Of a stretch of 45,129 bases of DNA, positions 1 through 45,129 are shown in pieces. Origin of the DNA: Nitrosopumilaceae archaeon (lineage in GTDB: Archaea; Thermoproteota; Nitrososphaeria; Nitrososphaerales; Nitrosopumilaceae); the NCBI GenBank assembly GCA_028279545.1, contig JANQNN010000046.1:1-45129 (forward strand), given 5' to 3'. The position numbers were made by a program, and so were the translations under genes. Position 1 is the first letter of the stretch, and each line of letters starts with the position of its first letter. A model generated the notes under the pieces. It was not told the DNA's origin. It made no database searches and saw nothing but the letters and a program-made list of their open reading frames with translations.

Positions 1-1
1 A

Positions 2-145
2 GTAGGCTATGCATTTGGAGTTACAATCGTAATTCTGAAAGTAATGGATGCCGTTTGGCCAGGTGGAATCAGAGTCACTCCAAAGGAAGAGGAGATTGGT
101 CTCGATTTAGCACAGCACGGAGAAAGAGCATACGTAAACGAATAG
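2..145 (+). CDS. amt: Ammonium transporter Amt, C-terminal end (5' truncated)
   Basis: This is the last 47 codons of a membrane transporter. It begins with a hydrophobic stretch (VGYAFGVTIVILKVMDAVWP) that would be the end of the final transmembrane helix, followed by a polar cytoplasmic tail. The tail contains EIGLDLAQHGERAY, which matches the GLDxxxHGExAY signature that closes Amt/MEP/Rh ammonium channels. Amt moves ammonium or ammonia into the cell and would feed ammonia oxidation or nitrogen assimilation. The window edge removes the rest, so length and paralogue type cannot be judged. A T-rich stretch follows the stop codon. Confidence 0.85.
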   Translation, partial: VGYAFGVTIVILKVMDAVWPGGIRVTPKEEEIGLDLAQHGERAYVNE

Positions 146-153
146 AAAATTCA

Positions 154-177
154 CTTTTCTTTTCTTCTTTTTATTTT
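154..177 (+). terminator. T-rich stretch after amt
   Basis: Starting about 9 nt after the amt stop there is a run of T-tracts interrupted by C. Archaeal RNA polymerase commonly terminates on such oligo-T stretches without a hairpin. No stem-loop is visible. Confidence 0.45.
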
Positions 178-218
178 AAATTCTAAATAAATTTACATTG
201 CCTTAATTTAGGGAAATT

Positions 219-995
219 ATGATAATATCAACTTCTAATCTTGATTCAATTTTAAATGACTCTAAAACTTTGATAATTGATACCCGTTCTTTTAAGGAAT
301 ATTCTGCGGGTCATATACCTGGAGCAGTAACCCTAGATCTTTTTGCATTTCATTGGATTGATACTTCAAAAAATGGAATTGAAAATTTCAATAAGCAGGG
401 ACAAATGCTTCTTTCTTTTGCAGGAGTTGATGAAGAAAAAAAAATTGTTTTTTATGATGATGTTTCAGGAATGCTTGCTGCAAGAGGAGTTTGGTTATTG
501 ATGTATTTCTCTCATCAAGATGTGGTAATGTTAGATGGTGGGATAAAAAAATGGGAAAAGGAAAATAGGAAAATTGAAACGAAACCAAACGGGTTTAAGC
601 CAACCACTTTTACAGGAAAACCTAATTCTTCTCTTATCACGGGATTTGAAAATATCTATAAAAAATTAGAAGATCTTGTTATTTTGGATTCTAGATCTGT
701 ACGAGAATATAATGGAACAATAGTTAGGGCAGCAAAAAATGGTCATATTCCAAATGCCATCAATGTTGATTGGAGCAATAATTTAAAAGAAGATGGAACT
801 TTCAAGGAGGATTTGGAATTAAACAAAATTTATGAATTTCCTAAAGACTCAGAAATTGTTACTTATTGTCAAGGTGCTTATAGAGCAGCAAATACATTTC
901 TTGTACTAAAAAAACTAGGATTTGAAAACGTTCGGGTATATCTTGGCTCTTGGGGAGAATGGGGAAATAGACTAGAACTTCCAGTTGAAAAATAA
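219..995 (+). CDS. Two-domain rhodanese (thiosulfate/3-mercaptopyruvate sulfurtransferase)
   Basis: The 258-residue protein has two tandem rhodanese domains (about 1-125 and 135-258), the SseA/TST layout. Both carry the rhodanese signature around DxR...EYxxGHIPxA (residues 21-36 and 157-180). The C-terminal domain keeps the catalytic cysteine C217 in the loop CQGAYRA. The N-terminal domain has Asp at the equivalent place and is inactive, which is normal for the family. The reaction transfers sulfane sulfur from thiosulfate or 3-mercaptopyruvate to an acceptor. The active loop differs from the usual CG(S/T)GVT or CRxGxx forms, so the donor cannot be named. No signal peptide is present, so it should be cytoplasmic. 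It stands alone between amt and the minus-strand ATP synthase genes. Confidence 0.88.
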   Translation: MIISTSNLDSILNDSKTLIIDTRSFKEYSAGHIPGAVTLDLFAFHWIDTSKNGIENFNKQGQMLLSFAGVDEEKKIVFYDDVSGMLAARGVWLLMYFSHQDVVMLDGGIKKWEKENRKIETKPNGFKPTTFTGKPNSSLITGFENIYKKLEDLVILDSRSVREYNGTIVRAAKNGHIPNAINVDWSNNLKEDGTFKEDLELNKIYEFPKDSEIVTYCQGAYRAANTFLVLKKLGFENVRVYLGSWGEWGNRLELPVEK

Positions 996-1041
996 ATTTT
1001 TAAAATTAGTGGATTTAGGTATTATCCAAAATTAGCAAAAA

Positions 1042-1146
1042 TTAATGACCAGCTTTTGGAGCATGGTAAATTACAGAAGCACCAAAAATTGCAAACCCAA
1101 GCATAATTACTGCAGGAATTAAAGTAATTATGAACTCTTTAGACAT
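1042..1146 (-). CDS. 34-residue single-pass membrane peptide
   Basis: A short ORF with an ATG start and a purine-rich AGAGAGA ribosome-binding stretch just upstream encodes 34 residues. The order is a short charged N-terminus (MSKEF), one hydrophobic helix (about residues 6-27) and a polar, positively charged end (YHAPKAGH). It lies 55 bp beyond the stop of ATP synthase subunit I on the same strand and could be read from the same transcript. No family was recognised. It could be a small accessory subunit of a membrane complex. Coding status rests on composition and the ribosome-binding stretch only. Confidence 0.5.
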   Translation of the reverse strand: MSKEFIITLIPAVIMLGFAIFGASVIYHAPKAGH

Positions 1147-1201
1147 ATTCTCTCTTTTTTGTAGATTTTTATCGTTAATATTTCCTTTTATGCAAATTGG
1201 G

Positions 1202-3301
1202 TCATGGATTTCTCTTTTTCCAAGAATATGTATTGTAAACCGTCTCAGGAACTAATTGTTTGAACGGTTGGGATCCACCATCATACCATTTTGTAAAGAA
1301 TTCATAGAGGTGAAGCCTTAGAGATTGGATGTATACGATTAACCCCTCAATCATCATAATTCCAATTTGACCTCCAACTATTAGTACAAGTGCCGTTGGA
1401 GAATCAAGACCTCCTAGTGATGCATAGGCTTGATTGACGGTAAGTAAGAGAGCTGCGTGAACTAATAACATAATTCCAATTCGAGCATAGCTAATGGTAT
1501 GAGCCAAACATTCAATGGTTTTACCTAGAAAAACTTCCATAATTACGCTAACCATATTTCCACCCTCTTCGGGATGCTTTTTGTTGTGCTTTATTCCTCC
1601 AATTATCATCATAATAAGACATGCAATTATGAGGATTATCGACACTCTAACAACTATCCATACAACTGCCCAATCTCCCACAATTACAGAAACCCAAGGA
1701 ACAGCTTCTGTGTGAATTTTTGAATACATATTCATAACGTCATATCCTGATCCTATTGCTCCCATCATAACTCCAAATACGCCCAACCACAGGAGCAAAT
1801 TGGGAATACCCTCAAAGATCAATGCATCTTTATTTTTCTGTTTAGCATAGTTTCTAATACGCAAGAGGAAAGCCCATCCTAGATGAATAACCCCAATAAA
1901 GATGGAGACTTTGAGAATCAAAATTACTTGATCAAATGTTAATTCCGCTACGGTAATTGCTCCAACCAACCATTCTATAGAATGAAGCGGTCCGCCTTCA
2001 TGTAACAAGGCTTCAAAACCAGCAAAGTAATGAAGATGGAAACCAAACACTTCTCCTTGAAAAATTCCTGCAATACCTCCTGCAGCTCCTGACATTGCTA
2101 GTAACATTCCCCATCTAGTTAGATTACCTTGTCCTTTGAATTTGAACAATAAACCTAATCCCATTAGCAAAAATCCATGACCCACGTCTGCAAACATTAT
2201 TCCATAAAAAATTGGCCACATCAGTGCAATCATCCATGTAGGATCGAATTCTCCTTTCCTAGGAATTCCTTGACTTTGAGTAATTACTTCATATGTTCGG
2301 ACCCACTTTGGATTATCTAAATAAACTGGGGGTTCAGAAATTTCTCCGTCCTTAATTTCTTCGGTAATTGTTGTCCATTGATTTGTAACTTCGTTGAATT
2401 TTTTTTCCATTTTCTTTGGAATATAGCCTTGTATTACTGCAAAATTTTTGGTTCCACCTGGTTTACGTAATGTCTCTAAAACCTCTTTTGCTACATATGC
2501 ATTTTCATGCATTGTTAAAATTTCACCACGAATTTTTTTTGTAATTGAAGCTAGATCTTTTGAAATTACTTTTTGTTTTTCTGTTAATTCCTTTATCTTA
2601 GATTCTGCTAAAGAATAGGCCTCATCAGGAATTTGAGGAAATTCTTTGGGTATACTAAATGGATTAAAATTAAGGGCTCGCATGACTTTGAGAACTTTTT
2701 CAGAGTCCTCAATATCAGAAATTATTAAAATAGCAGATTTTTCTTTTGATTCTAAGTCATATTTGAAAATAGGAATTCCTTCTAGGGATCTTTCAATCTC
2801 CCCAAGGTCAGATGAATTGATGACAAACAAATCGGTGTAAAAATACTTTAAAGATCCAAAGCCACTCAAATCAACTTTCAGCTTCTTTGCAACCTGAAGT
2901 GTTTCTTTTAATGATTTGAATTCTTCTAAGGAATGTTTAACGTTAGAATTTTCTTTAAGTAATTTTTCAGCCTTTGTGATATCCTCAGGAGTTTTTTCTA
3001 AGTCTGAAATCAAATTTTCAATTTCATCAAGATCGTATTTTTTCTTCTTAAAGACGGTTCCTTTGAATAGGATTTCCATAATTCCTACCCGAGGTGGAAT
3101 ATTTAGTCCCTTGATTATCTCTTCAATAAATTGATGGGTTTTTTGAGCCCTCAATAAAAGATCATCAATTTCGGGAGTTACTATCTCATTTTCCATTTCT
3201 TTTTTGTGAAACCACTCAAATTCTGCTAGACGAGAAATTGCATTTGGAGTTTCTGTTCTTGGAAGAATAACGCTGCCCACCAAAAGTTCTGCAACGGTCA
3301 T
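1202..3301 (-). CDS. atpI: A-type ATP synthase subunit I (a subunit)
   Basis: About 699 residues. Roughly 350 soluble N-terminal residues, rich in predicted coiled coil, form the stator arm. The C-terminal half, from about WMIALMWPIFYG, has seven to eight membrane helices that line the ion half-channels. The segment SYARIGIMLLVHAAL near the C-terminus carries the arginine expected opposite the c-ring carboxylate. A start 15 nt further upstream would add MIVGS. I prefer the ATG at 3299-3301 because a TATA-like ATTATAATATC sits about 25 nt upstream, which makes a leaderless transcript. It is transcribed divergently from subunits E-A-B-D with 117 bp between them. Its size is normal for archaeal subunit I. 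Confidence 0.95.
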   Translation of the reverse strand: MTVAELLVGSVILPRTETPNAISRLAEFEWFHKKEMENEIVTPEIDDLLLRAQKTHQFIEEIIKGLNIPPRVGIMEILFKGTVFKKKKYDLDEIENLISDLEKTPEDITKAEKLLKENSNVKHSLEEFKSLKETLQVAKKLKVDLSGFGSLKYFYTDLFVINSSDLGEIERSLEGIPIFKYDLESKEKSAILIISDIEDSEKVLKVMRALNFNPFSIPKEFPQIPDEAYSLAESKIKELTEKQKVISKDLASITKKIRGEILTMHENAYVAKEVLETLRKPGGTKNFAVIQGYIPKKMEKKFNEVTNQWTTITEEIKDGEISEPPVYLDNPKWVRTYEVITQSQGIPRKGEFDPTWMIALMWPIFYGIMFADVGHGFLLMGLGLLFKFKGQGNLTRWGMLLAMSGAAGGIAGIFQGEVFGFHLHYFAGFEALLHEGGPLHSIEWLVGAITVAELTFDQVILILKVSIFIGVIHLGWAFLLRIRNYAKQKNKDALIFEGIPNLLLWLGVFGVMMGAIGSGYDVMNMYSKIHTEAVPWVSVIVGDWAVVWIVVRVSIILIIACLIMMIIGGIKHNKKHPEEGGNMVSVIMEVFLGKTIECLAHTISYARIGIMLLVHAALLLTVNQAYASLGGLDSPTALVLIVGGQIGIMMIEGLIVYIQSLRLHLYEFFTKWYDGGSQPFKQLVPETVYNTYSWKKRNP

Positions 3302-3385
3302 ACTTCCCACGATCATCGTACATTATAATATCTTTCTAAGTCAAAATGGAAATTGGGATCAGTATTGAAATTTCTCTCTAGCAAA

Positions 3386-3397
3386 CATTAAAATCTA
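3386..3397 (+). promoter_or_regulatory. TATA-like box for the atpE-A-B-D operon
   Basis: CATTAAAATCTA is centred about 26 nt upstream of the TTG that opens subunit E. With that spacing, transcription would begin at or within 2 nt of the start codon, giving a leaderless mRNA. No Shine-Dalgarno sequence precedes the TTG. Confidence 0.5.
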
Positions 3398-3418
3398 TTA
3401 TGGATTTACGACCCCATA

Positions 3419-4018
3419 TTGGCATCTAATTCTTCATTAGAACAGGCTATTGACAAAATACTTGAAAAGACCGAGAAAAAAATTCTTTTAGATCTCGAAA
3501 ATGCAAATTCTGCTGCTAAGCAAACCTTAGAAGATGCTCTCCCAAAAATAGAGCAAGAATACGATCAAATAATTTCAAATGGCAAAAAAGAAGCAGATAA
3601 AATTGAAAAACAGATAACTGGTAGTTCTGATTTAGAGGCCAGAAATAAGCAATTAACCTTAGTTGAGGAATCAATTGATAAAGTCTTTACAAAAGCATTA
3701 GATGAAATAGCAAATGCTGATCGCAGCGGCGATTATACTAATCTCATTAAATCATTTATGGATGAATCAACAAAAACCTTAGGAACCACTGAAGTTCTTG
3801 TTTTTACAAACAACAAAGATAAGGACATAGTCCAATCTTTAATCTCTCAATATCCAGGTGCAGAAGTTTCTTCAGAGACTATTGAGTGTCTTGGGGGAGT
3901 TAAAGTAAAATCAAAAGATGGTGCCATGACCTTTGATAATACAATAGATGCAAAAATCGAGCGATTGAAGCCTTTAATTAGGAAAGATATTGCCACCCAA
4001 TTCGGAGTAGTGAACTAA
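3419..4018 (+). CDS. atpE: A-type ATP synthase subunit E (peripheral stalk)
   Basis: This 199-residue protein has a long charged N-terminal helix (about 1-95, Lys/Glu/Ala-rich coiled coil) and a compact alpha/beta C-terminal domain ending in ...[18 protein letters not shown] and [14 protein letters not shown], typical of the E/Vma4 family. Subunit E forms the peripheral stalk and ties subunit B to the membrane subunit I. In other A-type enzymes it pairs with subunit H. The start is TTG with no ribosome-binding site, supported by TATA spacing. One base separates its stop from the start of subunit A, so the genes are co-transcribed. Confidence 0.9.
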
Positions 4019-4019
4019 G

Positions 4020-5798
4020 ATGGCAGCAGAAGGAAGAATAGTTTGGGTAAGTGGTCCAGCAGTTAAGGCAGACGGAATGGCTGATGCAAAAATGTATGAG
4101 ACTGTTACCGTAGGAAATTCCAAACTTGTAGGAGAAGTAATTAGACTTACAGGTGATGTTGCCTTTATTCAGGTTTATGAATCAACCAGTGGATTGAAAC
4201 CAGGAGAACCCGTAATTGGAACTGGAAATCCTCTAAGTGTTTTACTTGGTCCAGGAATTATAGGACAACTTTACGATGGAATTCAAAGACCTCTTAAAGA
4301 ATTATCAAAAGCATCTGGTTCTTTCATTGGTAGAGGAATTACAACTACTCCAGTTGACATGGAAAAAAATTATCACTTTGTTCCCAAGGTAAATGTTGGT
4401 GACGAAGTCACTGCTGGAAGTATTATTGGTACAGTTCAGGAAACAGACTTGATAGAACACTCCATAATGGTACCTCCTGATCACCAAGGAGGAAAGATTA
4501 CAAATATTGTAGGCGAAGGAGATTATAATTTAGATACTGAAATCGCAACAACAGAAAATAGCGGTAACACTTTTTCCATTAAGATGTATCATAAATGGCC
4601 TGTTAGAAAACCAAGACCATTCTTGAAAAGATATGATCCAACAGTTCCTCTTTTAACTGGTCAAAGAGTTATCGATACATTCTTCCCAATTGCAAAAGGT
4701 GGAACTGGTTCTATTCCAGGGGCCTTTGGAACTGGAAAAACTGTGACCTTACACCAAATTGCAAAATGGGCAGATTCTCAAGTTGTAGTTTACATTGGAT
4801 GTGGCGAGAGAGGAAATGAAATGACAGAAGTTCTTGTTGAATTCCCTGAACTCAAAGACCCAAGGACTGGAAAACCTCTTATGGATAGAACCGTCTTAGT
4901 TGCAAACACAAGTAACATGCCAGTAGCAGCAAGAGAGGCTAGTATCTATACTGGAGTAACAATTGCAGAATACTATAGAGATATGGGAAAAGACGTTGTT
5001 CTTGTTGCTGATTCTACAAGTAGATGGGCCGAAGCTCTAAGAGAGATGAGTGGACGTCTAGAAGAGATGCCAGCAGAAGAAGGTTATCCATCATATCTTG
5101 CATCAAGATTGGCAGAATTTTACGAACGAGCGGGTCGTGTTAGAGCATCAGGTAGCCCAGACAGAGATGGATCTGTTACCTTAGTTGGAGCAGTTTCTCC
5201 TTCAGGTGGTGACTTTACAGAACCAGTAACCACTCACACAATGAGATTTATCAAAACTTTTTGGGCTTTGGATGCCAAATTAGCATATTCTAGACACTAT
5301 CCATCAATTAATTGGATGAATAGTTATTCTGGATATTTGGCAGATATTGCAAAATGGTGGGGAGAAAATATCAATGAAGACTGGCTTAGTCTTCGAAGTG
5401 AAGCTTATGGTGTTTTACAAAGAGAAGATACACTAAAAGAAATTGTTAGACTATTAGGTCCAGAAGCATTACCAGATGAAGAAAAATTGATTCTAGAAGT
5501 TGCAAGAATGGTTAAGATAGGTTTGTTGCAACAAAACTCATTTGATGATGTTGATACTTACTGTAGCCCAGAAAAGCAGTACAAGTTACTAAAACTTCTT
5601 GTTGAATTTTACAAGAGGGGACAAAAAGCACTCAAGGAAGGAGCTTCATTGGCAGACATTCGCGCTTTATCAATTGTAGGTTCTATGTTAAAAGCAAGAA
5701 TGGATATTAAAGATGAGGAAGTCGCAAAACTTGATCAATTAGATGTTGATATGCAAGAACAATTCAAAAGCATTACAGGAGTGAAAGTTCAGAATTGA
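4020..5798 (+). CDS. atpA: A-type ATP synthase subunit A (catalytic)
   Basis: The catalytic 592-residue subunit of the A1 head hydrolyses or makes ATP. The N-terminal beta barrel is followed by the roughly 90-residue non-homologous insertion that separates A-type A subunits from F-type beta. The Walker A loop is GAFGTGKT (residues 234-241). The family signature for ATPase alpha/beta subunits, [22 protein letters not shown], is clear, and the C-terminal helical domain is complete. Length is normal. The gene sits between E and B, and its stop codon overlaps the TTG start of subunit B by 4 nt (TTGA), indicating translational coupling. Confidence 0.97.
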
Positions 5799-7180
5799 GT
5801 TCCGAAGGCGGAGTCCAATACAGCAAAATTGCTGAAATCAAAGGTCCTCTTGTAATTGTCGATGATGTATCAAATGCAGCATTTGATGAACTTGTTGAAA
5901 TTGAAACTGGAGAAGGAGAAAGAAGATTAGGAAAAGTATTAGAAGTTGGAAATGGCAAAGCCATTGTTCAAGTGTTTGAAGGAACAACTGGACTATCTAT
6001 CTCAGGCACTAATGCTAAATTTGTTGGTAAAGTTATGGAGATGCCAGTTTCAAGAGAAGTTCTTGGAAGGGTATTTGATGGTTTAGGAAGACCAAAGGAT
6101 GGGTTACCAGATCCTATTGCTGACAAATTTATTGATATTAACGGAGAACCAATGAATCCAGAACAAAGGCAATATCCTAAAGACTTTATCCAAACTGGAA
6201 TTTCAGTAATTGATGGAATGATTACCTTGGTTAGAGGTCAAAAACTTCCCATATTTTCTGGTTCAGGAATGTCTCATAACCTTGTTGCTGCCCAAATTGC
6301 AAGACAAGCTAGTGTTGTTGGAACCCAAGATGATTTTGCAGTAGTTTTTGCAGCAATTGGTGTGCAGTATAGTGAAGCCGAATACTTTAGAAGAAGTCTT
6401 GAAGAATCTGGTGCTCTAAAAAGAAGTGTTCTTTTCTTAAATACAGCAGATGATCCTGCAATTGAGAGAATTATTACCCCTAGAGTCGCATTAACTGTAG
6501 CAGAATATTTAGCGTTTGAGCTTGGAATGCATGTCTTAGTAATTCTTACTGATATGACAAACTATGCCGAAGCATTAAGAGAAATTAGTGCAGCAAGAGA
6601 AGAAGTTCCAGGAAGAAAAGGATATCCTGGATATCTTTACACTGACCTTTCAACCATTTATGAAAGAGCAGGAAAACTAAATGGAAGAAAAGGAAGTGTT
6701 ACACAGGTTCCAATTTTATCAATGCCTTCTGATGATATTACACACCCAATTCCAGACCTTACAGGATACATCACTGAAGGACAAGTAGTACTTGGTAGAG
6801 ATTTATTCAGACAGGGTGTTTATCCACCAGTAAATATTCTGATGAGTTTGAGTAGGTTAATGAAAGATGGAATTGGTGAAGGAAGTACAAGAGCAGACCA
6901 TGGAGAAGTATCAAATCAGGTTTATGATGCATATTCTAGAGCACAAGAGGTTAGGGCCCTTGCAGGAATCGTAGGAAAAGCAGGATTAACTGAAATTGAT
7001 TTGAAATACATGGATGTCGGAGATGTATTTGAAAAAGAATTCTTGTCTCAAGCAACTGACGAGAATAGAACCATTGAAGAAACTTTGGGTATATTGTGGA
7101 GGATTATTTCTAAACTTCCAAAGAACGAAATTACCAAAATCAAAGACAAATACGTAGACCAATATTATAAGGAACAGTAG
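5795..7180 (+). CDS. atpB: A-type ATP synthase subunit B (regulatory, non-catalytic)
   Basis: The 461-residue B subunit alternates with A in the hexameric head. It lacks a proper P-loop (the region reads FSGSGMSHN where catalytic subunits have GxxGxGKT), as in all B subunits. It carries the B-type signature [25 protein letters not shown] and ends in a helical C-terminal domain. The TTG start overlaps the stop of subunit A. Four bases separate it from subunit D. Nothing looks truncated. Confidence 0.97.
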
Positions 7181-7184
7181 CAAA

Positions 7185-7817
7185 ATGTCATTTGGACAAA
7201 ATGTAGCTGCAACAAAAATTGAACTTTTAAAATACAAAAAATCAAGCCAGGTTGCAACAATGGTTCAAAAGATTCTAGATGATAAGCGAAAAGTTTTACT
7301 TAAAAATATTGAAGAAATGATTACCGAGGCCTCAAAAGCAAGAGGAGGAATCTGGGATCCATTACAAGATATTTACAAATCTGTAAATGAAGCTTACCTT
7401 GCATTAGGAACCGGAACAGTTGATACTGTTGCCGAATCTACTCCACCAGTAATGGAAGTAGACATTAAAATTAGAAGAGTTGTAGACGTTAAAATTCCGG
7501 CATTAACTGTAACTGAAAATGATACAAAATCAATGCCTTATGGTTTTGCTGATACAAATTCTTCTATAGACAGAGGAGCAAAACAAATCAAAGTTTTACT
7601 TCCAAAAATCTGTAAGGCAGCAGAATATGAAAATTCAATTTTTAGCTTGGCAAAAGCTTTGGAGAAGACTCAAAAATTACTTAATGCCCTTGAAAATGTT
7701 ATAATTCCTCAGTATAAAGAAAAAATTCGATTTATTTTAGCTACATTAGAAGAAAGAGAACGAGAGGACTTCGCAAAGTTAAAAAAAGTCAAAGCTAAAA
7801 TGGAGAGTAGAGAATAA
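7185..7817 (+). CDS. atpD: A-type ATP synthase subunit D (central stalk)
   Basis: The 210-residue subunit D forms the long antiparallel coiled coil of the rotor and is the functional counterpart of F-type gamma. N-terminal (about 1-75) and C-terminal (about 130-205) helices flank a short beta region. The N-terminus (PTKxELLKxKxxLxxA in relatives) appears as AATKIELLKYKKSSQVA. Length and context, directly after B, fit well. The final TAA shares its last A with the ATG of the next small ORF. Confidence 0.93.
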   Translation: MSFGQNVAATKIELLKYKKSSQVATMVQKILDDKRKVLLKNIEEMITEASKARGGIWDPLQDIYKSVNEAYLALGTGTVDTVAESTPPVMEVDIKIRRVVDVKIPALTVTENDTKSMPYGFADTNSSIDRGAKQIKVLLPKICKAAEYENSIFSLAKALEKTQKLLNALENVIIPQYKEKIRFILATLEEREREDFAKLKKVKAKMESRE

Positions 7818-7948
7818 TGGCCAAAGAAGAGATTAAGAGATTACTTGAAAGCTCCAAAAAAGAAATAGATAATGATTATAATAATTCCGTAAAATCTATT
7901 CAAGACGATCTAAAATCATTCAAACAAAAAACACTCAATCAAATTTAA
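7817..7948 (+). CDS. 43-residue charged helical protein in the ATP synthase operon
   Basis: The ATG overlaps the subunit D stop by one base (TAATG), so translation is probably coupled. The product is a continuous Lys/Glu/Asp-rich helix with no Gly or Pro. Hydrophobic residues at I6, L9/L10, I17, Y21, V25, I28, L32, F35 and L40 suit a coiled coil. Archaeal ATP synthases have a coiled-coil subunit H of about 100 residues that pairs with E in the peripheral stalk. No H gene is visible elsewhere in the cluster, so this could be a very short H-like partner. That role is inferred from position and composition; no sequence family was recognised. Confidence 0.65.
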   Translation: MAKEEIKRLLESSKKEIDNDYNNSVKSIQDDLKSFKQKTLNQI

Positions 7949-7950
7949 CG

Positions 7951-7964
7951 TGATGATATCATCA
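7951..7964. promoter_or_regulatory. 14-bp perfect palindrome upstream of atpK
   Basis: TGATGATATCATCA is a perfect inverted repeat. It is immediately followed by the TATA-like box TTTAAATA (7968-7975), which is about 26 nt before the preferred atpK start. It could be an operator over the B-recognition element or a DNA-bending site. Palindromes of this length occur by chance a few times in 45 kb; position is what makes it notable. Confidence 0.4.
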
Positions 7965-7998
7965 TGATTTAAATATGGAATTATTAGGGAAGCAACAG

Positions 7999-8310
7999 AT
8001 GAAACCAATCGTATTATTATTATCATTTGCAGCAGTTGCCTTTACAGCAGCAGGTCTTACCGATATGGCCTTTGCTCAAGAAGAAGGAACAGGTGGAATG
8101 AGTGATGGTTCCAAATTAATTGGTGCAGGTATTGCATTTGGAGTCGCAGCAGGAGGAGCTGGACTTGGTTTAGGCCAAGTAGGTGCAGCAGGACTTGCAG
8201 TAATTAGTGAAAATCCAGCTTTACAGTCAAAAGTTTTCATATTTGTCGGAATGGTAGAATCAATTGCTATCTATGGTATAGTCATGATGTTTATCATCTT
8301 AGGACAATAG
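7999..8310 (+). CDS. atpK: A-type ATP synthase subunit K (c-ring proteolipid) with signal peptide
   Basis: From the ATG at 7999 the protein has 103 residues: a cleavable-looking leader (about 1-27, ending DMAFA before QEEG), then a two-helix hairpin. Helix 1 is glycine/alanine-rich (AGIAFGVAAGGAGLGLGQ). Helix 2 carries the ion-binding carboxylate in VESIAIYG (E87). Gln60 in helix 1, Ser88 and Tyr92 align with residues that line the ion site of Na+-type c rings. An ATG 24 nt upstream is in frame, but it overlaps the TATA box and would spoil the leader. The gene has its own promoter, which suits the many copies of c per complex. Confidence 0.93.
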   Translation: MKPIVLLLSFAAVAFTAAGLTDMAFAQEEGTGGMSDGSKLIGAGIAFGVAAGGAGLGLGQVGAAGLAVISENPALQSKVFIFVGMVESIAIYGIVMMFIILGQ

Positions 8311-8335
8311 AACAAAAAAACTTCTAATTTTTCAT

Positions 8336-8797
8336 TTAATTATATTTTAGTTGATTTACGTCTAACACTCGACCACAATATCTACATTTGAGCACTCTAC
8401 CCTCTTTGTCAAGAACATCCATAACTGATTCAATATGCTCAAAACTATTGGTAATACAATCAGGATTTGCGCAGCGAAAAATCCTATCAATCTCATTTGG
8501 AAGTGAAACCCTTCTTTTTTCTATTAATTTGTAATTTTTAATAATGTTAATTGATGCTCTTGGGGCAATTACTGCTAATTTGTTAGTATCATCATCTGCT
8601 AGAAATTTATTTTCCACTTTAATGATGTCTTTTTTCTTATATTTTGCACTAGGCACATTCAATGCAATTGTAATTAAACTTCCATCTCTTCCATCAATTT
8701 GCAGAGCTGCTAAAACTTGAAGACCTCTCCCTTCATCAATGTGGTCAATGACTGTACCCTCTTTAATTCTTCTAACCAAAAGTTCAGATTCCTGCAT
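8336..8797 (-). CDS. pyrI: Aspartate carbamoyltransferase regulatory subunit
   Basis: PyrI binds CTP/ATP and controls the PyrB catalytic trimer in the first committed step of pyrimidine synthesis. The N-terminal allosteric domain begins with LLVRRIKEGTVIDHI, a family hallmark. The C-terminal zinc domain has the four cysteines in CANPDC and CRYC that hold the subunits together. I use the ATG at 8795-8797 (153 residues). A GTG 21 nt upstream is in frame but would add MTIQSIL, which relatives lack, and the TATA-like box (reverse of 8821-8829) lies about 26 nt from the ATG. It is transcribed away from pyrB. Confidence 0.95.
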   Translation of the reverse strand: MQESELLVRRIKEGTVIDHIDEGRGLQVLAALQIDGRDGSLITIALNVPSAKYKKKDIIKVENKFLADDDTNKLAVIAPRASINIIKNYKLIEKRRVSLPNEIDRIFRCANPDCITNSFEHIESVMDVLDKEGRVLKCRYCGRVLDVNQLKYN

Positions 8798-8805
8798 CAG
8801 AATAC

Positions 8806-8830
8806 TTTGTATAGTCACCAGTATATATTA
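8806..8830. promoter_or_regulatory. Face-to-face TATA boxes of pyrI and pyrB
   Basis: TTTGTATAG (8806-8814) is about 27 nt before the pyrB GTG. TATATATTA (8822-8830), read on the minus strand, is about 27 nt before the pyrI ATG. Both transcripts would be leaderless. The two pre-initiation complexes would overlap on DNA, so the promoters probably compete or are co-regulated. Confidence 0.5.
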
Positions 8831-8838
8831 TTGAAAGA

Positions 8839-9768
8839 GTGAACGAGTTTTACAATAAAGACATCATATCAATTAAGGACTATTCCAAAGATCAACTAGA
8901 AAAAATCTTTGATTATACGGAAAAAATAATGAATCTGGACCTACCCACAAGAAGGGAAATTTGTAAGGGAAAAACCTTGAGTTACTTATTTTATGAACCA
9001 AGTACTCGAACTCGACTAAGCTTTGAATCAGCAATGGCCTCAATTGGTGGTAACTCTCTAGGAATTTCTGATATATCTTCTTCTTCAACTCAAAAAGGTG
9101 AAAGTCTAGCAGACACAGTAAAAATAATGTCAATATATTCAGACGTGGTTATTTTGCGACATCCTCTTGATGGATCCAGTAGGTTTGCTTCTGAAGTATC
9201 ATCAAAGCCAATCATTAATGCCGGAAGTGGAACTGAGGAACATCCAACACAAGCAATTCAGGATTTATTTACAATAAAAAAAGAAAAGAAAAAGATTGAT
9301 GGATTAAAAATTGGAATTATTGGAGATTTAAAATATGGAAGAACCGTTTATTCACTTTTAGCTGGCCTTGGAAACTATGATGTAGATGTTCATTTAATTT
9401 CTCCAAAACCATTGCAAATAAGATCAGATTCTATTTATGAAATTAGAAAAAAACTTACTTTTACTGAATCCACAGACCTAGAGGAATACATTGAAGATCT
9501 TGATGTTGTTTACGTAACACGTATTCAAAAAGAAAGATTTCCAGATGAAGAAGAATATCTAAAGGTCAAAGGAAGTTATGTAATTGGACTTGACATGCAA
9601 AAAAAGATGAAAGAGGATTCCATAATTTTACACCCTTTACCAAGATTGGATGAAATATCAATTGATGTTGATAAAACCAAAAATGCAAAATATTTTGAAC
9701 AAGCCGAAAATGGAAAGTATACTCGTGCAGCACTATTGGGTTTGATTCTAAATGAAAATGGATTTTAA
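8839..9768 (+). CDS. pyrB: Aspartate carbamoyltransferase catalytic subunit
   Basis: This 309-residue enzyme joins carbamoyl phosphate and aspartate to give N-carbamoyl-aspartate in UMP synthesis. The carbamoyl-phosphate loop STRTR (55-59) in EPSTRTRLSFESA, the K86 region STQKGESLADT, HPTQAIQD (135-142) and the C-terminal HPLPR motif are all present. Length is typical. The start is GTG; no ribosome-binding site is needed if the message is leaderless, as the TATA spacing suggests. It is divergent from pyrI, whereas many archaea have pyrB-pyrI in one operon. Confidence 0.97.
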   Translation: MNEFYNKDIISIKDYSKDQLEKIFDYTEKIMNLDLPTRREICKGKTLSYLFYEPSTRTRLSFESAMASIGGNSLGISDISSSSTQKGESLADTVKIMSIYSDVVILRHPLDGSSRFASEVSSKPIINAGSGTEEHPTQAIQDLFTIKKEKKKIDGLKIGIIGDLKYGRTVYSLLAGLGNYDVDVHLISPKPLQIRSDSIYEIRKKLTFTESTDLEEYIEDLDVVYVTRIQKERFPDEEEYLKVKGSYVIGLDMQKKMKEDSIILHPLPRLDEISIDVDKTKNAKYFEQAENGKYTRAALLGLILNENGF

Positions 9769-9832
9769 TAATTCTCAAATCCACGAAAATTTCCGTATTC
9801 CATATATCTGAAGAAAACCCACCTAAGATAGC

Positions 9833-10543
9833 TTGTCTCAAACAAAAATAATTCCAATTTTTCCATTAGAATTAGTGTTATTTCCAAGACAAGAACTTCC
9901 ACTTTGGATATTTGAACCACGGTACAAACAACTTGTTGATGACTGTATGATAGGTGATGGACAATTCGGTGTTTGTCTGGTTGATGTTTCAAATAAAATC
10001 AAAGGTTGGAATGGACCAAAATCCATTGGAACTATTGCTAAAATCACTAAATGTGAAGATATTGAAATTGATGGAATGCAGTTGCAAATCCAAACTTTAG
10101 GTCGAAGTAAATTTAAAATTAAAAAAATAATACCACCATCAATTGAGTTCCCTGAAAATTATGATCCACATTCCATTGATGGTCATCAAGTAATATCTGA
10201 TAATATCCAAAAATCAAACAATAATGAAAAATTATACATAAAAGCTGAGGTTGAATTAATTCCTGAAATTGATGATGATATTTTATTAAAACAATGGGAG
10301 CATTTAGTTGATTTATGGAAAGAAAAAATTACCAAACAAGCTTTTCCTCAAAAAATTGAACCATTTACACTAGATCAAATTTTAACTCAATACTATCTCA
10401 TTACCGACACTCCCACCATCGATTATGTCTATTCTTTATCAGCCCTTGGCGCTAAGGATCCAAATGATTTACAACCCATCTTAGAGGCAAATTCTATGGA
10501 AGAACTAATTAAAAGAGTTGAGGAATTACTGACAGTAAAATAA
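9833..10543 (+). CDS. Lon N-terminal-domain-like protein
   Basis: The 236-residue protein opens with IIPIFPLELVLFPRQELPLWIFEPRY, the PUA-like fold found at the N-terminus of Lon protease (LON substrate-binding domain). An all-helical stretch (about 125-230) follows. There is no ATPase or protease domain, so it is a stand-alone Lon-N protein like those seen in many bacteria and archaea; its biochemical role is not established. The TTG start is supported by a CATATATCTG box centred about 27 nt upstream. The next gene starts 16 bp after its stop and may be partly co-transcribed. Confidence 0.82.
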   Translation: MSQTKIIPIFPLELVLFPRQELPLWIFEPRYKQLVDDCMIGDGQFGVCLVDVSNKIKGWNGPKSIGTIAKITKCEDIEIDGMQLQIQTLGRSKFKIKKIIPPSIEFPENYDPHSIDGHQVISDNIQKSNNNEKLYIKAEVELIPEIDDDILLKQWEHLVDLWKEKITKQAFPQKIEPFTLDQILTQYYLITDTPTIDYVYSLSALGAKDPNDLQPILEANSMEELIKRVEELLTVK

Positions 10544-10559
10544 CCCCTATACTTCATAG

Positions 10560-11948
10560 ATGCTAATGTCATTTTTAATGATAGGAATAATTTTTCTTGG
10601 AGTAGCATTTTTGTTTCCAATTGGAAATGTTTATGGACATGGAATAGGAATTGATACAATTTCATCAGTTGATATTCAAGGAAAAGAAATCTCAATATCA
10701 GTAGAACTTCCATTGGCTTTCGATAGCCTAGATGAAAAACAAATAACCGTTACAGCAAAAGAGGATGAGAGTAAAGAAAATGCAAAAAATGTAACTTTTT
10801 TGATTGGTTTATTTCATGACGATGAAATGATTTTTAGAAATTATTTTTTTACATCTGATGGGGTACTTCCAATAAAAATAGCTCCTTCTCATGAGGGTGA
10901 AATTGAAATTCATGGGGAACAAGACAATTTTTTGGGAGCATGGTATGGTACACCATCCAAACCACTTGAAATTAGTGGACCGATTTTAAATTCAGGAGGA
11001 TTATACAATTTTGAAATTGAAGTAAGAACCATTGATGAACCCACCAACGTCATAGAAGACTCTGGAGTGTACAATGCGGATTTGAGTGTTGCAGAAACTA
11101 CAGAATTTTGGCAAAAAGATGGTAAAAATCAAGATGTCTTATTCAGGATGAAATCATATTTTGACACAATTTCAAAATTTGAATATGATCCTGAAAAAAA
11201 AATGGTAACTTTTGAAATGCCTTTTGATTGGAGCGAAAAACAAATGTCTCATATTCCAGTTGTCCATGAGGAAGTTCATTTCCCAAATGATTTTAGTGAA
11301 TTTTTCTCTGCAGGTTATACTGGTCAAGTAAATGGAATTGAATTATTCAAATCTTCAGTTACAGTTGATGATTATACTGAAGCGAATGAAAGGATAGTTC
11401 ATTTTGTTTTATTGCAAGATCATTTAAGATTTTTGAAAAACCAAATGAAACAAACTGGAGAACCATTACCTGATAATATGATTTTTACCTTGACAACTAC
11501 CGAAACAATTGATTTTCCACTATCAGCTTATACCAAAAGTGAAGATTTTCTAATACATCTATCCTGGGATCCCATTACAATTGAACCAGAAACCAATACA
11601 AAATTTGTCTTTACCATAAGAGATGGCAAGTCCGGTGAACCATTAAGAAATTCAGATTATACATTTGTAATTATACAAGGTGGAAAAGAAATTCATCGAG
11701 TAACAGGGGTTGCACAAATTGGCGGAGAATCTGAAGATTATTACTTTGAAGAAACTGAAACAGGACCTACCATAATTCGTTTTGAAAATATAAGAAACAC
11801 AGGTCAGGAAACAGAATTTGGAATTGTGGTTGCTCCAGAGTTTGGTTCAATAGCAGCAGTTATTCTTGTAATTTCTCTTATAGCGATAATTGTTTTGTCC
11901 AGAAAAACTTTGTTAAATCAAAGTAAATTACAATTAAAAAGCTACTAA
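10560..11948 (+). CDS. Exported GHG-family protein with PEFG-CTERM anchor
   Basis: A 462-residue secreted protein. A signal peptide (about 1-25) ends in NVYG just before HGIGID (H27). The body is a beta-rich domain shared with two other proteins in this window. Common motifs are LxxSGGLYxFxI, the segment FDTISKFEYDPE, FxMPFDWS, VVHEE and VNG...VDDY...IVHF. The C-terminus has the PEFG tetrad (426-429), a hydrophobic helix and an arginine (SRK), the layout of archaeal PEFG-CTERM substrates cleaved by a thaumarchaeal sortase-like protease. The function of the body domain is unknown. It lies beside the CopC/CopD fusion, so a role in metal handling at the surface is possible but not shown. Confidence 0.8.
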   Translation: MLMSFLMIGIIFLGVAFLFPIGNVYGHGIGIDTISSVDIQGKEISISVELPLAFDSLDEKQITVTAKEDESKENAKNVTFLIGLFHDDEMIFRNYFFTSDGVLPIKIAPSHEGEIEIHGEQDNFLGAWYGTPSKPLEISGPILNSGGLYNFEIEVRTIDEPTNVIEDSGVYNADLSVAETTEFWQKDGKNQDVLFRMKSYFDTISKFEYDPEKKMVTFEMPFDWSEKQMSHIPVVHEEVHFPNDFSEFFSAGYTGQVNGIELFKSSVTVDDYTEANERIVHFVLLQDHLRFLKNQMKQTGEPLPDNMIFTLTTTETIDFPLSAYTKSEDFLIHLSWDPITIEPETNTKFVFTIRDGKSGEPLRNSDYTFVIIQGGKEIHRVTGVAQIGGESEDYYFEETETGPTIIRFENIRNTGQETEFGIVVAPEFGSIAAVILVISLIAIIVLSRKTLLNQSKLQLKSY

Positions 11949-12015
11949 CTTTACTGTATCCATATTTTTGTTTGAAAATCTTTTGTCGTTTTTGACATCT
12001 TTCGTTCATTATTAT

Positions 12016-14817
12016 CTAAGAATTAACTAACTCGTTTAGTCTTCTTTTATCTCTAACACTTTTTACAAAAAACAAAGATGTAGCTATTATACCCATTGCA
12101 ATTAAAGGCGAAGCAAGTTCGGTATATTTTATTTCAAATTTATCGGTCTTTTGTAATTGAGAGGAAGTTAATGGCACTTCAGTTATTTGTACCATTCCTA
12201 ATTTGTTTGCTTGTTGTTCTACAAACCAAACATTGTTTTTGTCATCAGTTGTCATAAATTGAACAAATGATGTGGGACTTGGAACAGGTATATCTATCAA
12301 ATTTTCGTTATGAGGGTCGTATGCTGCAATATAATCAACTGTATGTAGTGCCATCCAGATATTCTCATATCTATCAAATGTCATTCCAAAAGGAAGGGCA
12401 TCTTTGACAGGTACTGGAATTTTTTCAAAGGTTTCTAAAATTGGATTAAATTTGGCAATTTGTGCTCCAGTATGTTCTGCAATCCAAAGATTCCCATCTT
12501 TATCAAAAATTAGTGCTTCTGGTCCTCGCAAGGGTTCATCATCAGAAAATTCTGTAATTTCATTATTTTCTGGATTGATAAATCCTATTGTTCCTGTTCC
12601 AGTTTTTGTAAACCAAATCTTTCCTTCCTTATCAATTGCTAGTGTAAAAGGTATGGCGCCTTTTTCTAATTGAAATTCCTCATACGAATTGGATTCTGGA
12701 ATGTATTTTACAATTTTATCTTGATTGTTAACTACTACCCAAATGTTTCCATCATAATCAGCTAGAATAAAGGAGGTTCTGCTTGTATCTAGTGATATTG
12801 GGATGGGGGGCAAATCAATTTTTGTAAATTTTGAATTTTTCGGATCAAAAGAACCTATCTCATTTCTCAAAGGATCTGTAAACCAAATCTTTCCTTCATT
12901 ATCTATTGTTAGCATTACTGAGACTTCGCCAACAAAGGAATGAGAAGTAAATTCTTTAGTATCTAGTGAGAATTGCCACAATCTAGGCTCTGTTGGATCA
13001 CTAATCCATATAGAATTTTTACCGTCATAAAGTGGGTATAGGGGTTTGGTAGTTTCAGGAAATTCATATTCAATGATTTCTGTTTGAATATCAGTAAGTC
13101 TTGGTTTAACAAGCAAATTCATTAAAATTGATTCATTTGCATTTTGGTTTCTTTGAATTTCAACTTCAGTTTGCCAATAACCCGAAAAACCAAAAGTCAA
13201 TTCTCCTTGAAATGTTGCTGGTTTGTTTTCATCCTGTTCGATTTTTTCCATAGAGACTTCTATTGGCGAAATTCCTCTTTGTGGGTTTGAAATTTTTACC
13301 TTCAACTCATCGGCATCTTGTAATTGATTATTTTCAGAGTCACTAATTTTTACGAGAATGCTATTTTCACCACTAGAAAATGGTGTAATTTCTATATCGA
13401 ATTTAGCACTCTTTGAAAATTCTGTAGTTTTAAATTCATACAACACTTCCTGAGCTTCAACACTTTGAATTTCTCCAGCAGGTAAAGTACCATTTGCAAG
13501 TAGCGCTACTACTCCAAGCAAAACTATTCCCAAGGCAGCATCAACCTTCAAAGATCTTTTTAGTTTTTTATGTACGGAAATGGAATTTGAACTAATTGCA
13601 TTTTCACCAGATTTTTGAACCTTATATTGAAAAAATGCACCTAATCCAATCATTATTGCTGCAATGGCAATTTTTGCCATGATTAACTTTCCATAAATAG
13701 ACTCAGAAATTAATCCCACATCACTTTCTAAAATCCACATTAAGGTTGGTCCAGTTATTATTACTATTCCAATTGCAATGATAAAGGCAATTGAAAATCT
13801 AGGAATCATAACAAGTGATAATTTTTCTCTCAAAGGATTTTCCAATTTTGAAAAAGTTGGAAGTAAGGTAAACACAAAATAGATTATTCCACCAATCCAA
13901 ATGGCTGCTACTAGATTGTGTATGTAATCAAGAATAATAGCTGACATTTCTTCACTTGCAGCACCATGGCTTATCATTGTCGTCGTACCAATTAATGCAA
14001 GAGATAACAAAAGTATTGGAATTTGATTCTTTTTTGTTAGATGTTTTTTTCTATCCATCCAAAACCATGCCCCTAAAAGAATTATCGTAATAATCATTCT
14101 AATTAACCAGGTTGTACCAAAAGTTGTTTGAATCATGTCAAAAGCTGAAGTTCCTAAACGTAACGATTGTACTGCAAGCATTGCTATGTTAGAAGCAAAT
14201 ACGGCTGCCAATCCCACTCCCAACAGGCTTACTAATTTATCATGATGAAAAGAATTTAATTTTTCAATATCTCTTCTTACAAATTCTTTGTTTTGAGTTC
14301 CCCAAATTAAAATCGAAGCAATAATAGCACCTAAAACTATTGTTTGTCCAACAAGTCCAGGAAACCTTGCTGCAGCTTCTGGAAAAAATATGATATCATA
14401 AATTGATCTTGGTGCATCAGTTGGTACATCAATTTTTACATCTCCTACTCCAAAAATAAAAGCAGCATCAACTAAATGCCCATCAACTTTGGATAGAACT
14501 TTACTGGTTACAGTATACACACCACTTTCAAGTGGAGGTGTGGTAACAACCAAAGAATTTTCTTCTACAATTAGCGAAACATCTTCAAGATGGTATGTTG
14601 AATCCTTGTTATCGATTTGAAATCCATTGCTATCAAAAACCTTTAGCGAGCTATACTCAAGCTCTATTGGTTCTGAATAATACACCGTAATTTCGGTTAC
14701 TCCTACGGGAGCATTGACTGATGAATTTGGATACGATTCTTCTAAGAATGGATGAGCCGAAGCATATGGTACTGAAATAGTTAAAACTAGCAATAAAATT
14801 ATCAGAAATTTTTTCAT
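12016..14817 (-). CDS. CopC-CopD-YtkA-like-propeller fusion membrane protein
   Basis: At 933 residues this is much longer than CopC or CopD. The order is a signal peptide (1-21); a CopC domain starting at His22 (HPFLEESYP) with a second copper-type histidine in KVDGHLVDAAFIFGVG; about eight membrane helices of CopD type (about 150-450); a beta domain resembling YtkA/FixH-like modules (about 460-570); a six-bladed NHL/Vgb-type propeller (about 575-885) with repeated IWFTDP, IWVVVNN, IWFTKTG, LWIAEHT and IWMALHT blades; and a C-terminal membrane helix (about 905-925). CopC/CopD proteins bind and move copper across the membrane. The outer propeller is an unusual addition that could dock a partner. 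The AT-rich TATA box GTTTAAATTATC is about 25 nt before the ATG. Confidence 0.85.
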   Translation of the reverse strand: MKKFLIILLLVLTISVPYASAHPFLEESYPNSSVNAPVGVTEITVYYSEPIELEYSSLKVFDSNGFQIDNKDSTYHLEDVSLIVEENSLVVTTPPLESGVYTVTSKVLSKVDGHLVDAAFIFGVGDVKIDVPTDAPRSIYDIIFFPEAAARFPGLVGQTIVLGAIIASILIWGTQNKEFVRRDIEKLNSFHHDKLVSLLGVGLAAVFASNIAMLAVQSLRLGTSAFDMIQTTFGTTWLIRMIITIILLGAWFWMDRKKHLTKKNQIPILLLSLALIGTTTMISHGAASEEMSAIILDYIHNLVAAIWIGGIIYFVFTLLPTFSKLENPLREKLSLVMIPRFSIAFIIAIGIVIITGPTLMWILESDVGLISESIYGKLIMAKIAIAAIMIGLGAFFQYKVQKSGENAISSNSISVHKKLKRSLKVDAALGIVLLGVVALLANGTLPAGEIQSVEAQEVLYEFKTTEFSKSAKFDIEITPFSSGENSILVKISDSENNQLQDADELKVKISNPQRGISPIEVSMEKIEQDENKPATFQGELTFGFSGYWQTEVEIQRNQNANESILMNLLVKPRLTDIQTEIIEYEFPETTKPLYPLYDGKNSIWISDPTEPRLWQFSLDTKEFTSHSFVGEVSVMLTIDNEGKIWFTDPLRNEIGSFDPKNSKFTKIDLPPIPISLDTSRTSFILADYDGNIWVVVNNQDKIVKYIPESNSYEEFQLEKGAIPFTLAIDKEGKIWFTKTGTGTIGFINPENNEITEFSDDEPLRGPEALIFDKDGNLWIAEHTGAQIAKFNPILETFEKIPVPVKDALPFGMTFDRYENIWMALHTVDYIAAYDPHNENLIDIPVPSPTSFVQFMTTDDKNNVWFVEQQANKLGMVQITEVPLTSSQLQKTDKFEIKYTELASPLIAMGIIATSLFFVKSVRDKRRLNELVNS

Positions 14818-14869
14818 TTAATCTTCAGTTTATCCATGATAATTTAAACAGTTTATCTGATTTGCAGTT

Positions 14870-14880
14870 TGTACCAATTC
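14870..14880 (+). promoter_or_regulatory. TGTACCAATTC half-site between copCD fusion and YtkA-like gene
   Basis: These 11 bases are identical to the promoter-proximal half of the inverted repeat at the CHRD-like gene (read on the minus strand at 23839-23849), with an AT-rich box about 5 nt downstream in both. The distal half is not present here. It lies between two divergent putative copper genes. Confidence 0.35.
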
Positions 14881-14918
14881 ACATAAAGATAATATCACGT
14901 ATAATTAGAATTATAACC

Positions 14919-15551
14919 ATGAAAGCCTCCTTTTTGGGTCTTGTCGCAGTATTATTTTCAATAGGAATGATGTCCCAAGCATATGCTCATACTACAGTCG
15001 AAGTTGAACAATTTGAAATTGAAGTTGGGTGGGGAATAGAACCTCCTATTGTAGGTCATAGAAATGATTTCGTATTTGAAATAAGTGAACCAGGAGAGAC
15101 TCAGGGAGTTAAAGTAGGAATAAAGAACGCTTTCAAAAATTTAGAAGCCACAGCTAAGTATGGCGGTGTAACGAAGGTTTTAGATATTGGTTCAGATCCT
15201 AAACCCGGACATTACTTTTCTCATGTAATCCCAACTAACACAGGTTCTTATTCAATTCAACTATCAGGAGAAATTAATGGAGTTTTAGTTAATGTAGATA
15301 TTCCTATTGAGGATGTAGAATCCACTGCAGTTTTGGACTTTCCACCAACAAGTGGCTCCTCATCTGATAAAGATATTATTGCGTTAAAAAGTGCGGTCTC
15401 TTCTCTTCAACAAGATGTTTCATCAATTCAATCAGGTACCGGAGTAGAAGTGTCTAATCAAGGGGCTGCATACGACTTTGCAATTCTTGGTTTATCAATT
15501 GCAGCTGCTGCAATAATTTTAGCAGTAATATCTTTGGTAAAAAGAAAATAG
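14919..15551 (+). CDS. Exported YtkA-like protein with coiled coil and C-terminal anchor
   Basis: I start at the ATG at 14919 (210 residues) because the protein then opens directly with a signal peptide (about 1-23, ending QAYA). An upstream TTG would add 19 residues before it. The mature protein would start with His24 (HTTVEVEQFEIEVGW). An immunoglobulin-like beta domain follows (about 24-145), then a Ser-rich linker, a short coiled coil (DIIALKSAVSSLQQDVSSI) and a C-terminal membrane helix with KRK at its end. A mature N-terminal histidine is typical of CopC/YtkA copper-binding domains. It is divergent from the CopC-CopD fusion, so a shared copper role is plausible but unproved. Confidence 0.75.
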   Translation: MKASFLGLVAVLFSIGMMSQAYAHTTVEVEQFEIEVGWGIEPPIVGHRNDFVFEISEPGETQGVKVGIKNAFKNLEATAKYGGVTKVLDIGSDPKPGHYFSHVIPTNTGSYSIQLSGEINGVLVNVDIPIEDVESTAVLDFPPTSGSSSDKDIIALKSAVSSLQQDVSSIQSGTGVEVSNQGAAYDFAILGLSIAAAAIILAVISLVKRK

Positions 15552-15567
15552 AAAAAAGGGTGTTTTC

Positions 15568-16437
15568 CTAAAGTCTAGGAATAACTCTAGATTTTGCAGT
15601 TACTGCAATGATGCTTACGATTGCAACACCTAGTATCATCATTGCGATTGTTCCAAATTCAGGAACGACATTTGAAAATACTACTTCTTCACCAATTGGT
15701 CCAGTTTTTTCATCTATTCCGTATCCTTGGAAAGTAACGGTAATGTCTACTGGGTCTGATGAGCTTAGTGGTGCTGTTTCATGCACTCCTTTACCTTCAT
15801 GGTGGTGTGCATCAGTATCATCTAGAACTGTTTCACCATTTTGAGTAACCATGATATCATGGTTGACATGTTCTGAATCTTCAAAGACAATTGAAATTTC
15901 CATTCGTTCGCCAGCTGCTGGTTCGGATGCCCAGACAGAAACTGTTGTTCCATCAGATAACATTCCAGTTGCACTTGCTGCGCCTTCCATGTGAACTTCC
16001 TTGTCCTCCATGTGCTTGTCTTCGTCCATGTGCTTGTCTTCTTCAGCGCCTGCTTCTTGAACAATTACAATTCCTTCCATCCAGGGATGAACCATACAAA
16101 AGTATGGATAAGTTCCAGCTTCTTCAAACTTATGTGTAAAAGTTGTTCCTGCCATAAACAAACTGCTGTCAAATGCACCAGATGGTCCATCTGTTGCACT
16201 TCCACCAGTAACAGTGTGAGCTGCTGTGTCGTCATTTGTCCAAGTTACTTCTCCACCAACATCAACTGTTACCTCATATGGAATGTAACATTCGTTAGTT
16301 TTTTCACATCCTGGAACAGATGTTCCCTCAGGAGTACTAACAGTTGCAGTTGGGTGATCTGCAAATGCTGGACTTGCAATCATTCCGGTTGCAATAGCAA
16401 ATAATACGAAGAAAGAGCCTATAGCTATAGTCTTCAT
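15568..16437 (-). CDS. Cupredoxin (plastocyanin-like) with PEFG-CTERM anchor
   Basis: This 289-residue exported blue copper protein has a signal peptide (1-27, SPAFA before DHP). Its cupredoxin domain (about 28-128) has type 1 copper ligands H74, C114, H117 and M120 in AAHTVTGG and YFCMVHPWMEG. A His/Met/Asp/Glu-rich linker (about 131-152, HMDEDKHMEDKEVHMEG) could hold extra copper. A second beta domain follows (about 155-250), then a PEFG-CTERM tail with PEFG at 259-262, a hydrophobic helix and a basic end. Such proteins are the proposed electron carriers of ammonia oxidation in these archaea, in place of cytochrome c. Which partner this one serves cannot be told. Confidence 0.93.
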   Translation of the reverse strand: MKTIAIGSFFVLFAIATGMIASPAFADHPTATVSTPEGTSVPGCEKTNECYIPYEVTVDVGGEVTWTNDDTAAHTVTGGSATDGPSGAFDSSLFMAGTTFTHKFEEAGTYPYFCMVHPWMEGIVIVQEAGAEEDKHMDEDKHMEDKEVHMEGAASATGMLSDGTTVSVWASEPAAGERMEISIVFEDSEHVNHDIMVTQNGETVLDDTDAHHHEGKGVHETAPLSSSDPVDITVTFQGYGIDEKTGPIGEEVVFSNVVPEFGTIAMMILGVAIVSIIAVTAKSRVIPRL

Positions 16438-16494
16438 TAAATCTAATATTAGCTGGCATACATAAAAACCTCTCTGGAGTTTTCACACTTGATT

Positions 16495-17313
16495 CTATTT
16501 TTTCTTAAACTGGTACAACTTTAACATTCCAAATGCCGGAATTCCTGCGTAAAGTCCAATATTTAACAAAATTACGGAAATTCCGTAACTTAACATTTCA
16601 CCTTCTGAATCAATTTCTACATAATTTAATAAAGAAAGGGACGCTAACATGGGCATTAAAGTTACTTTAACGGCTTCTTTGAAAATTGGATTTTCTCTTT
16701 CAAGGTCTGCAATGGTGGGTGAAAAGGAATAATAGATTTCATTAAAGGTTGTCATAAATGAGAATCCAGATTCTGTTTGTAGAATAGTGTTATCTCTTAG
16801 CTCTCTTAGTTGTTGTACTTGAGGGGCTAATTCAGAACCATACGTTGCAGTTGCAATCAAACAGCCCCCATTGTCTCCATTTTCTTGAGGGGGATTTTCA
16901 GGTTGAGCGTTTGCCTCTCCAACTAGGATGTCAAATGAAACTTTTTCAACTGGAATTGGTTGGAATAAAATTCCTTCAATTTCAAACTCGACAACGTATT
17001 GTCCATCTTCTGGAAATTCATACTTTAGATTATCAAGAGATCCTTCAGAGGTATGACTTAGCTGAGTTGGTCCCCAAATGGTTTCACCATCTTTGGAAAC
17101 CATAAACCTCCAATCAATATGCTCTTGGATTTTTTGTGTTTGAGGATTAATAAAATCAGTTTTTAGTGTGGTCAATTGTCCTGGCATAATTTCGTCAAAT
17201 GATAATTTTACATCTAAAGTTCCTTTATCAGTGGGTAAGGTTTGGGAATTTGTTTGTGCAAAAGCAGGTGTAATTATTAGAGCGATTAATAATAATCCAA
17301 ATAACTCTTTCAT
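16495..17313 (-). CDS. CFI-box-CTERM type exported membrane protein
   Basis: The 272-residue protein has a signal peptide (1-19, ending AFA), an extracellular beta domain (about 28-132), a Pro/Asn/Gly linker and a CFI-box. The CFI-box is GGCLIATATYGSELAPQVQQ with C151, followed by LRELRDNTILQTESG and a helical hydrophobic end (about 215-265) finishing with basic residues. The CFI-box is a recognised C-terminal domain, found in many bacterial and archaeal surface proteins, with an invariant cysteine; its function is unknown but processing or lipid attachment at Cys has been suggested. It is next to the cupredoxin on the same strand. Confidence 0.78.
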   Translation of the reverse strand: MKELFGLLLIALIITPAFAQTNSQTLPTDKGTLDVKLSFDEIMPGQLTTLKTDFINPQTQKIQEHIDWRFMVSKDGETIWGPTQLSHTSEGSLDNLKYEFPEDGQYVVEFEIEGILFQPIPVEKVSFDILVGEANAQPENPPQENGDNGGCLIATATYGSELAPQVQQLRELRDNTILQTESGFSFMTTFNEIYYSFSPTIADLERENPIFKEAVKVTLMPMLASLSLLNYVEIDSEGEMLSYGISVILLNIGLYAGIPAFGMLKLYQFKKK

Positions 17314-17419
17314 AAGATCTCTTTTTTATCACCATAAATAAAAATTACACCAAAAAATCAAATCAGGAAATTTACCCAAGTGGTAATTCTGTGCGATCTT
17401 TAAATATGGATTTCTCGCA

Positions 17420-18967
17420 ATGAAGTTGTTGTCCAACCTATTTTTGATTTTTTCTGTAATTTTTGGAGTTTTGGCAATTTCATTTGTAACTCCTAGTGCT
17501 TTTGGTCATGGTCTTGGTGGAGATCAAGCAGAACCCCTTACCTTTGGAGACATGGAAGTAACTGTTCGTACTGATTTAACTCCTTCAGACATTACAGTTG
17601 GTGATATTGATGATGTGAACATGAAAGTTAGGTTTTTTGATACTCTAACTGATACCACTCTAGAAAAAGTAACCTATAGAATTGAAGTATGGCAAAAAGG
17701 TGATCTTCTTGCAAGAAATTTGTTTTATGATCTTGATGGAGTCTTAAATGTACAAATTAAACCAAATCCAAATTGCCAAGAAGTAGAATTATGGAAGTGT
17801 ACAATTTATGGTGGATCAGAACACGTCACTGCACCTGGAGCCCTTTACGTTCAGGGAGAAGGAAGACCAACAATTAGCGGACCAATATTTGTAGAGGGTG
17901 GATTGTATAACATTAGAGTAGATATTGAAGGAGCTACCAGTCCCAAAACGGTTTTAGCTACCCTGCTTAGTTATGATACTTTTATCAGCATTGCCCAAGA
18001 ACAAGACTTTCTTATTCAAACTGCAAATGCCGAAGAGATTCCAGTAATTGTAAAGACGTACTATGATGAGGTTGATAATTTTAAATTTGATACAACTGAT
18101 AATTCCATTTATTTTGATATGCCATTTGATTGGAGTCCAGATTATGTTGATTTAGTTCAAGTAGTTCACGAAGAGATTCGTGTTCCAAAAGATTTTGCCC
18201 CTTATTCTGAAGGAAAACAGTTCAAAGGATATGTAAATGGAGTTGAAATTGATCAAAGGGCTTTGTTAAATGATCCGTATACATATGATGACACAAACAT
18301 AGTTCACTTTCTAATAACAAACGCAGAGCTTAAAAAAATTAGTGAGGCAATGACACAAAACGACGAAATGGATATTATGAAATTAAAACTAGTTCCACAA
18401 AGTGAAGTGTCAAAAACGTCAACAGAGTTTTTCTTAGTTGATACTGAAAACTTTGAACAAGTCCCCACAACAGTAAGTCTTGCATGGGATGGAAGATATG
18501 GTGCAAACGATGTAATTCCATTTGAGATTACTTTCTTTGATGAAAATCGAAATCTCATAAAAGATGTTAGATATGCGTATTCCTTAATTGATGAAAATGA
18601 ACAAATCGTAGAGACAAATTCAGGAGATGATGAAAATAATCCTGGAATCCTTTCTACAGAAGGAATTGATGTTCCAAAAATTTTTGTTCCATCTGAAGGT
18701 CAATACCGCCTTGATGTTTTAGTTTATGGAACAGGACTTGATTACAATCCAAAATATGCAGGTATTGGTTCTGCAATAATTGAGATTGGCCCAAGCCTTC
18801 CAAAAGACACTGTAGTACCTCCTGTTGATACTCCACCAGTAGTTAAGATTCCGGATTGGGTTAAAAATAACGCAGGATGGTGGGCAGAAGGAGCTATTGG
18901 TGATTCAGATTTCGTTCAAGGAATTCAGTTCTTAATTAAAGAAGGAATAATGAGCATCAAGTCATAA
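17420..18967 (+). CDS. Exported GHG-family protein with one WW module
   Basis: Second of three paralogues (515 residues). A signal peptide (about 1-28) precedes GHGLGGD (H30). The same body motifs occur as in the 10560 and 19257 genes: [25 protein letters not shown] in outline, VVHEE, VNGVEID and NIVHF. A CxxxELWKC pair unique to this copy may form a disulfide. Instead of a PEFG tail, a Pro-rich linker leads to one Trp-rich module at the very C-terminus (about 479-515): [20 protein letters not shown] and [14 protein letters not shown]. It presumably sits on the cell surface. The enzymatic role, if any, is unknown. Confidence 0.78.
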
Positions 18968-18998
18968 GTTTTTAAATAAATTTGGTACAGTGAAAACA

Positions 18999-19205
18999 AT
19001 GAAAGATATCAATGACATCATGCCAAAGATCCCAAATATGAGATGGGGTGCATTGATGAACAAAGCTCCAACAAATAAGAAAGTAAAAGAAATGAATAAA
19101 ATTTTTCCAGATAATGGAAAGTGGCACACTGTGTTTGAAGAAAAAGATAATGTAACAATTGACGGAAAAACAATTTGGAAAAAGGATCCAAGCAAGTGGA
19201 CTTGA
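18999..19205 (+). CDS. Small conserved-looking cytosolic protein (68 aa)
   Basis: A basic, hydrophilic 68-residue protein without signal peptide or membrane helix, with tryptophans at its C-terminal end (DGKTIWKKDPSKWT). I choose the ATG at 18999 because the TATA-like TTTAAATA (18970-18978) lies about 25 nt upstream; an in-frame GTG at 18990 is the alternative. The family was not recognised. It is flanked by two secreted paralogues on the same strand but has its own promoter. Base composition fits a real gene. Confidence 0.65.
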   Translation: MKDINDIMPKIPNMRWGALMNKAPTNKKVKEMNKIFPDNGKWHTVFEEKDNVTIDGKTIWKKDPSKWT

Positions 19206-19256
19206 GAATATTTTAATCTAGATTTTTAAATAGACAAGAACTGGAAAAAAATAATC

Positions 19257-20819
19257 TTGAAAAGAAAATTCAAATGTTTAGTTATTTTACTTGTTTTTTC
19301 ATTTATTCCCCTAATTACCATTAACGCATATGGGCATGGATTAGGTTCTGAAACATTCCCTCCTGTAGATTTGAATGGAAAGCTTGTTACGTTAGAAGTA
19401 AATTCTTCAACTAATAATCCAGAGGAAAATGAGGATCAACAAATTTCTATTTCATTGATTGACTTTAATTCCAAAATAACCCTTAGAGATGTAACATTTT
19501 TAATCAAAGCGGAAAGGGGAAATGAATTTTTGTTTGAAAAAGAATTTCAAGCAGATAATGGATTTATTGTTTTTAATTTTGTATCTGAGAATACAGAATC
19601 TATTCAAATTGAGGAAGAAGAAGGTGGAAATATTTTTGGATCCTTACTGGGACTTGATACAAGAATGATTCATGTCAAGGGATCTAATCTTAGCAATGGA
19701 GGCTTATACAAATTCGATGTAACCATCCTTACTGCAGAGGGCTATTCAAAGAAATTAGAAGATCCTATTGTTTTTAACTCTGGCATTTCAATTGCTCAAA
19801 CAAAAAACCACCAAATTATGGATCCAAATTATGACCTACAAAACATTCAAACAATCACGTTTTATGATGAAATAAGTAATTTCCAATACAATCCTGATAG
19901 AAAAGAAATTTCTTTTTCCATGCCTTTTGAATGGAATCTTGATAACATTAATCAAACATCAGTGGTTCACGAAGAATTAGTAATCCCAAAAACTTTTGGC
20001 GATTTGTTGGTTTCAGGATTTTCAATGTTTGTTAATGATGTAAAACTTTCTGATAGCATTGTTACCATTGATGATTTTTTTGCTGATAGAAGAATTGTCC
20101 ATTTTATAATTAATCAGCAAGAATTGTTGAAAATTTTCAACGAGCCAGTAAATCAAGAAGGAATGAATTTTCTTGTTACACCCAACAACAATGGAAATCA
20201 ATATAGCTCGATAACAGAAAATGGGCAATTTCGAGTTCTTGTTTCTTCAGAGCCTCAAAATTTGAAATCAAATCGTGATGCAAAAATTAATTTTAACATT
20301 ATGGATGTATTTTTAAAAAATACTCCAATTTCTGTAAGTTATAACTTTTCAATGACTCAAAATGGAAAAACTATTTTTCAACAAAGCGGAACAAGTACCG
20401 ACTTTAAAGAAGAATTTAACAGTTTAGAATTTACAATTCCAAAAGACATTACAGGAATTGTTCAAATAAATTTTGAAAACCTTGATGGCAATGATCTTGC
20501 TAGAACCTCGATTCCAATGGTAATTGATAGAAAAGACAATCAAATAGATCAAATCCTAATTCCCGAATGGATAAAAAACAATGCAGCTTGGTGGGCAGAA
20601 GGACAAATTGATGATGATACCTTCATTCAAGGAATTGAATATCTAATAAAAAATGAAATTATTGTTATTCCTGCAACACAAAGGGAAACTATTGACACAA
20701 CAGAAATTCCTGAATGGATAAAAAACAATGCAGCTTGGTGGGCAGAAGGACAAATTGATGATAAAACCTTTGTTCAGGGATTGCAATATTTGATAGAAAA
20801 AGGAATCTTAGTTGTTTAA
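19257..20819 (+). CDS. Exported GHG-family protein with two WW modules
   Basis: Third paralogue (520 residues). A signal peptide (about 1-25) ends before GHGLGSE (H27), followed by the shared beta-rich body (FYDEISNFQYNPD, FSMPFEWN, VVHEELVIPK, VHFII). The C-terminus has two Trp-rich modules spaced exactly 49 residues apart (starting near residues 436 and 485). Each reads IPEWIKNNAAWWAEGQIDD, followed by FxQGxxYLI. Their DNA is identical over 51 nt (20565-20615 and 20712-20762). The start is TTG, about 27 nt after the box TTTTTAAATA, so a leaderless message is likely. Function unknown; surface location expected. Confidence 0.78.
   Translation: MKRKFKCLVILLVFSFIPLITINAYGHGLGSETFPPVDLNGKLVTLEVNSSTNNPEENEDQQISISLIDFNSKITLRDVTFLIKAERGNEFLFEKEFQADNGFIVFNFVSENTESIQIEEEEGGNIFGSLLGLDTRMIHVKGSNLSNGGLYKFDVTILTAEGYSKKLEDPIVFNSGISIAQTKNHQIMDPNYDLQNIQTITFYDEISNFQYNPDRKEISFSMPFEWNLDNINQTSVVHEELVIPKTFGDLLVSGFSMFVNDVKLSDSIVTIDDFFADRRIVHFIINQQELLKIFNEPVNQEGMNFLVTPNNNGNQYSSITENGQFRVLVSSEPQNLKSNRDAKINFNIMDVFLKNTPISVSYNFSMTQNGKTIFQQSGTSTDFKEEFNSLEFTIPKDITGIVQINFENLDGNDLARTSIPMVIDRKDNQIDQILIPEWIKNNAAWWAEGQIDDDTFIQGIEYLIKNEIIVIPATQRETIDTTEIPEWIKNNAAWWAEGQIDDKTFVQGLQYLIEKGILVV
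20565..20762 (+). repeat. 147-bp-offset WW-module duplication in the 19257 gene
   Basis: The segments 20565-20615 and 20712-20762 are identical over 51 nt, at an offset of 147 nt (49 codons). They encode the core EWIKNNAAWWAEGQIDD of the two Trp-rich modules. Identity at silent positions points to recent duplication or gene conversion. Confidence 0.9.
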
Positions 20820-20883
20820 TTGATTTTCAATTCGATATTTGAACCAGTCTCTTTAAATTAAAAAAATAACAATACAAAGTGAT

Positions 20884-21276
20884 TTGTTTCGTCCTGAAAG
20901 TTTGATTGAACGAAAATCGGCATTGTTTTCTATTGTCGTTACAGGTATTGTAGCAATTTTAGCTATACCAATTATTATCCCTCATCTTTTGCATGGCTTT
21001 CATTTGGTGCACATATTCTTGCACATAGGTGGAATAACCCTTGCTGTCTTCATTACCATTCTTGTCACAATAGCATACTATAGACTTCGAACAAAACGAC
21101 TTTTACTTGGAGCAGTTGCTTTTGCAAATTTCATTGCAGCTGAGTCAGTTTTACTAGTAGATGCAACCTGGCCCAATGTATATGACCTTGGAAATGTACC
21201 TCTATTGGAAGTAGGACATTTATTGACCTTCTGTACATTAGGTTTACTAGCATTAGGAGTGTTTAGAAATGATTGA
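20884..21276 (+). CDS. Four-helix membrane protein with a histidine-lined helix
   Basis: A 130-residue integral membrane protein with about four hydrophobic segments. The striking part is the helix carrying H34, H37, H40, H43 and H47 (PHLLHGFHLVHIFLHIGG). The i, i+3, i+6, i+9, i+13 spacing puts them along one face. A further His and Cys occur near the end (EVGHLLTFC). A metal or haem site is possible. The start is TTG; a TATA-like TTTAAATTAAA centred about 26 nt upstream supports it. The stop overlaps the next gene, a winged-helix regulator, by 8 nt. No family was recognised. Confidence 0.7.
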   Translation: MFRPESLIERKSALFSIVVTGIVAILAIPIIIPHLLHGFHLVHIFLHIGGITLAVFITILVTIAYYRLRTKRLLLGAVAFANFIAAESVLLVDATWPNVYDLGNVPLLEVGHLLTFCTLGLLALGVFRND

Positions 21277-21769
21277 TAGAAATTTAAAATTACAAGAAAT
21301 TATTGATAAAAACCCCGGTATTCAATTCAGAGAAATTATGCGTTCTTCTGGACTAAAAAATGGAGTTCTTAGCCATTATTTAGAAAAGCTGGAAAAAAAT
21401 GGAATAATCAAAGTAAGTAGAGGACCAAGACAAACTAGATTTTATCCACCCCATATTACTGAAGCCCAGTCTATTGTTATCAAGGCATTAAGAAAGGAAA
21501 CTCCTCGAGACTTGCTTTTAGCTCTTGTAAAAGAAGATGGTTTAGAATTTAGAGAACTGGTTAGTGAAGTTGGTAAATCTCCCTCAACAGTTTCAATTTA
21601 TCTTGCACAACTACTAAAAGACGAATTAGTTGAAATTAAAATTGAGAATTTAAAAAAGAGATATTATATTAAAGCTAGAAATCTTATTGATAAATTAATT
21701 GAAGACTATAAGCCAGGACTACTTGAAAAACCTGTATCAGGGTTTGAAGATTTCTTCAACTCTTTATAA
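21269..21769 (+). CDS. Tandem winged-helix transcriptional regulator
   Basis: The 166-residue protein contains two winged-helix DNA-binding units. The first (about 5-70) reads IDKNPGIQFREIMRSSGL...GVLSHYLEKLEKNGIIKV with a basic wing (RGPRQTRFYPP). The second (about 75-150) reads ALVKEDGLEFRELVSEVG...STVSIYLAQLLKDELVEI. This is the ArsR/MarR-like layout of archaeal two-winged-helix regulators related to Lrs/TrmB-type proteins; no separate ligand domain is seen. Its start overlaps the preceding membrane protein, and its end overlaps the following secreted protein, so all three probably form one translational unit. The membrane partner may supply the signal. Confidence 0.85.
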   Translation: MIDRNLKLQEIIDKNPGIQFREIMRSSGLKNGVLSHYLEKLEKNGIIKVSRGPRQTRFYPPHITEAQSIVIKALRKETPRDLLLALVKEDGLEFRELVSEVGKSPSTVSIYLAQLLKDELVEIKIENLKKRYYIKARNLIDKLIEDYKPGLLEKPVSGFEDFFNSL

Positions 21770-22994
21770 TTCTATAATCTTTTGTTCAATATTTTTGGGA
21801 ATTGTAATTTTATTTTCTATACTTTCTGCTCCACCTGTTTTTGCTGAAGTATTTATTCCACAAAATGAGTACTTGGCTTATTTTGATTTACAAGAAGTCT
21901 ATACTGTAGTTGGAAATGTAAAAAATGAAAATAATTTTGGAGTAATTCCTACAATTACAGTATCTGTAATAGATGATAAAACAATTTTTTCTAAAACAAT
22001 AAAACATGTTCCTCTTGGTCCAAAAGAAGAGATACCTTTTAAAATTAAATTTCCTGAAATTTTAGGAAAGACTCCAAAATTAATACCGGCAGAAATTTCA
22101 TTTAAAGAAATAAACAAACGTGAAATTAAGATTGATATTCTTTATGATGAAACTCTAATAAAAAATCCTGACGGTTCTCTTACAGGAAGATTCCAAAATA
22201 CAGGTGAGAATACTGTCTTTTTTCCAAAAATTTTTGCAGTAGTTCATGGATATGAAAAAGTTTTGGATATTGTTCAAAATATTGAATTTATTGAGAAGAT
22301 TGAACCCGGAGAAATCAAAGAATTTTCAATGTTTCCTGACCCCTCGGTTTTAGATGATGTTTTTTATTATAGCTGTTTTGCACCGGTGGATACCACTGTG
22401 GTTCCAATAACCACCAAAAAAAATGATGGTGATTTTGATTTTAGATATGATTCTGGGGCATGGTATTACGGTGCCAAATTTAATGAAAAAGGAGATACTC
22501 TTACCATAAGGGGTTACAATAGTTACCCTCTTGAGACTTATGCAAACTTTGAATTTCCGCCAATTACGGGAAATGAAGAATTTGATGTAACAGTAAATGA
22601 TGAACCTATTGATTTTATTCAAAGCCTTGATGAAATGGGTTATTGGCATGTAGCATTTACAGTAGACCCTACATCCCAGGGAGTTGTAAAAATTTCAGGG
22701 TTCGAAAAAGGACTCCCAGAAAAGTTACCCAAAGTCCCCGAATGGATAAAACTTAGCGCTGATTGGTGGGCGACTGGACAGATTTCGGATACAGAATTTT
22801 TAGAAGGAATTGACTTTTTGTTTGAGAAGGGCATAATCTTTGTTGCTGGAAAAGAAATTACTACCGAACAAAACTGGAAAATTCCATCTTGGTATCAAAA
22901 ACCAGTCTCTTGGTGGTTTGAAGATAAAATTTCCGATGATGACTTTTTAAATTCCATAGAAAACTTGGTTGAAAGAAAAATAATAATTATTTAA
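21744..22994 (+). CDS. Exported protein with two WW modules
   Basis: I use the TTG at 21744 (416 residues) rather than an in-frame TTG 45 nt upstream, because the protein then begins MKISSTLY and runs straight into a clean signal peptide (ending PPVFA before EVF). The body is beta-rich: first an extracellular Ig-like domain (about 35-130, GNVKNENNFGVIPTITVSVID), then two more beta regions. Two Trp-rich modules close the protein at a 49-residue spacing. The first is VPEWIKLSADWWATGQISD; the second is degenerate (IPSWYQKPVSWWFEDKISDD). It overlaps the regulator gene by 26 nt in another frame. Role unknown. Confidence 0.75.
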   Translation: MKISSTLYNSIIFCSIFLGIVILFSILSAPPVFAEVFIPQNEYLAYFDLQEVYTVVGNVKNENNFGVIPTITVSVIDDKTIFSKTIKHVPLGPKEEIPFKIKFPEILGKTPKLIPAEISFKEINKREIKIDILYDETLIKNPDGSLTGRFQNTGENTVFFPKIFAVVHGYEKVLDIVQNIEFIEKIEPGEIKEFSMFPDPSVLDDVFYYSCFAPVDTTVVPITTKKNDGDFDFRYDSGAWYYGAKFNEKGDTLTIRGYNSYPLETYANFEFPPITGNEEFDVTVNDEPIDFIQSLDEMGYWHVAFTVDPTSQGVVKISGFEKGLPEKLPKVPEWIKLSADWWATGQISDTEFLEGIDFLFEKGIIFVAGKEITTEQNWKIPSWYQKPVSWWFEDKISDDDFLNSIENLVERKIIII

Positions 22995-23080
22995 CGATTA
23001 AACACACATCAAACCATTTTGTTTAATCAAACAAATGAAATTGTGTTAAATAAAAAATAAAAAAGATAGTCTTTAAAGAC

Positions 23081-23806
23081 TTAAGGTTTTGGGAATGGAG
23101 TTGTTGGAACTGGTACTCCATAATGAGTTTGGAATATTGGTCCTCGAATTTCACCAGGAGCAAATACATCTCCCCAAGCTCTGTTTTCAATTGTTTCTCC
23201 AGTACGAATTCCATCTGAATCAGTGTGGATATTGACGTACAGATTACCGTGTTGCATATCCCAAACTAAGTTTGGTAGAGTATATGCAAATGGAAGATCT
23301 GCAAAGTGCTCAAAGGCTGTACCTATTGGAACGATTGCCTGTCTTAACAATAGCCCATCATGAACTCCTAAACTTGGTGTTCCATGGTCAGGTGAGACTC
23401 TAGTTCCGTTTGCCCATAACGTCATTAGGTGTGGACCTGGTGACTCACAATCTGGATTCAATTGGTGAACGTGAATGAATACAGGATTTTTTAGATTTTT
23501 ACTGTATATCGAATATACGATTTTTTCTGTCACATCACCTGAAATATCTGTCTTTATTTTGAAGTCCACAAACACTGTTGCTGGTGTTACCACTTTGTGT
23601 GGAATAGCATCATGACCTGTAGCCATGGACATGAATCTTAATTCATCTGCATCCGTTCCACAAGTAAATGGATTTGCTGGTGGAACTCCTCCGCCATGTG
23701 CATAAGCTTCCTGTGGTGCTTGTGTTAAAACAAACAAACCAGTTAGAATGCCTGCAGAAAGAGCTAGAACAGTCGTAGCTATAATCTTTCTTGACTTTAT
23801 ATTCAT
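23081..23806 (-). CDS. Exported CHRD-like protein
   Basis: This 241-residue protein has a long signal peptide (about 1-36, ending EAYA) and a mature N-terminus HGGG (H37). The C-terminal part carries GNLYVNIHTDSDG followed by APGEIRGPIF, which resembles the end of CHRD domains (LYVNIHT...GEIRGQI). Many histidines (HKVV, HVHQLNPD, HGTPSLGVHD, HFAD, MQHGN) suggest metal binding. It is the only gene here with the full TGGTACA-N9-TGTACCA element at its promoter. CHRD domains occur in secreted proteins such as chordin and in copper-related bacterial proteins; the exact role here is unknown. Confidence 0.72.
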   Translation of the reverse strand: MNIKSRKIIATTVLALSAGILTGLFVLTQAPQEAYAHGGGVPPANPFTCGTDADELRFMSMATGHDAIPHKVVTPATVFVDFKIKTDISGDVTEKIVYSIYSKNLKNPVFIHVHQLNPDCESPGPHLMTLWANGTRVSPDHGTPSLGVHDGLLLRQAIVPIGTAFEHFADLPFAYTLPNLVWDMQHGNLYVNIHTDSDGIRTGETIENRAWGDVFAPGEIRGPIFQTHYGVPVPTTPFPKP

Positions 23807-23842
23807 TAAAAATATTTTACTTCAGAGTATACATTAAAGAAT

Positions 23843-23865
23843 TGGTACATTTGTAGTTTGTACCA
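23843..23865 (-). promoter_or_regulatory. TGGTACA-N9-TGTACCA inverted repeat upstream of CHRD-like gene
   Basis: A perfect 7+7 bp inverted repeat with a 9-nt spacer lies 37 bp upstream of the ATG. On the minus strand its proximal half is followed after 4 nt by the AT-rich box TTTAATGTAT, so the repeat abuts the position of the B-recognition element and TATA box. The same architecture recurs at 26101-26123. A dimeric activator or repressor site is the simplest reading. Confidence 0.55.
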
Positions 23866-23948
23866 CTTTTTTAATTAATTTTCAAAAACAGGAATTAAAT
23901 ATTATGAAGAGTATTTTTTATTAAAAATAGATATTTGAAAGAGAAAAA

Positions 23949-24890
23949 ATGAAAACAAAAATAATAATCTTAATGTTCGTCCTAGCAATTACTATTACAT
24001 TTAGTAATGAAAATATTTTTGCTGATCACGGAAGTGGAGGCGGAGGCGGAGGATCTTGTTCTGGTGATTGTTCTCCACCAACCTTAGGGTTTGATAACTC
24101 TGGAAGACAATATGTAGAAAAAGGATTTTCAATAAATGATGAATCTTTTGAGGTTGAACATTTCAAGCAAGATATCCCCACCCAGACTTTGTTAATTGAT
24201 GAACCCATTTCAATATCCTTAAAAATTTATGAAAATAGTGGTCCTCAGGCTCTTGGGCATGTGGGCCTTCTTTTAGGTTTAGAAGAAAAAACAATCAGCG
24301 GTGTAAAGGTATTTGAGCACGATGTTAAAATTTTATGGGAACAAAATTTTGAAGGAGAACATTCACTTGATGTATATGATCCTAAAAAACTAGTTTCAGA
24401 TATTGCAGTTAATACTGGGTTAGTAGAAGATGCTTTTGGAACTGAGGAGAAACTAAATCAGATTACTTTTACATTTACTCCCAGAGCTTCTATTGATACT
24501 AGTGTAATCATTGTGGAAATGTGGGATTATGAAAGAAATTCATGGACTAATTATTTCTATGATGCAATAGAAATTAGTGATAGTCAGTTCTCCAAAGATG
24601 AAATGATTCAAAATTTCCCAACACCAGCTATTCCTCAATGGATTAAAAATAATGCCTTATGGTGGGCAGAAGGACAAATTGACGATGATTCCTTTATTCA
24701 AGGAATTGAATTTTTAATTAAAGAAGAAATAATTTTAGTCCCAAAAACAGAATCAGGACCATTTGATACAAAAGAGATACCTGAATGGATTAAAAATAAT
24801 GCCTTATGGTGGGCAGAAGGACAAATTGACGATGATTCCTTTATCCAAGGATTACAGTTTTTGATAAAAAAAGGAATTATTAATATCTGA
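23949..24890 (+). CDS. Exported protein with Gly-rich N-terminus and two WW modules
   Basis: A 313-residue secreted protein. The signal peptide (about 1-25) ends NIFA before DHGSGGGGGGSCSGDC, a glycine run with two cysteines that could form a disulfide or bind metal. A beta-rich domain (about 50-215) follows. Two Trp-rich modules end the protein, again 49 residues apart. Each contains PxWIKNNALWWAEGQIDDDS followed by FIQGxxFLIK. A ribosome-binding-like AAAGAGAAAA precedes the ATG. It is divergent from the CHRD-like gene and may share its control region. Confidence 0.75.
   Translation: MKTKIIILMFVLAITITFSNENIFADHGSGGGGGGSCSGDCSPPTLGFDNSGRQYVEKGFSINDESFEVEHFKQDIPTQTLLIDEPISISLKIYENSGPQALGHVGLLLGLEEKTISGVKVFEHDVKILWEQNFEGEHSLDVYDPKKLVSDIAVNTGLVEDAFGTEEKLNQITFTFTPRASIDTSVIIVEMWDYERNSWTNYFYDAIEISDSQFSKDEMIQNFPTPAIPQWIKNNALWWAEGQIDDDSFIQGIEFLIKEEIILVPKTESGPFDTKEIPEWIKNNALWWAEGQIDDDSFIQGLQFLIKKGIINI
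24637..24844 (+). repeat. 147-bp-offset WW-module duplication in the 23949 gene
   Basis: Segments 24637-24697 and 24784-24844 are identical over 61 nt at an offset of 147 nt, the same offset as in the 19257 gene. They encode the core of the two modules. Silent-site identity points to recent duplication or conversion. Confidence 0.92.
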
Positions 24891-25010
24891 AATTATTTTT
24901 CTTTTTCAAAATTATGAAACTAGAAATTTGATTAATTCTTTTTTGCTTTGAATTATCTAAAATACTGAGAAAAATCTTATTATACAATTTTCTTTCAAAT
25001 TGAACATCTA

Positions 25011-25787
25011 ATGCTTCCATTAAGAGATGAGAATCCACATCCACCAGGGTTTAGGCCTACGGTAACCTATGCCTTAATCATTGCAAATGTGATTGTATTT
25101 TTTATCGAAGTAGCATTTACTGGTCAGATTATAGATTTTACAAATGAAAGAGCTTTTGAATTTTTTTATGAATGGGGAGCAGTTCCAAATTGTATAACAG
25201 GTGGAAGTGAATCGGTATTTCAAACTGAAACAGGACCTGTTAGCATTCCATGTCCTACTGAGTCTTATGTTACACTACTTAGTTCAATATTTTTGCATGG
25301 TGGTGCTATGCATCTTGGTGGAAACATGTTGTTTCTTTGGATCTTTGGAGATAATATTGAACAAAAATTTGGGAAAATAAAATATCTTGGAATTTATTTA
25401 CTCTGGGGAATACTTGCAGGATTAATCCACATTATGGGTGATACAACTAGTGCAATCCCAGCAGTTGGTGCTTCAGGAGCAATATCAGGAGTGTTGGGTG
25501 CATATCTGGTCATCTTCCCAAAAGCAAGAATTCAAACATTTTTGATGTTAGGATTCTTTTGGAGAATGATGCATATTCAAGCAAGGTGGTTCTTACCATT
25601 TTGGTTAGTCTTTCAAAACTTGTTACCATTTTTCATAGGCGGCTTCGGTGTTGCAGGTGGCGGTGTAGCATACCTTGCTCACATAGGTGGATTTGCAGTT
25701 GGATTGGCTACTGGATTTTTGTATAAGAAAACTCATAGTTCTGAATATTCTTATGGAACACGTTATGGATACAGACCAGATTATTAA
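25011..25787 (+). CDS. Rhomboid-family intramembrane serine protease
   Basis: A 258-residue membrane protein with about six helices. It has the rhomboid marks in order: the HGGAMHLGGNMLFLWIFGDNIE segment of helix 2, the catalytic serine S155 in GASGAISG, and the catalytic histidine H224 in AYLAHIGGFAVG. Rhomboids cut membrane-spanning substrates within the bilayer. The extracytoplasmic loop between helices 1 and 2 is long and holds two cysteines (PNC...IPCP) that could form a disulfide. Many anchored surface proteins nearby are possible, but untested, substrates. Confidence 0.95.
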   Translation: MLPLRDENPHPPGFRPTVTYALIIANVIVFFIEVAFTGQIIDFTNERAFEFFYEWGAVPNCITGGSESVFQTETGPVSIPCPTESYVTLLSSIFLHGGAMHLGGNMLFLWIFGDNIEQKFGKIKYLGIYLLWGILAGLIHIMGDTTSAIPAVGASGAISGVLGAYLVIFPKARIQTFLMLGFFWRMMHIQARWFLPFWLVFQNLLPFFIGGFGVAGGGVAYLAHIGGFAVGLATGFLYKKTHSSEYSYGTRYGYRPDY

Positions 25788-25825
25788 CTCTAAAGAATAA
25801 ATCAATGAGCTAATTTAGAATTAAC

Positions 25826-26002
25826 ATGCCGTTGATAACCGTATCAATGTATCCTGGAAGATCTCAAGATCAAAAAGACCAATATGCAAAAGCAATTACA
25901 AAATCTGCAGTTGAGATTCTAAAAACAAAGGAGAATCATGTAATAGTGGTCTTTGAAGATAATCCAAAAGAAAACTGGTTTTTAGCTGGAAACCAACTTT
26001 AA
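25826..26002 (+). CDS. 4-oxalocrotonate tautomerase-family protein
   Basis: A 58-residue protein beginning MPLITVSMYPGRS. After removal of Met the N-terminal Pro would be the catalytic base, as in 4-oxalocrotonate tautomerase, and the rest fits the beta-alpha-beta fold (KDQYAKAITKSAVEILK, then HVIVVFEDNPKENWFLAG). The usual Arg at position 11 is present as R12. The natural substrate is unknown. It follows the rhomboid gene by 38 bp. A T-run directly after the stop could end the transcript. Confidence 0.85.
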   Translation: MPLITVSMYPGRSQDQKDQYAKAITKSAVEILKTKENHVIVVFEDNPKENWFLAGNQL

Positions 26003-26009
26003 TTATTTT

Positions 26010-26066
26010 TTAAAAAAAAGACTGGAAATTTCCCCTCCAGTCAGGGACAGCACACACACTGGTCTT
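26010..26066 (-). ncRNA. Candidate ~50-nt small RNA with terminator hairpin
   Basis: On the minus strand, a TATA-like TTTATTTTTA (26086-26095) predicts transcription from about 26063-26066. The RNA would read GACCAGUGUGUGUGCUGUCC, continue with CUGACUGGAGGGG, and finish with a 7-bp hairpin (GACUGGA at 26042-26036, UCCAGUC at 26026-26020) followed by eight T (26019-26012, one after C). The tract is far richer in GC than its flanks. The 5' CCAGU can also pair with the ACUGG of the hairpin, giving two alternative folds. No protein is encoded. An inverted repeat abuts the TATA box upstream. Confidence 0.5.
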
Positions 26067-26100
26067 AAAGATAATTTGTATTTGATAAAAATAAACAAAA

Positions 26101-26123
26101 TGGTACATTAGCTAATTGAACCA
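26101..26123 (-). promoter_or_regulatory. TGGTTCA-N9-TGTACCA inverted repeat upstream of candidate small RNA
   Basis: Read on the minus strand this is TGGTTCA, 9 nt, TGTACCA, one mismatch from the perfect repeat at 23843-23865 and with the same spacer. Five bases after the proximal half comes the TATA-like TTTATTTTTA; in the CHRD-like promoter the gap is 4 nt. It also lies between the C2H2 gene stop and the predicted RNA. Confidence 0.5.
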
Positions 26124-26149
26124 TCTAAAATTTGTAAAAAGTGAAAAAC

Positions 26150-26269
26150 TTAGATTCCTTGAGTACCTATTGCATCTTCGTTGTTGTGAATTTTATCAAT
26201 ATGCTTTGATAGCGATTCATTGTTTTCAAATAAAGATGCACAATAAGGACATTTACTTTCTGCTGGCAT
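26150..26269 (-). CDS. C2H2 zinc-finger microprotein (39 aa)
   Basis: The 39-residue ORF has an ATG start and a single classical finger: C7-x2-C10-x12-H23-x4-H28 (CPYCASLFENNESLSKHIDK). Little lies outside the finger. Stand-alone C2H2 proteins of this size occur in archaea and bind nucleic acid or partner proteins. It stands alone on the minus strand between the tautomerase and the nitrilase genes. The complete metal-ligand pattern makes chance unlikely. Confidence 0.75.
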   Translation of the reverse strand: MPAESKCPYCASLFENNESLSKHIDKIHNNEDAIGTQGI

Positions 26270-26364
26270 GATAATTATTTACATTTTCAACTATATAATA
26301 ATAGTCATTTTAAAATTCAAAATTTTTCTTTATCCTTTTATTCTCTCTATTAGTAATTACTTTA

Positions 26365-27171
26365 ATGAAAGTAGCTGTAGTTCAGTTTAAGGCCTCAACA
26401 GATAAAGAAACAAACTTGAAAAAAATTATTAATTACATATTAAAGGCAGCCCAAAACAAAGCCGTTCTTGTAGCTTTTCCCGAATTTATGATGTTTTATA
26501 CTAGTAGTTCTCAAACACCAAAACAATTAGCTAGTTTAGCTGAAAAAAAAGATGGGAATTTTGTAAAGGAAATAAAAAAAGTAGCTAAAGAAAAACATAT
26601 TGAAGTAATAGGCTCATTTTATGAAAAAAGTAGAAAAAAAGACCGCGTTTATGATACTTCATTTGTAATTGACAAGTTTGGAAAATTAATCTCAACTTAT
26701 AGAAAGATTCACCTTTATGATGCTTTAGGATTTAAAGAATCTAAAAAATTAACGTCAGGATCAAAGATTACAAAACCCGTGGGAACTTCCATTGGAAAAG
26801 TAGGAATGATGATTTGTTATGATTTAAGATTTCCCGAAATGTCAAGGTCTCTTGCATCATCTGGCTCTGAAATTTTAGCTGCCCCATCTGCTTGGGTTAA
26901 AGGAGATATGAAGGAAGAACATTGGTTAACAATAAACAAAACTCGAGCAATTGAAAATGGATGTTTTGTAATAGCTCCTGATCAAGTTGGAAATATTTAT
27001 TGTGGACGAAGTATTGTAGTCGATCCATATGGAAAAATTTTACTCGATTTGAAAAAGAAACAGGGAATTGGGTACGTAGATATTAAATTAGATAAAATAA
27101 AGAAAATTCGAACTGTTTTACCTTTGCTTAAAAATAGAAGAGTAGATGTTTATCCTAACTTGAAGGTTTAG
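26365..27171 (+). CDS. Nitrilase-superfamily carbon-nitrogen hydrolase
   Basis: A 268-residue cytosolic enzyme with the complete Glu-Lys-Cys triad: E40 (VAFPEFMM), K114 (YRKIHLYDA) and C151 (MMICYDLRFPE). The overall pattern, with GSFYEKS and the late DPYGKILLDL, is close to the Nit2/omega-amidase and predicted-amidase branch. It would hydrolyse an amide, releasing ammonia, but the substrate cannot be named. Its end overlaps the convergent zinc-ribbon gene by 17 nt. Confidence 0.92.
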   Translation: MKVAVVQFKASTDKETNLKKIINYILKAAQNKAVLVAFPEFMMFYTSSSQTPKQLASLAEKKDGNFVKEIKKVAKEKHIEVIGSFYEKSRKKDRVYDTSFVIDKFGKLISTYRKIHLYDALGFKESKKLTSGSKITKPVGTSIGKVGMMICYDLRFPEMSRSLASSGSEILAAPSAWVKGDMKEEHWLTINKTRAIENGCFVIAPDQVGNIYCGRSIVVDPYGKILLDLKKKQGIGYVDIKLDKIKKIRTVLPLLKNRRVDVYPNLKV

Positions 27172-27619
27172 GTTTTCTGGTTTTGCAATTAAAGTTTGAA
27201 CATTGTCTAGTCCAAGTTTGCTTTCGTGAATAACGAAAAATTACGATAGGCCATTTACATTCTTCACATGAAACTTTAATGGCTCTAAGTCTTGCTTTTT
27301 GCAGTAAGGGAGATGATGCCTTACATCCACCATAAAAGTTTGAACATCCCATGAATCTCTTCTTGGTTGTTTTTGAACGAATAACCATCAACTGCCCAAT
27401 GCTACACTCTGGACATTGAACTAGACCTCTTTTTGGAGTATTGGTTCCTAAAATTACGTATTTTTTTTCCTTCGATGACCAAGAAAGAAATCCGTTACTA
27501 TCAAAATACTGGGCGATCTCTTTTTTAAAAACAGAGATTTTTGACTTGGTATACTTTACTTTGTGTCTTTCTTTCTTTTTTATTTGGATTGTCTGAAGAC
27601 GTAATTTTTGTCTCGGCAT
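27155..27619 (-). CDS. Topoisomerase-type zinc-ribbon protein
   Basis: The 154-residue protein has a basic N-terminus (about 1-62) and two C4 zinc ribbons of the kind found at the C-terminus of bacterial topoisomerase I. The first is C69/C72...C92/C99 (CPEC, GCSNFYGGC), the second C118/C121...C140/C145 (CEEC, CSNFNC). No topoisomerase catalytic domain is attached. The very basic composition fits nucleic-acid binding. A TATA-like CTATAAAAAT lies about 27 nt upstream of the ATG. That box also serves, on the other strand, the thiolase gene. Confidence 0.8.
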   Translation of the reverse strand: MPRQKLRLQTIQIKKKERHKVKYTKSKISVFKKEIAQYFDSNGFLSWSSKEKKYVILGTNTPKRGLVQCPECSIGQLMVIRSKTTKKRFMGCSNFYGGCKASSPLLQKARLRAIKVSCEECKWPIVIFRYSRKQTWTRQCSNFNCKTRKPKPSS

Positions 27620-27676
27620 TTTCTTACATTGATTTTACTAAAACGATTTTTATAGGGACCATTGTCAGTCTTGTTA

Positions 27677-28831
27677 GTGGAAAAGGTTTGTGTTCTTGGT
27701 GCTGGAAGCACCAAATATGGAAAATTAGCAGATAGTATTGCCGATATTACTACTCAGGCATCAGTTTCAGCCATAGAAAGTGCAGGAATTGATCCAAAAG
27801 AAATCAAAGCATCCTATATTTCAAATGTCTTTGGTGTAGCAGACAAACAGGTTCACATTGGACCAGTCTTGATGAGTAGATTAGGAATTCCAGATAGACC
27901 ATCATTAACAATAGAATCTGCTTGTGGAAGTGGATCTGTATCTTTTAGAGAAGCTTACGCCAATATAGCTGCAGGATTTTATGATTGTCTTATTGCAACT
28001 GGTGTTGAAAAGGTAACCCATACAGGAACTGAATGGACAACAACTTACTTCGCATATTGTTCAGACTTTTTCTATGAGGGTCAAGCCGGAGCTTCTTTTC
28101 CTGGATTATTTGCATCAATGGCTCGAGCTTACTTGACGGAGTTTGATGCAACAGAAGAGGACTTTGCTAAAGTTGCAGTAAAAAACCACGACAATGGTGT
28201 GTTAAATCCTAAAGCCCACATGCAAAAGAAGATTACTGTTGATGATGTAATGAAATCAGCAGTTGTTGCAAGTCCTCTAAAACTTTATGATTGTTGCCCA
28301 TTCTCAGATGGTGCAAGTTCTGTTATTCTTTGTTCTGAAAAGTTTGCAAAGGAACATGGTGGAGATTATGTTGAAGTAATTGGATCAGGTAGAGGTGGAT
28401 CTCCTGCAGCACTACAAGGAAGAGAACACTTGACAACTATTCCAAGTACAAAGATTGCATCAGAATCTGCTTACAAGATGGCAGGAGTCACAGCAAAAGA
28501 TATAGATTTTGCAGAAGTACATGATTGCTTTACAATAGCTGAAGTTGTTGACACAGAAGACTTGGGATTCTTTGAAAAAGGAAAAGGAATTCAAGCAGTT
28601 CGTGAAGATAGAACAAAGTTGAATTCTGACATTTCGATTAACCCTTCTGGTGGTCTTAAATCAAAAGGACATCCAATTGGAGCGACTGGAATTGGACAAG
28701 TAGTAGAAGTTTATGATCAGTTGACCGGAAATGCAGGTGAAAGAACGGTGAAAGATGCAAAGGTTGGTTTAACACACAACTTTGGAGCAACCGGTGCAAG
28801 TTGTGCAGTTCATATTTTCCAGAGTGTGTAA
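27677..28831 (+). CDS. SCPx-type thiolase (acetyl-CoA C-acyltransferase)
   Basis: From the GTG at 27677 (384 residues, MEKVCVLGAGSTKYG) the start matches the thiolase family; an in-frame TTG 15 nt upstream is the alternative. Catalytic residues are C83 (SACGSGS), H282 (VHDCF) and H332 (GGLKSKGHPIGATG). The protein belongs to the archaeal SCPx-like branch. Such thiolases make or cleave acetoacetyl-CoA. In ammonia-oxidising archaea the 3-hydroxypropionate/4-hydroxybutyrate cycle needs this step, and archaeal mevalonate synthesis uses a thiolase together with a DUF35 protein. The DUF35 gene follows after 1 nt. Confidence 0.93.
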   Translation: MEKVCVLGAGSTKYGKLADSIADITTQASVSAIESAGIDPKEIKASYISNVFGVADKQVHIGPVLMSRLGIPDRPSLTIESACGSGSVSFREAYANIAAGFYDCLIATGVEKVTHTGTEWTTTYFAYCSDFFYEGQAGASFPGLFASMARAYLTEFDATEEDFAKVAVKNHDNGVLNPKAHMQKKITVDDVMKSAVVASPLKLYDCCPFSDGASSVILCSEKFAKEHGGDYVEVIGSGRGGSPAALQGREHLTTIPSTKIASESAYKMAGVTAKDIDFAEVHDCFTIAEVVDTEDLGFFEKGKGIQAVREDRTKLNSDISINPSGGLKSKGHPIGATGIGQVVEVYDQLTGNAGERTVKDAKVGLTHNFGATGASCAVHIFQSV

Positions 28832-28832
28832 A

Positions 28833-29198
28833 ATGTCTGTTGAAGAGCAAGTTATTGAGAATGCAAAAAAAGGTAAATTTCTAACTCATAAATGCACAAA
28901 ATGTGGTTTTCTTCATTTATCCACAGCATATTACTGCCTAGAATGTGGCAGTAAAGACTTTGAGGAGGTCCTCTTGGATGGTACAGGCACAATTGCCACC
29001 TATACCATAATTACTGTGGCTCCAGCAGGCTTTGAGAAATATACTCCATATGCTTTTGTTGTAATGCTTTTGGATAACGTTAAACTCAGAGTCTCGGGAT
29101 TTATGGCCAATATCGCGACTCCCGCTGACTTGCCAGTTGGAACTAGGGCAAAAATAACTGGTTTTGATGAGAGAGGAATTATCATCGAAAAGCAGTAA
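28833..29198 (+). CDS. DUF35 OB-fold protein with zinc ribbon (thiolase partner)
   Basis: I start at the ATG at 28833 (121 residues), one base after the thiolase stop. The N-terminal zinc ribbon has C21, C24, C35 and C38 (CTKCGF, CLECGS). An OB-fold follows (about 45-121: GTIATYTIITVAP...YAFVVMLLDN...RVSGFMA). DUF35 proteins bridge thiolase and HMG-CoA synthase in methanogen acetoacetyl-CoA thiolase complexes and channel the CoA intermediate. The tight coupling here points to a physical partner of the thiolase. Confidence 0.92.
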   Translation: MSVEEQVIENAKKGKFLTHKCTKCGFLHLSTAYYCLECGSKDFEEVLLDGTGTIATYTIITVAPAGFEKYTPYAFVVMLLDNVKLRVSGFMANIATPADLPVGTRAKITGFDERGIIIEKQ

Positions 29199-29268
29199 AA
29201 TAATTTGGTACAATATTAAAGAAAATTCATAATAGATTCTTAATTATCTGATAAATAATCTCTCATTT

Positions 29269-29430
29269 ATGTCAGTAGAAATCGCTTGTGGAAAATGTGG
29301 TGAAAAGATAACCTCCATGAAAATGCTCAAATCCTTAAAAGATGTTATGAATCATTATAATGGAAAATGTCCCTCATGTGGACAGCAATTGTCGACATCA
29401 GAATTTGCTCTTGATGCAAAAGAAAAATGA
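29269..29430 (+). CDS. Small zinc-ribbon protein (53 aa)
   Basis: A 53-residue ORF with an ATG start and two CxxC knuckles, C7/C10 (CGKC) and C34/C37 (CPSC), separated by a basic helix (SMKMLKSLKDVMNHY). This is a rubredoxin-like or zinc-ribbon fold. Function unknown; it may bind nucleic acid. Its TGA stop codon is also the first TGATC of the downstream repeat array. Confidence 0.75.
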   Translation: MSVEIACGKCGEKITSMKMLKSLKDVMNHYNGKCPSCGQQLSTSEFALDAKEK

Positions 29431-29680
29431 TCAAATTCTTTTAAAAAATGATCTTAACTGATCTAAAAATATTAATTTCTAAAAAATGATCTAAATTGAT
29501 CTCAAAGTGATCAAATTCTTTTTTAAAATATGATCTAAATTGGATTTAATTGAATCAAATTCTTTTAAAAAAATGATCTCAACTGATCTAAAAATGATCT
29601 AAATCCATCTGAAATTGATCTAATTTTTAAAAAATTGATCCAAATTTTAAAATTTGATCCAATTTCTAAAAAAATAATCT
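29428..29680 (+). repeat. Helically phased TGATC repeat array
   Basis: Thirteen GATC tetramers fall in 231 bp (at 29429, 29450, 29460, 29488, 29498, 29509, 29532, 29575, 29585, 29596, 29617, 29637 and 29656). Nearly all are within TGATC(T/A/C)(A/C)AA in one orientation. Intervals are about 10-11 bp or multiples (21, 10, 28, 10, 11, 23, 43, 10, 11, 21, 20, 19). Decayed copies (GAATC near 29552, CATCT near 29605) fill two of the gaps. A longer unit, TGATCAAATTCTTTT then TAAAA and ATGATCT, recurs near 29428, 29508 and 29551. No ORF spans it. It ends about 40 bp before the HTH/ATP-cone gene. Confidence 0.88.
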
Positions 29681-29719
29681 AGTCACAAGTCTTAATTACT
29701 CCTTTTTTTAGTCAAGAAT

Positions 29720-31813
29720 ATGGATATGTCCGAGGAACTAGAAGAACCAAAGAAAGGAAGCATTCTTCAATCTACATCGAAGCGAGTAAGAATGATATTT
29801 TCTGTTATGGCAAGTCCAAACAGAATTGATATTTTGAGAATTCTGAATTCTAAAGGACCATTAACTTATTCTGAATTAAAATCACTAGCTGGATTCAAAT
29901 CCAAAAAAGAAAGTGGAAAATTTGCATATCATCTTAGAAAATTATTAAGACAATCCCTTGTGGCCTTAAACAAATCTGAAAGACGATATACCATCACCAA
30001 CCTTGGAAAATTAGTTTTAAGCTTAGCCCGACAAATTGAGGAAAGGTCAATTATTGAAAGTGGGAAAATGTATGTTAGGACTTCCCATGAATCAATTGAG
30101 GAATTCAATTCTCATAAAATTATTCAATCTCTAGTTAAGGAAGGAAGCCTCCCATTAGAGCTAGCTCAGAAAATTACCGAAGAAGTAGAAAATAGAATTT
30201 ACAAATATCAGACTACTTATTTGACTGGATCTTTGATTCGAGAAATGGTCAATTCTGTACTATTAGAGCATGGTCATGAGGAATATCGAAATAAACTTGC
30301 ACGCCTAGGCCTGCCTGTATACGATATTCAAGAAATGCTCTCAAATTTGGATAACGTGGGAAATGGAGCCGATGGTCTATTGTTTAATACTGGTCAACGA
30401 GTATTTGCCGAACATCTACTTACAAATGTACTACCAAAAGATGTGGCTGATTCTCACCTTTCAGGTGATTTACACATTGCAAATCCCGGCATTTGGTCAA
30501 TGATTCCTGATACAATATTTGTAAACGTAAAGGAGCTTATTGAAGATGGAATAATTCTTGGCGGGAAATATCTTGATGTATCAAGAGTTCTTTCATCAAA
30601 ATCAATAGATGATGTTGCAGCATCTTTTTCCATAATTATTTCCCTTTTATCCAAAGAAGCATCACAAGAAATAGTTCTTGATGGAGTTGTTTCATTATTT
30701 AGCAAGCACTCTAAAAATATTAAAGAACTTGAACAAAAACTTTCAAACGCTTTTGCTACTGCATCTACTACATCCAATTACACAAAAACAAACACTAATG
30801 TATCAATCCGACTTGCATTGGGATCTGACTCAAAAACCCTTCATGCAATTCTAAACGCATATGAAAATTATACAAAGATAACACCCATTCCAAAAGTTGG
30901 ATTGATTATTGATTATTCAAAGGGAAAGATTTCAGATATATCTGAACAAGTTGCAAAATTAATTTCAAATGGTGGTAAGATAACATTTGCTAAAGATCAA
31001 ATTTCAAGTTATGGTATTACAAATGGTACTACAAAAAACACTGGACCACTTGCAATTAACTTACAATCTGTTTCGATAAACCTTCCAAGACTTGCTTTTG
31101 AATCAAACAAAGATGAAACTTACTTCAGAGCAAGACTTGCACTTTTAATGAAACCAGCCTTATCATCTATGGCTTTAAGAAAAAAAGATATTTCTGATCT
31201 TACAAGACGAGGATTAAATCCTATTCTTGCAAAGAATACGCAATACATGCAACGAAGTTCAGTTTCACTTGTGATTAATCTCGTAGGATTAAAAGAAGCA
31301 GTCTTTAACATTTTGGGTTACAAGGACAATAAAGATGGAAGAGCAGTACTACATAAGGTAATTGAGACCGCAGTGGATGTTGGTGCAAAGAAAAGTAAAG
31401 AGATTGGTGATCCTGTAAACATTTCAATGACTGAAACTGAAGGTTCAGTCAGATTTACAAACCTTGATGCTGAAAAATATGGAAAGAATTCAACACTAAA
31501 CGTAGGCGACTCTGATTACTATTCTCAAGGAATTGTCCTTGACGCAAATGAAGTAGTTAACTTTACCAATAAAAGCGATGAGATCGTAGAGTGTAACAAA
31601 TTCTCAAAGATTCTCAATGGCGGATTATCGGTAATTCTAAAAATTTCAGAAGATGCTAAAATTGCTGATATCAAAAAATCGATAGAAAAAACAGCAGAGT
31701 TGACGAATTCCTTCAAACCTGTTAGAAATATCGCTATTTGTGGTGAGTGTGGCTTTAAAGATGAGCCAATTACAGACAAATGCCCCAAATGTAAGTCACC
31801 TTACATAGTCTGA
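29720..31813 (+). CDS. Winged-helix / ATP-cone / NrdD-like fusion, predicted nucleotide-sensing regulator
   Basis: A 697-residue protein. Residues about 22-112 form an ArsR-like winged helix (VMASPNRIDILRILNSKGPL, YSELKSLAGF, FAYHLRKLL, a wing at RRYTITNLG). Residues about 117-205 form an ATP-cone (YVRTSHESIEEFNSHKIIQS, ELAQKITEEVENRIY, LTGSLIREMVNSVLLEHG, YRNKLARLGLPVYDI). Residues about 210-665 resemble the anaerobic reductase NrdD (NTGQRVFAEHLLTN, the LHIANPG-like segment). A zinc site follows (C674, C677, C688, C691). The protein stops there, so the glycyl-radical loop (RVxGY in NrdD) is missing. It cannot be a working class III reductase. The ATP-cone binds ATP/dATP in other proteins, as in NrdR. 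The gene is followed by nrdJ. A repressor or sensor role is inferred. Confidence 0.85.
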   Translation: MDMSEELEEPKKGSILQSTSKRVRMIFSVMASPNRIDILRILNSKGPLTYSELKSLAGFKSKKESGKFAYHLRKLLRQSLVALNKSERRYTITNLGKLVLSLARQIEERSIIESGKMYVRTSHESIEEFNSHKIIQSLVKEGSLPLELAQKITEEVENRIYKYQTTYLTGSLIREMVNSVLLEHGHEEYRNKLARLGLPVYDIQEMLSNLDNVGNGADGLLFNTGQRVFAEHLLTNVLPKDVADSHLSGDLHIANPGIWSMIPDTIFVNVKELIEDGIILGGKYLDVSRVLSSKSIDDVAASFSIIISLLSKEASQEIVLDGVVSLFSKHSKNIKELEQKLSNAFATASTTSNYTKTNTNVSIRLALGSDSKTLHAILNAYENYTKITPIPKVGLIIDYSKGKISDISEQVAKLISNGGKITFAKDQISSYGITNGTTKNTGPLAINLQSVSINLPRLAFESNKDETYFRARLALLMKPALSSMALRKKDISDLTRRGLNPILAKNTQYMQRSSVSLVINLVGLKEAVFNILGYKDNKDGRAVLHKVIETAVDVGAKKSKEIGDPVNISMTETEGSVRFTNLDAEKYGKNSTLNVGDSDYYSQGIVLDANEVVNFTNKSDEIVECNKFSKILNGGLSVILKISEDAKIADIKKSIEKTAELTNSFKPVRNIAICGECGFKDEPITDKCPKCKSPYIV

Positions 31814-31835
31814 AAATCGCAATTAAAAAACTTGT

Positions 31836-31970
31836 AACGATCGTTTAGCGAAATATTTTGCCTATTTATTATTATGTGATCATTCGCATACCGCATAAGT
31901 TGTGCCAGTATGAGTTTCATAGTAGCGGTGTTAAAATTATTGACAAGTAAAGGGGACAAGATCAAAATTT
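31836..31970. promoter_or_regulatory. nrdJ upstream region with palindrome and GATC sites
   Basis: The 214-bp gap before nrdJ has no convincing gene. It holds the 10-bp palindrome AACGATCGTT (31836-31845), TGATCA (31877-31882) and AGATCAAAATTT (31959-31970). The last two resemble units of the array in front of the upstream regulator. A control role over nrdJ is inferred. I found no cobalamin-riboswitch motif. Confidence 0.35.
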
Positions 31971-32027
31971 TTCGAGCACATAAGTTATATCCACAATCAT
32001 TCTTACTCTTTCTTGGAGATATTATAA

Positions 32028-34679
32028 TTGGATAATTCACAAATAGAGAGTACTATCAATGAGATCCGTAAGCGCAGTGGCGTAGTTACGGCTTTCAATG
32101 AGGATAAAATTTCAAATGCTATCTTTAAAGCATTAGCAGCCACATCTAAAGCCGATCGTGTGCTGGCAGACCAACTTGCAAATAAAGTTGTACAAAAACT
32201 AGTCGAGCAAGGTTTTACAAACACTAGAACACCTAGTGTTGAAGATATACAAGATATTGTAGAATCTACTCTTATTGAATCAGGTAATTCTGATATTGCA
32301 AAAGCGTATATCGTTTACCGACATGAGAGAAGAAAACTAAGAAGCGAAAAGATGAAAGTTTTAAACGCCAAAAGTTTGGATCCAGTTTCAAAGAAATTTG
32401 ATCTAAATTGCCTTCGAGTTTTAGCGTCCAGATATCTTTTTAGAAATGGAAAAAATGAGATCATTGAAACCCCAAGTCAAATGTTTGAGAGAGTAGCAAT
32501 TTTAGTAGGAATAGGTGATATCCTATATGATCCTCAAGTCTTTGATAAATCAGGAAACAATACTCAAAATATCGATGAAGCTAAAAGCTATTTAGAGAAA
32601 CTAGACAACTTTGATTATAAATTCAAGGTTGGACAATATTTTCTCAACAAATGGCATTTTAGAGCACTAATTCATCACTACATTACTCTCGCAAGCCATG
32701 GACAAATGAAAGTAAGCTTTAAGGAATTGATTACTTTAATTGCGGCCAAAAAATTAGATGCATATTCTGAACGAATAACAGAATATTTTGAATTGATGAC
32801 GTCACAAGACTTCTTGCCAAATTCACCAACAATGATGAATGCAGGTGGTAGACTAGGACAACTCTCCGCATGTTTTGTTCTTGGAATGGAAGATGGAATG
32901 GAAAAGATAATGAAATCTACTTCTGATGCAGCTTTAATCTTCAAGTCTGGAGGAGGAGTTGGAATCAATTACTCTGATCTTCGAGAAGAAGGTGACATTG
33001 TTGCATCCACATCAGGAGTTGCATCAGGACCAGTGTCGTTTATGAACATCATAAACACTGTTACTGAAGTTGTAAAACAAGGTGGAAAAAGAAGAGGTGC
33101 TAATATGGGAATTATCGAATCATGGCATCCTGATGTTGAAAAATTCATTACCAATAAGACCCAGCCAGGAGTGCTTGAGAATTTTAATATCAGCGTTGGA
33201 ATATGGGAGGATTTCTGGAATTCTTTGGTAAATACTGAAGATGGTACCTATGTTTTACGCAGTCCCAGAGATAAAAAACCCGTAAAAGAGATCAATGCCC
33301 ACCAGCTAATCGATTTGATTGCATTATCGGCATGGAAGAGTGCTGAGCCTGGTTTGATCTTTTTTGATCAAATTAACAAGTACAACGTGTTTGCAAAAGC
33401 TAGACAAGCCCCCTTAAGAGCAACTAATCCATGTGGCGAACAAAGTCTTTACCCATACGAATCATGTAATCTTGGTTCTATCAATCTGGTAAACTTGGTC
33501 AAAAGAAAAGCTGATGGTGAGTATGAATTTGATTGGCAAAGATACGAAGAAACAATTAGAAAAACCACAAGATTCTTGGATAATATTATTGATGTAAATA
33601 ATTATCCAGTAGATGAAATCAACATTGCATCAAAAGAATCTAGAAGAATTGGGTTAGGTGTAATGGGTGTTGCAGATTTGTTATACAAATTAAAAATCCC
33701 ATACAATTCACCTGAAGGATTTGATCTTCAATCAAAACTTTCAGAAGCTCTAACGTATTACTCAATGGAAGAAAGCGTTGCACTTGCAAAATCAAGAGGT
33801 GAATTCCCATTGTGTTCTAAAACAGAATACCCTGAAGGAAAAATCCCAATTGCGGGGTACTATGAAAGACCAAAGGAAACACATTCTTACGAATGGGATG
33901 CTTTAATTGAAAAGATCCAAAAGTATGGCGTTAGAAACGTATTGACAACTACTGTTGCACCAACGGGAACGTTATCAATGATTGCTGATTGTTCAAACGG
34001 AATGGAACCTGCATTTGCACTTGTTTTCGAAAAAAGAGTAACTGTTGGAAGATTCTTTTACACCAACAAAATTGTAGAACAAGCTCTAAAAGAAAATGGT
34101 TTGTATAATGATGAAATCCTTGCAAAAATAGCAGACAATTATGGATCATTAAAAGGAATTGATGAAATTCCGCAATGGATGCAAGATGTGTTTGTTACTG
34201 CAATGGACATTCATTGGGCTGATCATCTAATGGCACAAGGTGTTTGGCAAAATTGGATTGGAAATGCAATTGCAAAGACAATCAATATGCCATACGACGT
34301 TACTGCAGAAGATGTAAAGTCTGCGTATTTGTTGGCACATGAATTGGGATTGAAGGGAATTACAGTATACCGTGATGGCTCTAGACATAAACAGGTACTA
34401 CATATGACTAGTGAAAATGTAGAAAAGACCTTTGATGTTGTCCCAAGTCAACATATCACTGAGTATGTAAGTGAATCAATTACAAATCCATACATCAAGT
34501 CACAAGTGAATACTTCCTTACAAATCAAGGTTCATGAAGAAGAAATTTTACCCGAACCACAAAGACCAGAAGAAATGTCAGAGGATAGGTTATGTCCTAC
34601 ATGTAAAAACAATCTAGTCTTTGTTGAAGGATGTAGTATCTGTATTGAATGCGGATACAGTGGATGTACCTCAGGATAG
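32028..34679 (+). CDS. nrdJ: Class II (adenosylcobalamin-dependent) ribonucleotide reductase
   Basis: The 883-residue enzyme makes deoxynucleotides using a cobalamin-generated thiyl radical, without oxygen dependence. An ATP-cone occupies about residues 15-105. The reductase core has redox cysteines C282 (LSACFVLG) and C480 (YESCNLGS), the thiyl-radical C469 with N467 and E471 (NPCGEQ), and the phosphate-binding PTGTLSMIADCSNGMEP region. A C-terminal zinc-type Cys cluster (CPTC, CSICIECGYSGC) delivers reductant. The TTG start is preceded by GGAG about 10 nt upstream. The enzyme requires B12, which these archaea make. The upstream fusion gene may control it. Confidence 0.95.
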   Translation: MDNSQIESTINEIRKRSGVVTAFNEDKISNAIFKALAATSKADRVLADQLANKVVQKLVEQGFTNTRTPSVEDIQDIVESTLIESGNSDIAKAYIVYRHERRKLRSEKMKVLNAKSLDPVSKKFDLNCLRVLASRYLFRNGKNEIIETPSQMFERVAILVGIGDILYDPQVFDKSGNNTQNIDEAKSYLEKLDNFDYKFKVGQYFLNKWHFRALIHHYITLASHGQMKVSFKELITLIAAKKLDAYSERITEYFELMTSQDFLPNSPTMMNAGGRLGQLSACFVLGMEDGMEKIMKSTSDAALIFKSGGGVGINYSDLREEGDIVASTSGVASGPVSFMNIINTVTEVVKQGGKRRGANMGIIESWHPDVEKFITNKTQPGVLENFNISVGIWEDFWNSLVNTEDGTYVLRSPRDKKPVKEINAHQLIDLIALSAWKSAEPGLIFFDQINKYNVFAKARQAPLRATNPCGEQSLYPYESCNLGSINLVNLVKRKADGEYEFDWQRYEETIRKTTRFLDNIIDVNNYPVDEINIASKESRRIGLGVMGVADLLYKLKIPYNSPEGFDLQSKLSEALTYYSMEESVALAKSRGEFPLCSKTEYPEGKIPIAGYYERPKETHSYEWDALIEKIQKYGVRNVLTTTVAPTGTLSMIADCSNGMEPAFALVFEKRVTVGRFFYTNKIVEQALKENGLYNDEILAKIADNYGSLKGIDEIPQWMQDVFVTAMDIHWADHLMAQGVWQNWIGNAIAKTINMPYDVTAEDVKSAYLLAHELGLKGITVYRDGSRHKQVLHMTSENVEKTFDVVPSQHITEYVSESITNPYIKSQVNTSLQIKVHEEEILPEPQRPEEMSEDRLCPTCKNNLVFVEGCSICIECGYSGCTSG

Positions 34680-34694
34680 ATAAAACAATCACAA

Positions 34695-34718
34695 CTTTTT
34701 TACTTTCTTTTCTTTTTT
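34695..34718 (+). terminator. T-rich terminator after nrdJ
   Basis: Three T-tracts (five, six and six Ts among others), interrupted by C and A, begin 16 nt after the nrdJ stop. No hairpin is needed for archaeal termination. The next gene starts about 8 nt further on. Confidence 0.5.
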
Positions 34719-34725
34719 CCTGAAT

Positions 34726-35847
34726 ATGGATAAAAAAATTCTAGGTGTGGCAATTGGAATAGGTGCAGTAATTGCCATAATTGCTATTGTTTTGACTTCT
34801 CCTGGTTCAGAAATATCTACAAATCAAAACTCAAATGATAAAATCGGTCTTGTGATAAATTCACCAACTCAGGCTGTTTCATTAAAACAAATTGATGAAA
34901 TCTATACAGATGCATCCTCAACTGGAATTGGAAGAAGTAATGTGTATCTATTTTGGAATGTTATCGAACCGCAACGAGGGGAATTTGATTGGAGCCAATC
35001 AGATGTAATAATGGGATTAAATGAAAAAAACGATCTCAATGTAACTTTATTTTTTTCCGTAATTAATGGAAGAAGCTTAGGTCCCTTTCCTGATTGGATT
35101 GGAAACCCCTCAATAAACTCAATAGGTGAAGACCGCCTGGTAAATGTTCTTGATGCAATAATTTCTAGATATCATATCATAGATTCTGTAATTATTGCTG
35201 GTGAAACAGAATCTCAATTTCGTTACTATGAACAAAACATTCCAGTATACCAAGAACTATTCTCTGGAGTTTATGAGAAACTAAAAGGCAAACATCCTAA
35301 TGTCAAGTTTGGAAATTCCTTTGCCTTACATCAAGTACTAAACAAAAACTTGGGCCACATAGTTGGCAATTTAACTATGGGTGATTTTGTTGCCTTTTCT
35401 TACTTTCCAGTAGATAGTCTAAATGATATTGTAAAAACGCCAATACAAGCAACAGAGGACCTTAGAAAAACTTTTGATTTGGCCCAAGACAAAAAAATTG
35501 CATTTTTTGAAATAAGCTGGGCAACTTCTGATTTTATAGGTGGAAGTGATTCCTCTCAAAAAGAATTTTTGGAAAAATTATTTGAATTTTATTCAGAGAA
35601 TGATTCAGAAATTGAATTTCTAACATGGTATAGGCAATATGACAAACCTGAAGGTACATGTGTATCTGCTGAGCAAGATATAGGAGATGTTAGCATCGAA
35701 GTGGGAGGAGGCTCTGGTTTAGGAAGTAGCGAATTTGTACTGGAGAGATTAAACCATTACATTTGTAGTTCAGGTCTAAAGGATGTAAATGGAAATTCCA
35801 AACCAGGTTGGAATGAATTAAAAAATCAAATTGAAATTCTAAACTAA
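34726..35847 (+). CDS. Membrane-anchored glycoside-hydrolase-like TIM-barrel protein
   Basis: A 373-residue protein with an N-terminal membrane anchor or signal (about 5-25) and a Ser/Asn linker, then a TIM-barrel domain. Clan GH-A hallmarks are visible: YLFWNVIEPQRGEFDWSQSD (strand 2), a likely acid/base glutamate E160 or E162 at the end of strand 4 (IIAGETESQF), and a nucleophile-like E262 at strand 7 (FFEISWATS). The sugar substrate is unknown; remodelling of the glycosylated S-layer is one idea. Its stop overlaps the start of nep1 (TAATG), an unexpected pairing. Confidence 0.72.
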   Translation: MDKKILGVAIGIGAVIAIIAIVLTSPGSEISTNQNSNDKIGLVINSPTQAVSLKQIDEIYTDASSTGIGRSNVYLFWNVIEPQRGEFDWSQSDVIMGLNEKNDLNVTLFFSVINGRSLGPFPDWIGNPSINSIGEDRLVNVLDAIISRYHIIDSVIIAGETESQFRYYEQNIPVYQELFSGVYEKLKGKHPNVKFGNSFALHQVLNKNLGHIVGNLTMGDFVAFSYFPVDSLNDIVKTPIQATEDLRKTFDLAQDKKIAFFEISWATSDFIGGSDSSQKEFLEKLFEFYSENDSEIEFLTWYRQYDKPEGTCVSAEQDIGDVSIEVGGGSGLGSSEFVLERLNHYICSSGLKDVNGNSKPGWNELKNQIEILN

Positions 35848-36515
35848 TGATTTCCCTAATTCTAGCTGAATCTGCATTAGAACTAGTCCCTAAGGAATTA
35901 AGCTCACACCAATCAGTAATTTCTCATTCAAAAAAACTTGGAAAACAACCTTCTAAAATCTTACTTGATACTTCTTGGCATTTTGCTGCAATGAAGGGAT
36001 TAAAAAATGAAATAAAACGGGGAAGACCAGATCTTGTCCATTTTTGCATATTAGAGGCTACAACCATTCCGTTGTACAAAAAAAACAAAATAAAATTTTT
36101 CATTCATACTATTGATGATAAAGTAATCTATTTTGGAGAAAATATTAAGATTCCAAAATCATACCATAGATTCGAAGGATTAATTGAGAAATTATTTTTA
36201 GAAAAAAAAATTGAATCCAATGGAAATTTGTTGCTGGAAATTAAGGAAAAATCTCTTGTCGAATTAATTAAGGAAATTAATCCTTCGAAATTAATTGGAT
36301 TTTCAAGAACAGGAAAAAAGGATTCAATTGAGAAAATTGTTTCAGAGTTACCTGAAAATTCTTGCCTTGTTGTAGGAGGATTCCAAAAGGGACATTTCTC
36401 AGATTCAGTGCAGGGTAAGGTAAACAAAATGTTTTCAATTAATGACGAATCCATGGAGGCTCATATAGTAATTGCAAGAATACTCTATGAGTACGAAAAA
36501 ACCATTTTTATGTAG
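35847..36515 (+). CDS. nep1: 16S rRNA pseudouridine N1-methyltransferase Nep1
   Basis: The 222-residue protein matches Nep1/Emg1, a SPOUT-class methyltransferase that acts on a pseudouridine of small-subunit rRNA (helix 35) and aids ribosome assembly. Diagnostic segments are LLDTSWHFAAMKGL, KRGRPDLVHFCILEATTIPL, FIHTIDDKVI and the trefoil-knot cofactor loop SCLVVGGFQKGHFSD. Length is typical. It is translationally coupled to the preceding glycosidase-like gene and precedes the tRNA gene. Confidence 0.95.
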   Translation: MISLILAESALELVPKELSSHQSVISHSKKLGKQPSKILLDTSWHFAAMKGLKNEIKRGRPDLVHFCILEATTIPLYKKNKIKFFIHTIDDKVIYFGENIKIPKSYHRFEGLIEKLFLEKKIESNGNLLLEIKEKSLVELIKEINPSKLIGFSRTGKKDSIEKIVSELPENSCLVVGGFQKGHFSDSVQGKVNKMFSINDESMEAHIVIARILYEYEKTIFM

Positions 36516-36537
36516 GAAATTTGGTTTCTTTTTTTGT

Positions 36538-36611
36538 GCAGTCATAGTATAGCCTGGTTAGTATTCGGGGTTTCCAACCCTGTGACGCGGGTTCGAATCC
36601 CGCTGACTGCA
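36538..36611 (+). tRNA. tRNA-Gly (UCC)
   Basis: A 74-nt cloverleaf. The acceptor stem is GCAGUCA/UGACUGC with discriminator A. The D arm GUAU...GUAU has loop AGCCUGGUUA. The anticodon stem CGGGG/CCCUG holds the loop UUUCCAA, anticodon UCC. The T arm GCGGG-UUCGAAU-CCCGC is perfect. CCA is not encoded and there is no intron. A run of Ts lies directly upstream (36525-36535). Confidence 0.97.
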
Positions 36612-36657
36612 TCTTTTAAATCAGAACCAATTTTTAGGTGGTTAGGAAATTAAATTT

Positions 36658-36960
36658 GTGAATCCAACACTAACAAAAATTGCACTTGAAAGAATGGAAA
36701 TTTTGATAAAAAATGCAATCTCCAATGCTAGAACCGACCCAGAACTTTCTCAGAGATATGGACAACTTGCAAGACGACTTGCCTCAAAATATAATATTAG
36801 AATGCCTTATGGTCTTCGAATTGTTTTTTGTAAAAAATGTAAATCATTTATTGCTCCTGGAATAAATTCCACTATTAGAGTGGGAAGAACACCTGTAAAG
36901 TCAATAAGAACCACTTGCAAATTTTGTGGACATACTTATCGAAAAATTATCCCCAAGTAG
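36658..36960 (+). CDS. rnp4: RNase P protein component 4 (Rpp21/Rpr2)
   Basis: A 100-residue protein with two N-terminal helices (LTKIALERMEILIKNAISNA, ARRLASKYNIRMP) and a zinc ribbon using C58, C61, C87 and C90 (CKKC, CKFC), the Rpp21 layout. It pairs with Rpp29 and helps the RNase P RNA trim tRNA 5' ends. The start is GTG. It lies 46 bp after tRNA-Gly on the same strand, so a shared transcript would need processing by RNase P itself. Confidence 0.93.
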   Translation: MNPTLTKIALERMEILIKNAISNARTDPELSQRYGQLARRLASKYNIRMPYGLRIVFCKKCKSFIAPGINSTIRVGRTPVKSIRTTCKFCGHTYRKIIPK

Positions 36961-36996
36961 ATAAATTCTCTTTATTTTTGAAGGGTTAGAAAAAAC

Positions 36997-38043
36997 TTAG
37001 ACTATTGGTGATTCACCTGGTATGCTTGGTCCTCCTTCTGGTGAGACCCGAAATATTCCAGACATTCCTGCTTGCATATGACTGAAAACATGACAATGAT
37101 ACATCCAATCTCCTGATCCTACTCCTTCGCCTGCCTTTAGAACAAAAACATGTCTTTCCAGAGGACCAATATTTTTTGTATCAATTACATTTGTTGTTCC
37201 AGGATCAACCCATCTATGAGCATGTGCATGAAATGTATGCGATTGACTACCAAGTCCTAAGACATGAAATCTTACTTCATCATTTTGTTTTGCTACAAGT
37301 GTAGGATTAACCCACAAGGGAGTTTGTAATCCTCCGTTTTTGTGATCAATTTCTAATCCCCAAAAATTTGTTTGTACCATATACATAACATATTCTTTAT
37401 CGATTTTATTTATGGGAAAATTACGCAAGGTACCTTCAATAAGTGCCTCAGTATGAGATTCGTTTACTATTACTACTCCATACAAACCCTTGTCCTCTGC
37501 ACCAATCTCACCACCAAATGTATGATCATGGTATGGCCAGGTGCCAACAGTTCCTTTTGCTGCTACCCAATGATAGGTTTTTGAATTACTTGGAGTAGCA
37601 CAGGAATCTTCAACCTTATTTGTTGAAGCTAAAGTACCATCATCTTCAATTGAATAATGTACTCCATGGACATGAACACTAACACAGTCTTCTCCCAAAT
37701 TATTTACCAAGGTAAGGAAAACCTCATCTCCTTGATTGATAATGATTGCAGGACCTGGTATTGATGGACCTGGAACAATACCATATCTTGCAAATGTAAC
37801 ATCTGTAATTACTTGATTAATATCCTCAATTTCGTGACTAATCATTTGATAGGCAAGCTGACCATTACCTAGGTCTACTGTACTCATAGTGATATAATGG
37901 GTGTTAGGATCATCAGCTACTGCAAAGAAAAACGCTGAAAATACATTAGATTCAGAATTTCCCAAAGGAATCAAAAACAAACTGGCAGTAATAATTGAAA
38001 GTGCTACAAAACTTATTTTAAATATTGGATTTTTTAATTTCAA
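36997..38043 (-). CDS. Two-domain multicopper oxidase
   Basis: The 348-residue exported enzyme has a membrane-type leader (about 1-43) and two cupredoxin domains. Domain 1 contributes type 2/3 copper ligands at H124/H126 (HVHGVH) and H172/H174 (YHDH), but has no Cys there, so no type 1 copper. Domain 2 has H269, H272, H274 (SHTFHAHAH) and H316-C317-H318 with H322 and M327 (MYHCHVFSHMQAGM), a full type 1 site plus trinuclear ligands. This is the type B two-domain pattern. Such oxidases, including nitrite-reductase-like forms, are abundant in ammonia-oxidising archaea; nitrite, NO or phenol-like substrates cannot be separated from sequence. Confidence 0.92.
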   Translation of the reverse strand: MKLKNPIFKISFVALSIITASLFLIPLGNSESNVFSAFFFAVADDPNTHYITMSTVDLGNGQLAYQMISHEIEDINQVITDVTFARYGIVPGPSIPGPAIIINQGDEVFLTLVNNLGEDCVSVHVHGVHYSIEDDGTLASTNKVEDSCATPSNSKTYHWVAAKGTVGTWPYHDHTFGGEIGAEDKGLYGVVIVNESHTEALIEGTLRNFPINKIDKEYVMYMVQTNFWGLEIDHKNGGLQTPLWVNPTLVAKQNDEVRFHVLGLGSQSHTFHAHAHRWVDPGTTNVIDTKNIGPLERHVFVLKAGEGVGSGDWMYHCHVFSHMQAGMSGIFRVSPEGGPSIPGESPIV

Positions 38044-38134
38044 GAGTTGCGGATATGATAAGACTTTTCCGTATTATATTTATCGTTTGTTATTATTCAG
38101 AATAAAATGGCAATTCAAAAAAAAATAATTTTGA

Positions 38135-39271
38135 TTATGCTACGATAATAATTGTTCCACCACTCTTTATCAAAGCACCGCTTCCACTTTCCACGATCAA
38201 ACTAGAGTTGATGGTAAGTGTAAATCCTAATTCTATCGTTAGAAGTGAATTATTCTGAATTAACACATCTCCAAGAGATGTAGCATCTGCTGTAACTGAA
38301 GTATCTGAAGTAATTAGGGTAAGACCATCACATGCATTTCCAACGGTATCGTTATCCAAGTCACCTTGCCCTGGATTTGGAGTTGTTGGACAATTATCAA
38401 TATCATCATTTACTGTATCTTCATCAGTATCTTCACACGCATCACCTGCACTTGTTCCATAATTATCCTCTTGTCCTGGATTTGGAGTTGTTGGGCAATT
38501 ATCTGAGCTGTTGGGAATACCATCTTCATCGTCATCTGGAGGAGGAAGGTCGTAGATTACTCTAAGGATTGGAGGAGTAACTCCTTCACTTGAATGAATG
38601 AATCTTCCAAGAGCAATTGATTCGACAGAATCATCCATTTTTAATAAGAGTCCATTATTAACAGCACCACCATCAACCCATTGTTGTACAAGTGCGGTTA
38701 ACTCGACTGAAGAAAAAGTAAAGGGACCAAAGGTTCCAATAGAAGCTGAAGCAACTGCTGAATCATAATCTCCTCCAGGCAAAGTCCAATTACTTGTATT
38801 ATCATAAATTGCATCTGTCCACGTTGCATCACCTGCAACAGCAAATCCTCCCGAACCAATTCTTCCCAGACCCAATATTGGTGTAGAACCAGCTTCACCC
38901 CAAGGTTGTGTTACTGGATGTAGCGTCATTAACCTTGATGCTGGATCTTGGGATCTTAAAACAGTGATTTCTAATTCAACATCAGTTACTGTAATGTCAG
39001 CTGGTAATTCATTTTGTACATCAAAGTAAAGTAATGCACGACGCATTCCATTTTCGGATAAAGCTATTCCCACCATTAACCCAGTACATTCACCACAACT
39101 TTTTTCTTCCCCGGCTACTGGGAAATAGGTTAATGTTGTAAGTTCAGAGTAAATTGTATTATCATAACTTGGTTGTAATTCCATTTGATCTGCTGAGGCA
39201 ATTTGGGAGAACCCAACAACAGAAGAAAGTAATAAACCTGAAATTATTAGGATTTTTTTAATTCCTTTCAT
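38135..39271 (-). CDS. Exported DNRLRE-type protein with thrombospondin type 3 repeats
   Basis: A 378-residue surface protein. A signal peptide (1-27) is followed by a DNRLRE-like beta-jelly-roll domain (about 35-240, ALLYFDVQNELP, NWTLPGGDYD, LVQQWVDGG, NNGLLLKM). Then come thrombospondin type 3 calcium repeats (about 245-315, DDDEDGIPNSSDNCPTTPNP and a second copy with DxDxDxVxDDxDNCP). A C-terminal tail of about 60 residues (TLTINSSLIVESGSGALIKS, then GGTIIIVA) is shared with the divergently transcribed gene. The repeats would bind Ca2+ in sea water. The role is probably adhesive or structural. Confidence 0.85.
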   Translation of the reverse strand: MKGIKKILIISGLLLSSVVGFSQIASADQMELQPSYDNTIYSELTTLTYFPVAGEEKSCGECTGLMVGIALSENGMRRALLYFDVQNELPADITVTDVELEITVLRSQDPASRLMTLHPVTQPWGEAGSTPILGLGRIGSGGFAVAGDATWTDAIYDNTSNWTLPGGDYDSAVASASIGTFGPFTFSSVELTALVQQWVDGGAVNNGLLLKMDDSVESIALGRFIHSSEGVTPPILRVIYDLPPPDDDEDGIPNSSDNCPTTPNPGQEDNYGTSAGDACEDTDEDTVNDDIDNCPTTPNPGQGDLDNDTVGNACDGLTLITSDTSVTADATSLGDVLIQNNSLLTIELGFTLTINSSLIVESGSGALIKSGGTIIIVA

Positions 39272-39521
39272 GTATTTGGCGATCTATTTTTAATTTATTT
39301 AATTTTAATCATTTGAGGATTTTTAAAAAAATTATCGACTGTAATTTAGGCTCTTTAATTTTTCAAAATTGTAATAAAAGATAATTACAAAAAATTTCTG
39401 AAATATTTTTCATCAAAAATACCTGAAATTTAATTTGAACATTTAATAATAAACTAACTTCATTTCTGGACTCTAAAAATTAAAACAATTTTAATAGTTA
39501 TTTCATTTATTCAAGGTACAT

Positions 39522-40841
39522 TTGATAAAAATAGTTTTGATTTTATTTGTTTTAATAATTTCTGTTCAAAATGTATCAGCTGCCACAGTTCAAGATTCAA
39601 CTCTTATTGTTGAGGAGTTTGTGACAGGACTTTCCTCACCAACATCAATTTCTTTTATTGGTTCGGATATTCTTGTTTTACAGAAAAATGATGGTAAAGT
39701 ACGTCTAATTCAAAACGGGGTTCTTCAGGCAAACGACGTTCTAGATTTGCCTGTTAGTAACAATTCTGAGAGAGGTTTGTTAGGAATTGAAACTGTTGGT
39801 ACAGATGTGTACTTGTTTTTTACTGAGGCTTTGATTGATGGTGGAAGTCCAATTGGGAATCATGTCTACAAATATTTTTGGAATAGTACGCACCTGGTAA
39901 ACCCAGTTTTAATCAAAAATTTTACTGCTACTCCTGGCCCAAATCATAACGGAGGTGTGTTGACTAAAGATCAAAACGATAATGTTTTTGCAATTATTGG
40001 GGACCTAAACCGAGATGGAAAATTGCAGAATTATCTTACAGGAGAACCAGATGATACAAGCGTAATCTTACAAGTTGATCCTCCAGGTTCCATTATCGGT
40101 ATGGGCATTAGAAACAGCTTCGGGCTTGCAATTGATCCAGTTACCGGAAACATGTGGGACACTGAAAACGGTCCTCAAACTTTTGATGAGGTGAATCTAA
40201 TTTCTCCAAATTTTAACAGTGGATGGGAAGTAATTATGGGCCCTGCAACTCAGGAGCAAATTAATTCTCTTCCTGGTTTTGAAAGCTTTGTGTACAGTCA
40301 ACCAGAATTTAGTTGGGAAGATACAGTTGCTCCAACTTCAATATTTTTTATTGATTCTCCCTCTTTTCCAAATTACTCAAACAATGTATTTGTTGGTGAT
40401 TGTAATAATGGCAATCTCTACAAATTTACCTTAAATCAGGCGCGTGATTCTTTTGTGTTTAGTCATCCCGATCTTTTAGATTTAGTTTTAGATGAGGGTG
40501 ATGATGCAACAGAAATTGAATTTGGAACTGGATTTGGATGTATTACTGATATTGAAATGGGTCAGGATGGATTTCTTTATGTCTCTTCATTAGGTAACGG
40601 AATTATTTACAAAATAATTCCACCTGAGATATGTTCTCCACCAGACAATGGAACATGGATAGTTGTTACTAGCTGTACGTTGAATAGTTACGAAATTATT
40701 AATGGAAATGTTTTTGTTCAGAGTGGTGCTACGTTGATAATCCCAGATGGTTTTACGCTTGATATTGATTTTACAAACTTTAACTTGACCGTACAATCAG
40801 GTGGTGGGGTTTTGATAAAATCAGGTGGAATGATTACATAA
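39522..40841 (+). CDS. Exported PQQ-type sugar dehydrogenase-like propeller protein
   Basis: This 439-residue protein has a signal peptide (about 1-20, VSAATVQ) and a six-bladed propeller of the soluble aldose dehydrogenase family (about 30-365). Seen motifs are LSSPTSISF, DGKVRLIQNG, ERGLLGIE, PGPNHNGG with the expected catalytic H142, IRNSFGLAIDPVTGNMWDTENGP and SWEDTVAPTSI. The C-terminal 60 residues (VVTSCTLNSY onward, with GGGVLIKSGG) match the tail of the divergent gene rather than any propeller blade. PQQ binding is plausible but cannot be proved; no PQQ biosynthesis gene is in the window. The start is TTG. Confidence 0.85.
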   Translation: MIKIVLILFVLIISVQNVSAATVQDSTLIVEEFVTGLSSPTSISFIGSDILVLQKNDGKVRLIQNGVLQANDVLDLPVSNNSERGLLGIETVGTDVYLFFTEALIDGGSPIGNHVYKYFWNSTHLVNPVLIKNFTATPGPNHNGGVLTKDQNDNVFAIIGDLNRDGKLQNYLTGEPDDTSVILQVDPPGSIIGMGIRNSFGLAIDPVTGNMWDTENGPQTFDEVNLISPNFNSGWEVIMGPATQEQINSLPGFESFVYSQPEFSWEDTVAPTSIFFIDSPSFPNYSNNVFVGDCNNGNLYKFTLNQARDSFVFSHPDLLDLVLDEGDDATEIEFGTGFGCITDIEMGQDGFLYVSSLGNGIIYKIIPPEICSPPDNGTWIVVTSCTLNSYEIINGNVFVQSGATLIIPDGFTLDIDFTNFNLTVQSGGGVLIKSGGMIT

Positions 40842-40951
40842 AATTCATCCAGGTTTTAGAAATTCAGATCGTTTTTTGTGCTCAAACTGTAGGAGAAAAC
40901 TAAGTTAATTGTCTCTATGATTTATAAGACGATTCTTGAGTTTTTTAATTT

Positions 40952-41404
40952 ATGGCAAAGGTGTATGATGTCCCCCCGGATTTATTGATTAGTAGATTAA
41001 CTGATATTTTAAAAAATGAAGATATCCCTGCTCCACCTTGGACCTCTTTTGTAAAAACTGGTGCTCATGCTGAAAAACCTCCACAAAATAGGGATTGGTG
41101 GCATACTCGATGTGCATCAATATTGAGAAAGATTTACCTCAATGGACCAATTGGAACTAACGAGTTAAGAAATGTATACGGAGGTGGAAAACCATCAGGT
41201 TATGGCGCAGCACATCACAAAGATGCAAGTGGTGCAATCATTCGAACTGCGCTTCAGGGTTTAGAAAAGTTAGGTTATGTTGAAAAGATTGCAAAGAAGG
41301 GACGTGTAATTTCAAAACAAGGAATGCAAAAACTCGATAAGTTATCCACAGAAATTCTAAAAGAGTTAATTGCAGAGAACCCAAAACTAAAAATTTACTC
41401 TTAG
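40952..41404 (+). CDS. rps19e: 30S ribosomal protein S19e
   Basis: A 150-residue winged-helix ribosomal protein specific to archaea and eukaryotes. Segments PPWTSFVKTGAHAEKPP, DWWHTRCASILRKIYLNGPI, GTNELRNVYGGGK and RTALQGLEKLGYVEK are diagnostic. It is needed for small-subunit maturation. The PDCD5-like gene follows after 6 bp, a pairing widely kept in archaea. Confidence 0.97.
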   Translation: MAKVYDVPPDLLISRLTDILKNEDIPAPPWTSFVKTGAHAEKPPQNRDWWHTRCASILRKIYLNGPIGTNELRNVYGGGKPSGYGAAHHKDASGAIIRTALQGLEKLGYVEKIAKKGRVISKQGMQKLDKLSTEILKELIAENPKLKIYS

Positions 41405-41410
41405 ATTAAA

Positions 41411-41695
41411 ATGAGTATTCCTGATTCTGATGAATCAACAAACAATCCAATAAATGAAGAAGAATTTAATGCCCAAAAAGAAAATATTCTAAAACAGATT
41501 TTATCCTCTGAAGCCCGAATGCGGCTAAACACAATCAAAATGGTAAAACCTGAATTATCTAGTCAAATTGAACAATATCTAATTGGAATAGCATCCCAAG
41601 GAAAATTACGATCTCCCCTGACGGATGAACAATTAAAACAAATTTTGTTATCAATTCAGCAACCAAAACGAGATTTTAAGATAAATCGTAGATAA
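41411..41695 (+). CDS. PDCD5/TFAR19-family DNA-binding protein
   Basis: A 94-residue protein with an acidic, disordered N-terminus and a triple-helix core. The core carries QILSSEARMRLNTIKMVKPE, QIEQYLIGIASQGKL and LTDEQLKQIL, the PDCD5 family signature. Archaeal members bind nucleic acid weakly and sit beside ribosomal protein genes (S19e here, often L39e). The molecular role remains unsettled in the family. Confidence 0.95.
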   Translation: MSIPDSDESTNNPINEEEFNAQKENILKQILSSEARMRLNTIKMVKPELSSQIEQYLIGIASQGKLRSPLTDEQLKQILLSIQQPKRDFKINRR

Positions 41696-41737
41696 CCTCA
41701 GATAAAATATAATTATGGGTACAAAGTCAAAGTACTC

Positions 41738-42814
41738 ATGAAAGCAGTAGTTTACAATGAATATGCACCAGATGATGATTATGCAAAAATCCTTAAAGTC
41801 CAGGATATTGATGAACCAAAACCAAAATCAGATGAAGTTATTTTTACAAACAAAGCATCTGCATTAAATTATAATGATATTTGGGGAATGAGGGGAAATC
41901 CAGTTCCTGTACCTCTACCACATGTTTCTGGCTCCGATGTTGCTGGAGACGTAATTGCAGTTGGAGAAGATGTACAAAATTTCAAGGTTGGTGATAGAGT
42001 AGTTTCTCACTCAAATTTGGCTTGTAGAGTTTGTAAAGCATGTACAGATGGCAGAGAATTTGATTGTGTCAAAAGGCAAGTTTGGGGATTCCAAACAGGC
42101 CCACTTTGGGGAGCTTACTCAGAACAAATTCACTTACCCGAAGTTAATGTTTCAAAAATTCCAGACAGTGTCTCATATGAAGATGCAGCAGCAGCTTCAA
42201 TGACAATTCTTACTTCCTGGCACATGTTGGTAGGAAGAGCAAAGATTACTCCAGGACAGACTGTTCTTATTATGGGTGGGGGCTCTGGAGTTGGAAGTTT
42301 TGGAATTCAAATTGCAAAATTATACAACTGTGATGTAATTGCTACTGCAAGTCCTGACAAACTAGATAAATGTCTTGAACTTGGCGCAGATTATGCAGTA
42401 GACCACAGAAAAGATGACTGGAGTAAAGAAGTCTTTAAGATATCAAAAGAAATTGCAAAAACAAAAGGTGAAGCACCTGGAATTGATATAGCATTTGATC
42501 ATATTGGTCAAACTCACTTCAACAAGCAACTAACATTGCTCAAGTATGGCGCAACACTAGTTTCATGTGGTGCTACAACAGGCTATGATGCACAAATAGA
42601 TCTTAGACACATATTCTTCAAAGGAATTAACGTCTTGGGTTCAACACAAGGAACCAAAGCTGAACTTGACGAAGGTCTTTACTGGATGGGTAAAGGAAAA
42701 ATAAAATCTGTTGTTGACTCAATCTATACATTTGAGCAAGCAGCAGAGGCCCACACAAAGATGTTAAAGGGCGGTTTCTTTGGCAAAATCTTAATGAAGC
42801 CCGAGGGTGCATAA
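41738..42814 (+). CDS. Medium-chain dehydrogenase/reductase (enoyl-CoA or quinone reductase-like)
   Basis: A 358-residue zinc-type MDR enzyme. The structural zinc lobe has four cysteines (C96, C99, C102, C110). The catalytic-zinc cysteine is replaced, since the segment reads ALNYNDIWG, so it resembles crotonyl-CoA and acryloyl-CoA reductases or quinone reductases rather than alcohol dehydrogenases. The NAD(P) loop is GGGSGVGSFGIQIAK, and HSGS/GSDVAG-like positions are kept. Reduction of an enoyl-CoA is plausible, and acryloyl-CoA reduction is a step in the archaeal 3-hydroxypropionate/4-hydroxybutyrate cycle. The following CoA-ester lyase-like gene, 7 bp on, fits CoA chemistry. The substrate is not determined. 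Confidence 0.85.
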   Translation: MKAVVYNEYAPDDDYAKILKVQDIDEPKPKSDEVIFTNKASALNYNDIWGMRGNPVPVPLPHVSGSDVAGDVIAVGEDVQNFKVGDRVVSHSNLACRVCKACTDGREFDCVKRQVWGFQTGPLWGAYSEQIHLPEVNVSKIPDSVSYEDAAAASMTILTSWHMLVGRAKITPGQTVLIMGGGSGVGSFGIQIAKLYNCDVIATASPDKLDKCLELGADYAVDHRKDDWSKEVFKISKEIAKTKGEAPGIDIAFDHIGQTHFNKQLTLLKYGATLVSCGATTGYDAQIDLRHIFFKGINVLGSTQGTKAELDEGLYWMGKGKIKSVVDSIYTFEQAAEAHTKMLKGGFFGKILMKPEGA

Positions 42815-42821
42815 ACCCTTA

Positions 42822-43682
42822 ATGGTACAGCTTTTCCGAAGTCTAATTTTTGTTCCCGGAAATAATATTAGATTTTTAGAAAAAGCTAAAAAAATTGAAG
42901 CTGATATTGTTTGTTTTGATTTAGAAGATTCAGTTCCAGATAAAGAAAAAAAGCATGCAAGAAAATTAATAAAAAATGCTTTAAAGTCAAGGTCTGAATA
43001 TTTTTCTTCGGTATTTGTTAGAACAAATTCTCCCATTTCTAAAAAAATTCCAGATGACCTAAAAGAGGTAATTCGAAAAGGAATTGATGGAATTGTAATT
43101 CCCAAAGTCAACAATGTAAAAGAACTTAAAAAAATTGAAAAAAATTTACAATCTTTAGAAAAAACTAGAAAGATAAAACCAATTCAGATAATTCCCTCAA
43201 TTGAATCCGCCGAGGGTGTGGTGAACACTTATCAAATTGCTTCATGTTCAAAACGAGTCACAGCAGTTGTTTTTGGGGTTTTTGATTTGCTAAATGATTT
43301 GGGCATAGAATATACAAAAGGTCCAGAAGGTGCAAAATATTCTAGGGCAAAAATTCCAATTGATGCTAAAGCCGCAGGTATTGCAGCCATTGATGCTATT
43401 TGGCAGGATCTAAAAGACATCAAAGGACTTGAAAAAGATTGTAAATCAGGAAAAAGTTTGGGTTATACTGGAAAGAGCTTAATTCACCCTGATCAAATTT
43501 CTCTTACACATAAGGTGTTTTATCCAACAAAAACAGAAATTCAATGGGCTGAAAAAGTCTGTAAATCCTATTTGGCATCAGCAAAAACAGGCAAGGGCGC
43601 TACAACAGTTGAAGGTAAAATGATTGATGAAGTTCACTTTAAACAAGCAGAGGCTATTCTAAAGATTACAAAAAAACTATAA
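42822..43682 (+). CDS. CitE-like HpcH/HpaI-family lyase
   Basis: A TIM-barrel lyase of 286 residues from the ATG at 42822 (MVQLFRSLIFVPGNN), which matches the family start; an in-frame GTG at 42807 would overlap the preceding stop. Motifs are FDLEDSVP (metal and acid residues), PSIESAEGV, VFGVFDLLNDLGIE and GYTGKSLIHPDQI. The family includes citrate lyase beta chain, malyl-CoA and citramalyl-CoA lyases. No citrate lyase alpha or gamma gene is present, so it acts alone. It probably cleaves or forms a 3-hydroxyacyl-CoA or its hydrolysed product. Confidence 0.9.
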   Translation: MVQLFRSLIFVPGNNIRFLEKAKKIEADIVCFDLEDSVPDKEKKHARKLIKNALKSRSEYFSSVFVRTNSPISKKIPDDLKEVIRKGIDGIVIPKVNNVKELKKIEKNLQSLEKTRKIKPIQIIPSIESAEGVVNTYQIASCSKRVTAVVFGVFDLLNDLGIEYTKGPEGAKYSRAKIPIDAKAAGIAAIDAIWQDLKDIKGLEKDCKSGKSLGYTGKSLIHPDQISLTHKVFYPTKTEIQWAEKVCKSYLASAKTGKGATTVEGKMIDEVHFKQAEAILKITKKL

Positions 43683-43772
43683 CAAAAAAATACAATTCTT
43701 TAAAATATTAACCTGGTTTTTTAAATAAAAAAAGGAATAAAATAAAGATAAGGATTTTTCATTAGAAATTGA

Positions 43773-44483
43773 TTGGTAAACTTACTTGATCCAAATGTAA
43801 TAGTAACTCGAATGTTTGAATCTGGAAAATTTAATGAAATGCTAAATTATTGTTCAAAATTACTTGAAAAAAACCCTAATGATTTAATGGCATTGCAAAA
43901 TTCAGGTTTATCTCTTTTAAATTTAGGGAAATTTTCTGAAGCTATAATATTTTGTGATAAAGTTTTAAAAGAAAATAAATTTGATAATTATTCTCTTACA
44001 ATTAAAATTCATTGTCTTGAAAATTTAAAAAAATATGAAGATGTAATCCGTTGTTGTGAAACAATACTTGCAAAGGATAAAAACGATGTTTGGGCTTTAA
44101 ACACAAAAGGAATGGCGTTAAATGAATTAAATAGATTTAGAGAAGGAATAGAATTTTATGATAAAGCCTTGAAAATAGACGAGAAAAATATTACAGCCCT
44201 AATGAATAAGGCTAAATCTCTTAGCTTTTTGGGAGAGCATCAAAAATCTATTGATTTCTATAATATGGCACAAATTGTTGACCCATCTATAAAAGAATTA
44301 GCAATTGCCAAAGCTAGGGAGTTTGAAAAATTAGGTCTTGAGGATGAAGCAATCTTGGCTGCACAAGGAGTGCTAAATAAAAATATGGAGAAAATCAAAT
44401 TAGATGCCAAAAAAAATCAAACATCGGTTTTTCATCAATTTTGTGATTCGGAATTTGAAGAAACAAAAAATAAGAAAAAATAA
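43773..44483 (+). CDS. Tetratricopeptide-repeat protein
   Basis: A 236-residue protein with about five TPR units (about 10-180), each near 34 residues. Examples are KNPNDLMALQNSGLSLLNLG, KNDVWALNTKGMALNELNRF and KNITALMNKAKSLSFLGEHQ. A basic helical tail follows. No signal peptide, so it should act in the cytosol as a protein-binding scaffold. The start is TTG; the segment just upstream is very AT-rich. Its partner is unknown, and it stands alone. Confidence 0.85.
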   Translation: MVNLLDPNVIVTRMFESGKFNEMLNYCSKLLEKNPNDLMALQNSGLSLLNLGKFSEAIIFCDKVLKENKFDNYSLTIKIHCLENLKKYEDVIRCCETILAKDKNDVWALNTKGMALNELNRFREGIEFYDKALKIDEKNITALMNKAKSLSFLGEHQKSIDFYNMAQIVDPSIKELAIAKAREFEKLGLEDEAILAAQGVLNKNMEKIKLDAKKNQTSVFHQFCDSEFEETKNKKK

Positions 44484-44623
44484 TTTTTCAATTGCAAATT
44501 CTAAATTATTAGCTTTTACAAGCTCTAAATTTTTTAAAAAACTATTCAAAATAAAGATAAAAAATTATTGTTATTTTGAAATCCCATCGCTTATTTAGTA
44601 GAAATTAATTATTCTTTTTTATA

Positions 44624-45129
44624 TTGAAAGAATGGGCAGATTTTTTGATTTCGGAAGTAAAGTACGACCCTAATCATTTAATCTTGATGGCTAAAAGGTA
44701 TGAAGAATTTGAAACTGGAATAAAAGCTGCCGGTTTAGTGGATCGAATACAAATATCCTCTGATATTGCAAATGGCCTAACCTACATGACAATTTACGAT
44801 CGTAAATCCAATTGGAAGAAAGGAAATAAAATCCGCTTTTTTAGAATAAGAGGCCAACCATTTCTTCGAATTGACGAAAATAAGGTTAATCAAGATTACC
44901 TTGGAGATATACCCGAGCTTAAAACCCCTTTAACAACAGAATCTGGGGCAACCCCAGAAGAAATAGCCCATCTAGAACAACTAGAAAAACAAATTGAACT
45001 TGAATTAAGGCCTCACAAAGAGGAGATTGTAACCCCCAAAGTTTCAAGAGGAACTTTACCCAAAGAAAATGCAGCAGAACTTCCTCAAGAGCTTGATCTT
45101 GCACCAGAACCAGTTGTAGAACCAGAAGC
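44624..45129 (+). CDS. Uncharacterised protein, 3' truncated by the window
   Basis: The open frame starts at a TTG (MKEWADFLISEVKYDPNHLI) and runs to the window edge (168 codons). The first 100 residues look folded, with an alternating beta pattern (GLVDRIQISSDIANGLTYMT, then RFFRIRGQPFLRID). The rest is acidic and proline-rich (PELKTPLTTESGATPEE, PQELDLAPEPVVEPE), likely a flexible tail or linker. No signal peptide. I did not recognise a family. An AT-rich AATTAATTATT about 20 nt upstream could be its TATA region. Confidence 0.6.
   Translation, partial: MKEWADFLISEVKYDPNHLILMAKRYEEFETGIKAAGLVDRIQISSDIANGLTYMTIYDRKSNWKKGNKIRFFRIRGQPFLRIDENKVNQDYLGDIPELKTPLTTESGATPEEIAHLEQLEKQIELELRPHKEEIVTPKVSRGTLPKENAAELPQELDLAPEPVVEPE

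Follow-up and report, generated by a model that had tools for sequence, protein, structure and literature searches.

The 697-residue protein described here, encoded in a 45,129-nucleotide contig of a Nitrosopumilaceae archaeon (the whole of which we call the window), is likely a transcription factor dedicated to ribonucleotide reductase, a reading in which comparisons of sequence and gene order give us good confidence. It joins a winged helix and an ATP-cone to a body derived from the class III reductase NrdD, and this NrdD body is catalytically dead. The protein thereby offers a concrete candidate for reductase control in archaea that have no NrdR, namely the ammonia oxidizers and much of their phylum. 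Ammonia-oxidizing archaea rank with the ocean's most abundant cells.

Pfam profiles identify in the window protein a winged helix-turn-helix (PF24038, DUF7347, E = 2.6e-10; PF12840, HTH_20, E = 7.7e-8), an ATP-cone (PF03477, 34.8 bits against a cut-off of 25.8) and an NRDD domain (102.7 bits, with the best stretch at residues 436–693), and the three domains occur together in all 40 family members scanned. The NCBIfam profile for NrdD, TIGR02487, scores the protein at 100.8 bits, below its cut-off of 326, indicating that it is related to NrdD but is not an NrdD enzyme. The last cysteine of the zinc site is followed by six residues and the C-terminus, and no glycyl-radical loop resembling R[VIT]xGY was found in the six frames of positions 31501–32200, which rules out a hidden radical loop or a frameshift downstream of the open reading frame. 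A preliminary description of the sequence had proposed this three-part fusion, its termination a few residues after the zinc site without a radical site, and a following nrdJ gene with its own ATP-cone; the Pfam and NCBIfam profiles and the frame search bear out all three. Most full-length forms in Nitrosopumilaceae are 63–91% identical to the window protein, whose closest named relatives in database records belong to Nitrosopumilus and Nitrosarchaeum.

Table 1. Positions in the window of the putative regulator, its parts and the adjoining reductase gene.
Feature	Positions	Strand	Evidence
Winged helix/ATP-cone/pseudo-NrdD protein, 697 aa, ATG start	29720–31813	+	ORF, Pfam/NCBIfam, fold match, dN/dS
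Winged helix-turn-helix (DUF7347/HTH_20), residues 26–100	29795–30019	+	Pfam
ATP-cone, residues 117–189	30068–30286	+	Pfam
NrdD-like body, residues 200–670, catalytic cysteines and substrate motifs lost	30317–31729	+	NRDD match
Four-cysteine zinc site, C674/C677/C688/C691, C-terminal	31739–31792	+	Cysteines invariant in alignment A1
Intergenic region with probable nrdJ promoter: TATA-like ATAAGTTATATCC at 31980–31992, GGAG at 32015–32018	31814–32027	+	Conserved blocks, 110 aligned intergenic regions
Candidate operator GTAGCGGTGTTAA (footprint GTANCGGTGTNAA, 13 bp)	31922–31934	+	Recurrence in intergenic regions
nrdJ, class II B12-dependent ribonucleotide reductase with own ATP-cone, presumed target	32028–34679	+	ORF, Pfam, NCBIfam

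The window's nrdJ is the only reductase that a profile search detected in the genome; a second, active NrdD was not found elsewhere in it, TIGR02487 matching the window ORF alone. The gene begins with TTG, 215 nt past the regulator gene, and the GGAG located 9–12 nt before this codon supports it as the start. Among the 127 loci of the same order with enough downstream sequence (some genomes are counted twice), nrdJ follows directly in the same orientation in 126, at a spacing of 68–880 nt in which the upper value reflects a broken regulator frame, and the same arrangement holds for 14 other families of this order. In five families that are more distantly related, the neighbor is a class III nrdD (L134, L141, L140, L202, L204) or another nrdJ (L144), so that the regulator stands immediately upstream of a reductase in 20 families overall. 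Taking a genome to hold about 1600 genes, one or two of them for reductases, we estimate chance adjacency at about 1 in 1000 per genome. The neighboring nrdJ genes form five lineages, about 57% or more identical within and about 25–49% between, and five representatives together with the window's gene confirmed their identity as B12-dependent reductases. Because the neighbor may be any of five NrdJ lineages or a class III nrdD, the regulator evidently keeps its place while the reductase is exchanged. At five loci (L144, L185, L187, L188 and L216) the adjoining NrdJ lacks an ATP-cone, so that the sole cone encoded at the locus is that of the regulator. The nrdJ beside the regulator at L188 (4265–7711, minus strand) bears an intein with LAGLIDADG domains recognized by Pfam.

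NrdR, as represented by TIGR00244, had no match in the window's genome, exceeded the cut-off in none of 41 relatives, and was not found over the cut-off in six distant genomes with reductase-adjacent regulators; the window protein itself did not match this NCBIfam profile. In a phylum sample, NrdR over the cut-off was confined to one family, f5 (13/200 genomes). At all eight f5 loci examined (L225–L232), nrdR immediately precedes an nrdD that has its own cone, mostly followed by an nrdG-like gene, while the pseudo-NrdD gene of this family is found next to pyrB with no reductase there. NrdR and the pseudo-NrdD thus appear to exclude each other from the position before the reductase, as would be expected of functional equivalents; this is a correlation, and f5 is a single lineage. 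The nrdR-nrdD arrangement of f5 is apparently a bacterial-type unit.

Among the loci inspected in other families, about 14 have the regulator abutting a convergent pyrB with no reductase alongside, suggesting that the reductase may be neither the sole target nor the original one. At such loci the regulator may act in trans or on pyrimidine genes, and a model involving the reductase alone is not certain outside the ammonia oxidizers' order. The strongest alternative to a dedicated reductase regulator, which we consider less likely, is a broader regulator of nucleotide biosynthesis whose main or ancestral targets are the pyrimidine genes pyrB and pyrI plus the reductase, adjacency to the latter being one of several arrangements. 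In many families pyrB, verified as aspartate carbamoyltransferase in one representative, either adjoins the regulator or stands just past the reductase, with pyrI behind, and f5 keeps the dead protein beside pyrB even though it has its own nrdR-nrdD. However, the convergent (tail to tail) orientation of pyrB means that it has no promoter in common with the regulator, the link to the reductase is constant in the ammonia oxidizers, and pyrB is not among the genes after nrdJ in the window.

Purifying selection is approximately ten-fold stronger on the helix-turn-helix and cone of the regulator than on its body, the reverse of what is seen in active NrdD. Measured against eight close relatives, and rough because synonymous sites are near saturation, dN/dS was 0.003–0.014 for the winged helix, 0.005–0.021 for the ATP-cone where computable, 0.05–0.13 for the NrdD-like body and 0.045–0.071 for the whole protein, which makes the winged helix the most constrained region and the body the least. 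At loci where the regulator and an active NrdD stand in tandem, regulator identity is 78% in the cone and 47% in the body, compared with 74% and 81% in the adjoining active enzyme. Such a shift of constraint is expected if the body performs no chemistry and the functions of greatest importance are DNA recognition and nucleotide sensing. Cone residues equivalent to R120, T169, K133, R174 and R195 are kept in nearly all members, and the cone likely binds nucleotide. It is the best-conserved possible sensor in the protein, with an altered lid motif: the usual KRDG (RDG) has become RTSxx with an invariant Glu throughout the family, and the replacement of KRDG implies that the ligand may not be ATP/dATP.

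A tight gene pairing and an ATP-cone would also be found in a post-translational partner, a dead subunit that binds NrdJ or NrdD and relays the cone signal, in which the helix-turn-helix serves as a protein-interaction module or is merely autoregulatory. The several lineages in which the adjoining NrdJ is without a cone fit this arrangement as well. We nevertheless judge it improbable, as the interface would need to be kept across NrdJ lineages of such low mutual identity and a class III enzyme besides, and the constraint on the winged helix favors DNA as the partner of the protein.

An AlphaFold2 model of the 697-residue protein, built on an alignment of 40 family sequences, reached a mean pLDDT of 82.2 and a pTM of 0.73. 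When this model was used in a structure search, 36 chains of class III reductase (NrdD) preceded any other fold, the best match being the class III reductase 9d3x (E = 2e-20, TM about 0.56); a modest full-chain TM is expected given the uncertain placement of the domains and the presence of the additional winged helix. We aligned 66 members of the family together with 11 active NrdDs. The equivalent of Cys79, the first catalytic cysteine, is never Cys in the family (0/66) and the cysteine-loop pattern is likewise found in none of the 66, so that no member retains the two catalytic cysteines. The glycyl-radical column is empty in 34/66, the loop being missing, and holds Gly in three, each without the cysteines; an intact radical loop was found in no member. 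Of the two substrate motifs defined in Prevotella NrdD (PMC11226230), the NxN flap has its first Asn deleted in 66/66, and HxHD has another residue in place of its second His in the window protein as well as in the states seen most often. The joint loss of NxN, HxHD and the catalytic cysteines disfavors substrate sensing at the old active site, and the suggestion of the preliminary description that substrate or product is read there is consequently unlikely.

The family does keep the Asn of the NLPR motif (66/66), usually its Arg (60/66) and, in most members, the zinc cysteines, which together with the barrel fold could point to an enzyme that catalyzes a different reaction on nucleotides. This we consider very improbable: all tested catalytic and substrate-contact motifs of NrdD are gone, selection constrains the body less than any other region, and even the zinc site has been lost in L206 and L209–L212. 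A decaying nrdD pseudogene left behind by a switch from class III to class II, to which the lost radical loop and catalytic residues might be attributed, is refuted by the dN/dS data, since the gene is conserved and intact, with its frame open in nearly all genomes searched, and was already dead in lineages that still have an active nrdD; the same intactness, conservation and overall ratio exclude a chance reading frame.

With the window protein as the sole query, matches were obtained in 292/398 genomes of the phylum, some of the weak ones being ordinary NrdD; strong matches in other families begin within about the first 30 residues, indicating that they include the winged helix. About 80 loci were fetched for inspection. 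Outside the ammonia oxidizers' order, members are mostly 660–830 aa long, and the loop after the zinc site is degenerate (SRVSAKHL, SRSSATYI) or missing, whereas active NrdDs adjoining the regulator read SRVTGYYQ. Short forms of 535–602 aa (L206, L207, L209–L212, L214 and L215) have lost the zinc site. Those at L206 and L209–L212 lie near a carbamoyltransferase gene that at first impression was pyrB; the one checked, at L206, proved to be ornithine carbamoyltransferase, and we therefore do not count this group as pyr-linked. Two genomes of the window's own family depart from the usual arrangement. At L113 (G311) the regulator is in two overlapping pieces through a frameshift or stop, with nrdJ still downstream, which could reflect a sequencing error or a recent loss, and L121 (G082), from a genome 99% complete, holds a divergent 638-aa copy without the zinc site and without nrdJ in the 1982 nt downstream. 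No viral copies of the regulator were present among IMG/VR contigs, and a full-text literature search, with subscription papers and preprints outside its scope, returned no earlier description of the family.

The family is phylum-wide and was already dead outside the ammonia oxidizers. In a tree made by a quick method and containing several long branches, a single branch with support of 99 divides it from the 11 active NrdDs, which is compatible with one origin. On balance, and less firmly than we assign the role of the protein, we favor a history in which a reductase was turned once, early in archaeal evolution, into a reductase transcription factor. The protein would fill the place of NrdR in the phylum, would have persisted through several exchanges of the enzyme that it controls, among class III and a number of class II lineages, and would alone regulate the reductase of ammonia-oxidizing archaea. 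The preliminary description had the essentials right, set the scope too narrowly and was probably wrong on the old active site. The likeness to NrdD that it noted is matched by the predicted structure, the nrdJ neighborhood it pointed to is conserved across the order, and the protein, with a winged helix instead of a zinc ribbon, is indeed of a type separate from NrdR; the inactive reductase body that it saw as recruited by "this archaeon" is present, but belongs to lineages across the phylum.

The intergenic region downstream of the regulator gene is the probable site of the nrdJ promoter (Table 1). Within it, the footprint of the candidate operator, allowing one mismatch or none, recurs in 57/126 intergenic regions compared with 1/252 shuffles, a count inflated by kinship in that related sequences are not independent. 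The candidate is weak, is recognized in part of Nitrosopumilaceae only, and is the sole exact match in the genome, where about one exact hit is expected by chance; we regard it as a lead only. No element common to the regulator's own promoter and that of nrdJ was established. Just upstream of the regulator gene lies an ORF for a 53-aa four-cysteine zinc-ribbon protein (MSVEIACGKCGEKITSMKML...KCPSCGQQLSTSEF, 29269–29430, plus strand), which also precedes the regulator in the Nitrosopumilaceae loci inspected and could form one unit with it. Between the two, about a dozen TGATC(T/C)-type repeats occupy 260 bp of AT-rich DNA (29431–29690); they are fewer in relatives, and are possibly regulatory or else a simple expansion.

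From these comparisons we infer DNA binding, a ligand, a sign of regulation and an operator for the proposed transcription factor. Its winged helix would bind the promoter of whichever reductase gene it adjoins, nrdJ in this genome, and perhaps its own promoter too. The ATP-cone would respond to an adenine nucleotide, most likely to ATP versus dATP, and this signal would alter the oligomeric state or the DNA affinity of the protein, with the dead NrdD body acting as a dimer scaffold that relays the change in the cone to the DNA-binding heads. If NrdR is a guide, the protein would most likely be a repressor at high dATP. The model predicts a nucleotide-dependent DNA binder, and presents a natural experiment in regulator evolution in which a dead paralogue stays by a promoter while the enzyme it serves is swapped for unrelated versions.

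The proposed regulator is best read as convergent with NrdR in role and independent of it in origin, and not as a member of the NrdR family. Both join an ATP-cone to a DNA-binding domain, both are encoded directly before reductase genes, and each presumably ties reductase transcription to the level of nucleotides. NrdR, however, is a protein of about 150 aa whose N-terminal zinc ribbon binds NrdR boxes (PMC9110341), whereas the family described here consists of proteins of about 700 aa with a dead NrdD body, a DUF7347/HTH_20 winged helix in place of the N-terminal zinc ribbon, and four cysteines at the C-terminus. With class III NrdD (TIGR02487, PF13597) the family shares the ATP-cone, the barrel fold and the four-cysteine zinc site, but it has no catalytic cysteines, glycyl radical, NxN flap or HxHD, and has added the winged helix. 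Its DNA-binding domain is that of archaeal DUF7347/ArsR-type winged helices (PF24038, PF12840), which are usually short proteins, while here the domain heads a 700-aa fusion. Winged-helix regulators with dead-enzyme bodies include Bacillus PurR, whose body is phosphoribosyltransferase-like, and the ROK repressors, which are kinase-like; as in these, a pathway enzyme would have lost catalysis, gained a DNA-binding head and come to act as a ligand sensor or scaffold. We know of no transcription factor derived from a reductase, and the present family would differ from PurR and ROK proteins in that its source enzyme is ribonucleotide reductase and its probable sensor is a separate ATP-cone.
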